From positions 620,001-684,000 of the forward strand of contig NZ_JAQRMY010000002.1 of NCBI RefSeq assembly GCF_028613635.1: DNA of 64,000 nucleotides, in the 5' to 3' direction. Below, in pieces: positions 1 through 64,000 of this stretch. The notes under the pieces are model-generated. The model was not told the DNA's origin and searched no databases. It saw only the letters and a program-made list of their open reading frames with translations. Each line of letters begins with the position of its first letter. Position 1 is the stretch's first letter. The translations under genes were made by a program, and so were the position numbers. The stretch comes from Devosia sp. ZB163. Lineage in GTDB: Bacteria > Pseudomonadota > Alphaproteobacteria > Rhizobiales > Devosiaceae.

Positions 1-2
1 TC

Positions 3-311
3 AACGGTATCAGCACGCTCCACTTCAACATTTCGCTGATTCTGCTGGGGGTTGGCTGGAACTTCGGGTTCATCGCCTCAACCGCCATGCTGTCCATCGC
101 CTACCGCCCCGAAGAGGCGGCGCGGGTGCAGGGACTGAACGAGCAGGTGGTGTTCGGCGTGATGGCCGTGGCCTCGATCGCCTCGGGCGTGCTGCTGCAG
201 GTGGTGGGGTGGCAGACGATCAACCTGCTGGCGATCGTCGTCGCTACGGCCGCCATCCTGGCACTGGCCTGGGGCAGCCTGGGGCCGAGCAGGTCAGCGG
301 AGCTGACCTGA
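3..311 (+). CDS. MFS transporter, C-terminal part (partial gene)
   Basis: The reading frame is open from the window edge to a TGA at 309-311, so only the last ~102 residues are present. They hold two hydrophobic segments (around LGVGWNFGFIAS and, later, INLLAIVVATAAILALAWG) joined by a short charged stretch with PEEAARVQG. This is the usual look of the last helices of a 12-TM major facilitator permease. The substrate cannot be inferred from this piece. The start lies outside the window. Confidence 0.75.
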   Translation, partial: NGISTLHFNISLILLGVGWNFGFIASTAMLSIAYRPEEAARVQGLNEQVVFGVMAVASIASGVLLQVVGWQTINLLAIVVATAAILALAWGSLGPSRSAELT

Positions 312-348
312 CAAGTCGCGAAATCTGAACGAAGCTTGCTGCGATCCT

Positions 349-369
349 GAACGGCGTCTGGCGCCGTTC
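349..369. terminator. Possible stem-loop between convergent genes
   Basis: GAACGGCG at 349-356 pairs with CGCCGTTC at 362-369 around a 5-base loop. It lies between the end of the MFS gene and the end of the BamE-like gene on the other strand. No clear T-tract follows on either side, so a terminator role is only probable. Confidence 0.4.
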
Positions 370-374
370 GGGCG

Positions 375-824
375 CTAGATCGAGCTGAGGATCGATTCGA
401 GGAAGGTGCGGTCCTGGCCGTAGGACGGGGTGCGGCGGCTCTCGATGTTGAACATCTTGCCGTCCTTGATCCCGAGCCGCTCGGTGTCGACGACCTTGTT
501 CTTCTTGTCGAAGTAGACGACGAGCAGGGTGCGCTCCTTGTTCAGCTCCATGCCGAACGCGGTCTGCTGCACCTTCTCACCCAGGTAGTACCAGGCGGTC
601 TCGGATGCGAAGTTGTTGGTGACCTGCGGCGACCCCAGCACGGCAGTGACGAGCGCGGCGCTCTGGCCGACGCGAATCTGCGCCACCGCGTCTTCCGAGA
701 TCGTGTAGCCGCGTTGCTTCTGCTGCGTCAGGCTCATGCCGCTCGAGCAGGCCGACAGCGTCAGCCCCAGCACCACGGCGGCACTGATCGGGAGGAGGCG
801 GTTTGTGAAGCTGCGCAGAGGCAT
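375..824 (-). CDS. bamE: BamE/SmpA family outer membrane assembly lipoprotein
   Basis: A ~149-residue lipoprotein precursor. A signal peptide ends in lipobox LSAC near residue 26, so the mature protein should be lipid-anchored, and a BamE-type periplasmic destination is expected. The body contains the SmpA/OmlA features: GYTISEDAVAQIRVG, a VLGSPQVTNNF segment and WYYLGEK. BamE is an accessory of the BAM complex that inserts beta-barrel proteins. Start: ATG at 824 rather than the adjacent TTG at 827. It is divergent from the chaperone gene at 986, with a ~160-bp shared upstream region. Confidence 0.85.
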   Translation of the reverse strand: MPLRSFTNRLLPISAAVVLGLTLSACSSGMSLTQQKQRGYTISEDAVAQIRVGQSAALVTAVLGSPQVTNNFASETAWYYLGEKVQQTAFGMELNKERTLLVVYFDKKNKVVDTERLGIKDGKMFNIESRRTPSYGQDRTFLESILSSI

Positions 825-985
825 CAATTTGACTTTCCCGATCCCTGTCTACTATTAGCTCGGCCTTGGCCGGGCGGGCACTGTTTAGCTGTCAAAGGCG
901 CCCAATGGCAAGCTGGCTAGGTCGACGACCTTGAACCCTTCCACACCGGCAGAAGCTTGTACCGCACAAACGCGGAGTGCCACTG

Positions 986-1510
986 ATGATATTGAACTTG
1001 TTCAGAAAAAAACCGGCCTCGGACGCCCTTTATTCGGTCTACCGAGCCATTGTGGCGCAATCCCGGCAGCCCGTCTTCTACGCCGAGTGGGGCGTTCCGG
1101 ACACGGTGACGGGCCGCTTCGACATGATCTCGCTGCACATGGCGCTGCTGTTCCGCCGCCTGCGGGACGACAAGGCCACGACCGATTTCAGCCAGGCGCT
1201 GTTCGACCTGTTCTTCAAGGACATGGACCGAAACCTGCGTGAAATGGGCGTCACGGACCTCGGCGTGCCCAAGAAGGTGCGCAAGATGACCGAGATCTTC
1301 TATGCGCTGATGACCGGCATCAACGAGGCGATCGACCGCGGTGACCGGGCAGGGGTGGAAGCCGTGCTCAAGCGCAACATCCTCGCCGACGCCGACAACG
1401 CCCGCCCCGCGGAACTGGCGGCATATCTCTTCGTTCAGTCCGAAAACCTGGCCGGCCAGCCGCTCGAGGCGATCACCGGCGGCAAGCTCGAAATGGCGGC
1501 AGCGGCATGA
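986..1510 (+). CDS. Ubiquinol-cytochrome c chaperone family protein
   Basis: About 174 residues. The pattern LYRAIVAQSRQPVFYAEWGV then DTVTGRFDMISLHMALLFRRL matches the Ubiq_cyt_C_chap (CBP3-like) family, which in mitochondria helps assembly of the cytochrome bc1 complex; the bacterial role is less defined. I prefer ATG 986 because GGAG at 974-977 sits 8 nt upstream; the in-frame GTG at 977 overlaps that Shine-Dalgarno. The gene overlaps the next by 4 nt (ATGA), so the two are probably translationally coupled in one operon with plsX and fabH. Confidence 0.85.
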   Translation: MILNLFRKKPASDALYSVYRAIVAQSRQPVFYAEWGVPDTVTGRFDMISLHMALLFRRLRDDKATTDFSQALFDLFFKDMDRNLREMGVTDLGVPKKVRKMTEIFYALMTGINEAIDRGDRAGVEAVLKRNILADADNARPAELAAYLFVQSENLAGQPLEAITGGKLEMAAAA

Positions 1511-2061
1511 GTGCTCACCCCAGTACCTTCAGAATCGCCGATGCGAGCATCCGGCTCGATTCGATGCCGTCGGCCGGCAGGGACCTCGAATTCACCGTTG
1601 GCCCCGAGGAGCGGCTCGCGATTGCCGATGCGATCGGCATCACGGCCTTGGAAAAACTCGAGGTCAAGCTGCACGCGGTGCGCTTCAAGGGCGGTATCCG
1701 CGTGGCCGGGCGGCTCTGGGCGACCACCGTGCAGCCCAGCGTGATTTCGCTCGAGCCGGTGACGCAGGAGATCGAGGAAAGCGTCGATCGCATCTTCCTG
1801 CCCGGTGGCGAGAAGGAGTATGCCGGGCCTGCGGACGCCGAGATCTTCGTCGATCTTGAAGGCGACGACCTGCCGGACCATTTCGAAGGCAACGAAGCCG
1901 ATCTCTCGGCCCTGATCATGGAGACGGTCGCGCTGGCCCTGGAGCCCTATCCCAAGCTGCCCGGCGAAAGCCTGGGAGCAATTGGCGATGATGGCGACAC
2001 GGAGAGCGAACTGCCTTTCGCCGGCCTCAAAATCCTCAAGACTCCCGAGGACAAGGGCTGA
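1507..2061 (+). CDS. DUF177 (YceD-like) protein
   Basis: 184 residues, beginning MSAHPSTFRIADASIRL. Members of this family (YceD/DUF177) usually sit next to rpmF and plsX; here rpmF is absent and the gene lies directly upstream of plsX, the common alphaproteobacterial arrangement. It has an acidic C-terminal half (VDLEGDDLPDHFEGNEADL) followed by LALEPYPKLPG, typical of the family. Plant and bacterial members have been linked to 23S rRNA accumulation, but this particular function is not visible in the sequence. Start overlaps the upstream stop by 4 nt. Confidence 0.85.
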   Translation: MSAHPSTFRIADASIRLDSMPSAGRDLEFTVGPEERLAIADAIGITALEKLEVKLHAVRFKGGIRVAGRLWATTVQPSVISLEPVTQEIEESVDRIFLPGGEKEYAGPADAEIFVDLEGDDLPDHFEGNEADLSALIMETVALALEPYPKLPGESLGAIGDDGDTESELPFAGLKILKTPEDKG

Positions 2062-2150
2062 GGCCGGGGCTTCCGGCATCGAGGCTCGTGAGGTAAGCGT
2101 TTGACGACTATGTTTTCCGTCCCCATGTGGGGGCGCTGGATCGGGCAGCC

Positions 2151-3227
2151 ATGAGCGACACCATCCGTATTTCCGTGGACGCCATGGGGGGCGACAAGGG
2201 CCCGCGCGTGGCGGTGCAGGGTTCGTACCTGTTCTGGCGCGAGCGCAAGAACACCACCTACATCTTCCACGGCCGCGAAGCGGAGCTGACGGTACTCCTC
2301 GACGAGTTCCCCGAGCTCAAGAAGGTCTCCCGCATCGTCAACTGCGACAACGTCATCTCCATGGAGGAGAAGCCCAGCCAGGCCCTGCGCAAGGGCCGCG
2401 GGAACTCCTCGATGTGGGCGGCGCTGCAGTCGGTGAAGGACGGTGAGGCGGACGTTGCCATTTCTGGCGGCAATACCGGCGCGCTGATGGCCATGGCGAC
2501 CTTCTGCCTGCGTCCGATCGAGGGCATTTCGCGGCCCGCCATCGCAGCCATCTGGCCGACTCTGCGCACCGACATCATCGTGCTCGACGTCGGCGCGACC
2601 GTCGGCGGCGACGCCAAGCAGCTGACCGACTTCTCGATTCTCGGCGCCGCACTGGCGCGCGCCCTGTTCGACCAGGAGTTGCCCACCGTGGGCCTGCTCA
2701 ACGTCGGGACCGAGGAAATGAAGGGCCATGACGAGGTGAAGGAGGCCGCGCGCATCCTTCAGGCGGCGAGCGGCGAGGGCTTCGTCTACCACGGCTTCGT
2801 CGAAGGCGACGATATCGGCAAGGGCACCGTCGACGTGGTGGTGACCGAGGGCTTTGCCGGCAACATCGCGCTCAAGACCGCCGAAGGCACGGCCCGCCAG
2901 GTCGGCACCTATATCCGCGAGGCGCTGAAGGCCGACATCGTGTCGATGATCGGCGCGGCCATCGCCTCCCAGGCCCTGCAGGCGCTCAAGCGCAAGCTCG
3001 ACCCCCGCAACATCAATGGCGGCGTGTTCCTGGGTCTCAACGGCATCGTCATCAAGTCGCACGGCGGCACCGACGAGATCGGCTTCAAGGGCGCGCTCGG
3101 ACTTGCCTACGAAATGGCGCGCAACCGGGTGATGGACAAGATCGCCGAGGGCCTGCGCCGCTTCCCAACCCTCACCGTGACGCCGGCGCCGCCGGCCACC
3201 GCCGAACCCGAGGCCAAACCCGCGTGA
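2151..3227 (+). CDS. plsX: Phosphate acyltransferase PlsX
   Basis: About 358 residues. PlsX makes acyl-phosphate from acyl-ACP, the first step of the PlsX/PlsY route to phosphatidic acid, and acts at the inner face of the membrane. Diagnostic segments are [12 protein letters not shown] at the N-terminus, [13 protein letters not shown] in the middle and [17 protein letters not shown] near the C-terminus. I chose ATG 2151 over the earlier in-frame GTG 2127 because the conserved N-terminus begins just after it. The stop overlaps the GTG start of fabH by 4 nt, consistent with coupled expression. Confidence 0.96.
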
Positions 3228-4192
3228 CCGAGAAGAAATCCATCATCCGCAGCGTCGGCGCCTACCTGCCGGCGCGCGTCATGACCAATGACGAACTCGC
3301 CAAGCTGGTCGACACCTCCGACGAGTGGATCCAGCAGCGCACGGGCATCAAGCAGCGCCATGTCGCCGCCGAGGGCGAGAACACGTCCGACCTCGCCGCC
3401 GCGGCTGGCCGCAAGGCGCTCGAGAATGCCGGCATGGACATCGCCGACGTCGACCTGATCGTCGTCGCGACCACGACTCCGGACATGACCTTTCCCGCCA
3501 CTGCCGCGGTGGTCCAGCAGAAGCTCGGCATGCACCACGGCGCCGCCTTCGACATCCAGGCCGTGTGCTCGGGCTTCGTCTATGCCGTGGCGACGGCCGA
3601 CTCGTACCTCAAGAACGGGCTGGCCAAGCGCGCCCTGGTGATCGGCGCCGAGACGGCGACGCGCATCCTCGACTGGAACGACCGCACCACCTGCGTGCTG
3701 TTCGGCGACGGGGCAGGGGCCGTGATCATGGACCACGCCAAGGCCGGCGAGGATCGCGGCGTACTCGCCACCTCGCTGCGCTCGGACGGGCACTACTGGA
3801 ACAAGCTCTACACCGACGGCGGGCCGAGCTCGACGCGCTCCATGGGCCACGTCCGCATGGAAGGTCGCGAGGTCTTCAAGCACGCGGTCGGGATGATCAC
3901 CGACGTGGTCTACAAGGTGCTCGAGGATACCGGCCATACCATCGACGATCTCGACTGGTTCGTGCCGCACCAGGCCAACAAGCGCATCATCGACGGCGCC
4001 GGCCAGAAGCTGGGCCTGCCGCCCGAGAAGGTGGTGGTGACCGTCGACCGCCACGCCAACACTTCGGCCGCCTCCGTGCCGCTGGCGTTGCACACCGCCG
4101 TCACGGACGGCCGCATCAAGCGCGGCGACCTGGTGATGATCGAGGCCATGGGTGGCGGGTTCACCTGGGGTGCCTCGCTCATCCGCTGGTAG
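3224..4192 (+). CDS. fabH: Beta-ketoacyl-ACP synthase III (FabH)
   Basis: 322 residues, the usual FabH length. It condenses acetyl-CoA with malonyl-ACP to start fatty acid synthesis. The catalytic triad is visible: Cys115 in DIQAVCSGF, His249 in [10 protein letters not shown] and Asn279 in [10 protein letters not shown]. Starts with GTG overlapping the TGA of plsX. Together with plsX it forms the lipid initiation pair that precedes ihfA in many alphaproteobacteria. Confidence 0.97.
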
Positions 4193-4339
4193 CGTACACA
4201 AGTGCACCAAACTTCCCTAGCCGTTGATAGTTAAGCCAGATTGCCAGCTGAACGGCGGCGAGTTAATCTTTAGTAATAGTCCGCGGGTGGGGGCGCCTAA
4301 GTGGATTTCAACCAGCAGGCGAACGACGGAGGGGCGGTA

Positions 4340-4651
4340 ATGACACAGAAGACTGTCACGCGGGCGGACTTGGCTGAGGCGGTGTACGAAGCAGTAGGGC
4401 TTTCGCGCACCGAGTCGGCTGAATTGGTGGAGCGCGTACTCGATCTGATCGGCGACGCGCTTGTCGCAGGCCAGAATGTGAAGCTGAGTTCGTTCGGCTC
4501 CTTCCAGGTGCGCTCCAAGAACGAGCGCATCGGCCGCAATCCCAAGACCGGCGAGGAAGTCCCGATCCTGCCGCGTCAGGTTCTGGTTTTCAAACCCAGC
4601 AACGTGTTGAAATCCAAGATCAACAAATCTATGGTCCGGTCTGGAAAATAA
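4340..4651 (+). CDS. ihfA: Integration host factor subunit alpha
   Basis: About 103 residues of the HU/IHF DNA-bending family, with the beta-arm signature region [13 protein letters not shown] and the start [21 protein letters not shown] typical of IhfA rather than HU. IHF is a heterodimer that bends DNA at specific sites. ATG 4340 has a purine-rich GGAGGGG just upstream and gives the standard IhfA length; an upstream in-frame GTG at 4301 would add 13 unusual residues. It sits after fabH with a ~150-bp gap that likely has its own promoter. Confidence 0.94.
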
Positions 4652-4677
4652 GACTCTTTCCGGGCGGGTGAGTCCTT

Positions 4678-5205
4678 TTGGATAAATCTCCAGACGCGTT
4701 CCGCACAATCTCCGAGGCGGCTGACGAGCTCGACCTGCCGCAGCACGTGCTGCGCTTCTGGGAGACGCGATTCTCGACCATCAAGCCGCTGAAGCGCGGC
4801 GGCGGGCGGCGCTATTACCGCCCCGAAGACGTGTTGCTTTTGAAGGGCATCCGCCACCTGCTCTATGATCGTGGCTTCACCATCAAGGGCGTGCAGCGGA
4901 TCCTCAAGGATCAGGGCATCCGCTACGTGATCGGCGTCGGCGAGGGAAAGCCCGTCGACTCCCTGCCGGCACCGAGCGAGGCCATCGACGAGGACGACTT
5001 CGTCTCCGAGTCGGCGGCGCTCCCCGAGGTCGACGGTATCGAGCCGGACACTGGCGCTCCGGCCCCATCGCGCGGGCTGCGGCTGCCGAGCTTCAAGCCG
5101 GCCCCCAAGGCCGGACTCACGGCCGCGGACCGCGACAAGCTGTCCGACGTGCTGCGCGAACTGCTCGACTGCAAGCGCCTGCTGGAGCGGGCCCGCGAGG
5201 GCTGA
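4678..5205 (+). CDS. MerR family transcriptional regulator
   Basis: 175 residues, read from TTG 4678, which lies close after the ihfA stop. An N-terminal MerR winged helix is clear: [20 protein letters not shown] and [15 protein letters not shown], then [13 protein letters not shown]. The C-terminal half is acidic and proline-rich and lacks the metal-binding cysteines of MerR/CueR. A MerR gene of this kind directly after ihfA is a conserved alphaproteobacterial pair. Its effector and targets are unknown. No better in-frame ATG exists before the HTH. Confidence 0.88.
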
Positions 5206-5217
5206 CCCTCCCGCGCC

Positions 5218-5472
5218 TCAGCCCTTGGCACCGCCGGTGGGCGGAGCCGGGTCGAGCACCCCATAGGACTGCGAAGGACCCGCGCCGCCATCGAGGGGGC
5301 CGCCGGCGACGCCGAGCCCGCGGCGCAGCAGTTCCCGCACGGCCGCGGCGCGACTCGGCATGCGGTTGGCGAAGCGGAAGTCGTCCAGAACCCGCAACTC
5401 GTCCGGATCGAGCATGATCTGCAGGCGCTCGCCGCGCAGCAGATCGTTCCCCTTGTAAGTCGTCTCGGTCAT
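5218..5472 (-). CDS. Small hypothetical protein, ribbon-helix-helix-like
   Basis: 84 residues. The central part, RLQIMLDPDELRVLDDFRFA followed by RAAAVRELLRRGL, has the strand-helix-helix pattern of ribbon-helix-helix DNA-binding proteins. The C-terminus is a Gly/Pro-rich tail. ATG at 5472 is preceded by AGGGG. It is convergent with the MerR gene, with only 12 nt between the stops. No toxin-like partner sits beside it, so an antitoxin role is not supported. Confidence 0.65.
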   Translation of the reverse strand: MTETTYKGNDLLRGERLQIMLDPDELRVLDDFRFANRMPSRAAAVRELLRRGLGVAGGPLDGGAGPSQSYGVLDPAPPTGGAKG

Positions 5473-5647
5473 GGCCCCTGCAACCTGCTAAACTTACTCA
5501 TTCAACTCACTCGGCCGCATTCGGTTGCACGGCCAATGAGCAAGTCACTCACTGTTCGCAAGAGACGGTGCCCCAGCAAAAGCCTCACTCCCATTTTCCT
5601 CGACCTGTCGCCGCGCAGCGGGCATGTTCGCCCGAAAAAGGTTAGCC

Positions 5648-6073
5648 ATGTTCAATGAACCACAAGCTGGCAGCGGCGGGCTGGGTATTGTCCTTCTCGT
5701 GGAGGACGAGGCGCTGGTGTCCGCAATGATCGAAGATTACCTGCTCGAGCTCGGCGCCAGCCGGGTCATCGTTGCCGCGAGCGCCGAACAGGCGCTGGAG
5801 GCCCTGAATCACGAGCGGCCGAGTTGCGCCATTCTCGACGTGCTTGTCGGCGCCAGGGACAGCTTTTCGGTGGCCGACGCGCTGGAGAAGCGGGGCATCC
5901 CCTTCGCCTTCGTGAGCGGGTTCGGCCGGGAGGACGTCGTCGCCCGGCATCGCGATCGGCCGTTCCTCGGCAAGCCCTTCCACATCGAGCACCTGACCCG
6001 GTGCGTGGCAGGGCTGGTGCCGGGTGCCCGGACGTCTCCGGAGGCACTGGACGGGGCGCCATTGGAGCCGTAA
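5648..6073 (+). CDS. Single-domain response regulator (REC)
   Basis: About 141 residues consisting of one receiver domain: VLLVEDEALVSAMI gives the acidic pocket, CAILDVLVG the phospho-acceptor Asp, FVSGFG the conserved Ser/Thr position and FLGKPF the conserved Lys. No output domain follows, so it is a CheY-like/phosphorelay type. ATG 5648 follows AAAGG at close spacing; ATG 5624 is an alternative. No histidine kinase is nearby, so the partner is unknown. Confidence 0.85.
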   Translation: MFNEPQAGSGGLGIVLLVEDEALVSAMIEDYLLELGASRVIVAASAEQALEALNHERPSCAILDVLVGARDSFSVADALEKRGIPFAFVSGFGREDVVARHRDRPFLGKPFHIEHLTRCVAGLVPGARTSPEALDGAPLEP

Positions 6074-6082
6074 CCGTTCTGC

Positions 6083-6559
6083 ATGTCCAGGACCACAGCC
6101 GCGACGCTGGCGCTCACCAAGGCCGGTATCGCCTTCACGCACTTTCCCTATGAGTACGACCCCGACGCGCCGCGCATCGGGCTGCAGGCGGCCGAGGCGC
6201 TGGGCAAGGATGCCGGGCAGGTGTTCAAGACGCTGATGGCCGAGGTGGACGGCAAGCCCGTCTGCGTGGTGGTGCCCTCCGACAGCGAAGTCAGCATGAA
6301 AAAGCTGGCCGCGGCTTTCGGCGGCAAGTCCGCCAACATGATGAAGCCGGTGGACGCTGAGCGGCTGACCGGCTTCAAGGTGGGCGGAATCAGCCCGTTC
6401 GGCCAGCGCCGCAAGGTGCCTACGGCAATCGACGAAACGGCCGAGCTGTTCGACGAAGTGCTGATCAACGGCGGCCAGCGCGGCCTGCTGGTCGGCCTCA
6501 GCCCGGCCGATGCCGTGCGGACGGCCGAGATGAAGATCGTGGACCTGCTGGCTGTGTGA
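6083..6559 (+). CDS. ybaK: YbaK/EbsC family Cys-tRNA(Pro) deacylase
   Basis: 158 residues, typical for the YbaK family of trans-editing enzymes that hydrolyse Cys-tRNA(Pro) misacylated by prolyl-tRNA synthetase. The family motifs are present: GQVFKTLMAEVDG, VVVPSDSEV and GGISPFGQRRKVPT. It lies 9 nt after the receiver gene and about 90 bp before tRNA-Pro(GGG), an apt but perhaps accidental neighbour. Confidence 0.92.
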   Translation: MSRTTAATLALTKAGIAFTHFPYEYDPDAPRIGLQAAEALGKDAGQVFKTLMAEVDGKPVCVVVPSDSEVSMKKLAAAFGGKSANMMKPVDAERLTGFKVGGISPFGQRRKVPTAIDETAELFDEVLINGGQRGLLVGLSPADAVRTAEMKIVDLLAV

Positions 6560-6650
6560 AGGCGGTTTTCACCCTATGCCCGATGCCCGACCGAGAACCC
6601 CTTTTGGAGGGTTGCCTTGGGACACTCTTGCGACTAGATAGGGCGCCAGT

Positions 6651-6727
6651 CGGGGTGTAGCGCAGCCTGGTAGCGCATTTGTCTGGGGGACAAAGGGTCG
6701 TCGGTTCAAATCCGGCCACTCCGACCA
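6651..6727 (+). tRNA. tRNA-Pro (anticodon GGG)
   Basis: 77 nt cloverleaf. Acceptor 6651-6657 (CGGGGTG) pairs with 6717-6723 with one G-U; the anticodon stem is TTTGT/ACAAA around loop CTGGGGG, giving anticodon GGG. T-arm CGG-TTCAAAT-CCG is present, and CCA is encoded at 6725-6727. Confidence 0.96.
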
Positions 6728-6756
6728 TTCTTCTACTGACGACTGAGGTTAGCGGA

Positions 6757-7731
6757 TTGGACAGGGCCCCCAACGATCCGCAGGCGGATGAGCTTTCGCT
6801 CGTAGCGGCCAGCCTCGAACGCTGGCCAGCGGTGGCCGGCGGAACGCCGGTGCTGATCAACCTCTCCGAAAATCACACTTTCCGCATCGACGGGCCGAAG
6901 GGCGCGCATCACGTGCTGCGCCTGCACCGGCCGCGATATCAGTCGCGTGCGGCCATCGGCAGCGAACTCAGCTGGCTCGAAGCCATCACCGACGAGACCG
7001 AGATTCCCGTGCCGCGCCCGGTCCCCGGGGCGGATGGCGAGATCGTGCAGGAGGTGGCGCCCGATCGCTACGCGGCGATGTTCGCGTTCGAGCCGGGCGA
7101 AGAGCCGCAGGCCGACGCCGACCTCGTGCCGCTGTTTGCCACTCTCGGGAACTACGCGGCGACGCTTCATAACCACGTCTCGGTCTGGCAGCAGCCGGAG
7201 CACTTCGTACGCCCGATCTGGGATGCGGTGAGCATTCTCGAGCCGTCGGGCCTGTGGGGCGACTGGCGCAAGGCGCCGCATGTCGAGGGCGAGACGCTGG
7301 CGGTGCTGACCGAGCTGGATTCTGCCCTGCGCGCCGATCTCAGGGCCTATGGCACAGATATCGATCGCTTCGGCCTGATCCATGCCGACATGCGGCTCGC
7401 GAACCTGCTGGTCGATGGCGAGACGACCGTGCTGCTCGACTTCGACGACTGCGGGCATGGCTGGTTCCTCTACGACCTCGCCGCGAGCCTCTCCTTCATC
7501 GAGACCTCGCCGCAGGTACCGGCGCTGATCCGGGCCTGGCTTTCCGCCTATATCGAGGTGCGGCCGCTCAAGGCCGACGACTTCAGGATGATCGACGCGA
7601 TGATCCTGCTGCGGCGGATGGCACTACTCGCCTGGATCGGCTCCCATGCGGAAACCGATCTCGCCAAGGCCCATGCCGACCGGTTTGCGCTGGACACGGC
7701 GGCGCTGGCGGAGAAGTATCTCGCCCGCTGA
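6757..7731 (+). CDS. Phosphotransferase (aminoglycoside/homoserine kinase-like fold)
   Basis: About 324 residues. The kinase catalytic loop is HADMRLANLLVDG (Brenner-type H-x-D-x4-N), followed by the metal-binding LLDFDDCGHGW. Members of this APH/SrkA-like family phosphorylate small molecules or proteins; the substrate is not deducible. Start: the open frame extends back into the tRNA, but a TTG at 6757 with GAGG 8 nt upstream (6745-6748) is the best start, since an earlier one would lie inside or just after tRNA-Pro. Confidence 0.82.
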   Translation: MDRAPNDPQADELSLVAASLERWPAVAGGTPVLINLSENHTFRIDGPKGAHHVLRLHRPRYQSRAAIGSELSWLEAITDETEIPVPRPVPGADGEIVQEVAPDRYAAMFAFEPGEEPQADADLVPLFATLGNYAATLHNHVSVWQQPEHFVRPIWDAVSILEPSGLWGDWRKAPHVEGETLAVLTELDSALRADLRAYGTDIDRFGLIHADMRLANLLVDGETTVLLDFDDCGHGWFLYDLAASLSFIETSPQVPALIRAWLSAYIEVRPLKADDFRMIDAMILLRRMALLAWIGSHAETDLAKAHADRFALDTAALAEKYLAR

Positions 7732-7750
7732 ACCCACTGGGGGAGGGGGC

Positions 7751-8524
7751 GTGCGCATCCTGTCGGTGGCCGACCTGCACTACAGCCTGCCGCAGTTCGA
7801 CTGGCTGCTGCGCACTGCGCCGCGCTACGATCTCGTCATCATCGCCGGAGACCTGCTCGACAGCGCCTCGTTTGTTACCGCGAGCGCGCAGATGGTCGTG
7901 GTGCTGAAGTATCTCGAGCGGTTGCGCGAGGTGGCGCCGCTGCTGGTCTGCTCGGGCAATCACGACCTGAACCACAAGTACTCGAGCGGCGAGCGCTACG
8001 CGCGCTGGATCCCCTATGTCCGCTCGCCCCGTGCCCATGCGGACAGCGACACGCTCGAGCTCGACGAGATCACCTTCACTATCTGCCCGTGGTGGGACGG
8101 CGACATCGCCAAGGCCGCGATCGAGCGGCAGCTCGAGGCCGCGGCGGCGCAGCGCGCCGGGAAGTGGTTCTGGGTCTATCACGCGCCGCCGGCCAACGCG
8201 GAGGTGAGCTGGTCGGGGCACCGGCATTTCGGCGATGTCGAGCTGAGCGGCTGGATCGAGCGCTACAAGCCGGACCTGGTGTTCGCCGGCCATGTGCACG
8301 AAGCCCCGTTCGTTCGCGGCGGCTCGTGGGCATCGCGGGCGGGGACGACCTGGGTGCTCAACGCCGGCCGGCAGATCGGCGACGTGCCGACCCACATCGC
8401 GGTGGACACCGGGCGGATGCAGGCGGCGTGGTTCTCGTACGAAGGCGCGGGCGTGCTGGACCTCGCTGCGACGGTGCCGCCCGGCGAGATGTTCGAAATC
8501 CCCGAGTGGGTACCGCTCGGCTAG
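7751..8524 (+). CDS. Calcineurin-like metallophosphoesterase
   Basis: About 257 residues from GTG 7751. Metal-binding motifs are in order: SVADLHYS (D-x-H), IIAGDLLDS (GD), CSGNHDLN (GNHD) and FAGHVHEAP (GHxH). This is the two-metal phosphoesterase fold; substrate unknown. The open frame begins earlier but only from 7751 does it read as the family. It follows the phosphotransferase by 19 nt, so the two may be co-transcribed. Its TAG stop shares the CTAG at 8521-8524 with the convergent neighbour. Confidence 0.87.
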   Translation: MRILSVADLHYSLPQFDWLLRTAPRYDLVIIAGDLLDSASFVTASAQMVVVLKYLERLREVAPLLVCSGNHDLNHKYSSGERYARWIPYVRSPRAHADSDTLELDEITFTICPWWDGDIAKAAIERQLEAAAAQRAGKWFWVYHAPPANAEVSWSGHRHFGDVELSGWIERYKPDLVFAGHVHEAPFVRGGSWASRAGTTWVLNAGRQIGDVPTHIAVDTGRMQAAWFSYEGAGVLDLAATVPPGEMFEIPEWVPLG

Positions 8525-9024
8525 AGCCTCGGGTCGGACGTGGGAGCGGCGTCGGGGGCGGGCGTTGTCTGTTGCTGGTGGACCAGCGCCTCGAGCACCT
8601 CGTCGACCATGCCCAGGTGATCGGAACGATCGGCGTACTGATGCTTGATGTCGGCGAGATAGGTCGTTGCGTCGACGAGGCGGCGCGCGAGGATGCGGGC
8701 GACGTGGAAGACGACCTCCGGCCGCATCTGGAGGAAGTTCACCGCGTCCTCGATGCGGTGGACAGTCACCGGTTCGACGGCCCGCACCGTGGCGCTGTGG
8801 GTGCCACCGAGGAGGGCCGAGATCTCGCCGAAGACCGCGCCGGGCTCATCGACGAGGGCGACGCGGACATCGCCGCGCAGCACTTCGATCGCGCCTTCGA
8901 CGAGGATGTAGAGCACCCCGCTCGGCGGGCCTTCGCTGATCAGGATATCGCCGGTGTCGTAGCGGAACTTGGCGAGGTCGTCCGTATGCGCCAGCACGGC
9001 CTGCATAGAGCTGTCGGAGGTCAT
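8521..9024 (-). CDS. Cyclic nucleotide-binding domain protein without HTH
   Basis: 167 residues. A single cNMP-binding fold is recognisable: KFRYDTGDILISEGPPSG, LYILVEGAIEVL and the phosphate-binding cassette-like GAVFGEISALLGG with TVRA. No DNA-binding helix-turn-helix follows; the C-terminal ~50 residues are helical and polar with a proline-rich end. It is therefore not a classical CRP/FNR regulator. The nucleotide, if any, is unknown. Confidence 0.83.
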   Translation of the reverse strand: MTSDSSMQAVLAHTDDLAKFRYDTGDILISEGPPSGVLYILVEGAIEVLRGDVRVALVDEPGAVFGEISALLGGTHSATVRAVEPVTVHRIEDAVNFLQMRPEVVFHVARILARRLVDATTYLADIKHQYADRSDHLGMVDEVLEALVHQQQTTPAPDAAPTSDPRL

Positions 9025-9059
9025 GGGGCCCTCATGCCTTGTCCGCGCGGATCATGCGC

Positions 9060-10328
9060 TCAGGGAACGGGCGGCCTCAAGCCAAATCGCTTGTCCACGT
9101 GCCCGTAGCCCGCGGTGACGCCCCAGATGAGGCCGCCCACGAGGAAGAAGTGGCGCCAGTGGTCGACGTCGATGATGGCGGCTTCGCCGGCCAGCGGGAT
9201 GAAGACTGAAACGAGCGGGATGAGCAGCAGCCGGTTGGGGCTGGGCCGTGCGAGGAAGGTCACGCCGCGCCAGATGGTGACGAAGATGAATGCGATCATG
9301 ACGAGGCCGCCGCCCCAGCCATAGGCATGGATCACGTTGACGTAGGTGTTGTGCGGCTCTTCCTTGACCCGGTAGTTGCGGAACTCGAGCGGGCCAAGCC
9401 CCAGCGGGTGCTGCAGCGCCAGGTCGAACGCATAACCCTGGCGCCCGAAACGGCCGCTCTCGCCGGTGTCGTAATCCTGCGACTGGGTGCGAAGCTCGAT
9501 GAACGAACTGAACTGGGGGAGCGACAGAATGCCGGCCGCCGCCACCACCAAGGTAGCGGCGCCCGCGAGGGCCAGCATCAGCATGCGCACCTTCTGCAGG
9601 GCGTGTGTCTCGAGCCAGAACAGCAGCACGTAGACCATGGCGCTGGAGATGACGATGTGGCCCCAGGCGGCGCGCGAGAAGCTTGCGAACACGCCGACGA
9701 ACAGGACGCCATAGGCGAGCGTCGCGATAACCGCGCTCCGGCTCTTGCCGATCAGCACGCGCTGCAGCGCGTACATCGCCGGCAGCATCAGGAACGGGCC
9801 GTAGACGTTGGGATCGTTGAACAGCGCCTTGGCGCGGTCGTAGCGCGTGAAGATCTCGTGCCCGATCCCGAGATAGCCCAGCGTACCCATGATGGCAGAG
9901 AGGAGGGCGGTCCCGAGGTAGGCGCCGATGATGATGCGCATGCGCGCCTGCGGCGCCTCGGCGACATAGTTGGCGACCCAGTACGCGGTGAAGAACAGGA
10001 AGATCGTCACCGTCTGGTAGATCAGGGCATCACTGATGGTGAGGAACCGGACCTGGAAAGCCGCGATGTAGGCGAAGGGGACGAGCGCCACGAACAGCAC
10101 GAGCAGCCCGAGCGTCGAGCGGTGGAAATGGAACGCCGCAAAGAACGACACGCCGAGCACCAGCACGAAGGCGAGCTCGTAGGGCGAGGGCTCGTTGATG
10201 ACGAAGCCGCCGGCGAAGATCCAGAGCGCAACGCAGGCGTTGAGGATGGCCGTGGCACGGGCGCGGAACCAGGCGGAGGCCTGCTCGCGCGGCATGGTCC
10301 CCCAATCGGAAGCTGCCGCGCCCACCAT
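9060..10328 (-). CDS. O-antigen polymerase/ligase family membrane protein
   Basis: 422 residues with about ten hydrophobic segments and one larger loop between ~270 and ~330 containing RFGRQGYAFDLALQHPLGLG and EEPHNTYVNVIHAYG. The H-P-x-G-x-G and HN-x-Y/F motifs are the marks of the Wzy/WaaL-type family. It probably polymerises repeat units or ligates the exopolysaccharide. Its ATG overlaps the stop of the phosphoglycosyl transferase by 1 nt (TGATG), which suggests coupling. Confidence 0.85.
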   Translation of the reverse strand: MVGAAASDWGTMPREQASAWFRARATAILNACVALWIFAGGFVINEPSPYELAFVLVLGVSFFAAFHFHRSTLGLLVLFVALVPFAYIAAFQVRFLTISDALIYQTVTIFLFFTAYWVANYVAEAPQARMRIIIGAYLGTALLSAIMGTLGYLGIGHEIFTRYDRAKALFNDPNVYGPFLMLPAMYALQRVLIGKSRSAVIATLAYGVLFVGVFASFSRAAWGHIVISSAMVYVLLFWLETHALQKVRMLMLALAGAATLVVAAAGILSLPQFSSFIELRTQSQDYDTGESGRFGRQGYAFDLALQHPLGLGPLEFRNYRVKEEPHNTYVNVIHAYGWGGGLVMIAFIFVTIWRGVTFLARPSPNRLLLIPLVSVFIPLAGEAAIIDVDHWRHFFLVGGLIWGVTAGYGHVDKRFGLRPPVP

Positions 10329-11848
10329 CAGTAAGCGTTCTTGCTCTGCGTAAACAGCGAGAGCGGGGTCAGCGCGACGATCTTGAGGTCCAGCCAGAGC
10401 GACCAGTTCTCAATATAGTAGAGGTCGTAGTTCACGCGGTTCATGATCTTGTCGACCGTATCGGTCTCGCCGCGCCAGCCGTGGATCTGGGCCCAGCCGG
10501 TCATGCCTGGCTTCACCCGGTGGCGGGCGAAATAGCCGTCGACGGCTTCGTAGTAGAGCTGGTCGGCGGCCTTGGCGGCCAGTGCGTGCGGCCGCGGCCC
10601 GACGATCGACAGCTCATCCATCAGGACGTTGAACAGCTGCGGCAGTTCGTCGATCGAGGTCTTGCGGATGAACCGGCCGACGCGCGTCACGCGCGGATCG
10701 TCCTTGGTGACCAGCTTGCTGGCGTCGAAATCGAGCATGTCGGTCCGCATCGAGCGGAACTTCCACATGTTGATGTGCTGGTTGTTGAAGCCGTGGCGCT
10801 GCTGCCGGAAGAACACCGGTCCGGGGCTCTCGAGCTTGATCGCGATGGCGGTGGCGATCATCACCGGCGACAGCAGGACGAGCGCGGTGATCGCGACGAG
10901 CTTGTCGAAGATCCACTTGAGCACGAGATTCCAGTCCGAGATCGGCCGGTCGGCCATGTCGAACACCGGCACGCCGCCGACATAGGAATAGGCCTTGCGG
11001 GTGAACTTGAGCTTGCTCATGTGCGCCGAGAGCCGGATGTCGACCGGCAGCACCCACAGCTGCTTCAGCATGTCGAGGACGCGGTGCTCGGCGAACAGCG
11101 GCATCGAGACGATGACGAGGTCGACGCGGGTGCGACGGGCAAACTCGATGAGTTCGGCAACGCGCCCCAGCTTGGGCAGGCTCGCGACGGATTCGGGCGA
11201 GCGGTCGTCGTTGCGGTCGTCGAACAGGCCGAGCAGCTCGATATCGTCGCGCGCGCCGACCTGGATGGATTGGATGAGCACCTCGGCATCCTTGCCGCCG
11301 CCGACGATGACCGTGCGGCGGCGGAGACGCCCCTCCGCAGTCCAGCGCGTGATGAGCGCGCGCAGCACGGCCCGGTAGGCGATCAGAACGACGAGTCCTG
11401 TCAGCCAGAACGCGATGATCCAGTTGCGCGAGACCGAATTGCCGCTGTCGAGCAGCAGGACAGCCGCGCCAACCACGACAAACGCGCCGGTCCAGCCGGC
11501 TGCGACCTTGAGGTACTGCTCCAGCCCAAGCCGGTAGTCGGCGACGCGTCGCAGCAGCACCGAGCGGATGATGAACTCGGCGACGGCGACCACCGAAAGT
11601 GTAACGACGACTCCGAGGAGGCCGTTGCCGCTGCCGAGGACTGTAAGCAGGACGACGCCGGTGAGGGCCAGCAGGAGACACTCGATCGCCTGGGCCGCGC
11701 CTGCGACGACTGTTGCCGAATAGCCAGGTTCGACCGGCTTGTCAGCCACCATTGCGGCAAGTTCGTTCAGCCCCGAGGCGGCCAACTTGGACCTGGGCTT
11801 TTGCGCGACGTGATCGAGGACGGCCTGCTTGGGGTCGAGGTGGAACAT
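10328..11848 (-). CDS. Undecaprenyl-phosphate glucose phosphotransferase (WcaJ/GumD-type)
   Basis: 506 residues. The N-terminal ~130 residues carry four to five TM segments, then a Rossmann-like region (TVIVGGGKDAEVLIQSI) and a C-terminal bacterial sugar transferase domain with one more TM helix, WKFRSMRTDM, RKTSIDELPQLFNVL and PGMTGWAQIHGWRGET. Such enzymes transfer hexose-1-phosphate (commonly glucose) to undecaprenyl phosphate and start repeat-unit synthesis at the cytoplasmic face. The sugar is inferred from family only. Confidence 0.92.
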   Translation of the reverse strand: MFHLDPKQAVLDHVAQKPRSKLAASGLNELAAMVADKPVEPGYSATVVAGAAQAIECLLLALTGVVLLTVLGSGNGLLGVVVTLSVVAVAEFIIRSVLLRRVADYRLGLEQYLKVAAGWTGAFVVVGAAVLLLDSGNSVSRNWIIAFWLTGLVVLIAYRAVLRALITRWTAEGRLRRRTVIVGGGKDAEVLIQSIQVGARDDIELLGLFDDRNDDRSPESVASLPKLGRVAELIEFARRTRVDLVIVSMPLFAEHRVLDMLKQLWVLPVDIRLSAHMSKLKFTRKAYSYVGGVPVFDMADRPISDWNLVLKWIFDKLVAITALVLLSPVMIATAIAIKLESPGPVFFRQQRHGFNNQHINMWKFRSMRTDMLDFDASKLVTKDDPRVTRVGRFIRKTSIDELPQLFNVLMDELSIVGPRPHALAAKAADQLYYEAVDGYFARHRVKPGMTGWAQIHGWRGETDTVDKIMNRVNYDLYYIENWSLWLDLKIVALTPLSLFTQSKNAY

Positions 11849-11907
11849 TCGTTAGCTCGCTGACGTCGTGAGGCTAAGCGGGAGCGATGAAAACTCGGTG
11901 AAACGGC

Positions 11908-13059
11908 TCATGCGGCACGCTGCCGGGTGCCGAGGGCCTGCCGGTAGAGTGCCTCGATCTGGTCGGCCATGTGCGACACCGAGAAGCCCGCCCGGATATG
12001 GGCCAGACGCTGCGCGGCCTCGGCGCGGGTGGTCTCCGGATCATAGAGTGCCGCCTGCATGGCTAGCCTCAGGGCCTCGCTGTCGGCGGGGGGCACGAGG
12101 CTCGCCGCGGTCGGGCCGAAGATTTCCCGCGTGCCGCCAACATCGGTGGCGATCACCGGCAGCCCCGCTGCGGCCGCTTCGAGCACGACATAGGGCAGCG
12201 ATTCCTTGAGCGAGGGGAGCACCGCGATCCGGCCGGTATGGAACGTCGGCCGGGCCGGCTTCACGCCGAGCAGCGTCACCCGTTCCTCGAGCCCCAATCG
12301 GGCGATTTGCTCCTTGATGGAGTCGAGGTCCGGCCCGCCGCCGGCCATGCTGATGGTCGCCGGGCGTCCACCGGGCGCCCGGACATCGACCAGCGCGTCG
12401 AGCAGGTAGGTTATTCCCTTCAGGCTGCGGAATTCGCCGATGAACACGAAGTCGGCGGCATCGGCATGGGGCGTGATCGTTTCGAACTCCGCCAGCATCA
12501 GGCCGTTGTGAATGACCGGTGCCGGACATTTCGGCGCGACCACCTGCTCACGGAAGGCGGACTGGGCGAAGGCGCTCTCGAACACCAAGGCATCGGTGGC
12601 CCCGATCAGCGCGCGCTCGATGAGGCGGAAGGCCATACCTGCGGGCGAAGCCGGCCTGTAGTGGAGGACGCCGCCATGCGGGGTGTAGAGCGCCACCCGC
12701 TCGCGCGACCCGATGCGCGCCAGGCGGGCGTTGAGGCCACCCTTGGCGCCATGGCCGTGAAGGACGTCGATATCCAGCGAGGCGGCAAGCTTGCGGATCT
12801 TGAGTGGAGTCGTCGCATCCTCGGGCCCGAAGACGCGTGGGATCGGCAAGGAATGGATGCCCAGCCGGGCAAGGGGCCTCAACCGGCCCAGGCGCTCCTC
12901 GGTGAGGGCGTCGGTATGGAGGCTATCGGCAACGATTCCAATCTCGTGGCCGCGCGCGCTCAGTTCGTGAACGAGGTCGTAGACGTGCCGGAACAGTCCG
13001 CCAACTGGTGCACGGAGAATTTGCAGGATGCGGAGCGGTCGTGGCGCGTTCGGCTTCAT
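11908..13059 (-). CDS. Glycosyltransferase family 4 protein
   Basis: 383 residues with a GT-B fold of the GT4 type: N-terminal ILQILRAPVGGLFRHVYDL, DVLHGHGAKGG, and C-terminal VLPSLKESLPYVVLEAAAAG containing the E-x7-E nucleotide-sugar motif, then GLPVIATDVGGTREI. It likely adds a sugar to the lipid-linked repeat unit started by the neighbouring phosphoglycosyl transferase. Donor and acceptor are not readable. Gap of ~60 bp to the next gene in the same direction. Confidence 0.9.
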   Translation of the reverse strand: MKPNAPRPLRILQILRAPVGGLFRHVYDLVHELSARGHEIGIVADSLHTDALTEERLGRLRPLARLGIHSLPIPRVFGPEDATTPLKIRKLAASLDIDVLHGHGAKGGLNARLARIGSRERVALYTPHGGVLHYRPASPAGMAFRLIERALIGATDALVFESAFAQSAFREQVVAPKCPAPVIHNGLMLAEFETITPHADAADFVFIGEFRSLKGITYLLDALVDVRAPGGRPATISMAGGGPDLDSIKEQIARLGLEERVTLLGVKPARPTFHTGRIAVLPSLKESLPYVVLEAAAAGLPVIATDVGGTREIFGPTAASLVPPADSEALRLAMQAALYDPETTRAEAAQRLAHIRAGFSVSHMADQIEALYRQALGTRQRAA

Positions 13060-13096
13060 GCCCGAGCTTATGCGTAGGCCCGGGTTTCCGAACTCT

Positions 13097-13651
13097 TTAG
13101 AGCCAGCGCTCGCCCACCACGATGGTATCCCCCGGGTAAATGGGGAAATCGAGGCTCACGGTGCCCTTGACCATCTGGTTGCCCTGCCGGCGGTAGACGA
13201 CCGCCTTGTTCCGCTCGGCCGTCTCGGAATAGCCGCCAGCAGTGCTGATCGCGGCGCGGACGCTCATGCCGTAGACATAGGGGAACTGTCCGCCGTTCTT
13301 GACCGCACCCTGGATGAAGAACGGACGATAAGACTCGATCTCGACCGCGACGCTCGGCTCGCGAATGTAGCCCTGGGCGAGGGCGGCGGTGATGGCGGCA
13401 GCGGCGATCTGCGTGGTTTTCCCGCGCACCGACACCGGGCCGACGAGGGGGAGTGCAAGCGCTCCGGTGTCATCGACCTGGTAGCTGCGCGTCATGTCCG
13501 GCTCGCCGTAGACACTCACCCGGACGACGTCGCCGGTGTCGAGCGTGTAGGGGCCCTTGACCTCGACCAGATAGGTCGCCGCGGCGCCATTCATGGCGCA
13601 GGCGGCGAGTGGAATGAACAGCAGCAGTGAGAGAAGACGCAGCCAGCGCAT
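13097..13651 (-). CDS. Polysaccharide biosynthesis/export lipoprotein (Wza-like)
   Basis: About 184 residues from ATG 13651. A lipoprotein signal ends in LAAC; the body begins with the Poly_export signature YTLDTGDVVRVSVYGEPD and continues with a SLBB-type segment (FFIQGAVKNGGQFPYVYG). Short relative to E. coli Wza, as is usual for GumB-like proteins of alphaproteobacteria. It should form the outer-membrane exit pore together with the divergent GumC-like protein. An earlier in-frame start would put ~30 charged residues before the signal. Confidence 0.9.
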   Translation of the reverse strand: MRWLRLLSLLLFIPLAACAMNGAAATYLVEVKGPYTLDTGDVVRVSVYGEPDMTRSYQVDDTGALALPLVGPVSVRGKTTQIAAAAITAALAQGYIREPSVAVEIESYRPFFIQGAVKNGGQFPYVYGMSVRAAISTAGGYSETAERNKAVVYRRQGNQMVKGTVSLDFPIYPGDTIVVGERWL

Positions 13652-13806
13652 CGCGGACCCGGGACTTGAAGTGGTGCGCAGTTTCGCGGCGGCATGGTTA
13701 ACATTCTGCTTAGAACCGCGAGGGTTGGTCGCAATCTGCACGAGTGTTTAACCGAATGCTTACCACGTTCGGGGCATGACTCAGGGGTAGTCGAAGGGAT
13801 GGTGCC
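13652..13806. promoter_or_regulatory. Shared divergent upstream region of export and co-polymerase genes
   Basis: A 155-bp intergenic stretch between divergent exopolysaccharide genes. It is more AT-rich than its surroundings near 13690-13765. Promoters for both directions must lie here, but I see no clear operator palindrome. Confidence 0.4.
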
Positions 13807-15906
13807 TTGAGTTCTGACGCGGTGCGAGGAGAGGATCTGCGTATGGACGTAGGGGCGCTGGTCTCGGCGGTGCTGTCGCGCTGGCTGCGCATCGTGCTGG
13901 TTACGGTGCTGCTGCTGGTCGCTACGGCGTCGATCCTGATGTTCGTGCCCAAGGTCTACGAATCATCGGCCAGCATCCTCGTCGAGCCGCGTGAGAATGT
14001 TTACACGCGCGCTCCGGGAGAGACCTCGTCGGGTGGCGGTTCCGCCGGAAACGAGGCGGCGCTGATGTCGAGCCAGATCGAACTGATCAAATCTCGCGAC
14101 CTCCTGCTCGAGGTGATCGGTTCTGAGGGCCTGCGCTCGGTTCCCGAGTTTGCAAAGCCGGCCTTCTCGCCGGTGGGCGCCGTGATGAAGCTGCTGGGCC
14201 GGGGTGGCAATGAGGCGGACAGCCTCGACGAGACGGTCCTCGCCAATCTTTCGGAGAGCATGACGGTCATTCGCGAGCGCGACTCGGCGGTGATCTCCAT
14301 CTATGTGCGCTCGAAGGACCCGGCATTGGCGGCACGGCTCGCCAACGCCATCGCGGCCGCCCATGTGAAGCGGCGCGCGCAGCAATCCCTGACCGACACC
14401 GCAGACGCCACCGTGTGGCTCGAGCAGGAGATCGGCAAGCTCCGCGGCAAGGTGAGCGAGGCCGAGACGGCCGTCGCCAACTACAAGATCGACAACGATC
14501 TGTTCGTCGGAACCAACGCCACGCCGGTCACCGACCAGCAGCTGAGCGCCGTGGCCCAGCAGATTGCCGATGCGCAGCAGCGCAAGAATGCCGCGACCTC
14601 CCGCGCCCAGGTGATCCGGGGCCTGATCGGTTCGGGCCAGTCGCTCGAAGGCGTGGCCGACGTGCGCAACTCGGTGGTGGTGCAGAGCCTGCTCCAGACC
14701 AAGGCGGCGCTGCAGGGCGACCTGGCGCAGCGATCGACGACGCTGCTCGCCAACCACCCCACGATCAAGGCGCTGAAGGCGCAGATCCGCGAGATCGAGC
14801 AGCAGGTTGCCCTCGAGGCCGACAAGGTCGCCGATTCGCTCGAGGCGGAGGCCGAGGTCGAATCGGGCCTCGAACTGCGGCTGCGCGAGGACCTGACCCG
14901 GGCCAAGATCACGGCCAGCGATGCCACCAAGGGCGGTGTGACGCTCGACAGTCTCGAGCGCGAGGCCAAGGCCCAGCGCGACCTGCTCGAGAACTACCTC
15001 GCCAAGTACTCCGACGCGGTGTCGCGCACAGCATCGAGCGCGACCCTGCCGGACGTTCGCGTGATCAGCGAAGCCGCACCCTCGACGACACCGTCCTCGC
15101 CCAAGACCGCGCTGATTCTCGGAGCCGTGGGCTTTGTGGCGCTGGCGCTGCAGGTCGGTGCGGCACTTTTCGGCGAACTGATGTCGGGCCGGGCGCTGGT
15201 CGAGCGCGGGCCGAGAACCGGGCGCGCCGCCGCCACTCCCGAGCCGGTCCTCGCCGCCGAGGCGCTGCCGGAGCCGGAGGCGGATTCCGATGAGGCGCTG
15301 GAGCACGCCGTTGCCGAGGCGGTGGCCAGGCCGATGCGATACGTTCCGGCGCCCCATGATGAGCTCTCCGCGTTCTCCGCCGATATTCACGACGGCCCTC
15401 CGGGCGTCATTCTCCTCGCTTCAGTCGGGGCCGCGCACGAGTCGCTGCAGGTGATCGAGCGGCTGCTCGAGGACGCGATCATGGAGCGGCAGACCGCGGT
15501 GGTGGTCGACGCCGGCAGCGGCGAGATGTCGGAGGCCCTGGGCCTGACCGACCTTGCCGCCGACGGCGCCGAGTACGCCGATGTGATCCAGCTCGCGGGT
15601 GAAAACCTCGCAGAAGTGCGATGGGGCCGGCAGCCGGAGCTCGACCGGAACTCGACACGGCCGCTGATTCTCGTCCAGGCGCTGGCCGATCTCTATCAGC
15701 TGGTAATCGTCGACACCGGCCGCGCCGGCATGGGCTCGAGCCTGCCGCTGTTCGCCGGCGTCGCCGACCATGCCCGTCTGGTGCTGGTCGCGAGCGAAAC
15801 CGCCAATCCTGTGGCTGTCGCCGCGGCCCGCCATGACATCGCCATGCTTGGCTTTGATGCAGATCGCGTCGTACACCTCTCCGCGGCGCAGGCGGACGTG
15901 GCATAG
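13807..15906 (+). CDS. GumC/Wzc-type polysaccharide co-polymerase with degenerate kinase domain
   Basis: 699 residues from TTG 13807, or ~687 from ATG 13843, which has the strong AGGAGAGG just upstream. Residues ~25-50 are a TM helix followed by a Wzz domain (YESSASILVEPRE), long coiled-coil segments, then a second TM helix at ~434-458. The C-terminal ~165 residues look like the BY-kinase/ATPase half, but where GxxGxGKS is expected the protein reads VILLASVGAAHESLQV. It probably sets chain length and links to the export lipoprotein. Confidence 0.88.
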   Translation: MSSDAVRGEDLRMDVGALVSAVLSRWLRIVLVTVLLLVATASILMFVPKVYESSASILVEPRENVYTRAPGETSSGGGSAGNEAALMSSQIELIKSRDLLLEVIGSEGLRSVPEFAKPAFSPVGAVMKLLGRGGNEADSLDETVLANLSESMTVIRERDSAVISIYVRSKDPALAARLANAIAAAHVKRRAQQSLTDTADATVWLEQEIGKLRGKVSEAETAVANYKIDNDLFVGTNATPVTDQQLSAVAQQIADAQQRKNAATSRAQVIRGLIGSGQSLEGVADVRNSVVVQSLLQTKAALQGDLAQRSTTLLANHPTIKALKAQIREIEQQVALEADKVADSLEAEAEVESGLELRLREDLTRAKITASDATKGGVTLDSLEREAKAQRDLLENYLAKYSDAVSRTASSATLPDVRVISEAAPSTTPSSPKTALILGAVGFVALALQVGAALFGELMSGRALVERGPRTGRAAATPEPVLAAEALPEPEADSDEALEHAVAEAVARPMRYVPAPHDELSAFSADIHDGPPGVILLASVGAAHESLQVIERLLEDAIMERQTAVVVDAGSGEMSEALGLTDLAADGAEYADVIQLAGENLAEVRWGRQPELDRNSTRPLILVQALADLYQLVIVDTGRAGMGSSLPLFAGVADHARLVLVASETANPVAVAAARHDIAMLGFDADRVVHLSAAQADVA

Positions 15907-15911
15907 GCCGG

Positions 15912-16946
15912 ATGGCGGATTTCAAGTACAAGCTTATCGGCGCCGCCTTCGAGCTGCTTTGGGCGAGCCAGCTGACGCGACTGATCCGCAGGCAATCGAA
16001 GGCCCGCGGGGTGATCTTCACGCTGCATCGCGTGCTGCCCGAGGACCCGGCGGACTTCTCACCCAACGCCATCCTGCAGGTGAAGCCGGACTTCCTCGAA
16101 TACACGATCATGCGCGTGCGCCAGCTCGGCTTCGAAATCGTCGACCTCGACGAGGCGGCGCGGCGCATCGAGGCGGACGAGCCCGCCAAGCCCTTCGTCG
16201 CCTTTACCTTCGACGACGCCTATCGCGACAACCTGCGCTATGCGCTGCCGATCATGCGGCGCCAGCAATGCCCGTTCACGATCTACGTGCCGACCGCGCT
16301 GGTCGACGGCGTGGGTGAGGTCTGGTGGCAGGCGCTCGAGGACATCATCGCCGCCCAGAACGCGCTGGCGGTCACCCAGGGCGGCGAGACCGAATACTAC
16401 GCGACCGCCAACCTCGGCGAGAAGCACCGGGCTTATGACAGCCTCTATCACCGCATGCGGACCATGCCGGAGGCCGACCGCGTCAAGCTGATCCGCGAAC
16501 TCGCGGAGCAGTACGGCCTCGATCTCCAGCGGCATTGTCGCGAGCTCATCATGGACTGGTCGGAGCTCAGGCTCTTCGCCAACGAGCCACTCTGCACCAT
16601 CGGCGCCCATGGCGTGCACCACTATGAGCTGGCCAAGCTCAGCCCGCAGGACGCGCGCAACGAGATCGAGCAGTCGTTGCGGATTCTCAAGGCGCAGTTC
16701 GGCAAGGCCCCGATCCACCTGAGCTATCCGATCGGCGGCACGCCCTCCGCGGGGCCGCGCGAATATACCCTGGCGCGTGAGCTTGGCCTCAGGACCGCCG
16801 TCACCACCAGGCCGGGCGGGCTCTATGCCGGCAATCGCTACAGCCTGCACTCGCTGCCGCGCGTATCGCTGAACGGCCTGTTCCAGCAGAAGCGCCATGT
16901 CGACGTATTCGCGACACCCGCCCTGTTTTCGCTGGTGGCCAGATAG
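15912..16946 (+). CDS. Polysaccharide deacetylase family protein (NodB-like)
   Basis: 344 residues. The NodB-homology motif 1 is FTFDDAYRDNL, and LSYPIGG near the C-terminus fits a later motif. The protein starts 5 nt after the co-polymerase stop, so both are in one transcription unit. No signal peptide is evident, suggesting action on cytoplasmic lipid-linked or nascent saccharide, or unusual export. A role in de-N/O-acetylating the exopolysaccharide is inferred from context. Confidence 0.85.
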   Translation: MADFKYKLIGAAFELLWASQLTRLIRRQSKARGVIFTLHRVLPEDPADFSPNAILQVKPDFLEYTIMRVRQLGFEIVDLDEAARRIEADEPAKPFVAFTFDDAYRDNLRYALPIMRRQQCPFTIYVPTALVDGVGEVWWQALEDIIAAQNALAVTQGGETEYYATANLGEKHRAYDSLYHRMRTMPEADRVKLIRELAEQYGLDLQRHCRELIMDWSELRLFANEPLCTIGAHGVHHYELAKLSPQDARNEIEQSLRILKAQFGKAPIHLSYPIGGTPSAGPREYTLARELGLRTAVTTRPGGLYAGNRYSLHSLPRVSLNGLFQQKRHVDVFATPALFSLVAR

Positions 16947-16984
16947 GCTATTGAAACAGTTCCTCCTGCTTTGACGAGTCACCC

Positions 16985-18271
16985 ATGACCGACCTCATCG
17001 TCGACGGCGCGCGCCCCGTTTCCGGCACCATCCGTCCCTCCGGCAACAAGAACGCCGTGCTGCCCATGCTATGCGCGACGCTGCTGACCGAAGAGGAAGT
17101 CACCCTCACCAACGTCCCCGAGATCAGCGACATCGACAAGCTGGTCGAGTACTTCCGCTCGAAGGGCTCGACCGTGACGCGCGACCTCGCGGCCCAGACG
17201 CTGAAGATCAAGCACGACTTCGAAGCCTTCGCGACGTCCGATGCCGAGCTGCCGGTGGGCATCCGTGCGGCCGTCCTGCTGCTCGCCCCGGTGCTGATGC
17301 GGAGCGACTTCCTGATCTTCGATACCGAGGCCAAGGGCTGCGCGCTCGGCGTGCGCGAGATCGACCCGCACCTCGAGATTCTCGAAAAGCTCGGCGGCAC
17401 GATCGCCGGCACGCGGCCTTATCGCATCGAGCGTCGCGGCGAGATCCGCGGCACCGACCTGTGGCCGGACTATGCCTCGGTGACCGGCACCGAGACGTTC
17501 GTGATGATCGCCGCGGTCGCCAAGGGCACGTCGCATCTCAACAACGCCGCGTCCGAGCCGCACGTCCAGGCGCTGTGCGACATGCTGGCGGCGATGGGCG
17601 CCGACATCGACGGGATCGGCACGTCCAAGCTGACGGTCCGCGGCGTCGAGAAGCTGCGCGGCACCACGGCCCGGGTTCCCGACGACCACCACGAGGTCGC
17701 GACCTTCCTCGCCATCGGCGCCGTTACCGGCGGCCGGTTGACGGTCGAGACTGACATGGGCCCGCACATGACGCTGATCCTGCGCCAGTTCGGCAAGCTC
17801 GGCCTGCAGTTCGAGGTCGAGGAGGGCAGGGTCACCGCGACCGGCTGGAACCGCCGCATCACCGAGCCCTACACGGCCGAGATGCTGCCCAAGATCGAGG
17901 CCGCGCCCTGGCCCTATTTCCCGGCCGACCTCCTGCCGCATGCCATCGGTATTTCCGTGGGTTGCACGGGCGACATCATGTTCTGGAACAAGGTGTACGA
18001 GGGTGCCCTGGGCTGGAGCGCGGAACTGCTGAAGTTCGGCGCCCGCGTCCACCTCTCCGACCCGCACCGGCTGATCGTCTTCGGCGGCAACAAGCTGCGA
18101 CCGGCGACGGTCGAAGCGCCCTACATCATCCGCGTGGTGGTGGCGCTGCTCCTCGCCGCGATCCAGATCCCGGGCGAATCCCGCATCAAGAACGCCGACC
18201 CGATCCGCCGCGCCTATCCGCACTTCGTGGAGAAGCTGAGTGCGCTCGGCGCGCATGTGCGGTGGGAGTAG
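16985..18271 (+). CDS. MurA-family enolpyruvyl transferase, divergent
   Basis: 428 residues of the EPSP-synthase fold. Canonical MurA transfers enolpyruvate to UDP-GlcNAc. Visible active-site equivalents: Lys22-Asn23 in SGNKNAVLP, Arg94, Cys119-Arg124 in GCALGVREIDPH, and Asp315 in YFPADLLPH. However the family TEN motif reads TET (169-171) and the ENRF segment is replaced by WNKVYEGALGW. It lies 38 nt after an exopolysaccharide deacetylase. It may be the cell-wall MurA or a paralogue acting on another nucleotide sugar; I am sure of the family, less so of the role. Confidence 0.8.
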   Translation: MTDLIVDGARPVSGTIRPSGNKNAVLPMLCATLLTEEEVTLTNVPEISDIDKLVEYFRSKGSTVTRDLAAQTLKIKHDFEAFATSDAELPVGIRAAVLLLAPVLMRSDFLIFDTEAKGCALGVREIDPHLEILEKLGGTIAGTRPYRIERRGEIRGTDLWPDYASVTGTETFVMIAAVAKGTSHLNNAASEPHVQALCDMLAAMGADIDGIGTSKLTVRGVEKLRGTTARVPDDHHEVATFLAIGAVTGGRLTVETDMGPHMTLILRQFGKLGLQFEVEEGRVTATGWNRRITEPYTAEMLPKIEAAPWPYFPADLLPHAIGISVGCTGDIMFWNKVYEGALGWSAELLKFGARVHLSDPHRLIVFGGNKLRPATVEAPYIIRVVVALLLAAIQIPGESRIKNADPIRRAYPHFVEKLSALGAHVRWE

Positions 18272-18304
18272 GGGGCGGGTAATGCCCTCCACAAGGCACA
18301 TCGA

Positions 18305-18793
18305 GTGAAAGATGCTGGCGCAGTCCACCAGGCAGTTCTGTTTGACAGCCTGGAGGACCTGCTTGCGGCAATCGATCGGGGCGAGCCAGTGGATGCTGAG
18401 GATCGGCAGGGCCGAACGGCACTGTTCTACTCCGTTCAACGCGGGAACGTTCTGGTCGTCTCGGCACTGATTGCGGCCGGCGTCCAGGTCAACGTGAAGG
18501 ATCGGAACGGCGAGACTCCACTGCACTTTGCTGCCCGTGAGCAGCACCCGGAGATCGTCGACCTACTTCTGGTCGCCGGTGCCGAGATCGACCCAGTCGA
18601 CAGGCACGGGAACACCCCCCTGTTCCGGGCAGTGTTCGACTCCCGAGGTCGAGGAGCGGTCATCAAGCAGCTTCTCGATGCCGGTGCCGACTGGTCGCTC
18701 AGTAACTTGCATGGCGTGTCGCCGCTCGAGCTGGCCAAGTCGATTGCCAATCACGACGTTGTTCAATTCTTCGTCGGCCGCACAGCGCCTTGA
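18305..18793 (+). CDS. Ankyrin-repeat protein
   Basis: 162 residues from GTG 18305, with about four ankyrin repeats: NxxGRTALFYSVQRGN, RNGETPLHFAAREQHPEIVD, RHGNTPLFRAVF and LHGVSPLELAKS. No signal peptide or enzymatic domain is seen, so it is probably a cytoplasmic protein-binding module. Gap of ~34 nt after the MurA-like gene. The function is unknown. Confidence 0.78.
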   Translation: MKDAGAVHQAVLFDSLEDLLAAIDRGEPVDAEDRQGRTALFYSVQRGNVLVVSALIAAGVQVNVKDRNGETPLHFAAREQHPEIVDLLLVAGAEIDPVDRHGNTPLFRAVFDSRGRGAVIKQLLDAGADWSLSNLHGVSPLELAKSIANHDVVQFFVGRTAP

Positions 18794-18836
18794 TGCGTCA
18801 AGGTATGCACCCCGCCACGAGCCAGCTTACCTTCTC

Positions 18837-18924
18837 CGTCATCTGCGGGCTTGACCCGCGGACCCATCTCTCCACTCGCGCAGAGCCATCGCTTGGGTCC
18901 CCGGGTCTTCGCCCGGGGATGACG
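18837..18924. repeat. Palindromic interspersed repeat (REP-like)
   Basis: CGTCATC at 18837-18843 and GATGACG at 18918-18924 form terminal inverted repeats. Inside are two hairpins: GCGGG/CCCGC (18845-18859) and CCCCGGG/CCCGGGG (18899-18918). It lies between convergent genes. The wording resembles dispersed GTCATCCCCG-type repeats, and a partial relative occurs near 20333-20353. Confidence 0.6.
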
Positions 18925-18981
18925 GTGGTGAGGAGGCGTCAATGGTGACGGCAGGCGGACGAGAATGGCAGCGCGCTCGCC

Positions 18982-19185
18982 TCAGTCCGGCTTCGACATC
19001 CACCGCACGAGCCAGGCGGCGGGGTAGAACCAGCTCATGCCCATCAGCGCGAAGAAGCCGATGAGCAGCCACCAGGCGGCGGCGCCGAGGAAGCTCATGT
19101 AGATCCACATTCCCAGCACCGACCAGACCACGAGCGAGAGCAGCACGAGGACGGTGCCGAGGAGTTTGCGGGTCGATTGGGTCAT
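18982..19185 (-). CDS. DUF2842 small membrane protein
   Basis: 67 residues with two TM segments (LGTVLVLLSLVVWSVLGMWI and AAWWLLIGFFALMGMSWFYP), ending RWMSKPD. This layout is the alphaproteobacterial DUF2842 family. It is divergent from ctaA, with ~80 bp between the starts. Function unknown; membrane location is inferred from hydrophobicity. Confidence 0.85.
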   Translation of the reverse strand: MTQSTRKLLGTVLVLLSLVVWSVLGMWIYMSFLGAAAWWLLIGFFALMGMSWFYPAAWLVRWMSKPD

Positions 19186-19264
19186 GGCCGCCTGATCGGA
19201 TGCGGCATCGCGGTCGTTGCCTCGACCGGATGCAAGGAGTAGGTCGGACGCAAAGGAGCCGATC

Positions 19265-20323
19265 TTGACTACCAGTGCAACCGCTCAATCCGCCACACCG
19301 ACAGTTTCCAGCGCCGACCGTCTGCGGCCGGTCCGCATCTGGCTCTATTTCATGGCCTGGCTGGTACTTGCCATGGTTGTGGTTGGCGGCGCGACGCGGC
19401 TGACGGAGTCGGGGCTCTCGATCACCTCCTGGAAGCCGATCTCCGGCGCCATTCCCCCGATCACCGACGCGGACTGGCAGGCCGAGTTCGACGCCTACCG
19501 GCAGATCCCGCAGGGCGTTCAGAATGCGTGGATGGGGATCGAGGAGTTCAAGTCGATCTTCTGGTGGGAATGGGGTCATCGCCTGCTCGGGCGCGTTCTC
19601 GGTTTCGCCTTCGCCATTCCGTTCGTCGTGTTCCTGGTCCAGCGCCGCTTCGACTGGAGCCTTGCCGGACCGCTTGCCGGGCTGTTCCTGCTCGGCGGCT
19701 TCCAGGGCTTCCTTGGCTGGTGGATGGTGTCGTCCGGCCTGTCGGAGCTGACTTCGGTTTCGCAGTACCGGCTGGCCGCCCACCTGTTTGCCGCTTCGCT
19801 CCTGTTGCTCGCCTTGATCTGGGTGGCGCGCCGGCTCGAGCCGGCCAAGACCGTGACGACTTCGCCGGGCTGGCCGGTATGGGGGCTGCTGATCCTCATC
19901 GAACTGCAGATCGTCGCCGGCGCCTTCGTCGCCGGGCTCGACGCCGGCATGGGCTACAACACCTGGCCGCTGATGGACGGGCAGCTGATTCCGCGCGGCC
20001 TCGACGTCATGGACCCGTTCTGGAAGAACCTCTTCGAGAACGCGCTGACGGTGCAGTTCATCCACCGCATGATCGCCTACGTCGTCGTCGCCTACACTGG
20101 CTGGCTGCTGTGGCGGCAGGCGAGGCGAGGGGGCTTCGCTGGCGTGCACGGCTGGCTGCCGCGGATCGCCGGCCTGATCGGGCTGCAGGTGGTGCTGGGC
20201 ATCGCAACGCTCCTCGCCATGGTGCCGATCTCGCTGGCGCTCGGCCATCAGGCCCTGGCATTCCTGCTGGCGGGAACGACGATCGCCTACCTCGCGGACG
20301 CGCAGCCGCGCCGGGCGAGCTAG
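19265..20323 (+). CDS. ctaA: Heme A synthase (COX15/CtaA)
   Basis: About 352 residues with eight predicted TM helices. It oxidises heme O to heme A for cytochrome c oxidase in the inner membrane. Heme-ligand region histidines are visible in EWGHRLLGR, AAHLFAAS, QFIHRMIAY and LGHQALAF. Start: TTG 19265 has an ideal AAAGGAG at 19252-19258; the earlier in-frame TTG at 19217 lacks one. Neighbours do not include other cytochrome oxidase genes. Confidence 0.94.
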   Translation: MTTSATAQSATPTVSSADRLRPVRIWLYFMAWLVLAMVVVGGATRLTESGLSITSWKPISGAIPPITDADWQAEFDAYRQIPQGVQNAWMGIEEFKSIFWWEWGHRLLGRVLGFAFAIPFVVFLVQRRFDWSLAGPLAGLFLLGGFQGFLGWWMVSSGLSELTSVSQYRLAAHLFAASLLLLALIWVARRLEPAKTVTTSPGWPVWGLLILIELQIVAGAFVAGLDAGMGYNTWPLMDGQLIPRGLDVMDPFWKNLFENALTVQFIHRMIAYVVVAYTGWLLWRQARRGGFAGVHGWLPRIAGLIGLQVVLGIATLLAMVPISLALGHQALAFLLAGTTIAYLADAQPRRAS

Positions 20324-20365
20324 CCTTTCGATGTCATCCCCGCGTTGGGATGGGGATTCGGAAAA

Positions 20366-20455
20366 CGGCAAGGTTGAGCAAAATCAATAGCTTAGTATGT
20401 GGTATCATAATACCAACGGTGTAAGCTATTGAAATACAGTGCGAAAATCTTGCCG
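20366..20455. repeat. Nested AT-rich inverted repeat upstream of rplM promoter
   Basis: Three nested arms: CGGCAAG (20366-20372)/CTTGCCG (20449-20455), TCAATAGCTTA (20384-20394)/TAAGCTATTGA (20422-20432), and TGGTAT (20400-20405)/ATACCA (20410-20415). It is markedly AT-rich in a GC-rich window and ends just before the rplM -35 box. Confidence 0.85.
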
Positions 20456-20456
20456 C

Positions 20457-20485
20457 TTGACGCTTGAGCCACTGCCCCGTATATC
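20457..20485 (+). promoter_or_regulatory. Promoter of rplM-rpsI (sigma70-type)
   Basis: TTGACG at 20457-20462 and TATATC at 20480-20485 are separated by exactly 17 bp. It lies about 58 bp before the rplM start codon. Confidence 0.75.
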
Positions 20486-20543
20486 CCGCGCCAAGAGAAC
20501 CGGGCATGGGTCACTTGTCCGCCTTTCCCAAAGGAAAACATCA

Positions 20544-21008
20544 ATGAGCACCTTCTCGGTAAAGCCGAGCGAGATCGACAAGAAGTGGATCTTGATCGAC
20601 GCCAAGGATCTGGTGGTTGGCCGTGTCGCCTCCATCATCGCGATGCGCCTGCGTGGCAAGCATCTGCCGACCTTCACGCCGCACATGGACATGGGCGACA
20701 ACGTCGTCGTCATCAACGCCGACAAGGTGAAGCTGACCGGCAACAAGCTCGATCAGCGCCGCTTCTACTGGCACACCGGCCATCCCGGCGGCATCAAGGA
20801 CCGCACCCAGCGCGAGCTGCTCGAGGGTCGTTTCCCCGAGCGCGTGCTTGAGAACGCCGTCCGCCGCATGCTTCCCGGTGGCCCGCTCGGCCGCAAGCAG
20901 TACGGCAACCTGCGCGTCTACGCCGGCGAGACTCATCCGCATGAGGCTCAGTCGCCGACCAAGCTCGACGTCGCCTCGCTCAACACCAAGAACGTGAGGG
21001 CCAAGTAA
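20544..21008 (+). CDS. rplM: 50S ribosomal protein L13
   Basis: 154 residues beginning [16 protein letters not shown]13 family segments: [36 protein letters not shown] and [24 protein letters not shown] 20544 follows AAAGGAAAAC; the open frame upstream is not coding. It is immediately followed by rpsI with no gap, the universal bacterial pair. Confidence 0.98.
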
Positions 21009-21488
21009 ATGGCCGAGACCATCAATTCCCTCGAAGATTTGGGTACTGTCGCTCCGGTCGTCGCCAACGAGGCTCCGGTCCATGTCCAGAAGCTGGACAA
21101 GGAAGGCCGCGCCTACGCCACCGGCAAGCGTAAGAACGCCATTGCCCGCGTGTGGGTGAAGCCCGGCTCGGGCAAGATCACCGTCAACGGCAAGGACTAC
21201 AACGCGTTCTTCGCCCGCCCGGTGCTCCAGATGATCCTGCAGCAGCCGATCGTGGCCGCGTCGCGCGTCGACCAGTACGATGTCGTCGCGACCGTCTCCG
21301 GCGGTGGTCTCTCCGGCCAGGCCGGTGCCGTCCGTCACGGCATCTCGCAGGCGCTGACCCACTACGAGCCTGAGCTTCGCGCCGTGCTCAAGAAGGGTGG
21401 CTTCCTGACCCGCGACAGCCGCGTCGTCGAACGCAAGAAGTACGGCAAGGCCAAGGCCCGTCGTTCCTTCCAGTTCTCGAAGCGCTAA
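21009..21488 (+). CDS. rpsI: 30S ribosomal protein S9
   Basis: 159 residues; the conserved S9 body starts at [20 protein letters not shown] and ends [14 protein letters not shown], the C-terminal tail that reaches the decoding site. The N-terminal ~35 residues are an extension common in alphaproteobacteria. ATG directly abuts the rplM stop. Confidence 0.98.
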
Positions 21489-21513
21489 GCGGTTCGGACT
21501 ACACAGACTTGCA

Positions 21514-21545
21514 GGGCCCGCAGCGATGCGGGCCCTTTGCTTTTG
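21514..21545 (+). terminator. Rho-independent terminator of rplM-rpsI
   Basis: Perfect 9-bp stem GGGCCCGCA (21514-21522)/TGCGGGCCC (21527-21535) closed by GCGA, followed by TTTGCTTTT. It lies 25 nt after the rpsI stop. Confidence 0.9.
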
Positions 21546-21666
21546 GCGGCAATCGGCGTAGTGGCGCCGGCCTCGGTGCCGTGTATCCACGCCCGCGTGG
21601 CAGCGATGCTGCTTGCGGGAGCAATGGCCCCACGTTACCCATTGCCGCCTGAAGAACGAGCAGCCA

Positions 21667-22680
21667 ATGCCGCAACAGCCCAAGACCGTTCTGATCGTGA
21701 CCGATGCCTGGCACCCGCAGATCAACGGCGTGGTGCGTTCGATCGAGCTCGTGGCGCGCGAGATGGAAAAGCGCGGCATCACGGTGAAGCTGCTGACGCC
21801 CAACGAGTTCAAGACCTTCCCGATGCCGGGCTATGGCGAGATCCGTCTCAGCCGCACTTTGATGAAGCCGGTCTATGCCCGGATCGAGGCGGCGGAAGCC
21901 GATGCGATCCATATCGCGACCGAGGGGCCGCTGGGCATCATCGCGCGACGCTGGTGCCGCAAGAACGGCTTCCCGTTCTCGACGGCCTATCACACCCAGT
22001 TCCCCGAATACCTGAAGGCCCGGCTGCCGGTGCCGCTGCGCTGGAGCTACCGGTTCCTGCGCTGGTTCCACGGGGCCGCGACCTACTGCCTCGTCGGCAC
22101 GCCGCACCTCAAGATGCTGCTCGAGAATCGCGGCTTCACCAACGCGGTGATCTGGCAGAAGGGCGTCGATACTGAGCTGTTCAACCCGTCACGTCGAAGC
22201 AGCCTGCCGTATCCGGGGCCGGTTTTTCTCTATGTCGGCCGCGTGGCCGTGGAAAAAAACATCGAGGCCTTCCTCGAGCTCGACCTGCCCGGAACCAAGC
22301 TCGTGGTGGGCGGCGGCCCGAGCCTCGACAAGCTTACGGTCGACTATCCGGGCGTCACGTTCCTTGGCTCCAGGCAGGGCGAAGAACTTGCCACGCTCTT
22401 CGCGTCGGCCGACGTGTTCGTGTTTCCATCGAGGACCGACACATTCGGGCTGGTGCTGCTCGAAGCGCTGGCGAGCGGCACGCCGGTGGCAGCCTATCCC
22501 GTGACCGGGCCGATCGACGTCATCGGCGATGCGCCTGTCGGCGTGCTCGACCACGATCTCAAGGCCGCGGCGCTTCGGGCGCTGGACGTCTCGCGCGAGG
22601 AGTGCCGCGCCTATGCCGAGCAGTTCTCCTGGGCGGCGAGCGCGGACCAGTTCATCTCGTACCTGCCGACCAAGGATTAG
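21667..22680 (+). CDS. Glycosyltransferase family 4 (glycolipid-type)
   Basis: About 337 residues. GT-B fold: VLIVTDAWHPQINGVVRSIE at the N-terminus and FVFPSRTDTFGLVLLEALASG with the E-x7-E motif in the C-terminal domain. The N-terminal signature is shared with single-gene glycosyltransferases that make membrane glycolipids or mannosides, but no neighbour fixes the product. ATG 21667 is chosen because the conserved start follows it at once. It stands alone after the rpsI terminator. Confidence 0.85.
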   Translation: MPQQPKTVLIVTDAWHPQINGVVRSIELVAREMEKRGITVKLLTPNEFKTFPMPGYGEIRLSRTLMKPVYARIEAAEADAIHIATEGPLGIIARRWCRKNGFPFSTAYHTQFPEYLKARLPVPLRWSYRFLRWFHGAATYCLVGTPHLKMLLENRGFTNAVIWQKGVDTELFNPSRRSSLPYPGPVFLYVGRVAVEKNIEAFLELDLPGTKLVVGGGPSLDKLTVDYPGVTFLGSRQGEELATLFASADVFVFPSRTDTFGLVLLEALASGTPVAAYPVTGPIDVIGDAPVGVLDHDLKAAALRALDVSREECRAYAEQFSWAASADQFISYLPTKD

Positions 22681-22686
22681 CGTTGC

Positions 22687-22713
22687 ATCTAATTAGATAG
22701 TCGTCTAATTAGA
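22687..22713. promoter_or_regulatory. Tandem palindromic operator upstream of sdpR-like gene
   Basis: The 10-bp palindrome TCTAATTAGA occurs at 22688-22697 and again at 22704-22713, 16 bp apart; the first extends to the 12-bp ATCTAATTAGAT. It is 29 bp before the start codon and likely binds the ArsR-type regulator encoded next. Confidence 0.75.
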
Positions 22714-22741
22714 ATCCTGTCGCAATATGCGTACGGGACCG

Positions 22742-23011
22742 ATGAGCATCAATTCCGTCTTCGAAGCGCTGTCGCATCCGGTGCGCCGGGAAATCCTGCA
22801 GCTGCTGCGGGAGGGGCCGCTGTCGGCCGGCGCGCTCGCCGAGCACTTCACGCTGAGCAAGCCCACGCTCTCCGTCCACTTCAACAAGCTCAAGGAAGCC
22901 GATCTGGTGGCCGTGGAGCGGCAGGGGACGAGCCTCATCTATCACCTGAACATGTCCATCCTGGAGGAAGCCCTGTCAGGGCTTCTCAGCCTGAGGAAGC
23001 CCACGCCATGA
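22742..23011 (+). CDS. SdpR-like autorepressor (ArsR family)
   Basis: About 89 residues from ATG 22742. A winged-helix ArsR domain is clear: FEALSHPVRREILQLLREG and LSKPTLSVHFNKLKEADLV, then YHLNMSILEE. This is the SdpR branch, which lacks metal-binding cysteines, represses its own operon and is relieved by an SdpI-type membrane protein. The stop overlaps the start of the SdpI-like gene by 4 nt, matching the known two-gene module. Confidence 0.9.
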   Translation: MSINSVFEALSHPVRREILQLLREGPLSAGALAEHFTLSKPTLSVHFNKLKEADLVAVERQGTSLIYHLNMSILEEALSGLLSLRKPTP

Positions 23012-23664
23012 CCCCGCTCTTCACCTCGATCCGCATCGCGCTGCTCGTCGCGCTCGTTTCGGCCTTCGTCACCGGCCTGCTGGTCGTGCCGGCCGGCACG
23101 ATGCTGCCGGTGCATTGGGGCCCAAGCGGCGAGGCCGACGGCTTCCTGCCGCGCGAATGGGCGCTGCTCGTGCCCCTGCTGATGGTCGCCGTGGTCTGGG
23201 CGATCTTCCTCGTCGTCGGCCGCTTCGGCCGGCCTGCCGACATCGCCGCCGGCCGGTACAGTTTCGGCGTGGTCGTGACCGCAATCACCGGGCTTGCGCT
23301 GGTGATGGAGGTGGCGACGGTGCTGATCGGCATCGGCGTGCCGGTGAACATGGTGCAGGTGCTCGGCTTCGCCCTCGGCGCCCTGCTGGTGGTGCTCGGC
23401 AACGTCATGCCGAAGTCGCAGCCCAACAGCCTCGCGGGCCTGCGCATGCCGTCGACGCTGAACGATCCCGCCAACTGGCAGGCCACCCATCGCCTTACCG
23501 GCTTCCTGTGCATCATTGCCGGTCTCGTTCTTATCGTCGCCGCCGCGCTGGTGCCGACGCCGGCGCTGATCTGGTGGCTGCTGGGCTGCGTCTTCGCGCC
23601 GATCCTGATCGGGGTGGTGTATTCCATCCGCTACGCCCGCCGGCAGAAGCCGAACGGCCTGTAG
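23008..23664 (+). CDS. SdpI/YhfL family membrane protein
   Basis: 218 residues with six TM segments. DUF1648 motif PVHWGPSGEADGFLP at ~32-47 and the SdpI motif PNSLAGLRMPSTL followed by WQATHRLTGF in the second half. In Bacillus, SdpI gives immunity to the SdpC killing factor and sequesters SdpR. No sdpC-like toxin gene is nearby here, so a sensor or envelope-stress role is more cautious. ATGA overlap with the regulator. Confidence 0.88.
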   Translation: MTPLFTSIRIALLVALVSAFVTGLLVVPAGTMLPVHWGPSGEADGFLPREWALLVPLLMVAVVWAIFLVVGRFGRPADIAAGRYSFGVVVTAITGLALVMEVATVLIGIGVPVNMVQVLGFALGALLVVLGNVMPKSQPNSLAGLRMPSTLNDPANWQATHRLTGFLCIIAGLVLIVAAALVPTPALIWWLLGCVFAPILIGVVYSIRYARRQKPNGL

Positions 23665-24013
23665 CGATCGCGGTGCGGCACGAGCCCATCAGCGGGCTTG
23701 ACCACTCGCCGTTCCCGCCACTAAAGCTCCTCAATCCTCGCTCACGGTTTCGGACATGACTCAGGGAGTAGCAGCGCAGATCGCAGTGGCCGGCAGGGAT
23801 GCCGGTGCCGCCGCGCGTGCTAGCGCCCCCGCTCTTTAGCTCTCCCCGAGCGCCGCAATGCGGCTGGGGAGAGCGGAACCAGAAGAGCCTGGCGGCAACA
23901 GGTCAAGACCTTGCGCCGCTTAACCGAGTCCACACCATAATTCCGCGATAATCGGCGCCACATGAAGGCGATGCATGCACCCTAGGGTGCGTCGCGGGTC
24001 CACCGAGGTTCCA
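23665..24013. other. Intergenic stretch without gene; one strong hairpin
   Basis: 349 bp with no supportable reading frame. The only structure is a hairpin at 23839-23874: GCTCTCCCC pairs with GGGGAGAGC, with an inner GCCGC/GCGGC; no T-run follows. The last ~100 bases should hold the aminotransferase promoter, and GAGG at 24004-24007 is its ribosome-binding site. Confidence 0.5.
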
Positions 24014-25228
24014 ATGAACGATTTCCACCGCATCCGTCGCCTGCCGCCTTACGTTTTCGCTCATATCGATCCGATCAAGGCCAAGCTTCGCGCCAGCGGC
24101 GTCGACATCATCGACCTGGGCATGGGCAATCCGGACATGCCCACGCCGCAGCATATCGTCGACAAGCTCAAGGAGACGGTGAAGGACCCGCGCACCCACC
24201 GCTACTCCTCGTCCAAGGGCATCCCGGGGCTGAGGAAGGCGCAAGCGAGCTACTACGGCCGCCGTTTCGGCGTGAAGGTGAACCCCGACACGCAGGTGGT
24301 GGCGACGCTCGGCTCCAAGGAAGGCTTCGCCAACATGGCCGCGGCGATCACCGCGCCGGGCGACGTGGTGCTGGTGCCCAACCCGACCTATCCGATCCAC
24401 TCGTTCGGCTTCATCATGAGCGGCGGCGTGGTCCGCTCAATGCCGGCCGAGCCGGATGAGAACTTCATGCGCTCGCTCGATCGCGCAGTGCGGCACTCGA
24501 TCCCCAAGCCCATCGCGCTGATCCTGAACTACCCGGCCAACCCGACCGCCTACACGGCGACGCTCGACTTCTACAAAGAGGTCGTCAAGTTCTGCAAAGA
24601 GCACGACATCTTCATCCTCTCCGATCTGGCCTATGCCGAGATCTATTTCGACGAGGACGTGCCGCCGTCGGTGCTGGAAGTGCCGGGCGCCATCGACATC
24701 ACCGTCGAGTTCACCTCGATGTCCAAGACCTACTCGATGCCCGGCTGGCGCGTCGGTTTCGCCGTCGGCAACGAGAAGCTGATCTCGGCGCTGGCGCGCG
24801 TGAAGTCCTATCTCGACTACGGTGCGTTCACGCCCATCCAGGTGGCTGCCGCGACCGCGCTCAACGGCGACGACAAGGTCATCGAGGAAGTCCGCAACAT
24901 CTACCGGTCGCGCCGCGACGTGATGGTGGAGAGCTTCGCCCGCGCGGGCTGGAACATTCCGGCCCCCAAAGCGACCATGTTCGCCTGGACGCCGATCCCC
25001 GATCAGTTCGCCCACATGGGCTCGCTCGAGTTCGCCAAGCTCCTGATCCAGGAGACCGGCGTCGGCGTCGCACCCGGCGTCGGCTTCGGCGAGTACGGCG
25101 ACCAGTATGTCCGCCTCGCGCTGGTCGAGAACGAGCAGCGCATCCGCCAGGCGGCGCGCAACATCAAGAAGTTCCTCGCCGGCCAGCCCAGCCACGGCAA
25201 CGTGGTGCCGATCACGGCAACAAAGTAA
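24014..25228 (+). CDS. Class I/II aminotransferase, AlaC / LL-DAP aminotransferase-like
   Basis: 404 residues of a PLP-dependent fold type I enzyme. The PLP lysine lies in SMSKTYSMPGWR; other motifs are LGMGNPDMPTP, NYPANPTAY and LSDLAYAEIYF. Such genes next to homoserine dehydrogenase in alphaproteobacteria are annotated as LL-diaminopimelate or glutamate-pyruvate (AlaC) aminotransferases; sequence alone does not settle the substrate. ATG 24014 follows GAGG. An iron-binding-protein duplication separates it from its expected partner hom. Confidence 0.88.
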   Translation: MNDFHRIRRLPPYVFAHIDPIKAKLRASGVDIIDLGMGNPDMPTPQHIVDKLKETVKDPRTHRYSSSKGIPGLRKAQASYYGRRFGVKVNPDTQVVATLGSKEGFANMAAAITAPGDVVLVPNPTYPIHSFGFIMSGGVVRSMPAEPDENFMRSLDRAVRHSIPKPIALILNYPANPTAYTATLDFYKEVVKFCKEHDIFILSDLAYAEIYFDEDVPPSVLEVPGAIDITVEFTSMSKTYSMPGWRVGFAVGNEKLISALARVKSYLDYGAFTPIQVAAATALNGDDKVIEEVRNIYRSRRDVMVESFARAGWNIPAPKATMFAWTPIPDQFAHMGSLEFAKLLIQETGVGVAPGVGFGEYGDQYVRLALVENEQRIRQAARNIKKFLAGQPSHGNVVPITATK

Positions 25229-25251
25229 GGCAGGCGAGACTTCCAAGACGC

Positions 25252-25285
25252 ACGGCCCGGTCACCGACCGGGCCGTTTGCATTTT
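25252..25285 (+). terminator. Rho-independent terminator of the aminotransferase gene
   Basis: Perfect 11-bp stem ACGGCCCGGTC (25252-25262)/GACCGGGCCGT (25266-25276) with loop ACC, followed by TTGCATTTTGC. A similar GGCCCGG/CCGGGCC stem follows the first binding-protein gene at 26404-26424. Confidence 0.85.
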
Positions 25286-25369
25286 GCGTTTCGTTCTTGG
25301 GGCCGCCCATAGCTCGATGACAGTCGGTAGGGGCACCGGCCGCCAGCGATCCCACTTGCTCAACTAACA

Positions 25370-25384
25370 TGACTGTGATTATCA
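25370..25384 (+). promoter_or_regulatory. Candidate RirA/IRO box (TGA-N9-TCA), first copy
   Basis: TGACTGTGATTATCA fits the rhizobial IRO motif bound by the iron repressor RirA. It overlaps a plausible -10 TATCAG, 18 bp from TTGCTC. It is 29 bp upstream of the start codon of the iron-binding-protein gene. Confidence 0.65.
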
Positions 25385-25413
25385 GCTTTCGATCTCAATC
25401 GAGGGCAAGAGCC

Positions 25414-26382
25414 ATGTTCCGCCGACTCGTCGTTGCCGCTGCGATGCTGATCGCGGTGATCATCCCGGCTGCCGCGCAGGAATTCCCCGTCACCATCAAA
25501 CATGCCTATGGCGAGACGACTATTCCCGCCAAGCCGCAGCGCATCGTCACCTGGGGCTGGTCGACACAGGACGCGGTCATCGCGCTGGGCGAGGTGCCGG
25601 TGGGCGTTCCCTTCTTCGGCTATGGCGGCGACGGGAACGGCGCCCTGCGCTGGACCAAGGACGCTGTTGCCGCCCTTGGCGCCGAGTTTCCGTCCATCCT
25701 GCCCGACACCGGCCGTGAGCCGCCGGTCGAAGCGATCGCCGCGCTTAAGCCCGACCTGATCCTTGCGGTCTATTCCGGCATCTCGGAAGAGCAGTACAAA
25801 GTCCTGAGCAACATCGCGCCGGTCGTCGCCTTCCCTGAGACACCCTGGGACACGTCATGGCAGGACACCATCACCATGTCAGGCGAGGCGATGGGCAAGA
25901 AGGCGGATGCCGAGGCGCTGGTGGGCGAGCTCGAGCAGTTCATCAAGGATGAGACCGCGAAGTATCCCGAGCTGGCCGGCGCTACCTTTGCAACCATCGC
26001 GGAGTGGAACGGCGAGATCAATGTCTACGGCAACCTCGATTCCCGCGTGCGCTTCCTCGTCGATGCCGGCCTCGCCTCCGCGCCGAGCGTCGCCGAACTC
26101 GCCAAGGGGCAGGACCTGTTCTTCACGCTGAGCTTCGAGAACCTCGATCAGTTGACCGGCGACGTGCTCGTCTCCTACTTCGAGACGCCCGAAACCGCCG
26201 CCGCCTTCTTCGGCAACTCGGTGATTGCGCTGGCGCCGCAGGTGACCAAAGGCGCGGTTGCACGCATCGTCGGCGCTGAGCTCATCAACTCGGTCTCGCC
26301 GCCGAGCGCCCTGTCGCTGAAGTGGGGCTACCCGCAATACATCAAGCTGATCGCCGACGCCGTCAGGGCGGGCAGGGACTAG
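25414..26382 (+). CDS. Iron-siderophore ABC transporter substrate-binding protein (orphan copy 1)
   Basis: About 322 residues. A Sec signal peptide (MFRRLVVAAAMLIAVIIPAAAQ, cleavage after AAA-Q) is followed by a FecB/FepB-type Peripla_BP_2 fold: IPAKPQRIVTWGW, IAALKPDLILAVYSG and a C-terminal PSALSLKWGYPQYIKLIADA. It should capture ferric siderophore in the periplasm. No permease or ATPase gene adjoins it. ATG 25414 is chosen; the in-frame ATG at 25369 lies in the operator. Confidence 0.88.
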   Translation: MFRRLVVAAAMLIAVIIPAAAQEFPVTIKHAYGETTIPAKPQRIVTWGWSTQDAVIALGEVPVGVPFFGYGGDGNGALRWTKDAVAALGAEFPSILPDTGREPPVEAIAALKPDLILAVYSGISEEQYKVLSNIAPVVAFPETPWDTSWQDTITMSGEAMGKKADAEALVGELEQFIKDETAKYPELAGATFATIAEWNGEINVYGNLDSRVRFLVDAGLASAPSVAELAKGQDLFFTLSFENLDQLTGDVLVSYFETPETAAAFFGNSVIALAPQVTKGAVARIVGAELINSVSPPSALSLKWGYPQYIKLIADAVRAGRD

Positions 26383-26403
26383 CAGAGTACTCCGGTCGGC
26401 AGC

Positions 26404-26424
26404 GGCCCGGTCGCTGGCCGGGCC
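26404..26424 (+). terminator. Stem-loop after first binding-protein gene
   Basis: GGCCCGG (26404-26410) pairs with CCGGGCC (26418-26424). It resembles the stem at 25252-25276, so it seems to be part of the duplicated unit. There is no T-run, so termination is uncertain. Confidence 0.5.
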
Positions 26425-26467
26425 CGCCGGCGGCTCGCAGTTAGCAATCCCACTTGCTCAACTAACA

Positions 26468-26482
26468 TGACCGTGATTATCA
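26468..26482 (+). promoter_or_regulatory. Candidate RirA/IRO box, second copy
   Basis: TGACCGTGATTATCA, one base different from the box at 25370-25384 and set in an almost identical ~60-bp upstream region, at the same 29-bp distance from the start codon. Confidence 0.65.
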
Positions 26483-26511
26483 AGTTTGTGTCTCAACCGA
26501 GGGCCAGAGCC

Positions 26512-27479
26512 ATGTTCCGCCGACTCGTCGTTGCCGTTGCGCTGCTTGTTGCGGCGGTTCTTCCTGCCTCCGCCCAGAGCTTCCCCGTCACCGTCAAGCA
26601 CGCCTATGGCGAGACGGTGATCGAGAAGGTGCCCAAGCGGATCGTCACCTGGGGTTGGGGCAATCACGACGCGCTGCTGGCGCTGGGGGTGGTGCCGGTC
26701 GCCATGCCGTTCTCGACCTACGGCGGCGGGGAGAATGGCCTCCATCCCTGGGTCGAGGAGCGGCTCAAGGAACTGGGCGCAGAGACCCCGGTACAGCTCT
26801 CGGATACGTCCGAGATTCCGTTCGAGCAGATCGCGGCGCAGAAGCCGGATGTGATCATCGCCGTGTTCTCCGGCATCAGCGCCGAGGACTACCAGCGCCT
26901 GAACCAGATCCGCCGACCGTGGCCTTCCCGGACAAGGCGTGGAGCACGCCGTGGCAGGACGTGACCCGCATCATCGGCCAGGTCGTGGGCAAGTCCGCCG
27001 AGGCGGAGCAGGTCGTCGCCGATACGCTCAAGTTCGTGGCCGACGAGACGGCCAAGTACCCCGAGATTGCCGGGACGACCTTTGCCGGCGTGAACGACTT
27101 CGACGGCTCGATCGCCGTCTACGATGCGCTCGATGCGCGCATGAAGTTCCTCACCGACATAGGCATGGTGCTGGCGCCGAGCGTGACCGAACTCTCGCCC
27201 AAGGACGGCTCGTTCTACTACCCGCTGAGCTACGAACTGTTCGACCGGCTCACCAGCGACATCCTGATCACGTACTACGAGACGCAGGAGGCCTCGGACG
27301 AGTTCTTCGCCAAGCCCTATGCGCAGAGCCAGCCGCAATACGTGAGGGGCGCGTTCGCCTCGCTGGTCGGCATCGAGTACGTCGCCGCGGTCTCGCCGCC
27401 GAGCGCGCTGAGCCTGCGCTGGGGCTATCCGCATTATGCCGGGACCATTGCCCAGGCGGCGCGTAACGCGAAGAAGTAG
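26512..27479 (+). pseudogene. Iron-siderophore substrate-binding protein, copy 2, frameshifted
   Basis: A tandem paralogue of the preceding gene: signal peptide MFRRLVVAVALLVAAVLPASA, then PKRIVTWGWGNHDALLALG. The frame is broken at about 26910: after RLNQI the sequence needs one more base to continue as APTVAFPDKAW; the second half then reads intact to PSALSLRWGYPHYAGTIAQAA. One missing base in a GC-rich run explains it. Either a recent inactivation or a sequencing error. The downstream half still shows normal codon bias. Confidence 0.85.
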
Positions 27480-27484
27480 TTAGT

Positions 27485-27517
27485 CCTATTGACTGATAGG
27501 GTCTTTCCTATCCATAG
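27485..27517. promoter_or_regulatory. Two CCTAT/ATAGG dyads upstream of hom
   Basis: CCTATTGACTGATAGG at 27485-27500 and CCTAT-CC-ATAG at 27507-27517. Both lie in the 67-bp gap before the HTH-bearing homoserine dehydrogenase. They could be an operator or hairpin; binding is not shown. Confidence 0.5.
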
Positions 27518-27546
27518 CTCTCGGGCAATCTTTTAGGGCCCGTTTA

Positions 27547-29055
27547 ATGTCCGATATCCAGTCCTTCCGCCACTCCGTAGAAGCCTTTATCGCGGCGCGT
27601 GGCTGGACTCCGACCCGGTTCGGCCGGACCATCGCCGGTGACCCGCTGTTCGTCTTCGACCTGCGCGAAGGGCGCGAGCCGCGCTCGGATACGCGCACGC
27701 GCATCCTCAAGGCGATGCAGGACCATGCCGACGCCGCGCTCGAGGCGCCGCTGCGCATCGGCGTTGCCGGCCTCGGCAATGTCGGCGCCACGCTGGTCCG
27801 CATCATCCAGAAGGACGGCGAGGAACTGACCCGAAAACTTGGGCGCAAGATCACCGTGACTGCGGTGTGCGCCCGTTCGCGCAGCCGCGATCGCGGGATC
27901 GATACGACCGACCTCGAGTGGTTCGATGATCCCGTCGCGCTGGCCAAGTCCGACGGGATCGATCTTTTCGTCGAGCTGATCGGCGGCGAGGACGGCCCGG
28001 CCCTGGCCGCGGTGCGCGCGGCGCTCGAGATCGGCCGTCCGGTGGTCACCGCCAACAAGGCGCTGCTGGCGCGGCATGGCGTCAACCTCGCAAAGATCGC
28101 CGAGGAAGCGGGCGCGCAGCTCGGCTTCGAAGCGGCGGTGGCCGGCGGCATCCCGGTGATCAAGACGCTGCGCGAGGGGCTGGGCTCGGCCCGCATCGCC
28201 CGCGTCTACGGCATCATGAACGGCACCTGCAACTACATCCTCACCCGCATGGGCAATGAGGGCATCAGCTTCGCCGAGTGCCTCGCCGATGCGCAGAAGC
28301 TGGGCTACGCTGAGGCCGACCCCACCTTCGACGTCGAGGGCTACGACACCGCCCACAAGCTGGCGATTCTGGCGTCCCTCTGCTTCGGCTGCGAGATCGC
28401 GCCGGACGAGATCTTCGTCGAGGGCATCACCAAGATCAGCCAGGCCGACATCAAGGTCGCCGGCGACCTCGGCTTCAAGATCAAGCTGCTCGGCATCGCC
28501 CAACGCTCGCATGACGGCATCGACCAGCGCGTACACCCCACGCTCGTGCCCAAGAGCTCGGCGGTTGCCGGCGTCGACGGCGTGCTGAACGCCGTGGCGC
28601 TCGAAACCGACCACGTGCACGAACTGCTGCTCGCCGGCCCGGGCGCCGGCGGCCCGCCGACCGCGTCCTCGGTGCTGTCCGATATCCTCGACATCGCCCG
28701 CGGCACCAAGGTGCCGCCGCTGGGCGTGCCGAGCGCGGAGCTGACCCCATATCGGCGCGCGCCCATCCGCGAGCACGAGGGCGGCTATTACATCCGACTA
28801 AATGTGAGGGATGTCCCCGGCGCGTTTGCCGCTATTGCTTCTAGGATGGGTGCGGCGGGCATCTCGCTCGAAAGCGTCATCCAACGTCCGGATTTGCGTG
28901 TTAGCGAACCCGGCGTGACGGGGACCGACACCCGGACGGTGGTGCTGCTCACGCACTCCACCATGGAGCAGACGGTGCGCGACGCCCTGGCGGCGATCCG
29001 CAGCGACGGCTTCATCGTCGGCGATCCGCAGATGATCCGGATCGAACAACTGTAA
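27547..29055 (+). CDS. hom: Homoserine dehydrogenase with N-terminal HTH-like domain
   Basis: 502 residues. Residues ~70-500 are homoserine dehydrogenase, which reduces aspartate semialdehyde to homoserine: NAD(P)-binding LRIGVAGLGNVGATLV, TANKALLARHG, GIMNGTCNYILTRM, DPTFDVEGYDTAHKLAILA, and a C-terminal ACT domain (VRDVPGAFAAIASRMGAAG). Residues 1-65, FIAARGWTPTRFG...LREGREPRSDTRTRILKAM, resemble small lambda-repressor-like HTH proteins of Hyphomicrobiales. ATG 27547 has AGGG 8 nt upstream; an internal ATG at 27715 has only a badly spaced AAGG. Confidence 0.92.
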   Translation: MSDIQSFRHSVEAFIAARGWTPTRFGRTIAGDPLFVFDLREGREPRSDTRTRILKAMQDHADAALEAPLRIGVAGLGNVGATLVRIIQKDGEELTRKLGRKITVTAVCARSRSRDRGIDTTDLEWFDDPVALAKSDGIDLFVELIGGEDGPALAAVRAALEIGRPVVTANKALLARHGVNLAKIAEEAGAQLGFEAAVAGGIPVIKTLREGLGSARIARVYGIMNGTCNYILTRMGNEGISFAECLADAQKLGYAEADPTFDVEGYDTAHKLAILASLCFGCEIAPDEIFVEGITKISQADIKVAGDLGFKIKLLGIAQRSHDGIDQRVHPTLVPKSSAVAGVDGVLNAVALETDHVHELLLAGPGAGGPPTASSVLSDILDIARGTKVPPLGVPSAELTPYRRAPIREHEGGYYIRLNVRDVPGAFAAIASRMGAAGISLESVIQRPDLRVSEPGVTGTDTRTVVLLTHSTMEQTVRDALAAIRSDGFIVGDPQMIRIEQL

Positions 29056-29146
29056 GCGTTCCCGGCAAGAGTTGCAGACTTTTGCGGTGCGGGAGCGCGA
29101 CCGCAAAGCTGTAACAAATGCCCCTGCGGCGGGGCAGGGAGTGTTC

Positions 29147-30133
29147 ATGAAGCTCGGCAAATCCGATCCCGACCGGCAGGCGGCCATCGACCGTTCGCTC
29201 ACGCTCGAACTGGTGCGCGTCACCGAGGCAGCGGCACTGGCCGCGGCCACCTGGCGCGGCAAGGGCAATGAAAAGGCTGCCGATGCGGCCGCCGTCGAGG
29301 CCATGCGCGCCGAGATGGGCAACGTTCATATCCATGGCCGGATCGTTATCGGCGAGGGTGAGCGCGACGAGGCCCCGATGCTCTACATCGGCGAGGAAGT
29401 CGGCGCCGGCGATGGCCCCGAGGTCGATATCGCCGTCGATCCGCTCGAGGGCACGACGCTGTGCGCCAAGAACCAGCCCGATTCGATCTGCGTGCTGGCC
29501 ATGGCCGAACGCGGCGGACTGCTGAACGCCCCCGACGTCTACATGAACAAGATCGCGATCGGCGCCGGCTACGCCGATGGCCTCGTCGACCTCGACGCGA
29601 GCCCCAGGCAGAACGTGACGGCGCTGGCGAAGGCCAAGGGCGTCTCGGTCAGCGAGATCACCGCCTGCGTGCTGGATCGCCCGCGCCATGCGGCGCTGAT
29701 CGACGACCTGCGCTCGGCGGGCGTCGCCATCAAGCTCATCTCGGACGGCGACGTTGCCGGCATCATCCATGCGGTGAACACCGAGGACACCGGCATCGAC
29801 ATCTACCTCGGCTCGGGCGGCGCCCCCGAGGGCGTGCTGGCCGCTGCGGCGCTGCGCTGCATCGGCGGGCAGATGCAGGGCCGGCTGATCCTCGATACGG
29901 ACGAGAAGCGGCAGCGGGCGGCCAAGATGGGCATCAGCGACCCCTTGCGGAAATACCGCACCGAGGAACTGGCCTCGGGCGACGTGCTCTTCGCCGCCAC
30001 CGGCGTTACCGACGGAAGCCTCCTCAGCGGCGTGCGCTACGGCAAGAACGCGGTCCGCACCAACACCGTGGTGATGCGCTCGTGGAGCCAGACGGTCCGC
30101 TGGATCACGGCGGAACATCATCGGGGGAACTGA
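29147..30133 (+). CDS. glpX: Class II fructose-1,6-bisphosphatase
   Basis: About 328 residues from ATG 29147 (GGGAG upstream). GlpX removes the C1 phosphate of fructose-1,6-bisphosphate in gluconeogenesis. Motifs: IVIGEGERDEAPMLYIGEEVG with metal-binding acidic residues, IAVDPLEGTTLCAKN and GSGGAPEGVLAAAAL. Earlier in-frame starts would lie just after hom. The hom-glpX order is conserved in related genomes. The stop overlaps the start of the macrodomain gene by one base. Confidence 0.95.
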   Translation: MKLGKSDPDRQAAIDRSLTLELVRVTEAAALAAATWRGKGNEKAADAAAVEAMRAEMGNVHIHGRIVIGEGERDEAPMLYIGEEVGAGDGPEVDIAVDPLEGTTLCAKNQPDSICVLAMAERGGLLNAPDVYMNKIAIGAGYADGLVDLDASPRQNVTALAKAKGVSVSEITACVLDRPRHAALIDDLRSAGVAIKLISDGDVAGIIHAVNTEDTGIDIYLGSGGAPEGVLAAAALRCIGGQMQGRLILDTDEKRQRAAKMGISDPLRKYRTEELASGDVLFAATGVTDGSLLSGVRYGKNAVRTNTVVMRSWSQTVRWITAEHHRGN

Positions 30134-30606
30134 TGGCGCTTAGCTACCGCACCGGCGACCTGCTGGCCTCGTCGCTCCGCGTCATCGGCCACGGCTGCAA
30201 TGCCCAGGGCTTGATGGGAGCAGGCATAGCGGCTGCGATCAAGCGGGCCTACCCGGGCGCGTTCGACGTCTATGCCAAGGCCCACGCCACGCGCCGGCTG
30301 AGGGTGGGTGAAGTCGTTCCCTGGTTCGGCAACGACCGGGTCGTGCTCAACTGCATTACCCAGGAGCGCTACGGCAAGGATCCCAACGTGGTCTATGTGA
30401 GCTACGAGGGGATCCGTTCCTGCATGCGGTGGATCGAGAACACGGCGCGGGAGCAACGGACGGCCGGCGTCGGCCCGCTTGCCACCGCCCGTGAAATCGG
30501 CTTGCCCAAGATTGGCGCTGGCCTCGCCCGTGGCGACTGGGAACGGATCGCCGCGATCATCGAAGCCGAGGTCACCTCGCTGGACGTCGTGGTGTACGTG
30601 CTGTGA
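30133..30606 (+). CDS. Macrodomain protein (ALC1/TARG1/DarG-like)
   Basis: 157 residues that are just one macrodomain, which binds ADP-ribose and often removes it from protein or DNA. Marks: VIGHGCNAQGLMGAGIAAAI (the Asn and Gly-rich ligand loop), RLRVGEVVPWF and GLPKIGAGLARGDWERI. This pattern fits the ALC1-like group (TARG1, DarG) better than the MacroD group. TGATG overlap with glpX indicates coupling. No DarT-type toxin is adjacent. Confidence 0.87.
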   Translation: MALSYRTGDLLASSLRVIGHGCNAQGLMGAGIAAAIKRAYPGAFDVYAKAHATRRLRVGEVVPWFGNDRVVLNCITQERYGKDPNVVYVSYEGIRSCMRWIENTAREQRTAGVGPLATAREIGLPKIGAGLARGDWERIAAIIEAEVTSLDVVVYVL

Positions 30607-30648
30607 CGAAGTAGCGAGGGGATCGCCGCGAACCGCGTAGCGCAACGA

Positions 30649-30674
30649 AAAGGACCGCCCAACGGGCGGCCCTT
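30649..30674. terminator. Bidirectional-type stem-loop between convergent genes
   Basis: CCGCCC (30655-30660) and GGGCGG (30664-30669) with loop AAC, extended by AAGG/CCTT across one mismatch. It is placed between the macrodomain gene and the Tim44-like gene. Confidence 0.65.
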
Positions 30675-30693
30675 CGGCATTCTATCGAGGCGC

Positions 30694-31668
30694 TCAGGCC
30701 TCCTGGATGGCGCTCACCAGCCACGGGCCGCCGTTCTGGCGCTGGAAGGTCCAGATCTCGGTCGTGGTCGTGACGCGGTCCTCGCCCGAGACGATCTCGC
30801 CGGTGGCGCGATTGCGGGTGATGTCGCGCGACTCGTAGCGGAGCGCCACGGTGGCGTATTCGGTGCCATCCTCGCGCCAGGCCTCGGCAATGTCGCCGGC
30901 GAGGAGCTTCATGTCGAAGACCTCGTTGCGCACGCCGCGGGAGGCGTTCTCACCAAGTTCCTCGGCCAGGTAGCCCATGACCTCGGGCGTCGAGATCTTG
31001 CGCAGGGTGGCGTAATCCTCGCTGGAGAAGGCGGCCTGCAGCTCGTTGAGGCGCTGCTCGAACACCGACAGGTCGGCGTCGGTCACCCCGACTTCGTCAC
31101 GGCGACCGGCGCGCTCGGATGCGCTCGAGCGCGGCTCGGCCCCGGCCCGCGGGCGGCTGGAGAAGCCGGTGCTGCCTGCGTTGGGCGGCGCCTCGTAGCG
31201 ATACGAGTTGGCGCTGGCGTTGCCGGCCATGGCGGGCTGCCGCTGCTGCCGACGGCGCAGGAAGAAGGCGACGATCAGGCCGATGGCCAGCACCTGCACG
31301 AGCAGGGCGAGGAAACCGCCGATGCCGCCGAAGCCGGCGCCGAACAGCATGCCGAACAGGCCGCTGAACAGCAGGCCGCCGAGCAGCGCCCCACCGAGAC
31401 CGCCGAAGAGGCCGGGACGGGCGGGGTTCGTGGCGTTACCCACGGTGTTGCGCTGCGCCGCATTGCTGTTGGTCATCGTGTTCTGCACGGGCGTCGTGGC
31501 GTTGGGTGAGACCTGCGTGGACGGGACGGTCCGCTCCGTGCGCATGCCGCGGCCGCCGAAGCTGCCACCCCGCCGCGCCTCGGCCGTATCGACGGCGACG
31601 AGCGAGAAGGTCATCACGAGAGTGGCGAGTAGGGCCGAAAGTCGGAAGCCCCGGGAAGCGAACATCAT
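30694..31668 (-). CDS. Tim44-like domain protein
   Basis: About 324 residues from ATG 31668. A signal peptide or anchor (LSALLATLVMTFSLVAVDTAEA) is followed by a Gly-rich RRGGSFGGRG region, then two hydrophobic Gly-rich segments (GGLGGALLGGLLFSGLFGML and FLALLVQVLAIGLIVAFFLRRR) and a C-terminal Tim44/Mba1-like domain with YATVALRYESRDITRNRATGE and PWLVSAIQEA. Bacterial Tim44-like proteins are membrane proteins of unclear role; mitochondrial Tim44 anchors Hsp70 at the import motor. Confidence 0.88.
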   Translation of the reverse strand: MMFASRGFRLSALLATLVMTFSLVAVDTAEARRGGSFGGRGMRTERTVPSTQVSPNATTPVQNTMTNSNAAQRNTVGNATNPARPGLFGGLGGALLGGLLFSGLFGMLFGAGFGGIGGFLALLVQVLAIGLIVAFFLRRRQQRQPAMAGNASANSYRYEAPPNAGSTGFSSRPRAGAEPRSSASERAGRRDEVGVTDADLSVFEQRLNELQAAFSSEDYATLRKISTPEVMGYLAEELGENASRGVRNEVFDMKLLAGDIAEAWREDGTEYATVALRYESRDITRNRATGEIVSGEDRVTTTTEIWTFQRQNGGPWLVSAIQEA

Positions 31669-31832
31669 GGTCCCCCTGATAAAAACGTTCGGGCACATAT
31701 GGGGGACGCTGGCGGCAATGTTGAGTCCCCTGAGACGAGATCGTGTCCGATTTTCTCCTGACGGCATCGGTTTGACGGGAAAACGGCCTCCGGCTCTCGA
31801 CTAGGCGCGCCGATGGGCTTACCTCGCGGGGT

Positions 31833-33629
31833 ATGGAAGAGCCGCGGGCCAATTTCCTCGACGTTTCGAAATCCGTGCTTGGCCGCGCCTGGACCGACCG
31901 GCTGGACCAGCACGGCATTCGCACTGCGACCGCCATCGGGCAGCGCACCGATCTCTCCGACATTCTCGCGCGCATCGTCGCCGGCCGTGGTGTCGATGTG
32001 GACGCGGCCGAGCGCTACCTGCAGCCGACCGTGCGCGAACTGATGCCGGATCCGTCGACGCTGGCGGGCATGGATGATCTGGCCGAGCGGCTGGTGAGGG
32101 CCATCACCGATGTCGAGCCGGTCGCGCTGTTCGGCGACTACGACGTCGACGGGGCCTGTTCCACCGCGCTGATGGCGCGCTACCTCCGTCATTTCGGGCT
32201 CAAGCCCCAAGTCCATATTCCCGACCGCATCTTCGAGGGTTACGGGCCGAACACCACGGCGATCGACAAGCTGGTGGATGGCGGAGCGAAGCTGCTCATC
32301 ACGCTCGACTGCGGCACGACCAGCGACGGGCCGATCGCCCATGCCCGCGGGCGCGGCCTCGACGTGCTGGTGATCGACCATCACCTCTCCGACGCCGAGT
32401 TGCCGCCCGCGACGGCGCTGGTGAACCCCAACCGGCCCGACGATATCTCGGGGCTGGGCTATCTCTGTGCCGCCGGCGTGACCTTCATGGTGCTGGTCGC
32501 GGCCAACCGCCTGCTGCGCCAGCGTGGCGAGACGGGCCTGCCGGACCTGATGTCGATGATCGACCTCGTGGCGCTGGCGACGGTCTGCGATGTCGTGCCG
32601 CTCAAGGGGCTCAACCGGGCCTTCGTCGCCCGGGGGCTCGAGGTTGCCCGCACCGGATCGAACCGCGGCATCGGCGCTCTGTCGCTTGCCGCGCGCATCT
32701 CCGGCCCGCTCAACCCGTATCACCTCGGTTACCTGATCGGGCCGCGCATCAATGCCGGCGGGCGCATCGGCGATGCCGCGCTGGGCACGCGCCTGCTGAC
32801 GCTCGATGACGAGCAGGAGGCGATGGTGATCGCGGCCCGGCTCAACGAGCTCAATACCGAGCGGCAGCGCATCGAGACGGAAGCGCTCGAGGAGGCCGTG
32901 CGCGCCGCCGAGGCGGAAATCGGCGGCGGCGAAGGGCCGCCCGTGCTGCTCCTCGCTTCGGCGAACTGGCACCCCGGCATCGTCGGCCTCATCGCGGCGC
33001 GACTGCGCGAGCGCTTCGAGCGCCCCGCCTTCGCCATTGCCCTGGGGCCGGACGGAACGGGTACCGGCTCCGGTCGCTCCATGCCGGGCGTCGACCTCGG
33101 GAGCGCCGTGATCGAAGCCGTGGAGCTGGGCCTGGCCGCCAAGGGCGGCGGGCACGCCATGGCTGCCGGCGTAACGCTGGTGCCGGGCCAGCTCGGGCCG
33201 TTCCGCGCGCATGTGACGGATCGGCTGGCGCGCAGCGTCGGCGCAGCGCGGGCGATCTCGGCGCTGGCCATCGATGCCGCAATGACGGCGCGTGCGGCAA
33301 CGCCGCAGTTTGTCCGCGAGATCGAGCGGGCAGGGCCCTTCGGTTCGGGCAGCCCGCAGCCGATCTTCGCCTTCCCGGCGCACAAGGCGAAGTTCGCCGA
33401 AGTGGTCGGTGGCGCCGGGCACGTGAAGTTCACTCTGACGTCGGACGATGGCGCACGGATAAAGGCCATCGCCTTTCGCGCCGCGGCCACGGCGCTGGGG
33501 GATGCGCTCCTCACCGGAGGCAACGACAAGCCACTCCATCTGGCCGGCACGCTGTCCCTCGATCACTGGCAGGGACGCGAAGAGGTTCAGTTCCGGCTGA
33601 CGGATGCGGCGGAGCCCAACGGCCTCTGA
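31833..33629 (+). CDS. recJ: Single-stranded-DNA-specific exonuclease RecJ
   Basis: 598 residues. DHH-family nuclease acting 5'-3' on single-stranded DNA in recombination and repair. Motifs: FGDYDVDGACSTAL, LITLDCGTTSDG, LVIDHHLSDA (DHH), PRINAGGRIG, and SANWHPGIVGLIAARL with GRSMPGVDLG of the DHHA1 domain and GGGHAMAAG. Length and order are standard. It is divergent from the Tim44-like gene. Confidence 0.96.
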   Translation: MEEPRANFLDVSKSVLGRAWTDRLDQHGIRTATAIGQRTDLSDILARIVAGRGVDVDAAERYLQPTVRELMPDPSTLAGMDDLAERLVRAITDVEPVALFGDYDVDGACSTALMARYLRHFGLKPQVHIPDRIFEGYGPNTTAIDKLVDGGAKLLITLDCGTTSDGPIAHARGRGLDVLVIDHHLSDAELPPATALVNPNRPDDISGLGYLCAAGVTFMVLVAANRLLRQRGETGLPDLMSMIDLVALATVCDVVPLKGLNRAFVARGLEVARTGSNRGIGALSLAARISGPLNPYHLGYLIGPRINAGGRIGDAALGTRLLTLDDEQEAMVIAARLNELNTERQRIETEALEEAVRAAEAEIGGGEGPPVLLLASANWHPGIVGLIAARLRERFERPAFAIALGPDGTGTGSGRSMPGVDLGSAVIEAVELGLAAKGGGHAMAAGVTLVPGQLGPFRAHVTDRLARSVGAARAISALAIDAAMTARAATPQFVREIERAGPFGSGSPQPIFAFPAHKAKFAEVVGGAGHVKFTLTSDDGARIKAIAFRAAATALGDALLTGGNDKPLHLAGTLSLDHWQGREEVQFRLTDAAEPNGL

Positions 33630-33781
33630 CCGTCCAATTGGTTGAATCTACTGGCTTGCATATCCACTTGTGGTGACTAAAGTGCTGCATCTTCTCGCGC
33701 TGCAGCACGGTGAGGGCCGGCACCGCAGCGCTTGTTTGCTGGCATGCTTGCTGGGTCTGAGTGGTCGGATTTTGTAGCGTC

Positions 33782-35017
33782 ATGGACAAGCTTGCGGTTG
33801 AAACCAGGGCGGCGTCGCCCACGCTTTGGACACACGTGTTGTCGGGCGTTGCAGCATGGATCGGCAAGCGCCTGGTGGGGCGGCCCAAGCATGGCGCCGT
33901 GACCATCACCTTTCCCAACGGCAAGACCCGCACCTTCGGCACCCCCGGCACCGGCGAGCATCCGCGGCTCGCGCTCCGCAATTTCAAGGTCGTGCAGAAG
34001 ACGCTGCAACGCGGCACGGTGGGCTTCGCCCAGGCCTATATCGACGGCGATGTCGAGATCGACGACCTGACGCCGCTGTTCCGCTATTTCCTGCAGAACC
34101 GCGACGTGCTCGATGGCGCCGAGAACTCCTGGTACGGGCGCGCCGCGCACGATCTCGCCTATCACCTGAGCCGGTCCAACTCGCGGGAAGGCTCCAGGAA
34201 AAACATCTCCGAGCACTACGACCTCGGCAATGACTTCTATGCCGAGTGGCTCGACCCCTCGATGACCTACTCGTCGGCCTACTTCACCTCCGAGGACCAG
34301 TCGCTCACCGACGCCCAGCACGCCAAGTACCGCAAGGTGGCCGAGATGGCCGGCGTGCAGCCGGGGCATCGCGTGCTCGAGATCGGCTGCGGCTGGGGCG
34401 GCTTCGCCGAGACGGCGGCGAGGGATTTCGGGGCCGAGGTGCATGGCATCACGCTCTCGTCCGAGCAGTTGAGGTTCGCCAACGAGCGCATGGAACGGCA
34501 GGGCCTCGACAAGCTCGCCCGGATGCACTTCGAGGACTATCGCGACACCAAGGGCGAGTTCGATCACGTCGCCTCGATCGAGATGATCGAGGCCGTGGGC
34601 GAGGAGCATTGGCCGAGCTACTTCAAGACGGTGCACGACCGGCTGACGCCGGGTGGCACGGCCGCCATCCAGGCGATCACCATCGGCGAGAAGGACTTCG
34701 TCGACTACCGGGCGCGGCCGGACTTCATCCAGCGCTTCATCTTCCCGGGCGGCATGTTGCTGACCAAGACGGCAATGAAGGAGCAGGGCGACAAGGTCGG
34801 GCTCGTGCTGGAGAACGTCGAGACGTTCCGCCTCAGCTACGCCAAGACCCTGCGGCTCTGGCGGGAGCGCTTCCTCGATCGCTGGTCCGAGATCAAGAAG
34901 CTCGGCTACACCGAAGAATTCCGGCGCAAGTGGGTGTATTATCTCAGCTATTGCGAGGCTGGCTTCGCCGAGGGATCGATCGACGTCGGCATCTACCAGT
35001 ACCGCCGCCCGGTGTGA
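33782..35017 (+). CDS. cfa: Cyclopropane-fatty-acyl-phospholipid synthase
   Basis: About 411 residues. SAM-dependent methylene transfer to unsaturated acyl chains of membrane phospholipids. Motifs: SEHYDLGNDFYAEWLDPSMTY, SAM site VLEIGCGWGGFAE, SIEMIEAVGEEHWPSYF and FIFPGGMLLT. ATG 33782 preferred over GTG 33761 since it gives the usual N-terminus. It is ~150 bp after recJ, probably separately transcribed; such genes are often stress-induced. Confidence 0.95.
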   Translation: MDKLAVETRAASPTLWTHVLSGVAAWIGKRLVGRPKHGAVTITFPNGKTRTFGTPGTGEHPRLALRNFKVVQKTLQRGTVGFAQAYIDGDVEIDDLTPLFRYFLQNRDVLDGAENSWYGRAAHDLAYHLSRSNSREGSRKNISEHYDLGNDFYAEWLDPSMTYSSAYFTSEDQSLTDAQHAKYRKVAEMAGVQPGHRVLEIGCGWGGFAETAARDFGAEVHGITLSSEQLRFANERMERQGLDKLARMHFEDYRDTKGEFDHVASIEMIEAVGEEHWPSYFKTVHDRLTPGGTAAIQAITIGEKDFVDYRARPDFIQRFIFPGGMLLTKTAMKEQGDKVGLVLENVETFRLSYAKTLRLWRERFLDRWSEIKKLGYTEEFRRKWVYYLSYCEAGFAEGSIDVGIYQYRRPV

Positions 35018-35171
35018 GCCGGGCGCGCCGTTTCGTGAGCGTTATGTCCAGTGCCATACCGCACGTTCGCCGCTCGATTTGATTTGCGCGAAGTGCAAGA
35101 ACTGCTCTCGGGGACCGTCGAGTTGGCGGATTCGGCGATGCGTCCCGGGGGCTCGCACATAGGAGACGCCG

Positions 35172-35426
35172 TTGGCAAAGGCGCTCTATCTCGTCATTCG
35201 CAGTCGCGACAACTGGTGGGTCGATTTCGAGGGCAAGGCCCACGGACCCTTCAACTCGCGGGAGAACGCAGCGCTGGAAGCGCGCTCGCTCGCCCGGTTC
35301 CAGACCCATTCCGGCCGCGAGGCCGAGGTACTGGTGCCGGACGAGCACGGCAAGTTCTGGGTCGTCTGGTCCAGCCTGCACGATCGCGGCAGCGCCAGCT
35401 TCGAACCATACCGCGTCGCCAGCTAG
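35172..35426 (+). CDS. Small hypothetical protein (DUF2188-like)
   Basis: 84 residues from TTG 35172, supported by AGGAG at 35161-35165. The sequence LYLVIRSRDNWWVDFEGKAHGPFNSRENAALEA resembles small DUF2188-type proteins that fold as a strand-rich domain with a central W-x-V and x-A-x-x-A-R. No partner gene suggests a role. Confidence 0.65.
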   Translation: MAKALYLVIRSRDNWWVDFEGKAHGPFNSRENAALEARSLARFQTHSGREAEVLVPDEHGKFWVVWSSLHDRGSASFEPYRVAS

Positions 35427-35450
35427 CCGGTCTGCTGGGGGAGGGTGATC

Positions 35451-35604
35451 CGGCGATCACCGATCGACCCCACCCCCAGGCCTCCCCGCAAGGGGGAGGG
35501 GAGCAGAAGTGCGTTGATCGACTGGACGAGCCCCATCGCCTCCCTCCCCCTTGAGGGGAGGGACCGAGGGAGGGGGTGGTGCGGCGATCGCCGATGGACC
35601 CCAC
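35451..35604. repeat. Composite repeat element with flanking direct repeats and G-rich hairpins
   Basis: A 23-bp direct repeat (35451-35473 and 35582-35604) matches at 21 positions and begins CGGCGATC. Between the copies lie hairpins formed by runs of CCTCCCC and GGGGAGG. Fits a short interspersed repeat; no coding capacity. Confidence 0.6.
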
Positions 35605-35610
35605 GAGCAG

Positions 35611-35982
35611 CTAGCGGATCATCCGCCGCGGTATCTTGCGGACATAGATATCCTCGCGCCCGTCCTCGTGGGCCCGGGTCAGCCGATGCACGCCGTCGAG
35701 GATGAGCCAGCGGCCGCGGAAGCGCGTGATCTCGATGGGAAAGGCCAGGCTGGCCGCCCGCACGCGCCGGTATTCCTTGCTGTAGCGATAGGGCGAACGC
35801 AGCACCTGGCGAGGCGTCAGCACGTACTTGCTGTCGTCGAGCGGCCATAGCGGCACGTCGAGGTGCCAGAGCAGCCGTTCGATCGGGAAGGGCATGGAGG
35901 GCAGGTCCAGCGCCCAGAGCGCCTCGACGTTCCAATCGAAGGCGTACCAGTACTCCTTGATGGCCGGCGGCAGCTCGATCAC
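35611..35982 (-). CDS. Hypothetical protein, ParB/Srx-like end
   Basis: 123 residues. N-terminus MIELPPAIKEYWYAFDWNVE with many aromatic residues; the C-terminal WLILDGVHRLTRAHEDGRED resembles the G-x-H/N-R motif of ParB/sulfiredoxin-like nuclease folds. A clear family name cannot be given. Length and codon use fit a real gene. It is divergent from the iron transporter operon. Confidence 0.55.
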   Translation of the reverse strand: MIELPPAIKEYWYAFDWNVEALWALDLPSMPFPIERLLWHLDVPLWPLDDSKYVLTPRQVLRSPYRYSKEYRRVRAASLAFPIEITRFRGRWLILDGVHRLTRAHEDGREDIYVRKIPRRMIR

Positions 35983-36054
35983 GCGGGTGCCCGTCTCACC
36001 ATGCAGTGCAGGAACATAGCACCGATTGGTGACACGCGGGTGACTCTGGAAACA

Positions 36055-36069
36055 TGACTTGACTAATCA
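36055..36069 (+). promoter_or_regulatory. Candidate RirA/IRO box upstream of siderophore importer
   Basis: TGACTTGACTAATCA (TGA-N9-TCA), preceded by AACA as at the two other boxes at 25370 and 26468. It lies 51 bp before the start of the binding-protein gene. Confidence 0.6.
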
Positions 36070-36120
36070 ATATTGCGCGCGGATACGTGACCAGAACAGT
36101 CAACATTCTGGGTCATTGCC

Positions 36121-37074
36121 ATGTCTGTCAAAGCCGTTGCCGCCGCGATCGTCGCGGCACTCGCACTTTCGTTGCCGGGCGTCGCCCTGGCCCAGGCCTG
36201 GAGCTACACGGACGGCTCGGGCAAGACCGTAAGTCTCGACCATGTCCCGACCCGCATCGTCGCCCACGCCAATGCGGCCGCGGGCCTGATCGCACTCGGC
36301 ATCCGCCCCGTCGGCATCTACGTCGACAGCCCGGTTGCCGACGACAAGTCGCTCGAAGGACTCGACCTCACCGGCATCGAGATCGTCGGAGAGGCCTGGG
36401 GCGAGATCAATGTCGAAAAGACCGCCGCGCTGAAGCCCGACCTGATCGTCGCCGAATGGTGGCCGCTCGACAATGCGTGGAGTGGTCTCAACGACAAGCT
36501 AGAGCAGGTCTCGAAGATCGCACCCGTCACCGGGCCGGCGCAGGGTGCTTCGATCGTCACGCTGATCGAGGACTACGAGAAGCTGGCCGCGAGCCTAGGC
36601 GCCGACCTTTCGGCTCCCGAAGTGGCGGCCGACAAGAAGGCCTTCGAGGACGCGCGCGAGAAGTTCAAGGCCGCGCTGGCGGCCAAGCCCAATCTCAACG
36701 TGCTCGCCGTCTGGGCCGGTACGGACGCGCTCTATGTTGCCGCCACGGCCGGCGCTGCCGAACTCTCCGACTTCGCCTCCTGGGGCATGAAGCTGGTCGA
36801 CCCGGCGGTCGCCGATGACCGCGGCTACTGGGAGACGCTGAGCTGGGAGCAGGCAGACAAGTACCAGCCCGACCTCGTCATCGTCGACAACCGCTCGGCG
36901 ACCACCATCGAGACCGCCAAGGACCAGCCGATGTGGACGGCGATCCGTGCCGCCGCTGCCGGGCAGGTGACCGATTGGCCGGCGTTCTGGCTGCGCAACT
37001 ACAAGGCCTATGCCGGCGCTCTCGACAAGCTGACCACCGCCATCGCGGCGGCCGACGAAAACCTCGGCGACTGA
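36121..37074 (+). CDS. Siderophore/heme ABC transporter substrate-binding protein
   Basis: 317 residues with a signal peptide ending ALAQAW and a Peripla_BP_2 fold: YTDGSGKTVSLDHVPTRIVA, TAALKPDLIVAEWWPLD, and KYQPDLVIVDNRS. First gene of a four-gene importer: binding protein, two FecCD-type permeases, ATPase. The ligand is probably a ferric siderophore; heme or cobalamin cannot be excluded. Confidence 0.9.
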   Translation: MSVKAVAAAIVAALALSLPGVALAQAWSYTDGSGKTVSLDHVPTRIVAHANAAAGLIALGIRPVGIYVDSPVADDKSLEGLDLTGIEIVGEAWGEINVEKTAALKPDLIVAEWWPLDNAWSGLNDKLEQVSKIAPVTGPAQGASIVTLIEDYEKLAASLGADLSAPEVAADKKAFEDAREKFKAALAAKPNLNVLAVWAGTDALYVAATAGAAELSDFASWGMKLVDPAVADDRGYWETLSWEQADKYQPDLVIVDNRSATTIETAKDQPMWTAIRAAAAGQVTDWPAFWLRNYKAYAGALDKLTTAIAAADENLGD

Positions 37075-37075
37075 C

Positions 37076-38107
37076 GTGGCGGAGGCCGCCGCATCGGCAA
37101 AGGGACTTGCGCCGTCGGCCCGTGCCGGCGGCCTCGTCGTCCTTGCCGGGCTGCTGGTGGCGGTCCTCGTCCTCTCCATTGCCGTCGGCGCGCGGGCCAT
37201 CCCGCTCAGCGACATCTGGAGCGCGCTGGTGGCGTTCGACCCCAGCCAGACCAATCACCGCATCATCCTCGACCTGCGCCTGCCGCGAACGCTGGTGGGG
37301 CTCCTCGTCGGAGCGGCGCTGGGCCTGTCCGGCGCGATCCTCCAGGGCGCGACGCGCAACCCGCTCGCCGACCCCGGCATTCTCGGCATCAATGCCGGCG
37401 CGACGCTCTGTGTCGTGCTGGGCATCTCGGTGTTCGGGATCACGCAGCTGTCCGGCTACGTCTGGCTCGCCTTCCTCGGTGCAGGTGGCGCGACGGTTGC
37501 CGTCTACCTCATCGCCTCGCTTGGCCGGGAAGGGGCGACGCCGGTGAAGCTCGCGCTGGCCGGTGCCGCGGTGACCGCGGTGCTGACCTCGGTGACGAGC
37601 GCCATCCTCATCACCAGCGTCGAGACGCTCGACCAGATCCGCTTCTGGCAGGTCGGGGCGCTGACCGGGCGCACCAATGAAATCCTGCTACAGGTCACCC
37701 CATTCATTCTCGCCGGCATCGTGCTGGCGCTCGCGACCTCCCGCATCCTCGACGGGCTGGCGCTCGGCGACGACGTAGCGCGCGGGCTGGGCATGAAGGT
37801 GCAGCGCTCGCGCGCACTGGTCGGGCTCGCGGCGGTGATCCTCGCCGGCGCGGCAACGGCGGCGGCGGGGCCGATCGCCTTTGTCGGGCTGACGGTGCCG
37901 CACGTGGCGCGGGCTTTCACCGGTCCGAACTATCGCTGGCTGCTGCCCTATTCGATGCTGCTCGCCCCGGTGATGCTGCTGGGCGCCGATATCGTCGGCC
38001 GCGTGATCGTGCCGCCGGGCGAACTGCAGGTCGGTATTGTCACGGCAGCGCTGGGCGCGCCGTTCTTCATCGCGCTGGTGCGGCGCAGGAAGCTGGCCGA
38101 GCTATGA
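37076..38107 (+). CDS. FecCD-family iron ABC permease 1
   Basis: 343 residues from GTG 37076, one base after the preceding stop. About nine to ten TM helices; family motifs [39 protein letters not shown] and [19 protein letters not shown]. Inner-membrane half of the transport channel, pairing with the next gene. Overlaps it by 4 nt. Confidence 0.93.
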
Positions 38108-39162
38108 GCACCACAGGCTTCGCACCGGTCGGAACCGTGGTGGCGGTACGCCGTCGCCTGCAGCGCCGCTACGCCCTCGTGATGGCGCTGCTCGCGGTCC
38201 TGACGCTCGCCGCCATCGGCCTCGCACTGGCGGTGGGCGACTATCCGTTGCCGCTCGCGGAAGTGGTGCGCTCGCTGCTCTCGCCCTTCACCGGCAACGT
38301 CGAGCCGGCGGGCGACTTCATCGTCCTGGGCGTGCGGTTGCCGCGTGCCGTGGCCGGCCTGCTCGCGGGCGGCGCCTTCGGCCTCTCGGGCGTCCTCTTC
38401 CAGAGCGTGCTCCGCAACCCGCTGGCGAGCCCGGACATCGTTGGCATCACCATGGGCGCAAGCGCGACGGCAGTTGCCGCGATCATCGTGTTCGACTGGT
38501 CGGGCACGGCGGTTTCGCTGAGCGCCTGCGTCGGCGCGGTCGTGATCGCCCTCCTGATCTACGGCCTCTCCTGGCGCAACGGCGTGACGCCCTATCGGCT
38601 GGTGCTGATCGGCATCGGCATGTCGGCCATCGCGGGGGCGGTGGTCTCGTACCTGTTCACCCGGGCGCGTATCTTCGACGTGCAGGAGGCGCTGGCCTGG
38701 CTGACGGGCAGCCTCAACGGCGCGAGCTTCGAGCACCTGGCTCCGCTGGCGCTGGCCTTGCTGGTGCTGACGCCGGTCGCCGCCGTGCTGTGGCGTTCGC
38801 TCAATGCGCTGCAGCTGGGCGACGACACCGCCAAGGCGCTGGGCACGCGGGTCGAGCTGTCGCGCCTCGGCCTGATCATCGTGGCGGTGCTGCTGGCGGC
38901 CGCTGCGACTGCGGCGGTCGGGCCGGTGGCGTTCGTCGCCTTCGTGTCCGGGCCGATCGCCCGACGCCTGCTGGGGCCGGCCGGCAACGCGCTGCTGCCG
39001 TCTGCGCTGGTCGGCGGTCTCGTCACCATCGGTTCCGATTTCGTCGCCCAGCACATGCTCGGCCGCAACCAGCTGCCCGTCGGCGTCGTCACCGGCGCGT
39101 TCGGCGCCGTGTTCCTGATCTACCTGCTCGCTGCCGCCCACCGTTCGGGCCGCGGCGGGTAA
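38104..39162 (+). CDS. FecCD-family iron ABC permease 2
   Basis: 352 residues, starting in ATGA overlap with permease 1. Same family features: [40 protein letters not shown] and [19 protein letters not shown]. Likely forms a heterodimer with permease 1. Confidence 0.93.
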
Positions 39163-39176
39163 CCCGGAGGCTTCCG

Positions 39177-40001
39177 ATGTCCGCCAACCACCAGCTCTCC
39201 GCCGCCGATCTGACGCTCGGCTATGCCGACCGCACCATCGTCGAGAAGCTGAGCATCGCGATCCCGCCGGCCCGGTTCACGGTGATCGTCGGGGCGAATG
39301 CCTGCGGGAAGTCGACGCTGCTGCGCGGGCTGGCACGCCTGCTGACGCCCAGAGCGGGCACGGTCTATCTCGACGGCCGCGCCATCCACCAGATGCCAAC
39401 CAAGGAGGTCGCGACGCTGCTGGGCGTGCTGCCGCAGACCCCGGTCGCGCCCGACGGCATCACCGTCGCCGACCTCGTCGGCCGTGGGCGCTACCCGCAC
39501 CAGGGCTGGTTCCGGCAGTGGGTCGCCGCGGACGACGCGGCCGTCGCCAATGCGCTGCAGGCAACCGATACGCTCGATCTCGCCGGCAGGGCCGTGGACG
39601 AGCTCTCGGGCGGCCAGCGGCAGCGCGTCTGGATCGCCATGGCGCTGGCGCAGGAAACCGAACTCCTGCTGCTCGACGAGCCCACGACCTTCCTCGACAT
39701 CAACCACCAGGTCGAGGTGCTGGACCTGCTGACCGACCTCGTCCACGAGCGTGGCCGCACCGTGGTCGCCGTGCTGCACGACCTCAACCTCGCCTGCCGC
39801 TACGCCGACCACATCGTCGCCATGCGCGACGGCAAGGTCGCTGCCTCGGGCACGCCGCCGGAGGTGGTGACCCCGGAACTGGTGAAGTCGGTCTTCGGGA
39901 TGGACGCCGAGGTCGTTTCCGACCCGGTGTCGCATACCCCGATGATCGTGCCGGTCGGACGGCACAAGGTGAAGGCGAAGCTCAAGGCGGCGGCGGAGTA
40001 G
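39177..40001 (+). CDS. Iron-siderophore ABC transporter ATP-binding protein
   Basis: 274 residues from ATG 39177, preceded by GGAGG. Walker A is [14 protein letters not shown] (Ala-Cys at the variable positions), signature [15 protein letters not shown], Walker [14 protein letters not shown]-loop [14 protein letters not shown]. It powers import by the two permeases. FepC/FecE family. Confidence 0.95.
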
Positions 40002-40038
40002 GGCGGGGCTGGAGCCGAAGCAGACTCCCCCCTTCCGG

Positions 40039-40130
40039 CCTCCCCCACAAGGGGGGAGGTGAAGAGTCGAGCCTCTATCTCCGATCGTGCCCGACGCACC
40101 GGTGGGGCACCTCCCCCCTTGTGGGGGAGG
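40039..40130. repeat. Exact 23-bp inverted repeat after the importer operon
   Basis: The arm at 40039-40061 is the exact reverse complement of 40108-40130, with a 46-base loop; each arm is itself rich in CCTCCCC/GGGGAGG. It could act as a terminator for the convergent genes or be a mobile short repeat related to 35451-35604. Confidence 0.8.
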
Positions 40131-40199
40131 ATGGGAGGGGGCCGTCTCTATCGGGTGATCACCCCCGCAAAAACCCCAATTCTCCCAGTGGGACTGTCG

Positions 40200-40991
40200 T
40201 CAGTTCTGGCGGTCTTCGTGCCGGGCGAGGAACTCGCGCACCGCGTCCCAGAACAGCGGCCGGTTGACGGCGTCGTGGTCGGCATTGGCGATGACCGAGA
40301 GTTCGCCAGCCCTGAGGTGGCGATAGAGCCGGCTCGCCTCCTCGGCACCGCCCAGCGGATCGCGGTCGCCCATGATCGCCAGCGTCGGGGCCGAGATCGA
40401 GGCCAGCTGCTTGTCGCTGTAGCTCGGCAGCGTGTGCCAGAGCTCGGAGATCTGCACGAGGAACGAGCGCCAGTAATCGGGCCCGTAGTGATGCATGTGC
40501 GTCACCTTGATCTGATCGAAATACGGGCCGAACTCGGCCGCCATCCGGTCGAGGTCGACCTGTCCGGCGGCCGGAAAGCCCCAGCCGCGCAGGCCCTCGA
40601 GATAGGCCTCGCTCGGTCGGCTGACCGTGCCCCCGAGCACCAGCGCTCCGGCCTTGCCGGGGTGCCGGAGCCCGAACTCGAGCGCCGTCTGCCCGCCATC
40701 GCTGTAGCCGACGATCAGCGGCTTCTTCAGCCCGAGCGCCGCGATGAAGCCGGCGACGTCGTCGGCGAACTGCGCGTAGCTCAGCTTTTGCGAGGGGTTG
40801 CTGGTCTTGCCGTGTCCGCGCGTGTCGGGAGCGAGGACGCGGTAGCGGTCGGCCATGCGCGGCATCGCCTCGCCCCAGGAACTGGCCGTTGCCATGCCGC
40901 CATGCAGCAGGATCAGTGGCTGCCCCCGGCCTTCCTCGAGGTAGTGAACCTCGAGGTCGCCGACCGTCACGGTGTTCGAGCGTGCGCTCAT
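40200..40991 (-). CDS. Alpha/beta hydrolase
   Basis: 263 residues from ATG 40991. Motifs: LILLHGGMATASSWGE (oxyanion HGG), nucleophile elbow VGYSDGGQTALE (G-x-S-x-G), IMGDRDPLGG for the acid and ANADHDAVNRP for the catalytic His. Last gene of the ArsR-controlled cluster; overlaps the AHSA1 gene by 4 nt. Substrate unknown. Confidence 0.87.
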   Translation of the reverse strand: MSARSNTVTVGDLEVHYLEEGRGQPLILLHGGMATASSWGEAMPRMADRYRVLAPDTRGHGKTSNPSQKLSYAQFADDVAGFIAALGLKKPLIVGYSDGGQTALEFGLRHPGKAGALVLGGTVSRPSEAYLEGLRGWGFPAAGQVDLDRMAAEFGPYFDQIKVTHMHHYGPDYWRSFLVQISELWHTLPSYSDKQLASISAPTLAIMGDRDPLGGAEEASRLYRHLRAGELSVIANADHDAVNRPLFWDAVREFLARHEDRQN

Positions 40992-41446
40992 GGCTGTGCG
41001 TCGAGCCACTTGCCCATCACGTCGATGAGGTAGTTCGTGCCCGCTTCGCGCTGCTTGTAGTCGTCGAGCCCGTCGAGGAACGCGCCGTCTTCCTTGACCA
41101 CCATGCGGGTGCCGCCATCCTTGGGGAACAGCTCGATGGTCGCCAGCGAGACCGACATGCGCTTGCCGTCCACGCTCATCTCGTAGGTGTAGACGATGCG
41201 GTTGTCGGGCACGATGTCGCGATAGGTGACGTCGAACGTGTAGAACTTGCCCTCCATTTCGCTCTCGTTGTACTCGCGGCCGCCGACGCGGAAATTCATC
41301 TCGTCCGTGGGCTTGTCGGGGCTGGGCGAGCCGAACCACTGGCGCTTGAACTCGGGATTGGCCCAGGCCTGGAAGACCTTGCCGGGCGCGTGCTTGTAGG
41401 TGCGTTCGACGGCAAAGCTGCCATGGGCAATGGAACGTTCAGTCAT
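40988..41446 (-). CDS. SRPBCC/AHSA1 family protein
   Basis: 152 residues: FAVERTYKHAPGKVFQAWANPEFKRQWFG and a C-terminal KEDGAFLDGLDDYKQREAGTNYLID, the AHSA1 (activator of Hsp90 ATPase homologue) helix-grip fold that binds hydrophobic ligands. In bacteria it is very often encoded with an ArsR regulator and a RibD-type protein, exactly as here. Confidence 0.9.
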   Translation of the reverse strand: MTERSIAHGSFAVERTYKHAPGKVFQAWANPEFKRQWFGSPSPDKPTDEMNFRVGGREYNESEMEGKFYTFDVTYRDIVPDNRIVYTYEMSVDGKRMSVSLATIELFPKDGGTRMVVKEDGAFLDGLDDYKQREAGTNYLIDVMGKWLDAQP

Positions 41447-41456
41447 TGTCTCTACC

Positions 41457-42044
41457 TCAGTTGCTTACGTTGAAATCCAGGTGCGTCACATCGGGCGATC
41501 CGGCGCTGACGCGGGTACGCACTAATTCGATCTGGGCGTCGCCGATCCGGTCGAAGAGGCGCACGCCGCCCGCCAGCAGGACGCTCACGATCTGGATGTG
41601 CAGCGCGTCGGCGAGGCCTGCGCGCAATATCTGCTGGGCGGTCGAAGCGCCCATGACGATCACATCCTTGTCGCCTGCCGCGGCCCGGGCCTCTCGCACC
41701 GCGGCTTCGACGCCTTCGGTCACGAAGCGGAAGCTCGCGCTCTTCATCGGCTGCTCGGCGCGCGGGTGGTGGGTGAGGACGAAGCTCGGCACGGGGAAGG
41801 GCGTGTCGCCCCAGTGCTGCAGGCCGACATCGTAGGTGCGGCGGCCGACAATGGTGGCGCCCACGAGGCCGAAGGTCGTCTCGACCTCCGCAGCGTCTGC
41901 CGGCTCGGGAGCGCCGCCCTGTCGGGGGAACATCCACTCGTGCAGCCTCTCGCCGCCGACGCCCATGGCGTGACGCACCGAGACGTCGGGGCCGGCGACA
42001 TAGCCGTCGAGCGACATCGAGAAACTCAGCACCACTCTTGCCAT
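41457..42044 (-). CDS. Dihydrofolate reductase / RibD C-terminal domain family protein
   Basis: About 195 residues from ATG 42044: VVLSFSMSLDGYVAGPD, TIVGRRTYDVGLQHWG, DVIVMGASTAQQILRAGLADALHIQ and VLLAGGVRLFD. Fold of RibD reductase; natural substrate of these stand-alone proteins is not established. In the same direction as the AHSA1 gene, 10 nt before it. Confidence 0.88.
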   Translation of the reverse strand: MARVVLSFSMSLDGYVAGPDVSVRHAMGVGGERLHEWMFPRQGGAPEPADAAEVETTFGLVGATIVGRRTYDVGLQHWGDTPFPVPSFVLTHHPRAEQPMKSASFRFVTEGVEAAVREARAAAGDKDVIVMGASTAQQILRAGLADALHIQIVSVLLAGGVRLFDRIGDAQIELVRTRVSAGSPDVTHLDFNVSN

Positions 42045-42136
42045 CCGATGCTCCCTGGGGTGAGACGCAGGCAAACCCCGCCCGCTGCCGGAAGCGGCGC
42101 TCCCGGCCCAAAGTCCAAATTCTCGCTACGTGGCCG

Positions 42137-42490
42137 CTACTTGTCGGCCTTGTCACTGCTGCCGGGCAAGGCGTCGAGGAACGCCCCGAGCCGGTCCAGC
42201 CGGCGCTCCCAGCCGATGCGGCGGTCGTTGATCCACTTCTCGGCCATGCTCAGCGCTCCCGTGTCGATGGTGCAGGTGCGGACGCGCCCCACCTTCTCCG
42301 TCGTCACCAGCCCGCTCTGTTCCAGCACCTGCAGGTGCTGGACCACGGCGGGCAGGCTCATCTGGAACGGCTCGGCCAGTTCGCTGACCGAAGCCGGTCC
42401 CCGGCTCAGCCTCTCCACCATCCGGCGCCGCGTGGGGTCGGCGAGTGCCTGGAACATGAGGTCGAGTGGTTCAGGTTGTTGCTTAAGCAT
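42137..42490 (-). CDS. ArsR family transcriptional regulator
   Basis: 117 residues. FQALADPTRRRMVERLSRG, SVSELAEPFQMSLPAVVQHLQVLEQSGLV and a GRVRTC wing. No metal-binding cysteines in helix alpha3. This type precedes AHSA1-like genes. It likely controls the RibD-AHSA1-hydrolase genes downstream (92-bp gap). CTTAAG appears at 42482-42487, 42494-42499 and 42539-42544 around its start. Confidence 0.9.
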   Translation of the reverse strand: MLKQQPEPLDLMFQALADPTRRRMVERLSRGPASVSELAEPFQMSLPAVVQHLQVLEQSGLVTTEKVGRVRTCTIDTGALSMAEKWINDRRIGWERRLDRLGAFLDALPGSSDKADK

Positions 42491-42493
42491 GAT

Positions 42494-42544
42494 CTTAAGT
42501 ATCGTGCTGCCGCCGCCCTGTCAATAGATAAGTTTCTGCTTAAG
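42494..42544. promoter_or_regulatory. CTTAAG half-sites around the ArsR gene start
   Basis: The 6-bp palindrome CTTAAG occurs at 42494-42499 and 42539-42544, plus once within the first codons (42482-42487). Three copies of an AT-rich hexamer in 63 bp of GC-rich DNA suggest, but do not prove, an operator. Confidence 0.4.
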
Positions 42545-42549
42545 TGTTG

Positions 42550-43380
42550 TCAGTGCGTCGAGATGCTGACGGCGTCGACTGTCCATTCCTGCTGGCTGTC
42601 CGGGCCGAGGCGCTCCACCGTCACCACCTTGGGCGGGCCACTCAGCTGCCCGAAATAGGTGGCGAAGGCAGTGTCCGCCGCATCGCGCCCGACTGCGATC
42701 TTGACGATGCCGTCGATGGGGCAGAGCCGGGTGGCATCGAAGAGATACCAGCGCCCGCCCAGGTACGCCTCGAACACCGCGTGGAAATCCTGCGGCACGA
42801 GCTCGAGGGCATAGGCGGAGACAAACCGGGCAGGGATGCCCAGTGCCCGGGCGAAGGTCACGCCCAGATGCGCGAAATCGCGGCAGACGCCGGCCCGCAG
42901 CGTGAAGGTGTCGTGAGCCGAGGTGCTCGTGTCGCTCGAGCCCTCGAGATAGTCGACGTTCTCGTAGATCCAGTTGCAGATCGCCTGCACCTTCTCGTGG
43001 CCGGTGGCGATCGAGCCGAACTGGCGCCAGGCGAAGCGCGCCAGCTGGTCGGACGGGCAGTAGCGGCTGGGATAGAGGTGGGGAAGCACGTCGAAGGGCA
43101 GGGCGGCGACCGGCATCTCGGCAATCTTGCCCGGGTCCTCGATCCTGAGCGGCTGGGTGTCGACTTCGGCCCTGTATTCGATGTCGTGCGTACCGGGGGC
43201 GAGCACCATCCGGCGGTAGCGGTTGCCGGTCTCGGGCATCTCGTGCGCTTCGCCTTCGGGCCCGGTGAAGCGCTCGCCGATGAGGCGCTGCCCGCTGCTC
43301 GTTTGCGCCGCGATGTTGAGGATCAGCGTTGTCTCGCTGGCCACTTCGTATTGCAGCTTGCAGCCGACGGCGAACTTCAT
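42550..43380 (-). CDS. Transglutaminase-like cysteine protease fold protein 1
   Basis: 276 residues from ATG 43380. Transglutaminase core: Cys in LRAGVCRDFAHLG, His region FHAVFEAYLGG, Asp in WYLFDATRLC. The N-terminal ~90 residues form a beta-rich Bact_transglu_N-like domain. Such proteins may be amidases or peptidases. Divergent from the second transglutaminase-like gene with ~108 bp between. Confidence 0.87.
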   Translation of the reverse strand: MKFAVGCKLQYEVASETTLILNIAAQTSSGQRLIGERFTGPEGEAHEMPETGNRYRRMVLAPGTHDIEYRAEVDTQPLRIEDPGKIAEMPVAALPFDVLPHLYPSRYCPSDQLARFAWRQFGSIATGHEKVQAICNWIYENVDYLEGSSDTSTSAHDTFTLRAGVCRDFAHLGVTFARALGIPARFVSAYALELVPQDFHAVFEAYLGGRWYLFDATRLCPIDGIVKIAVGRDAADTAFATYFGQLSGPPKVVTVERLGPDSQQEWTVDAVSISTH

Positions 43381-43488
43381 CGTTGTACCTCCGTTCTGCC
43401 TGCAATTCGCAAGGCTGCCGGTGGTTCCGGGAACCCATGCGCCGCGTCGCGGATTTCGTTGGCACTCCCAACGCAAGCGGATGCTCCC

Positions 43489-44466
43489 ATGACGATCCTC
43501 AAGGTGCGGCACGTCACCACGTACAGCTACGCCAGGCCGGTGCGTTTCGGTGAGCATCGCATCATGTTCCGCCCGCGCGACTCGCACGACCAGCACCTGC
43601 TGAGCGCCGACATTTCGATTTCGCCGGCGGCGGCAACGCACTGGATCCACGACGTGTTCGGCAATTGCATCACCATCGCCGAGTTCACCGAGCCGTCCGA
43701 CCAGTTGCGCTTCGAGAGCAACATCGTCCTCGACCATACGCCCGAGATGGTCCCGCGGTTCCGCACCGATGAGCGGGCCAAGCACTGGCCCTTCGAGTAC
43801 GACCCGGATGCGCTGCCCGATATCGAGCCCTACCTGAGGCCGCACCATCCCGCCCCCGAGGTCGAGGCCTTCGCGCGAAAGTTCACGCGATCGGGTCTGG
43901 AGACCGAAACCGGGCACCTGCTCATGACCATGACGCGGGGGATCCGCGAGTGCCTTCGCTACAACCGGCGGACGGACCCGGGCACGCAGTCGCCCATCGA
44001 GACCCTGACGACACGCACCGGCACCTGCCGCGACTATGCGCTGCTGATGATCGAAGCCTGCCGGGCCCTCGGCCTCGCCGCGCGATTCGTCTCCGGCTAC
44101 ATCTACGTGCCGTCCCGGGACACGGGTACGACCCTGCGCGGCGGCGGCGCGACGCACGCCTGGGTGCAGGTCTATATTCCGGGCGCCGGCTGGGTGGAGT
44201 TCGATCCGACCAACGGCCTTGTCGGCAGCAAGGACCTCATCCGCGTCGCCGTTGCGCGCGAGCCGCGGCAGGCCAAGCCGCTGAGCGGCAGCTTCATCGG
44301 CGACCGGGCCGACTACCGCAGCATGACCGTGCAGGTGAACGTCACGGCCGAAGCCGGACACCGGGCACCCGCAGCGGTCGCAGCAGCAGGGCGCCGGCTG
44401 CGCGAGGCGACAGCCACGCAGATCGAGAACTCCCGCACCGTCACCGGCCAGGTCATGGATCGATAG
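43489..44466 (+). CDS. Transglutaminase-like cysteine protease fold protein 2
   Basis: 325 residues. Bact_transglu_N region (VRHVTTYSYARPVRFGEHR), then the core triad: Cys in TRTGTCRDYALLM, His in GATHAWVQVYIPG, Asp in WVEFDPTNGL. Predicted cytoplasmic as no signal is seen. A pair of such genes in divergent orientation is common in alphaproteobacteria. Its 3' end adjoins the tRNA-derived direct repeat. Confidence 0.88.
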   Translation: MTILKVRHVTTYSYARPVRFGEHRIMFRPRDSHDQHLLSADISISPAAATHWIHDVFGNCITIAEFTEPSDQLRFESNIVLDHTPEMVPRFRTDERAKHWPFEYDPDALPDIEPYLRPHHPAPEVEAFARKFTRSGLETETGHLLMTMTRGIRECLRYNRRTDPGTQSPIETLTTRTGTCRDYALLMIEACRALGLAARFVSGYIYVPSRDTGTTLRGGGATHAWVQVYIPGAGWVEFDPTNGLVGSKDLIRVAVAREPRQAKPLSGSFIGDRADYRSMTVQVNVTAEAGHRAPAAVAAAGRRLREATATQIENSRTVTGQVMDR

Positions 44467-44472
44467 GAAGGG

Positions 44473-44498
44473 GAGATTGGCGCGCCCAAGGGGAATCG
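44473..44498. repeat. Direct repeat (att-like) copy at distal end of mini-element
   Basis: 26 bp identical to 46054-46079, i.e. the 3' end of tRNA-Glu(CTC) plus 5 flanking bases; allowing one mismatch it extends to 44468. It begins 7 bp after the transglutaminase stop codon. Confidence 0.85.
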
Positions 44499-44760
44499 CA
44501 TGATCCTGCTGTTGCCTGCGGCAAGTGATAAAGTGCATCTACGTCGTCGCTATTTGCTGACGGGTGCGACTTTGGGAACACGCCCTTCGGTCCAACCAGA
44601 AACTAGAAGTTATGCATGTAGTGAAGGTCGCACTGCTGTCGCAGATAAACTGAGATCGCGTTGCAGTGGCCGCACGCTTGCGTCCAGCCGGCTGCTGCGA
44701 AAGATGGCGGGCCACAAAACCTCGATATGGCGTCCCATGGAGTCCCTGGTGCGGCTGGGC
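44499..44760. other. Non-coding part of the mini-element
   Basis: 262 bp with no convincing gene on either strand. Composition is visibly more AT-rich than in the neighbouring chromosome. A short open frame at 44500-44766 has no recognisable domain. Confidence 0.5.
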
Positions 44761-45909
44761 TCATGAACGATTGCCGGCGCCCTGGCGAGCTTCATCCCTG
44801 TTGTCGCTGAGGTCAGGACGCGTGCGGACTATGGTCATCGACGACACCCTAACAAGGAAGGAGGTCCGCAAGGACCGGAAGAAACCGCGCAAATCCAGCG
44901 CCGCGCGAATGTGTTGAGGCGGTGGCGCGCTGACCGTTGGTGCCGCCTCTGGCTCAGCCAAAGGCTGAGGCCGTTCAAAATAGCCTAGCCGTTCCATCTC
45001 CTTAATATCCCTCAAGTCGTCGGCGTAAAGCGCGCGCGAGAGTTTGCGCGCTTCTGGCGATTCGATGCTTTGAGCGATCTCCAACTCGTGCAGTCGGGCC
45101 CAGTTTGTCATCGGCACCGGCAGCATGTGAAGGATCTGGACCGAGAGCCATGCGGCATCGATTGCAGCGGCCACTCCAACGATGCCCTTCGTGATTAGGG
45201 GGTCGATAGTCGGATTGCTCCAAACGAAGACGTAAATCGTTATTCGAGCCCAAACGATGAGCACCAGGATTGAAGCGCCAAAGGCGTACCAAAAATACCC
45301 CGATGCCCTAACGAACAGGCCAAACCAGCTGGACCATATTAGCTCTGGCTGAAGTCGAGTGTAGTACGGTGATGGCGGTTCTGCAGGAAAGTACGCGGAG
45401 TGGAGAAACGGATGCAGTTCGGGAGGGTAATATGCCCTCGCTAGGCCGCTTATTGCCATCCCGAGTTGGTAAACGTTCAGGGCGCGCGGAAGAAGTGATA
45501 CCCCGATCATAGCAATGATAAGGACCGACACCTCCCGAAGCCCGGGCGTTTTGGCTAGGGAAACACCCTCAATGCTGACGGTTAGCTCGATTGAGAAGCT
45601 TGCCAACAAGAGGTAGGCCGTTAGCAGGAGGCTCACCAAAGACCACCGCCTTGATGTCTGCAGGATTTCGCTACGCTGTGCTGCTAGCTTTTCCAGGAGT
45701 GCGATGCCGTCGAGCTCGGGGTCAATCTCCTTCAGTCGCCTTATGTCTTCGCTGATCAGCGATCCGGGAACCCGAAACACTGTCGGAAAGTTGTCAGCGT
45801 TCCGACGGCGATACCGGCTACGGTAAGCAGCGCGCGCAACTGCTCGCCGAATGGGAAACAGTAGGCCTTGAGTATTCGGTTTCGATCCCATCGCCGAAAA
45901 ATCTCGCAT
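44761..45909 (-). CDS. Unrecognised multi-pass membrane protein
   Basis: About 382 residues if started at ATG 45909 (AAGGCG upstream); an in-frame ATG at 46050 would add an unlikely basic leader crossing the island edge. Four hydrophobic segments: WSLVSLLLTAYLLLASFSIE, VSVLIIAMIGVSLLP, WYAFGASILVLIVW and KGIVGVAAAIDAAWLSVQIL. The N- and C-termini are polar and probably cytoplasmic. Codon use includes many more A/T-ending codons than its neighbours, a sign of transfer. No family is recognised. Confidence 0.6.
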   Translation of the reverse strand: MRDFSAMGSKPNTQGLLFPIRRAVARAAYRSRYRRRNADNFPTVFRVPGSLISEDIRRLKEIDPELDGIALLEKLAAQRSEILQTSRRWSLVSLLLTAYLLLASFSIELTVSIEGVSLAKTPGLREVSVLIIAMIGVSLLPRALNVYQLGMAISGLARAYYPPELHPFLHSAYFPAEPPSPYYTRLQPELIWSSWFGLFVRASGYFWYAFGASILVLIVWARITIYVFVWSNPTIDPLITKGIVGVAAAIDAAWLSVQILHMLPVPMTNWARLHELEIAQSIESPEARKLSRALYADDLRDIKEMERLGYFERPQPLAEPEAAPTVSAPPPQHIRAALDLRGFFRSLRTSFLVRVSSMTIVRTRPDLSDNRDEARQGAGNRS

Positions 45910-46053
45910 GCCGGAGCGCCTTGCAAGAGGCGCCGACGCCTGTCCACATGTGCAGAGGTGAAGGCGACCGGCGGGACGGGCAGCGTTGCCACGCGAGCTA
46001 GGCAGATGGCCACGACGAGACGCTACGCTCCACCAAAACCGGATTTCCAAGGA

Positions 46054-46079
46054 GAGATTGGCGCGCCCAAGGGGAATCG
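46054..46079. repeat. Direct repeat (att-like) copy overlapping tRNA-Glu(CTC) 3' end
   Basis: Identical to 44473-44498. It covers the last 21 nt of the tRNA (46059-46079), including CCA and the 3' half of the T-arm, plus 5 bases outside. Confidence 0.85.
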
Positions 46080-46133
46080 AACCCCTGTTCCCGCCGTGAG
46101 AGGGCGGTGTCCTGACCGCTAGACGATGGGCGC
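46059..46133 (-). tRNA. tRNA-Glu (anticodon CTC)
   Basis: 75 nt. Acceptor GCGCCCA/TGGGCGC, anticodon stem CCGCC/GGCGG around loop CTCTCAC, giving anticodon CTC. T-arm GGGG-TTCGATT-CCCC. CCA is encoded at the 3' end (46059-46061). The gene is intact despite the adjoining element. Confidence 0.95.
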
Positions 46134-46193
46134 GGCTGAACTCTTATCGGCGATCGTCGCCGTACCGTCAACCACCTGCCCATGAGGGGGAAG

Positions 46194-46268
46194 TGGCGCG
46201 CCCTAGGGGAGTCGAACCCCTCTCTGCACCGTGAAAGGGTGCCGTCCTAACCGATAGACGAAGGGCGC
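46194..46268 (-). tRNA. tRNA-Glu (anticodon TTC)
   Basis: 75 nt, CCA encoded (46194-46196). Acceptor GCGCCCT/AGGGCGC, anticodon loop CTTTCAC giving TTC, T-arm GGGG-TTCGACT-CCCC. It lies 60 bp upstream of tRNA-Glu(CTC) in the same direction. Confidence 0.96.
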
Positions 46269-46338
46269 CGCGGTGTGGGGGTCGTATAGGGAGGTTCATC
46301 GGGGCTGGCAAGAGGTAATTCCTGCCTTTTCGTCGCGT

Positions 46339-46800
46339 TCAACAACCGGAGAAGGTGACCGGCTTCCTGTACCCGCGCGGGCGGTCGCGAACGTCGACAT
46401 GGATGAAGCTGCGCCCGGAGTAGCAGCCGAGGCCTCCCACCAGCGGGTTGTCCATGGCGTAGGCGATGAGGCTCGACTTGCTGACGCCGGGGATGAAGAA
46501 ATCCACCGCTTCGCAGTTCATGTGATGGCTGCTTTCGGTGCCGCCGCCGATGATGTTGCGGATCGGATCGCGGTAGCCTGAGCTGACCACGATCTTGCGC
46601 CCGAACCGGCGCTCGAAGGAATCGATGACACGCTGCAGCTTGGGCGAGATGCAGGAATTGTCCACGTCCCAGGAGGCGAGGTACATGCCGCTGCGCTGCA
46701 CGTAGCCGTTGTAGGAAGCGGGGCCGCTGCCTCCGCCACCCAGGAAGAAACAGCCGGAGAGGAGCGTTGCGCAGCACAGCGCAGCGATCAGTCGTAGCAT
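46339..46800 (-). CDS. M15-type (D-Ala-D-Ala carboxypeptidase-like) lipoprotein
   Basis: About 153 residues from ATG 46800. Lipoprotein signal MLRLIAALCCATLLSGCFF with lipobox LSGC, then a Peptidase_M15_3 (DUF882-like) domain: VVSSGYRDPIRN, Zn-ligand SSHHMNCEAVDFF (H-x6-D) and FIHVDVRDRPRGY (second His). Expected to act on peptidoglycan in the periplasm, but some family members are inactive. Confidence 0.87.
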   Translation of the reverse strand: MLRLIAALCCATLLSGCFFLGGGGSGPASYNGYVQRSGMYLASWDVDNSCISPKLQRVIDSFERRFGRKIVVSSGYRDPIRNIIGGGTESSHHMNCEAVDFFIPGVSKSSLIAYAMDNPLVGGLGCYSGRSFIHVDVRDRPRGYRKPVTFSGC

Positions 46801-46926
46801 CGTCGATTTCCCCGACAGCCGGCCCTCGGGCGGCATGAAGCCGGCCTTGCCCGGCCGGCTCCTTCGTTCGGAAAAACCTACGCACTGTTGGCTAACCGCC
46901 AGCTAAGCCGCGTGGTTAGCAGGCAG

Positions 46927-47346
46927 TTACCAGACGCCGGTATTGGGCATGGAGAGCCACGGCTCGGCCGGGGCGAGGGCAGGGCCGGCCTGCAGGAGCT
47001 CGATCGACACATTGTCGGGCGAGCGCACGAACGCCATGCGGCCGTCGCGCGGCGGCCGGTTGATGGTGACGCCCATGTCCTGCAGGTGCTTGCAGGTCGC
47101 GTAGATGTCGGCGACCTCGTAGGCGAGGTGGCCGAAGTTGCGGCCGCCCGTGTAGACCTCGGGATCCCAGTTGTAGGTGAGTTCGACCTGGGCATCGGGC
47201 TGGCCGGGAGGGGCGAGGAAGATCAGCGTGTAGCGGCCCTTCTCGTTCTCGGTGCGGCCCACTTCCTCGAGGCCGAGGCCTTCGGAGTAGAACTTTAGGC
47301 TGGCGTCGACATCGGTGACACGGACCATGGTGTGCAGATACTTCAC
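46927..47346 (-). CDS. gloA: Lactoylglutathione lyase (glyoxalase I)
   Basis: 139 residues from GTG 47346 with GGGAGGA upstream. Converts the methylglyoxal-glutathione adduct to lactoylglutathione. All four metal ligands are placed as in E. coli GlxI: His5 in YLHTMVRV, Glu in VELTYNWD, His in FGHLAYEV and Glu in SIELLQ. One VOC fold, cytoplasmic. The frame runs open upstream, but no other start gives the family N-terminus. Confidence 0.92.
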
Positions 47347-47588
47347 GTCATATCCTCCCGGACAGTAAGCAAGTGGATCGCGGGCGGGGTCGGGGCCGGC
47401 CGCCGGCGCGGGGCAGTCTATTGGTGTGGCGTGCGTGCAGCAACCCGGCCACACCCTCGCGCCAGTTTCGAATAACCCCCTACAAAATGGTAAACCCTTC
47501 TTAACTTCCCCACCTGAATCGGACATGGTGCCAACGTCTTGTGGCGTACCCCGTTTAGCGGCGGGGCGAGTACGAAAAGGCTAAGGGC

Positions 47589-48212
47589 ATGGGGGCCAAG
47601 TTTACAGCCGAGGGTGAGGATCCGGGCTTCCGGTCGAGCGAGATCGGCGGGCAGGATGAACGGACTGCGGGCGAAGGTGCCCACGGTTCCGCTCTCGACG
47701 TTATCGAGGTAGTCGGCAGCATCAAGTGGTTCGACGTGGCGAAGGGCTTCGGCTTCATCGTCCCCGATGACGGCCGGCCGGATGTGCTGCTGCACGTCAC
47801 GTGCCTCCGTCGCGACGGCTACCAGACCGCCTATGAAGGCTCGCGCATCGTCGTGGAGGCGCTGGCGCGTCCGGGCGGATTGCAGGCCTTCCGTATCCTG
47901 TCGATGGACGATTCGACCGCCAAGCACCCGGCGCAGATGCCGCCGCCGCGCACGCATGTGACGGTGGAGCCCACGAGCAAGCTCGAGCGGCTCGAGGTGA
48001 AGTGGTTCAACCGCATCCGCGGCTTCGGCTTCCTGTCGGCGGGCGAAGGCACCCCCGACATCTTCGTCCACATGGAAACGCTGCGCCGTTTCGGCATCAC
48101 CGAGTTGCGGCCCGGCCAGTACGTCCTGGTCCGCTACGGCACAGGCCCCAAGGGCCTGATGGTGGCCGAGATCCGGCCCGACGGCTGGGGCGACGCACCG
48201 TCCTCGCACTAG
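47589..48212 (+). CDS. Cold-shock protein with two CSD domains
   Basis: 207 residues. After an acidic ~38-residue leader come two cold-shock domains: VVGSIKWFDVAKGFGFIVPDD with DVLLHV, and LEVKWFNRIRGFGFLSAGEG with DIFVHM. RNP1/RNP2-type aromatic motifs for single-stranded nucleic acid are present in both. Double-CSD proteins (CspD-type) are typical of alphaproteobacteria. Divergent from gloA by ~240 bp. Confidence 0.92.
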   Translation: MGAKFTAEGEDPGFRSSEIGGQDERTAGEGAHGSALDVIEVVGSIKWFDVAKGFGFIVPDDGRPDVLLHVTCLRRDGYQTAYEGSRIVVEALARPGGLQAFRILSMDDSTAKHPAQMPPPRTHVTVEPTSKLERLEVKWFNRIRGFGFLSAGEGTPDIFVHMETLRRFGITELRPGQYVLVRYGTGPKGLMVAEIRPDGWGDAPSSH

Positions 48213-48248
48213 GCCCGGGCGTAACCCGCAAGGGTACCGCTGGAAACG

Positions 48249-48276
48249 AAAAAGCCCGCCATGCAGCGGGCTTTTT
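48249..48276 (+). terminator. Rho-independent terminator, bidirectional
   Basis: Perfect 11-bp stem AAAAAGCCCGC (48249-48259)/GCGGGCTTTTT (48266-48276) with loop CATGCA. A/T tracts on both sides let it serve both the cold-shock gene and the flaF gene. Confidence 0.92.
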
Positions 48277-48309
48277 GATTCCGAGGCCGCGGAGGAGAGA
48301 GCCCTGGAC

Positions 48310-48684
48310 TCAGGTCGACGGGCCGGCGCGCAGGCCTGCGGCGATCTCGCGGTTGATATTGATCAGCACGGTGAGCTTGCCGGGGGCGGGCTCTGCCTGA
48401 ACGGTCATCGTCTGTTTCATCACGAACAGGCCAAGATTGGCGATGTTCTCGCGCAGCGGCTTGGGCAGGGCGCTCTCCTCGCCGGTAACCGACCCCAGGA
48501 ACACCGTCCACAGCTTGCGGTTGAAGGCGAGAGCCGTGCTGAGCTCGTGACGCGAGGTCTCCCAGTCGTCTCGAACACGTTGCAGCTGGCCGGCGGCGCG
48601 GGAGAGAAGGTTGGCCTCGAGGAGACGAGGGTTGATCGTCTGCTTGCCCACCTGCTGGTAGGCGAGCGCCGCGCTATTCTGCAT
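48310..48684 (-). CDS. flaF: Flagellar biosynthesis regulator FlaF
   Basis: 124 residues: ALAYQQVGKQTINPRLLEANLL, ELSTALAFNRKLWTVFLG, LREN-IANLGLFVMKQT and LTVLININREIAAGL. FlaF promotes flagellin synthesis and secretion in Caulobacter and relatives, working opposite FlbT. Overlaps flbT by 11 nt. Confidence 0.92.
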   Translation of the reverse strand: MQNSAALAYQQVGKQTINPRLLEANLLSRAAGQLQRVRDDWETSRHELSTALAFNRKLWTVFLGSVTGEESALPKPLRENIANLGLFVMKQTMTVQAEPAPGKLTVLININREIAAGLRAGPST

Positions 48685-49060
48685 TTGCTAGAAGTTCCTG
48701 CTCGTACTGGATCAGCTTTTTTGCAGCCTTGAGAGCTTTGTAGAGATTGCCGGTTAATATCTCGTTATTGATTTCGTCAACAATGCGGACTGTAGATGGC
48801 GCCGCCGAGATGATGTCATTGACCAGTTGAAAGTAGTCTTTCGTGAGTCGATCAACGTCATCATGGATGTACATGAGCTGCACCGCCAAGTAGATGCGCT
48901 TGGCGGGACTGTTGGCTGTGTCGAAAGTAAGGATGTCCTTTTCGCGAAGGATTGGCGCCTTGCCATCGATGAACAGCCGCGTGCGCTGATCCGAGTTGGT
49001 GATGACGCAATTGCCGACGATAAGCCTTTCGCCAGGCTTCAGTTCGACCTTGAGAGACAT
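48674..49060 (-). CDS. flbT: Flagellin mRNA regulator FlbT
   Basis: 128 residues from ATG 49060: LKVELKPGERLIVGNCVITN, RIYLAVQLMYIHDD and LIQYEQELLANAE. In Caulobacter FlbT binds the flagellin transcript 5' UTR and destabilises it until the hook is complete; in some Hyphomicrobiales it activates instead. Lies just after the flagellin genes, as expected. Confidence 0.93.
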   Translation of the reverse strand: MSLKVELKPGERLIVGNCVITNSDQRTRLFIDGKAPILREKDILTFDTANSPAKRIYLAVQLMYIHDDVDRLTKDYFQLVNDIISAAPSTVRIVDEINNEILTGNLYKALKAAKKLIQYEQELLANAE

Positions 49061-49176
49061 GGTACTTACTCGACCCCGTGATTCCGTGGCCGAGCATACT
49101 GCATGTCCGGCCACACCAGAAACCTGCTGTGATTCAAAGTCTGCACTTCGTGCGGTAAGGCACTGATCGGCAAAAG

Positions 49177-49205
49177 AAAAAGGCGGACCGAAGCCCGCCT
49201 TTTCA
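49177..49205 (-). terminator. Rho-independent terminator of the second flagellin gene
   Basis: AAAAGGCGG and CCGCCTTTT form a stem between 49177 and 49205 with a short loop; read on the minus strand it ends in a T-run. It follows the flagellin stop at 49227. Confidence 0.8.
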
Positions 49206-49226
49206 TATCGTCTTGCGACTGACTTC

Positions 49227-50840
49227 TTAGAACAGACGCAGCACGGCCTGGTCGGACTGCGAGGCCATCGACAGCGCCGTCGAAGACAGCTGCTGGCGGG
49301 TCTGCAGGGCGAGCAGGTTCGCTGCTTCCTCGTTGGTGTCGGCAAGCGTGAGGTTCGCCGCACCGGTCTCGAGGGTGTTGATCATGTTCTTGGTGAAGTC
49401 CTGGCGGTTCTCGACGACCGACAGGTTCGAGCCGAAGGACGACGACATCGAACGGAGCGTGCCCAGGGCATCGCTCAGCTTGCCGAGGCGTGCATCGATC
49501 GAGCTGTCGCTGTCGAAGTCCGCGTCGAGCGCAGTGGTGATGCTGAGGGTGGTGTTGTTCACCGAGGTGGCGACGCCGTCGGCATCCTTGGCCTGGATGT
49601 CGATGGTCGAGGTGCCGGTCTCGTTGAAGGTCAGCTTCAGCTTGTCGCCGCGGAGCAGGTTGATGCCGTTGAACGAGGCATCGTCCGAGAACTTGTCGAG
49701 CTGGTCGCGCAGATCGTTGAACTGCTTGGCCAGGTTCTTGCGGACGTCGTTGCCGTCGACCGTGGAACCACCGGTGGAGGTGCCGTCGACAGTGCCCGAG
49801 GCGGTGACGCCGTCCACATCGAGATCAGCCGTCGACTGGTTCTCGAGGCGGAGCTTGCCATTGTCGTTCGACGCACGGACCTTGCCGGCGAACGCGCTGC
49901 TCGGAGCGTTGATCTCCGAAACGAGCTGGTCGACGGTCTTGGCCGAATACGTCCTGGTCGTCGTCTCGGTCGGGTTGGCCGCCGAGAAGCCGAAGTTGGC
50001 GAGGGTCGGCGCGGTGCCGCCACCGCCGGTCTGAACTGCACCGGCAGTGATATCGATGCTGGAGCTGCCGACAGCAGCTTCCGGACCGGTGAAGGTCAGG
50101 TTGTTCGAGCCATCCAGAGCAGCCGTCACACCCATGTTCACGGCCGCGAAGCCGCCATTCAGGGCCGACACCAGTTCGTCGCGGGTGACGGCAGCGCCAT
50201 CAGCCACGTCCATGGTGAAGCTGGTAGCACCGGCGTCGACGGTGATCTGGTTCGTGCCTGCCGAGCCACGGACGGTCACGGCAGTCGCCGAACCGCCGTT
50301 GACGGCGATCGAGAAGTCGAGGCCGTCGCCGGCTTCGTCCAGGTCGATAGTTGCGGCCACGGCGCCGATAGCGGCGGTCGCGGTCGAACCCTTGATCAGG
50401 CTGATGCTGGCTTCTGCGCCCTCGGCGAAGGCACCGCCGGAGACCGTGATGGCCTTGGCGTTCGCCGCGGCGTCAGTGCTGACACCGGTGGTGACGTCGG
50501 CAGCGGTCAGCGAGTAGGAGGCCGTCTTGAACGACTTGTCCTGACGCGCCTGACGGAGCGTCGACTGCATCGACTCAACGGTCTTGGTGATCGACTTCAG
50601 GCCGTTGTCGGCTGCTTCGATCGTCTTGACACCGCTCGACATGCTGTCGAGCAGGTTGGCCATGTCGCCGGCGCGGCTGTTGAGAGACGCGGCGGTGAAG
50701 AAGTTGGAGGGGTTGTCGAGCGCAGAGTTCACCTTGAGACCGGTGGCGAGACGCTCCTGCGTCTTGGCCATGGAGGCTGCGGTGGACTGCAGGCTCAGCA
50801 GGTTCGAGCGAACTGCTTTCGACAGATTGACATCAACCAT
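49227..50840 (-). CDS. Flagellin (second of tandem pair)
   Basis: 537 residues from ATG 50840. D0/D1 N-terminus NLSKAVRSNLLSLQSTAASM and LATGLKVNSALDNPSNFF, and C-terminus NLLALQTRQQLSSTALSMAS with QAVLRLF end, are typical flagellin coiled-coil regions. The central ~300 residues (Ala/Gly/Thr/Asp-rich, many repeated ITVDAGA-like strands) form the exposed D2/D3 part. Very similar to the flagellin at 51080-52696 over much of its length. Confidence 0.94.
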   Translation of the reverse strand: MVDVNLSKAVRSNLLSLQSTAASMAKTQERLATGLKVNSALDNPSNFFTAASLNSRAGDMANLLDSMSSGVKTIEAADNGLKSITKTVESMQSTLRQARQDKSFKTASYSLTAADVTTGVSTDAAANAKAITVSGGAFAEGAEASISLIKGSTATAAIGAVAATIDLDEAGDGLDFSIAVNGGSATAVTVRGSAGTNQITVDAGATSFTMDVADGAAVTRDELVSALNGGFAAVNMGVTAALDGSNNLTFTGPEAAVGSSSIDITAGAVQTGGGGTAPTLANFGFSAANPTETTTRTYSAKTVDQLVSEINAPSSAFAGKVRASNDNGKLRLENQSTADLDVDGVTASGTVDGTSTGGSTVDGNDVRKNLAKQFNDLRDQLDKFSDDASFNGINLLRGDKLKLTFNETGTSTIDIQAKDADGVATSVNNTTLSITTALDADFDSDSSIDARLGKLSDALGTLRSMSSSFGSNLSVVENRQDFTKNMINTLETGAANLTLADTNEEAANLLALQTRQQLSSTALSMASQSDQAVLRLF

Positions 50841-51023
50841 TTGGAGGCCCTTTCTGGGTCCGTACTCAGTTACTAAAGCCGTCTCGTCCTGAGACGCGGG
50901 CAGATGATTGGCCTCCACCGGCAAAAGAAGTCTTAAGTTCGATTCTTGAATTCGAGTTTGTCTGTCGCATTCGAGGCAAAGTTAATGAGCAGTTGGGGCT
51001 TCGATCTGGTACGCGCAATGGCG

Positions 51024-51060
51024 CGGGCAACAAAAAAGGCGGGCCTAAGCCCGCCTTTTG
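51024..51060 (-). terminator. Rho-independent terminator of the first flagellin gene
   Basis: AAAAGGCGGGC and GCCCGCCTTTT form an 11-bp stem around CTAA just after the flagellin stop (51080). T-run on the minus strand. Confidence 0.88.
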
Positions 51061-51079
51061 CGTTTCGATGTGCGTTGGA

Positions 51080-52696
51080 TCAGAACAGACGCAGCACCGC
51101 CTGGTCGGCCTGCGAGGCCATCGACAGAGCCGTCGACGACAGCTGCTGGCGGGTCTGCAGGGCGAGAAGGTTCGCCGCTTCCTCGTTGGTGTCGGCGAGC
51201 GTCAGGTTCGCCGCGCCGGTCTCGAGGGTATTGATCATGTTCTTGGTGAAGTCCGTGCGGTTCTGAACGATCGACAGGTTCGAACCGAACGAGGAGGCCA
51301 GCGAACGGAGCTTCAGCAGCGCCGTGCTGAGGACTTCGAGGCGGGCGTCGAGCGTGGTGTCGCTGTCGAAGTCGGCATTGACGGCATGATCGATGCCCAG
51401 CTCGGTGTTGTTGACCGAGATGGGGTCGCCATCCTCGTTCTTGGCCTGGATGTCGATGGTCGACGTGCCGGTCTCGTTGAAGGTCAGCTTCAGCTTGTCG
51501 CCGCGGAGCAGGTTGATGCCGTTGAACGAGGCATCGTCCGAGAACTTGTCGAGCTGATCACGCAGTTCGTTGAACTGGGTGACGAGGTTGCGGCGAACGG
51601 TGTTGCCATCGATCTGCGAACCACCCGACGAACTGCCGTCGAGGGTGCCCGAAGCGGTGACGCCATCGACATCGAGCCCGACCGTCGACTGGTTCTCGAG
51701 GCGGAGCTTGCCGTTGTCATTCGACGCACGGACCTTGCCGACGAAGGCGCTGCTCGGAGCGTTGATCTCCGAGACCAACTGGTCAACGGTCTTGGCCGCA
51801 TACGACTTGGTGGTCGTCTCGGTCGGGTTGGCGGCCGCGAAGCCGAAGTTGGCGAGTGTCAGTGCCGTGCCGGCACCGCCGTTCGCGATCACGCCGGCGG
51901 TGATGTCGATGCCGGCAGTGGTGAAGTCGGTGGCTTCCGGACCCGTGAAGGTCAGGTTGTTCGAACCATCGAGGCCAGCGGTCACGTTCATTCCGACGGC
52001 AGCGAAGCCACCGTTGAGGGCGGAAACCAGTTCGGCGCGGGTGACGGCGGCGCCGTTGGCGACGCTCATCGTGTAGCTGGTGGCGCCAGCATCGACGGTG
52101 ATCTGGTTCAGGCCGGCCGAACCACGAATGGTCACAGGCGTTGCCGCGCCGCCGTTGACGGCGATCGAGAAGTCGAGGCCGTCGCCGGCTTCGTTCATGT
52201 CGACAGTGGCGGCCACGGCGCCGATCGCGGCGGTAGCAGTCGCGCCCCTGATGAGGCCGACGCTCGCCTGGGTGCCCGTCGCATAGGCGCCGCCCGAAAC
52301 GGTCAGCGACTTGGCCAGGGCCTGAGCGTCGGTGGTGACGCCGGTCGTGATGTCCGCCGGGGTCAGCGAGTAGGATGAGGTCTTGAACGACTTGTCCTGG
52401 CGCGCCTGGCGCAGGGAGGACTGCATCGTTTCCACGGTCTTGACGATCGAGGTCAGGCCGTTGTCGGCCGCCTCGATGGTCTTGATGCCGTTGCCCATCG
52501 AGTCCAGCAGGTTTGCCATGTCGGACGCACGACTATTAAGCGACGCGGCGGTGAAGAAGTTCGTCGGGTTGTCGAGCGCGGTATTCACCTTGAGACCGGT
52601 GGCAAGACGCTCCTGCGTCTTGGCCATCTGGGCGGCGGTGGACTGAAGGCTCAAGAGGTTCGAACGAACCGCTTTGGAAAGATTAACTTCCGGCAT
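51080..52696 (-). CDS. Flagellin (first of tandem pair)
   Basis: 538 residues from ATG 52696 (MPEVNLSKAVRSNLL). Same architecture as its neighbour: conserved ends and a variable Ala/Gly/Thr-rich middle. Most sequence differences are in the central part, but one 92-bp stretch is identical in the two genes. AAGGGA precedes the start. At this length it is large among alphaproteobacterial flagellins. Confidence 0.94.
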   Translation of the reverse strand: MPEVNLSKAVRSNLLSLQSTAAQMAKTQERLATGLKVNTALDNPTNFFTAASLNSRASDMANLLDSMGNGIKTIEAADNGLTSIVKTVETMQSSLRQARQDKSFKTSSYSLTPADITTGVTTDAQALAKSLTVSGGAYATGTQASVGLIRGATATAAIGAVAATVDMNEAGDGLDFSIAVNGGAATPVTIRGSAGLNQITVDAGATSYTMSVANGAAVTRAELVSALNGGFAAVGMNVTAGLDGSNNLTFTGPEATDFTTAGIDITAGVIANGGAGTALTLANFGFAAANPTETTTKSYAAKTVDQLVSEINAPSSAFVGKVRASNDNGKLRLENQSTVGLDVDGVTASGTLDGSSSGGSQIDGNTVRRNLVTQFNELRDQLDKFSDDASFNGINLLRGDKLKLTFNETGTSTIDIQAKNEDGDPISVNNTELGIDHAVNADFDSDTTLDARLEVLSTALLKLRSLASSFGSNLSIVQNRTDFTKNMINTLETGAANLTLADTNEEAANLLALQTRQQLSSTALSMASQADQAVLRLF

Positions 52697-52947
52697 GGGG
52701 TGAAATCCCTTCTGGCTAGTATCGCTATCTCGTTCTGAGACTGGTGAGGATGCTAGCTGCCGGAGACTTCGGAATGGTTAACAGATGCCTGCTCAGCGCA
52801 GTTAATTTTTGGTTCTGCGCTGGTGTTCGAAACCGCACAAGCCATTGATATCGCGCCGAAATACGCGACATCGGCAAATCCTGCCGAGAGCCCGGAGAGG
52901 CACTCGGCAATTAGTGATTAGCTGTTTCTTAAGGACGGAATCGCCCG

Positions 52948-53277
52948 TCAGACGAGTCTGTCGTGGAGGGCGAGCGAGCCCTGCGCCGGCAGGTCGGCGC
53001 TCCCCAGCCTGAGCATGATCTCGCGCTCGGTCGTGGGCTTGGGCGGCAGCTGGCCGGAAAGCAGCGCGGCGGCAAAGGCCGAGCCGGGCGGCGGGGGTGG
53101 CGTAGGAATAGGGGGCAGGGTATCGGCGAGCCGCATCTGGCGCGGCTCCTGCTGCGGTGGCGGCTGATCCTGCTGCTCCGGAGCCGAATGGGAATCGCCG
53201 AGCATCGATCGCGAGCGAAAATCCGCGACGGCTCCGAGTCCCGTTCTGATCGGTTCGGGCGCTATTCTGGCGCTCAT
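52948..53277 (-). CDS. Proline-rich hypothetical protein near flagellar genes
   Basis: 109 residues from ATG 53277. Middle part is a Pro/Gln-rich linker (QDQPPPQQEP, PPIPTPPPPPGS), the end reads SAFAAALLSGQLPPKPTTER then a short LRLGSADLPAQ. I know similar C-termini from unnamed Hyphomicrobiales proteins near flagellar genes but cannot name a function. Lies between the flgN-like gene and flagellin. Confidence 0.6.
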   Translation of the reverse strand: MSARIAPEPIRTGLGAVADFRSRSMLGDSHSAPEQQDQPPPQQEPRQMRLADTLPPIPTPPPPPGSAFAAALLSGQLPPKPTTEREIMLRLGSADLPAQGSLALHDRLV

Positions 53278-53373
53278 GACCGGCATTCCCAATTGCCAAT
53301 TCAGCTTTGGAAACTGCCGGTCCGGGCTTTCATTACGCTTAGGGAGTTCCGGGCAATTTGTAGAAAATTGGAG

Positions 53374-53844
53374 CTACAGCGCCCGGTTCAGTGAAACGCC
53401 GCTCGCGACCTGCGGAGGATGGCCGCTGAGCTGGCCGGTGGCTCCATAAGTCTTGGGGTTGGCCTTGGCGCTGATCGAGCGGGCGACGTCGGTCAGCAGA
53501 TCCTCGGTGACCGTTCGGGCGGTGGCGATGACCCTGAGGTTCTCGGCCATCTGCGTCGCCAGCTTGTCGTGGCGGGCAAGAAGGTTGTCGACCTGGGCAG
53601 GGGCCTCGGCGCGGAGGCGTGCTGCCTGCCGCTGCACCGAGCGGGCAAAGCCCATGTAGTCCTGGGCGAGCCGCGTCTTCTCGGCGGTGAGCTCGCCCGC
53701 CTCCCTCGCGCGTCCGGCGCGGAGCAGGGTGGTCTCCTGGTTGATCGCCACCACGAGGCTCTCGAGCGTGTCCGTGGCGAGCGCGCACAGGTCCGCGGCG
53801 GGAAGGGAATCTAGGGCCGCAAGGCGTTCGGCAGCGTTCGACAT
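53374..53844 (-). CDS. FlgN-like flagellar chaperone
   Basis: About 156 residues, almost entirely helical: LESLVVAINQETTLLRAGRAREAGELTAEKTRLAQDYMG. This length and heptad pattern resembles FlgN, the chaperone for hook-associated proteins, and it sits between flgJ and flagellin genes. Start: ATG 53844, or TTG 53847 which spaces better from GAGGAG. Family assignment is by pattern and context only. Confidence 0.65.
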   Translation of the reverse strand: MSNAAERLAALDSLPAADLCALATDTLESLVVAINQETTLLRAGRAREAGELTAEKTRLAQDYMGFARSVQRQAARLRAEAPAQVDNLLARHDKLATQMAENLRVIATARTVTEDLLTDVARSISAKANPKTYGATGQLSGHPPQVASGVSLNRAL

Positions 53845-53847
53845 CAA

Positions 53848-54177
53848 TTACATCGCTCCTCTTGTCGTGGTCGCTTTCTGCGCGGCCTCCTGGGCCGCGA
53901 TGAGATCGGGAAGAATGGACTCGGCGATGCCGATGCCGCCGCCCTTGGCCACGGCATTGGCCATCTGCTCGGCCTGCATGCCGCGCCAGGTCTCTTCGCC
54001 GAAGCCGCCGCCGAGGGCGGACTGGTCGGTTTTGAGCGAGGCGAACATTTCCTTCATCAGGGTGTTGAGGAAAACGCCCTCAAGCTCTTCGGCCTGCTCG
54101 CGAAGCTGAGCCAGCTTGGCTGGCGCAAGGCTGCTGCCGGCGGTGGTGGTGGTGGCGGAGGCTGCGGGGCCGAACAT
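53848..54177 (-). CDS. flgJ: Rod-binding protein (FlgJ N-terminal domain)
   Basis: 109 residues: LREQAEELEGVFLNTLMKEMFASL and GGGFGEETWRGMQAEQMANAVAKGGGIGIAESI, the FlgJ rod-cap domain without the C-terminal muramidase seen in enterobacteria. Helps assemble the flagellar rod in the periplasm. 1-nt overlap with flgI. Confidence 0.9.
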   Translation of the reverse strand: MFGPAASATTTTAGSSLAPAKLAQLREQAEELEGVFLNTLMKEMFASLKTDQSALGGGFGEETWRGMQAEQMANAVAKGGGIGIAESILPDLIAAQEAAQKATTTRGAM

Positions 54178-55301
54178 CAGAGCACCTCGATCTCGGCCTG
54201 GAGGGCGCCGGAGGCCTTGATGGCCTGGAGGATCGCGATCAGGTCGCGCGGCGCGATGCCCAGTGCGTTGAGCCCGTCGACCAGCTGCTGCAGGCTCACC
54301 GACTCCCGCACCATGGCGAGGTTGCTGCCGGCTTCGTCGACATTGATGTCGGTGCGCGGCTCCACGGCGGTCTGCCCCAGGCTCAGCGGATTGGGCTGAA
54401 CGACGGTCGGGCTCTCGGCAATGGTGACGGTGAGGTTCGACTGGGCCACGGCGACCGTCGACACGCGCACATCCTTGCCCATGACGATGATGCCCGAGTT
54501 CTCGTCGATAACGATCTTGGCCGGCAGGTCCGTCTCGACGATCAGTTGCTCGATGTCCGTCAGCAGGTCGACGATGTTGCCGTTGAAGTTGCGCGGCAGG
54601 TTCACGCGGATGGTCGCCGGATCCTCGGGCGTCGCCGAGGGGATGCCGATGAAATCGTTGATGGCGAGCGCAATGCGCCGCGAGGTGGTGAAATCCGGGT
54701 TCCGCAGCGCAAGGCGCAGGGTGCGCTGGGCGCCGAGCACGAAGCCGATTTCGCGCTCGATCAGCCCGCCCGAGGAGATCCGGCCGGTGGTCGGCACCCC
54801 GGAGACGACCGATGCGGCGTCGCCGTCGACGCGGAAGCCGTTGATGGTCACGGCGCCCTGGGCGATGGCATAGACCTCGCCGTCGGCGCCGAGCAGCGGC
54901 GTGACGAGCAGCGTGCCGCCCTGCAGGCTCTTGGCATCGCCGAGGGCGGCGACGTTCACATCGAGGCGCGAGCCCTGCGTGGAGAAGGCCGACAGGTTGG
55001 CCGTCACCATCACCGCGGCCACGTTGGCCGTGCGCATGTTCTCGCCACGGGTGTTGACCCCGAGGCGCTCGAGCATCGCCTGAAGGCTCTGCTTGGTGAA
55101 GGGCGAGTTGTTGAGGCCGTCGCCGGTGCCGTTGAGGCCGACGACGAGGCCGTAGCCGATCAGCTGGTTATCGCGGACGCCTTCGATATCGACGATGTCC
55201 TTGATGCGGGCCGCGGCGCCGTAGCTGATGCTCGGCTGCGGAATGAGCAGCACGGCGGTCAGCAGACCGAACAGCGCGCGCTTGAGGTTGAATTTGGCCA
55301 T
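54177..55301 (-). CDS. flgI: Flagellar P-ring protein FlgI
   Basis: 374 residues from ATG 55301. A signal peptide (LKRALFGLLTAVLLIPQPSIS) is followed by ARIKDIVDIEGVRDNQLIGYGLVVGLNGTGDG, the family hallmark, and ESVSLQQLVDGLNALGI near the end. Forms the P ring around the rod in the periplasm. First gene of the leftward flgI-flgJ-flgN-like run. Confidence 0.96.
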   Translation of the reverse strand: MAKFNLKRALFGLLTAVLLIPQPSISYGAAARIKDIVDIEGVRDNQLIGYGLVVGLNGTGDGLNNSPFTKQSLQAMLERLGVNTRGENMRTANVAAVMVTANLSAFSTQGSRLDVNVAALGDAKSLQGGTLLVTPLLGADGEVYAIAQGAVTINGFRVDGDAASVVSGVPTTGRISSGGLIEREIGFVLGAQRTLRLALRNPDFTTSRRIALAINDFIGIPSATPEDPATIRVNLPRNFNGNIVDLLTDIEQLIVETDLPAKIVIDENSGIIVMGKDVRVSTVAVAQSNLTVTIAESPTVVQPNPLSLGQTAVEPRTDINVDEAGSNLAMVRESVSLQQLVDGLNALGIAPRDLIAILQAIKASGALQAEIEVL

Positions 55302-55521
55302 CTGGCAGTCCCCGGAGTTCGGCACATCCCCATGCGCCGTGATCGCCAGTGGTGTTGCGAGAAACGTGCCAACTCACTGCAGTCCGTACTAAGTCGTGGA
55401 TTTATCGTAGTTTTTCCTCAGTTGGTCATCGCCGGGGCAGGGGTGGGCGGCAAGTCCTGCCGGGCTGGTTAACCTTTGCTTAACCGGTGGCGGCAGAATT
55501 TGCCGAGGCAGGTGACAGCAG

Positions 55522-55947
55522 GTGAGTCCGGTGCGGATCGACAGCAATTCGCGGGTAGGCAATGTGACGGGGCGCTCCGCCTCGGGGCGTGCCTCGGGCT
55601 CGGGGACCTTCGAGGTGAACCTCGGCGGTCAGGCGACCGAGGCCCGCGCCGCCATGGGCGCCGGCCCGGTGACCTCGCTCGATGCGCTGCTCGCGCTGCA
55701 GGCAGTGGACGACCCGCTGCAGAAGCGGCGCAGGATGGCGCGTCGCGGCACCGACCTCATCGACACCCTCGAAGGGCTGCGCACGGACCTTCTGGCCGGC
55801 CGGCTGACCGAGGGGCGCCTCACCCAGCTCATGGCCGTCATGACCCAGGCGCGGGAGCGCGGCGAGCCCGGACTTGATGCCCTGCTGGACGAAATCGAGC
55901 TCAGGGCAAGGGTGGAGCTGGCCAAGAGAGGACTGTACCCCGCCTGA
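55522..55947 (+). CDS. fliX: Flagellar assembly protein FliX
   Basis: 141 residues from GTG 55522. Conserved C-terminal part ALLALQAVDDPLQKRRRMARRGTDLID and GRLTEGRLTQLMAVM, RVELAKRGL. In Caulobacter FliX couples basal-body assembly to FlbD-dependent transcription. Divergent from flgI, which matches the usual fliX/flgI arrangement. Confidence 0.92.
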   Translation: MSPVRIDSNSRVGNVTGRSASGRASGSGTFEVNLGGQATEARAAMGAGPVTSLDALLALQAVDDPLQKRRRMARRGTDLIDTLEGLRTDLLAGRLTEGRLTQLMAVMTQARERGEPGLDALLDEIELRARVELAKRGLYPA

Positions 55948-56062
55948 CACAATCGGCTACAAGCTCGCTCACGTATTAATCACCGAGCTTTTCGAAGCTT
56001 GCGAAGATATGCCTTGCGCCACTATAAGGCCCGCCATTAGGGGCGTCTTGGAATGAGTCAGA

Positions 56063-56476
56063 ATGTCGACTGAAGTTCTTGATTATCGTCCTACTGAGGA
56101 TGAGCCTTTCATGAACCCGCGCCAGCGGGAGTACTTCCGGCAGAAGCTGGAACGCTGGAAGGACGAGATCCTGCGGGAGAGCCGCGAGACTCTCGAGAAC
56201 CTGCAGGAAGAAAGCCAGAACCACCCGGACATGGCCGACCGTGCTTCTTCGGAAAGCGACCGTGCCCTGGAACTGCGGACCCGCGACCGCCAGCGCAAGT
56301 TGATCAGCAAGATCGACGCAGCGCTTAAGCGGATCGAGGACGGCACCTACGGCTATTGCGAAGAAACCGGCGAGCCCATCGGCCTCGCCCGGCTCGACGC
56401 CCGGCCGATCGCCACGCTCTCCCTGGAAGCCCAGGAAATGCACGAGCGCCGCGAGAAGGTGTACCGCGACGAGTAA
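56063..56476 (+). CDS. dksA: RNA polymerase-binding protein DksA
   Basis: 137 residues. Coiled-coil REYFRQKLERWKDEILRESR with the tip acidic pair near MADRASSESDRALELRTRDR and a C-terminal globular part YGYCEETGEPIGLARLDARPIATL. Only one cysteine remains where zinc-finger DksA has four, the form usual in Hyphomicrobiales. Works with ppGpp at RNA polymerase secondary channel. Located after fliX, a common order. Confidence 0.93.
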   Translation: MSTEVLDYRPTEDEPFMNPRQREYFRQKLERWKDEILRESRETLENLQEESQNHPDMADRASSESDRALELRTRDRQRKLISKIDAALKRIEDGTYGYCEETGEPIGLARLDARPIATLSLEAQEMHERREKVYRDE

Positions 56477-56478
56477 CG

Positions 56479-56506
56479 ACAAGGCCCGCAGCGATGCGGG
56501 CCTTGT
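56479..56506 (+). terminator. Rho-independent terminator of dksA
   Basis: Perfect 12-bp stem ACAAGGCCCGCA (56479-56490)/TGCGGGCCTTGT (56495-56506) with loop GCGA. Its inner 20 bases equal the inner part of the rpsI terminator. Confidence 0.85.
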
Positions 56507-56547
56507 TGCTCGTGGTGGCTGGCGGACTGCGAGGCTGCGTCCGGCCC

Positions 56548-57051
56548 TCAGCGGCGGAGCAGCATGCCGACTTTCGCCCCGATCACCTTCGTCACAAATC
56601 TCAGCGGAATGCCCGCGGCATTCGGCATGTCCGCCGGCACGCTGGCGCCAGCCGGCGCGAACCGGGTGTTGATCCGCATCTCGGGCCGCGGCGCATCCGC
56701 GATGCGATCGCCGTAGACCGGCGTCCAGTGCAGGACGTCGTCGAGCCGCATCAGCATCGCCGAGTTGCAGCACGTGGCGACGACTCGGCGCGTACCGGCC
56801 TCCGGCTTGAGCCGGTGTTCGGCGACGAGTTCCTCGCCGCGGATGAACGATATCCGGTCATTGCGGTAGAGGGCGTAGGGCGTGCCGCCGCTCGCATCGA
56901 GGATGGCCGGCGCGTTCGGCAGGGCCTCCAGCTGGCTCGAGCCGGCCTGGCAGTCGTCACAATGGCACACGAGGCTGATCATCGGCGCCCCCTGCATCTC
57001 GACTTCGACCTGGCCGCAGGTGCAGCGCGCCACGTAACGGGTTTTCCTCAT
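56548..57051 (-). CDS. Zinc-binding GFA/DUF6151-like protein
   Basis: 167 residues with the Mss4-like zinc pattern: ARCTCGQVEVE, CHCDDCQAGS and ATCCNSAML. The GFA (glutathione-dependent formaldehyde-activating) and DUF6151 families share it; DUF6151 is the better match by length. Substrate unknown. Its start overlaps the TetR gene by 4 nt, so it is part of that regulator's transcript. Confidence 0.82.
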   Translation of the reverse strand: MRKTRYVARCTCGQVEVEMQGAPMISLVCHCDDCQAGSSQLEALPNAPAILDASGGTPYALYRNDRISFIRGEELVAEHRLKPEAGTRRVVATCCNSAMLMRLDDVLHWTPVYGDRIADAPRPEMRINTRFAPAGASVPADMPNAAGIPLRFVTKVIGAKVGMLLRR

Positions 57052-57707
57052 CGGGCAGGCCTTCCATATGCCGCGAGAAACACCCGGACCCCGGCTTCGG
57101 CGTTGCGGCGCAGGTCCGCCTGTGAGGGTATGGCATCGTCGCCCAGCAGCATCGCCTGGTTCAGCGGCTCGGACATGATCAGCCAGTTGAAGTGGGAGGC
57201 CGCGATCTGCGGGTCGTCGATCGTCAGCAGGCCACGCTCGGCCAGCCCCTGGAAGACCCCGGCCAGCATGGCCATGGCCCGCGCCGGCCCGCGCTCGTAG
57301 AGTACCCGTGCCAGCTCCGGAAAGCGCGTGACCTCGCCGATCACGAGGCGCCGCAGCTGCATGATGCGCGGCGTCAGCACGACCGTGAGCTGGCGGAGGG
57401 CATACTCGACCAGGTAGGCGGAAAGGTCCTCGTCCCGGCCGAGCTCCGCCACGTCGTTGTGCACGATGTCGCCCGCGCCGGTGGTCATGCCCCCCACGAT
57501 CTCGATGAACAGCGCTTCCTTGCTGGAGAAGTGCTTGTAGACCGTCTGCTTGGACACCGCGGAGAGGGCGGCGATCTCGTCCATGTTGGTGCCGAGATAG
57601 CCGCTCCTGAGAAAGACCTCGGTGGCGGCGTCGAGTATCGCCCGGCGCTTGCGCGCGGAACGTCCGTCTCCCTCCGCATCCGTGTTTTCGCTCGCTTCAG
57701 ATCCCAT
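57048..57707 (-). CDS. TetR/AcrR family regulator
   Basis: 219 residues. HTH: AILDAATEVFLRSGYLGTNMDEIAALSAVSKQTVYKHFSSKEALF; C-terminal TetR_C AefR-like ligand domain. Ligand unknown. It is divergent from an alpha/beta hydrolase gene and two related palindromes lie between, so it likely represses both directions. Confidence 0.93.
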   Translation of the reverse strand: MGSEASENTDAEGDGRSARKRRAILDAATEVFLRSGYLGTNMDEIAALSAVSKQTVYKHFSSKEALFIEIVGGMTTGAGDIVHNDVAELGRDEDLSAYLVEYALRQLTVVLTPRIMQLRRLVIGEVTRFPELARVLYERGPARAMAMLAGVFQGLAERGLLTIDDPQIAASHFNWLIMSEPLNQAMLLGDDAIPSQADLRRNAEAGVRVFLAAYGRPAR

Positions 57708-57755
57708 TTTGCTCGCACCTCTCGCGGAGTTCCGCCGTCCCGATTGACATCACAG

Positions 57756-57805
57756 TACTGGACAGTCTAGTTTCCTGCAAGCAGAGAACTGGACGGTCCA
57801 GTTCT
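57756..57805. promoter_or_regulatory. Double TetR-type operator
   Basis: GAACTGGAC-G-GTCCAGTTC (57786-57804, perfect and extendable to 21 bp) and a weaker relative TACTGGACAGTCTAGTT (57756-57772). Centres are 31 bp apart, about three helical turns, within the divergent intergenic region. Confidence 0.85.
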
Positions 57806-57825
57806 GCAAGAACAGGCAGAGCCAC

Positions 57826-58788
57826 GTGCCAAACGGAAGCCTCGTTCTGGCCGTCACGGTGGCGGGCGCGTTTGCCCTTTCGCTGCCGGCGGCCCTGGCT
57901 CAGACCCATTCCGAAGTTCGATCCACAGGAGACGTCCACATGACCGACACCATGCCGACGATGAGCGCCGCCACGCTGAAGGTTCCCGGCGCGACGCTCT
58001 ACTACGAGGTGCGCGGCAGCGGCCCGACGCTGCTGGTCATTCCGGGCGGCCCGCAGGACGCCGGTGTGTTCGCCGACCTGGCGCAGCGGCTGGCGGATCG
58101 CTATCGGGTCGTGACCTTCGATCCGCGCGGCAACTCGCGCAGCCCCTTCGACGGCGCGCCGGTCGAGCTGGACATGATGGTGCAGGCCGACGACGCCGCG
58201 GCGCTGATCCGTGCCGCCGGCAGCGGACCGGCCTATGTGTTCGGCACCAGCGGCGGCGCGCAGATTGGGCTGGCCCTCGCTGCCCGCCATCCCGACCTCG
58301 TCAGGGCGGTCCTCGCCCACGAGCCACCGTCCATGATGCTGATGGACGACCCGTCCGCGGCGCTGGCGGCCGACAAGGTGATCTACGACACCTACCGGCG
58401 CGACGGCGTCGACGCGGCCATGGGCGCGTTCTTCGGCATGAACGGCCTCGAGGACGGGCCGCTCGAGGACATGCCTCCCGAGATGGAGATGAGCCCGGAA
58501 GACGCCGAGACCTTCGGCCGGGTGAGCGGCAACTTCGAATACTGGCTCGCCCACGGCATGATGCCGCTCGGGCACTATCGCCCCGATGTGGAGGCGCTGC
58601 GCCGCGGCCAGCCACCGATCGTCGTCGCCATCGGCGAAGGTTCGGCCGGCCAGCCGATCGAGGCGATGGGCCAGGCACTGGCGCGGGAACTGGGCATCGA
58701 GCCTGTCGCGTTTCCCGGAGACCACATGGGGTTCGAGGCCGCGCCGGCCGAGTTCGCCGCCGCGGTTCACCGCGCCTTCACACGCTGA
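57826..58788 (+). CDS. Alpha/beta hydrolase under TetR control
   Basis: 320 residues from GTG 57826, or 282 from ATG 57940. The core has LLVIPGGPQDAGVFADL, VTFDPRGNSRSPF, nucleophile elbow FGTSGGAQIG (G-x-S-x-G) and a GDHMGFEAAP catalytic His. The 38-residue extension reads as a signal peptide (VLAVTVAGAFALSLPAALAQ), yet AGGAG stands before ATG 57940. Both forms could be made. Substrate unknown. Confidence 0.85.
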   Translation: MPNGSLVLAVTVAGAFALSLPAALAQTHSEVRSTGDVHMTDTMPTMSAATLKVPGATLYYEVRGSGPTLLVIPGGPQDAGVFADLAQRLADRYRVVTFDPRGNSRSPFDGAPVELDMMVQADDAAALIRAAGSGPAYVFGTSGGAQIGLALAARHPDLVRAVLAHEPPSMMLMDDPSAALAADKVIYDTYRRDGVDAAMGAFFGMNGLEDGPLEDMPPEMEMSPEDAETFGRVSGNFEYWLAHGMMPLGHYRPDVEALRRGQPPIVVAIGEGSAGQPIEAMGQALARELGIEPVAFPGDHMGFEAAPAEFAAAVHRAFTR

Positions 58789-58799
58789 GAGAGTTGGCC

Positions 58800-59162
58800 A
58801 TGCATATCCAGTTTGCCGAACTGCCCGTTGCCGATCAGGACCGGGCCAAGCAGTTCTACGTCGATGCCCTGGGCTGCGAAGTCGCCGCCGACACGCCGAT
58901 GGGGCCCGATGGCTGGCGGTGGATCGAGTTGCGCCTGCCGGGCGCGGTCACCAACCTGCATTTTCTCCGCCAGGACACCCGGCCGTCGGACGCGCCGGTT
59001 CTGGTGCTCGTCGATGACGACGTCCGCGGGACCGTCGCCGCTCTCAGGGCCAGGGGCGTCGAGATCATCACCGAGCCGGCGGAAGCGCCATGGCAGCCCG
59101 GCCGGATCGTTGCGGAGTTCCGCGACAGCGAGGGCAACCGCATGGTGATCGGCAGCCCCTAG
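58800..59162 (+). CDS. VOC family protein (glyoxalase/bleomycin-resistance fold)
   Basis: 120 residues from ATG 58800. Single VOC module pair: FAELPVADQDRAKQFYVDALGC and PGRIVAEFRDSEGNRMVIGSP. It follows the hydrolase by 11 nt, so both are likely in the TetR-controlled transcript. Ligand unknown. Its TAG shares CTAG (59159-59162) with the convergent ABC gene. Confidence 0.85.
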   Translation: MHIQFAELPVADQDRAKQFYVDALGCEVAADTPMGPDGWRWIELRLPGAVTNLHFLRQDTRPSDAPVLVLVDDDVRGTVAALRARGVEIITEPAEAPWQPGRIVAEFRDSEGNRMVIGSP

Positions 59163-59926
59163 GCGACGGTCCTCGTGTCGTCCAGTGCCCCGACCATGTA
59201 CTGGACGAGCTCGGAGGCGTTCGTATCCGCCATGCGCTTCTCGGCGACCTTGCGCCCCCGGTGCATGACGATGATGCGGTCGGCTACCGCGAAGACATCG
59301 GGCATGGTGTGGGTGATGAGGATCACCGGCACGCCCTGGTCGCGGAGCCGCCGGATCAGCTCCAGCACCTTCTGCTGCTCCGGTACGCCGAGGTTGTTGG
59401 TCGGCTCGTCCATGATCATCAGCCGCGCCTTCCAGTAGATGGCGCGCGCGATGGCGACGGCCTGGCGTTGGCCGCCGGAGAGGCTCTCGATCGGCTGGGT
59501 CAGCGTCGGGAACTGGATCTCGAGCGCGGCAAGGCTCTGCGCGGCCTCACGCAGCATCTGGCGATCGTTGAGCGTCTGCACGAGCCCGCCGAGATAGCGG
59601 TTCTTCATCTCGCGGCCGAGGAAGATGTTGGCCGGGACATCGAGATTGTTGGCGAGCGCCAGGTCCTGGTAGATCGTCTCGATGCCGGCGCTGCGCGCGT
59701 CGATCGGCTTGGGAAAGCTCACGGGACGGCCCTCGAAGCGGATTTCGCCGCTGTCGGGCAGGTGGACGCCCGAGACGCACTTGATCAGGGTCGACTTGCC
59801 GGCGCCGTTGTCGCCGAGCAGCGCCACAACTTCGCCCGGATGGATATCGAGGCTCACGTCGTTGACGGCGGTGAGGCCGCCGAAGCGCTTGACCATGTGG
59901 CGGATGGAGAGGATCGGTTCGCTCAT
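59159..59926 (-). CDS. Sugar ABC transporter ATP-binding protein (CUT2, single-domain)
   Basis: 255 residues. Walker A LLGDNGAGKSTLIK, signature LSGGQRQAVAIARAI, Walker B LMIMDEPTNNLG, H-loop ILITHTMPDV. Unlike RbsA it has one ATPase domain, as in rhizobial FrcA. Third gene of the operon; overlaps the permease by 1 nt. Confidence 0.92.
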   Translation of the reverse strand: MSEPILSIRHMVKRFGGLTAVNDVSLDIHPGEVVALLGDNGAGKSTLIKCVSGVHLPDSGEIRFEGRPVSFPKPIDARSAGIETIYQDLALANNLDVPANIFLGREMKNRYLGGLVQTLNDRQMLREAAQSLAALEIQFPTLTQPIESLSGGQRQAVAIARAIYWKARLMIMDEPTNNLGVPEQQKVLELIRRLRDQGVPVILITHTMPDVFAVADRIIVMHRGRKVAEKRMADTNASELVQYMVGALDDTRTVA

Positions 59927-61056
59927 CAGCTGCCCCTCCCGCGCCGACCGAGGATGAGGTCGCGCGACTGGTCGATCAGCACCGCGATGATGACCACGGC
60001 GCCGACCACGATGAACTGCCAGAAGGCCTGGACATTGAGCATCACGAGCCCGGTGGTGAGGACTGCGATGATCAGCGCGCCGATCACCGTGCCAACGATC
60101 GAGCCGGCGCCGCCGAAGAGGCTCACGCCGCCGATGATCACCGCCGCGATGGAGCTCAGCAGCAGCGGGTCGCCGATGACGGCCGATCCGGCGGTGAAGC
60201 GCAGGGTCGAGAGCACCCCGGCGATCCCCGCCGTGGCCGAGCTCAGCATGTAGAGCTTGATGATGTGGCGGTCGACCGGGATGCCGGTGCGCAGCGCCGC
60301 CTGCATGTTCCCGCCGATGGCATAGGTGTGCCGGCCGAACTGGGTGCGCTTGAGCAGGAAGATGCAGAAGATCACGACGACGGCGGTGATCACCACCGGC
60401 CAGGCGAGGATGCGGTCCATCGAGCGGAGCAGCGCCCCCGTCACTTCGGGGCGCTCGAGGACATAGAAGCCGCCGCCTTCGCCACGTACCCAGTAGAAGA
60501 GGGCCTCGTTGCCATAGTCGCGAACGCCTTCGGGCAGCCCGATGACCGTCGTGTTCTCCGAGAACAGCAACGACAGCCCCCGCACGATAAATGAGGTGCC
60601 GAGCGTGACGATGAATGCCGGCACCTTCAGCTTGGCGATGATCAGCCCGTTGACAAGTCCGACCGTCGCCGCTCCCCCGACACCGGCGGCAAAGCCAAGG
60701 AAGACCGCAAGGAACAGCGGTGCGCCGGCATTGTAGGACGCGCGGATCGCATGTGCCGACAGGACGGAGGCGAGGCTCATCACCCAGCCCACGCTGAGGT
60801 CGATGCCCGCCGCGATGATAACGAAGGTCTGGCCCAGCCCGAGCAGCAGAACCGGAACTATCGCCATCAGGATGTTCTGGCTGTTGCGGACGGTGAGGAA
60901 GGTGGCGCCGCCGAAAAGGGGCACCGCGATGATGAAGAAGACGATCATCACCCCGAGAAACACCCAGGCCCACAGCCGGCTCGCGAGAAGGACGAAGCGC
61001 TTGTCGGCGGATAGTCGCGGCTCCATTGCGGCCGCGATGGCATTGCTGTCGGTCAC
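59926..61056 (-). CDS. Sugar ABC transporter permease (RbsC/FrcC-like)
   Basis: 376 residues from GTG 61056 with about ten TM helices. Motifs of the CUT2 permease family: NILMAIVPVLLLGLGQTFVI, GIDLSVGWVMSLASVL and IIGGVSLFGGAGSIVGTVIGALI. Inner-membrane channel. Confidence 0.94.
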   Translation of the reverse strand: MTDSNAIAAAMEPRLSADKRFVLLASRLWAWVFLGVMIVFFIIAVPLFGGATFLTVRNSQNILMAIVPVLLLGLGQTFVIIAAGIDLSVGWVMSLASVLSAHAIRASYNAGAPLFLAVFLGFAAGVGGAATVGLVNGLIIAKLKVPAFIVTLGTSFIVRGLSLLFSENTTVIGLPEGVRDYGNEALFYWVRGEGGGFYVLERPEVTGALLRSMDRILAWPVVITAVVVIFCIFLLKRTQFGRHTYAIGGNMQAALRTGIPVDRHIIKLYMLSSATAGIAGVLSTLRFTAGSAVIGDPLLLSSIAAVIIGGVSLFGGAGSIVGTVIGALIIAVLTTGLVMLNVQAFWQFIVVGAVVIIAVLIDQSRDLILGRRGRGS

Positions 61057-61127
61057 GTCTTCCCCGCGTCGCTGGAACGAGAGGGCCGAGGCGCGGTGGC
61101 GCCCCGGCCGGTCAGGTTTCGGGCCGG

Positions 61128-62105
61128 TCAGTTGCCGGTCTTGTAGATGAAGCGCGCGTAGTTCGGATCCGCGACATTCTCCTTGTCGAGGATGGCGAAC
61201 CCGGTCTCGACGCGGCGCGGCAGGCTGGTGACGCCCGCGGCATCGGCGGCGGCGAACTGCACCGCCATGTAGCCCATGTCGAACGGCTTCTGCGCCAGCA
61301 CCAGGCTGACGACGCCCTTGTTCATGAGCTCGATCGCTTCGAGCGTCGCGTCATAGGCGACGACCTGCACGGCGCCGCCGAGCCCGGCATTGACCACCGC
61401 GTTGCCCGCGCCGCCGGCGCTGAACACGTTGGTGCCGAACACGCCGACGAGATCGGGGTTCTGCTCGATGACAGCCGCGGTCTGCTGGGCCGCCTTGTTC
61501 TGGTCATCGAGATTGTAGTCGGGCCCGAGCACCTTGATGTCCGGGAACTCGTTGGCCATCACCTCCTTGAAGCCCTGCTCGCGGCCCTCGACGGAGCTCA
61601 CGTTCGGGTTGGTGGAGTTGATGTAGACGGTGCCCTTGCCGCCGATCGCCTTGGCGAGACCGCGGGCCGAGATGCGGCCGCCCTCGACATTGTCCGAGCC
61701 GATATAGGCGATGGGGAACGTCACCGGGCCGTTGGCATAGTCGCCATCGCCGAGGAACGTGTCGACGGTGATGACTTTGACGCCGGCGTCCACTGCGTGC
61801 TGCAGCGGGGCGACCATCTGGTCCTTATCGGTGGGCGCCGTGATGATGTAGTTGAGGTCCCCGCGCGCGACGAGCGCATCGAGGATCGGCGTCTGGGCTT
61901 CGACGCCCCAGGTCGGCGGGATCTGGGTCACGACCTCGATGCCGAGATCCTTGGCAGCGGCTTCCACGCCGAGCTGCATCACCTGGTAAAACGGGTCCAC
62001 CACGCCCGGCAGGAAGCCGATCTTGATGTCGACGGCAGTAGCGGCACTACTCGAAAGAAACAGTGCTCCCAGCAGGGTAGCAGTCATCGTCGACGCCTTG
62101 CGCAT
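61128..62105 (-). CDS. Sugar ABC transporter substrate-binding protein
   Basis: 325 residues from ATG 62105 (GGGGAGGAA upstream). Signal peptide MRKASTMTATLLGALFLSSSAATA, then a Peripla_BP_4 fold: IKIGFLPGVVDPFYQVMQLG, DKDQMVAPLQHAVDAGVKVI, GVFGTNVFSAGGAGNAV. First gene of the three-gene CUT2 importer; the ligand is a pentose/hexose or similar, not readable. No regulator of LacI type is adjacent. Confidence 0.93.
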   Translation of the reverse strand: MRKASTMTATLLGALFLSSSAATAVDIKIGFLPGVVDPFYQVMQLGVEAAAKDLGIEVVTQIPPTWGVEAQTPILDALVARGDLNYIITAPTDKDQMVAPLQHAVDAGVKVITVDTFLGDGDYANGPVTFPIAYIGSDNVEGGRISARGLAKAIGGKGTVYINSTNPNVSSVEGREQGFKEVMANEFPDIKVLGPDYNLDDQNKAAQQTAAVIEQNPDLVGVFGTNVFSAGGAGNAVVNAGLGGAVQVVAYDATLEAIELMNKGVVSLVLAQKPFDMGYMAVQFAAADAAGVTSLPRRVETGFAILDKENVADPNYARFIYKTGN

Positions 62106-62227
62106 CGATTCCTCCCCTCGATTGTCCGGCTTCCCAAAGTCCTCCAGCCAGATGCAGCGACGATAGGCCCGCCGCCACGTATTTGTAAATCGGGCGGATA
62201 AATTCGGACGACTGATACTTTGGGCGG

Positions 62228-62422
62228 TCAACCATCGTGCCGGGGATGGTGGGCCGGGATATCGGCCCAGTCGCGCGGCGTGAGGTGGGACAGCGGGTCG
62301 GCTTCGGCCTCGACGGGCTCGGACAGCCAGACCAGCAGCGCGTTCCACAGTCGGCCCGCGGCGGCACGAAGGCCCGGGCGCGATGAGCGGGTGAAGGAGA
62401 GGGGGATGTGGTCGGTAGCCAT
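62228..62422 (-). CDS. Small hypothetical protein
   Basis: 64 residues from ATG 62422 with GGAGG at good spacing. Sequence MATDHIPLSFTRSSRPGLRA and the end LSHLTPRDWADIPAHH vaguely recalls DUF1127-type small proteins (L-S-x-L-x-x-x-x-L-A-D-I). It is downstream of the winged-helix/TPR regulator gene, 80 bp after its stop. Confidence 0.6.
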   Translation of the reverse strand: MATDHIPLSFTRSSRPGLRAAAGRLWNALLVWLSEPVEAEADPLSHLTPRDWADIPAHHPRHDG

Positions 62423-62502
62423 GGTTGCCTCCAGGTGCGATGGAGGCAGGGTGGCATCGGTCGGCCGCCGGGTCCCAAAGCGGCGCCAAAAGAGTTCCAG
62501 AA

Positions 62503-63999
62503 TCAGGCGGGCAGGCCGGCCTTCCTGAGGCCCTCGACCAGGATCGAGTAGCGCTCCGCATACCGCTCGCCGCGCCGCTCGATATCGGCCAGCCGCATGT
62601 GCGGCGCGCGTTGCAGCAACTGGGCGATCACCGCACGGGCTTCGTCGCTGCGCCCGAGATGGCCGTAGGCGGCGGCGAGCGTCCAGTAGGCGCCCAGCCA
62701 GTCGGGATTGCTGGCGAGGCTCCGCAGGGCCCAGTCGGCGGCCGGCTCGAACTCGCCGGCAAGGATGTGCGACAGGCCGACCCCGACCAGCGTCTCGTAG
62801 TTCTCGAGCGAGCCGGGAGCCACGCGCAGGCCGCGCAGGAAGCACTCGCGGCCGAAGGCGAGGTCGCCGACCATGACATTGGCGAATGCGGTGAGGGCGA
62901 TGACGGTCGCGTTGTTCGGGTTGGCGTCGAAGGCGCGGCGGAACATGGCGAGGCTGCGTTCGGGCTGGCCTCCGACATTGAGCAGGACCAGCGCGGCGAT
63001 CGACAGGACGAGTGCATCGTCGGAATCGTGCTCGATGGCCCGTTCTGCCAGCTCGAGCGCGCGCGCACGTTCGGCGGCCGTCATGCCGGAGCCGAAGGTG
63101 TCCTGCCGTTCGTAGGCCCAGGCGAGATAGGCGATGGCGGTCGAGAATCCCGGATCGAGCGCCACGGCGTCCTCGAGCAGGCGGATGGCTTCGCGGCGCG
63201 TCTCGGGCGTCGTGCCGCGGAAGAGCGGCAGGGCGCGCAGGTAGAGATCGTAGGCATCGAGGCTGCCCGGACGCTTGCTGCGAGCGCGCTCGATCTCGGC
63301 CTTGCGAATCTCGGGCTCGACGAGGCCGACGACCTCCTCGGTGATCCGATCCTCGAACGCGAACAGGTCCTCGAGGCTGCCGTCGAGATGTGTGGACCAG
63401 AGCTGCGCCATGCTCGAAGTGTCGACGAGACGGGCAGAAACCCGCACGCGCTGTCCCTGCCGGCGGACGCTGCCGGCCAGCACGTAGCGGACGCCGAGTT
63501 CGTCGCGGGCGCGAGGCAGGTCCGTGGGCGACAGGGCCCGGGCGGCATGGCGCGCGACGACCGCAAAGCCCCGGAAGCGCGACAGGGCGCTGGTGATGCC
63601 CTCCACCACGCCGTCGGCGAAATAGGTGTCCGCGGCGTCGGCGGAGAGGCTCTCGAACGGGAGCACCGCTATGGCAGGCCTGATCTGGGTAGCGGGAGGC
63701 GAGGCCGGGCCCGGGTGGGCAAGGCGATAGCCGACGCGCGGCACCGTTGCGATCCATTCGTCACCGTCGGGCGCCTTGCCCAAAGCCTTGCGCAGCGACG
63801 CGACCTGCACCGACAGGTTCGCCTCCTCGACGAACAGGCCGGGCCAGGCTTCGGCGAGCAGCCGGTCCTTCGTCACCGGCTGTCCCTCGGCCTCGATCAG
63901 GATGCGGAGCAGGGCCGTGGCGCGCTGGCCGACGGCAAGTATCTCGCCCTCCCGCTGCAGCACGCCTGCGGCGGGATCGAGCGTGAACGGGCCGAAGGC
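62503..63999 (-). CDS. Winged-helix/TPR regulator, 5' end outside the window (partial)
   Basis: At least 498 residues; the frame is open through the window end, where FGPFTLDPAAGVLQREGEIL continues upstream. Residues ~15-100: OmpR/PhoB-like winged helix (ALLRILIEAEGQPVTKDRLL, RVGYRLAHP). Then an adenylate-cyclase-associated-type domain (AIAVLPFESLSADAADTYFADG) and C-terminal TPR repeats (ALELAERAIEHDSDDALVL). Similar proteins of the CadC/SARP-like group are common in Hyphomicrobiales. Targets unknown. Confidence 0.88.
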   Translation of the reverse strand, partial: AFGPFTLDPAAGVLQREGEILAVGQRATALLRILIEAEGQPVTKDRLLAEAWPGLFVEEANLSVQVASLRKALGKAPDGDEWIATVPRVGYRLAHPGPASPPATQIRPAIAVLPFESLSADAADTYFADGVVEGITSALSRFRGFAVVARHAARALSPTDLPRARDELGVRYVLAGSVRRQGQRVRVSARLVDTSSMAQLWSTHLDGSLEDLFAFEDRITEEVVGLVEPEIRKAEIERARSKRPGSLDAYDLYLRALPLFRGTTPETRREAIRLLEDAVALDPGFSTAIAYLAWAYERQDTFGSGMTAAERARALELAERAIEHDSDDALVLSIAALVLLNVGGQPERSLAMFRRAFDANPNNATVIALTAFANVMVGDLAFGRECFLRGLRVAPGSLENYETLVGVGLSHILAGEFEPAADWALRSLASNPDWLGAYWTLAAAYGHLGRSDEARAVIAQLLQRAPHMRLADIERRGERYAERYSILVEGLRKAGLPA

Positions 64000-64000
64000 A

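Follow-up and report, generated by a model that had tools for sequence, protein, structure and literature searches.

Positions 44473-46079 of the window (i.e., the whole 64-kb stretch of Devosia sp. ZB163 DNA analysed here) very probably constitute a small non-autonomous genomic island, or the relic of one, located at a tRNA-Glu(CTC) gene. In the scenario that we favor, a tyrosine integrase would have recombined a short core of tRNA-Glu(CTC), spanning part of its T-loop and its 3' end, with the corresponding core carried by the element; this integration would have left the tRNA whole and generated a 26-31 bp copy at the far end. The integrase would then have been lost, or would have acted from another element.

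Putative attachment-site repeats and target tRNA

The element is bounded by two repeats resembling attachment sites, neither of which was assigned a strand. The distal, attR-like repeat (44473-44498) is an exact 26-bp copy, in direct orientation, of the proximal, attL-like repeat (46054-46079), and comprises the last 21 bases of tRNA-Glu(CTC) followed by 5 downstream bases, just as the initial annotation had described it. The copies lie 1,581 bp apart from start to start, in keeping with the spacing of ~1.58 kb first given, and extend to 31 bp (44468-44498 and 46049-46079) when one mismatch is allowed. ARAGORN predicts a complete target gene, tRNA-Glu(CTC) (46059-46133, minus strand), which ends in an encoded CCA; its intactness agrees with the earlier remark that tyrosine integrases leave the tRNAs they use whole. 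A second gene, tRNA-Glu(TTC), is located just upstream in tandem (46194-46268, minus strand, ARAGORN). Identity between the repeats stops inside the T-loop, after 21 bp of tRNA. Allowing up to 3 mismatches, the 26-mer was found at two places in the whole 4.59-Mb genome (10 contigs) and the reversed 26-mer, used as a control, at none; copies scattered over many tRNA-free places, which had been put forward as an argument against integration, are not what this genome holds. No inverted pairs of at least 14 nt were found at the element ends. We infer from these features that the repeat was generated by integration.

A transglutaminase-like gene (Bact_transglu_N and Transglut_core domains; 43492-44466, plus strand, start predicted from the Pfam match) ends 6 bp before the distal repeat. 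We sought an exact empty junction in congeners for which the 3' portion of the transglutaminase gene could be aligned on the same contig as tRNA-Glu. None of the four genomes concerned (G002, G012, G013 and G015) displays such a junction; other DNA is found there. In G012 and G015, the transglutaminase gene is followed by genes for metabolism and transport spanning ~10 kb (ORFs named by reading), then by the tRNA or a fragment of it, while G002 and G013 carry other genes after it, including a RidA-family gene (identified with Pfam for the G002 copy). An enolase-superfamily gene occupies the transglutaminase-tRNA interval of G001. The arrangement seen in the window is thus not common to all relatives, a case that the initial annotation had named as contrary to its reading: none of the 18 congeners has the cargo protein, and in the relatives read the neighbouring genes enclose different DNA. 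A purine-rich flank of the distal repeat, which resembles the sequence downstream of tRNA-Glu in a few congeners, was considered as a sign of old chromosomal sequence and dropped. Since the proximal copy shares this flank and at least 5 other congeners lack it, the two sides of the element cannot be distinguished by it.

The variability of the transglutaminase-tRNA interval among congeners indicates that large deletions and replacements occur at this locus, which favors a rival origin in which non-integrase recombination or deletion duplicated part of the 3' end of tRNA-Glu and the cargo is older accessory DNA. We hold this origin to be very unlikely: a breakpoint in the T-loop and a copy ending just past CCA reproduce the geometry of tRNA-targeting integrases, and the direct orientation of the repeat, the low GC content of the interior and the use of this tRNA as a hotspot (see below) fit integration better.

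Composition and gene content

The DNA between the repeats (44499-46053, 1,555 bp) has a GC content of 57.7%, against a window mean of 66.1% (sd 2.2). None of the 1,186 sliding windows of equal size, taken in 50-bp steps inside the 64-kb window and excluding those overlapping the element, is as low (minimum 59.2%). The cargo ORF likewise exhibits the lowest GC3 of the 38 ORFs compared, 0.63 against 0.71-0.93 for the 37 others, which were picked by script and of which some are probably overlong or in the wrong frame. The lower GC content initially proposed for the element is therefore borne out both by its overall composition and by its third codon positions.

Apart from a single gene, the element consists of two short stretches to which no strand was assigned: an inner end adjoining the distal repeat (44499-44760, 262 bp), in which no gene was recognised, and a leader separating the cargo gene from the 3' end of tRNA-Glu (45910-46053, 144 bp). 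No integrase remnant was detected in either of these gene-free ends, no similarity to the ends of other elements was detected for 44499-44760, and no degraded gene was recognised inside the element. The three interior proteins tested do not match any transposase family, and a scan of four proteins against PHROGs returned 0 families. As the initial annotation had stated, no integrase is encoded inside the element: profile scans gave no match there, and all four matches to PF00589 found in the genome lie elsewhere. Setting aside the Maritalea homologue and two rejected loci, L066 and L067, all discussed below, comparison of the interior with the retrieved loci yielded marginal matches (tblastx E no better than 0.003).

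A cargo gene coding for a putative membrane protein

The cargo gene (44761-45909, minus strand, start codon predicted) would code for a protein of 382 aa with a basic N-terminal part and four hydrophobic stretches (residues ~91-118, 126-144, 211-229 and 235-260, from hydropathy). Its reading frame is open from 46050 (429 codons). The ATG at 45909 was taken as the start, a second ATG at 45891 being possible; similarity to the sole relative begins ~20 residues past the chosen codon. Searches of Pfam, PHROGs, PADLOC and NCBIfam revealed no family match, consistent with the initial description of the cargo as a single membrane protein without recognised family. A sequence search of the PDB returned five weak matches (best E 0.017), which were dismissed as chance. 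A structure model built from two sequences reached a mean pLDDT of 39.2 and a pTM of 0.22, too low for a fold search. Judging from its four hydrophobic stretches, the product is probably an accessory protein of the inner membrane whose two termini lie on the cytoplasmic side. From the kind of neighbourhood in which the gene resides, one might tentatively suggest that it protects against phages or other elements, which we consider a rather doubtful guess.

The gene starts 149 bp past tRNA-Glu, on the same strand, and a consensus scan restricted to sigma-70-like promoters found none in its leader. Taken together, these two observations make read-through plausible, and the cargo gene would possibly be expressed, at least in part, by transcription extending from the tRNA-Glu pair.

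Two of 151 genomes contained the cargo, as did 2 of 136 at the family level, its own genome included in each count; the other genome in the family is that of Maritalea mediterranea (G066). Its own genome was the only positive one (1/398) in a phylum-wide sample. A class-level search matched 3 of 385 genomes, two of which were rejected: the matches at L066 and L067 (tblastn, 41 residues with E 0.019 and 31 residues with E 3e-5, for a 3-kb subject) are as short as those expected by chance among hundreds of genomes, and that of L067 contains an in-stretch stop. No match was detected among 50,697 phage records (tblastn, E 0.01). Further collections were queried with the cargo protein, the Maritalea relative or the alignment of the two: plasmids, phages and viral contigs gave no match, and the Maritalea relative was the only match among genome contigs, these collections possibly leaving out the own or very near genomes.

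The Maritalea mediterranea protein (332 aa) aligns to residues 68-356 of the 429-codon frame with 21% identity; the E value is 2e-9 when the two are compared singly and 6e-10 when computed for one genome. A basic motif that terminates in FPTV and a DI-EM end are common to both proteins, as are four similarly placed hydrophobic stretches. This similarity over ~290 residues bears on the most sceptical view of the locus, according to which the identity of the repeats would be fortuitous or the ORF would not be a gene at all. The lack of any family match for the ORF is in line with such a view, which we nevertheless deem extremely improbable: some 7e-9 copies of the 26-mer would be expected by chance, a figure that already refutes coincidence for the repeat, and the frame resembles a Maritalea protein over this length.

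The Maritalea homologue is part of a ~2.4-kb insert (L116:617-3018). A second Maritalea, G056, lacks this insert and matches its flanks at 92% and 80% identity; a third genome, G061, carries different DNA at this position. The GC content of the homologue is 41%, against 58% and 53% for the flanks. Also encoded by the insert are a RidA-family protein and an HTH/WYL regulator. No direct repeat was seen at its borders, an 11-bp candidate having proved to be an artefact of alignment ends. Since the Maritalea copy lies in an insert missing from G056 and the copy of the window is absent from congeners, the gene is accessory in both genomes. By its sequence and distribution, the cargo represents a rare, undescribed membrane-protein family.

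tRNA-Glu as an integration hotspot

To look at this tRNA beyond the window, the 21 bases that the core shares with tRNA-Glu were searched for with at most one mismatch. In the genus, they occur at 21 places in 16 of 19 genomes, the own genome included: 16 whole tRNA-Glu genes, 4 tRNA fragments and the distal repeat of the window. Across the family, the search gave 35 places, spread over 28 of the 136 genomes; the 21 of the genus were classified by script, those of G024 and G022 were viewed, and the remaining 11 may include further fragments. The four fragments of the genus belong to three other species (G012, G017 twice, and G007), and a PF00589 integrase adjoins three of them (G012, G017:C394 and G007), while the contig of the fourth, G017:C177, has no PF00589 match. 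In G012, the fragment (L038:13298-13353) and its adjoining integrase are situated ~44 kb from a whole tRNA-Glu(CTC) (L039:13278). In G007, the fragment (contig C93, L088:1501-1550) lies beside a 427-aa PF00589 integrase (L088:1687-2970). These data indicate that tRNA-Glu is an integration hotspot in the genus. As a separate observation, the CTC and TTC tRNA-Glu genes of G006 are ~46 kb apart on one contig (L047:4534, L048:5880), and G004 looks alike (L049:5512), which suggests an insertion between the two genes.

The exact 21-mer is also present in three viral contigs (L102, L103 and L104), in none of which ARAGORN detected a tRNA gene. It lies within ~210 and ~130 bp of a PF00589 integrase gene in L103 and L104, respectively; no integrase was evident by eye across the 5.9 kb examined in L102. 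The tRNA-Glu 3'-end copies at L103:900-920 and L104:5647-5667, both beside an integrase gene, are thus probable attP sites.

In the four fragments and, with few mismatches, in the three viral sites, identity to the tRNA reaches the anticodon loop. Their cores would comprise roughly 44-51 bp of tRNA, depending on the method, versus 21 bp in the window, and no element with the T-loop core of the window was seen among the genus fragments and viral sites. Because the core of the window stops in the T-loop while those of its relatives reach the anticodon loop, the element was probably inserted by an integrase of a different type than those seen in relatives, as judged from the repeat.

Candidate integrases and mobility in trans

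The own genome has four PF00589 matches, all located away from the tRNA-Glu locus. Two of them have XerC and XerD as their best-fitting models, with scores that in each case fall somewhat short of the curated cut-off. The third is a DUF6538-type tyrosine integrase (C2:259972; L095:3323-5518), with no tRNA within the 11 kb around it; a small ORF nearby (L095:6354-6920) looks, by eye, like a rolling-circle Rep. The fourth corresponds to integrase frames in two pieces beside tRNA-Arg(CCG) (L096:4029-5208; G000:C1, ~849,000); the match to PF00589 falls below the cut-off and is confined to the C-terminal piece. This locus probably represents a decayed island, at a tRNA other than tRNA-Glu. No integrase of the own genome is assignable to the tRNA-Glu site.

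The initial annotation regarded the segment as a non-autonomous or decayed element, and the repeat, the composition, the restricted content and the absence of an integrase all support this view. Within it, and without excluding the scenario outlined above, the element could be a tiny island kept mobile in trans by borrowing integrases that target tRNA-Glu(CTC). Both attachment sites and the single ORF are intact, no degraded genes having been recognised, and integrase-bearing elements using the same tRNA exist in congeners and phages. However, these candidate helpers use a longer core extending up to the anticodon loop, and beyond Maritalea the cargo was found in no other of the 136 Devosiaceae genomes and in no viral contig searched. 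We therefore see mobility in trans as possible and somewhat unlikely, and decay of the integrase as the more likely history of the island, the sequence by itself being compatible with both. It is less likely still that the element exemplifies a standing class of single-gene, integrase-less cassettes bounded by tRNA cores and moving by means of borrowed phage or island integrases. If such a class did exist, its members would be missed by island finders that require an integrase, and the one found here would carry a new membrane-protein family.

Comparison with known elements

No description of this locus was found in the titles or abstract openings of open-licence literature. The locus provides a very small and clean case of integrase-less DNA at a repeatedly used tRNA site, whose cargo would be overlooked by integrase-anchored searches, and it points to an undescribed membrane-protein family that, in both genomes, sits in DNA missing from the relatives compared. 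The element exhibits the geometry of a tRNA island, the tRNA being whole and its 3' end recurring as a direct repeat on the far side of the insert. It has neither the terminal inverted repeats nor the transposase of an insertion sequence or transposon, nor any recognisable phage gene that would relate it to prophages or phage satellites.

Among integrated elements, cis-mobilizable elements (CIMEs) are defined, in PMC5704250, as having lost their integration and transfer genes while keeping attL and attR. Like them, the element of the window retains both att-like repeats and has no integrase or transfer gene, whereas it is much smaller, with one gene, and our data revealed no related ICE or IME sharing its core. 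It thus fits the CIME definition in what is kept and what is missing, any mobility or descent from a conjugative element being hypothetical.

Integrases of the anticodon-loop and T-loop types have both been described (PMC1762012 and PMC2647930). An example of the latter is found in mycobacteriophage Ms6, for which PMC1762012 reports a 26-base core in tRNA-Ala and a T-loop integrase. The core of the window is also of 26 bp and covers the 3' end of a tRNA together with part of the T-loop; however, that of Ms6 contains the whole T-loop while that of the window begins inside it, in another tRNA and without an integrase. Prophage 05 of Pseudomonas fluorescens Pf-5 spans 2.6 kb between 84-bp repeats, according to PMC2647930, and is similarly a kilobase-size remnant between direct repeats. 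It still has an integrase, in truncated form, and a tail gene, whereas the element of the window has no recognised phage gene. Finally, PMC12595487 reports helper-dependent islands with a tyrosine integrase downstream of tmRNA or tRNA genes. These islands share with the element direct repeats downstream of an RNA gene, an accessory cargo and the absence of transfer genes, but encode their own integrase and AlpA, unlike the element studied here. Set beside these systems, the element is ordinary in kind, and is notable for its small size and its orphan cargo family.
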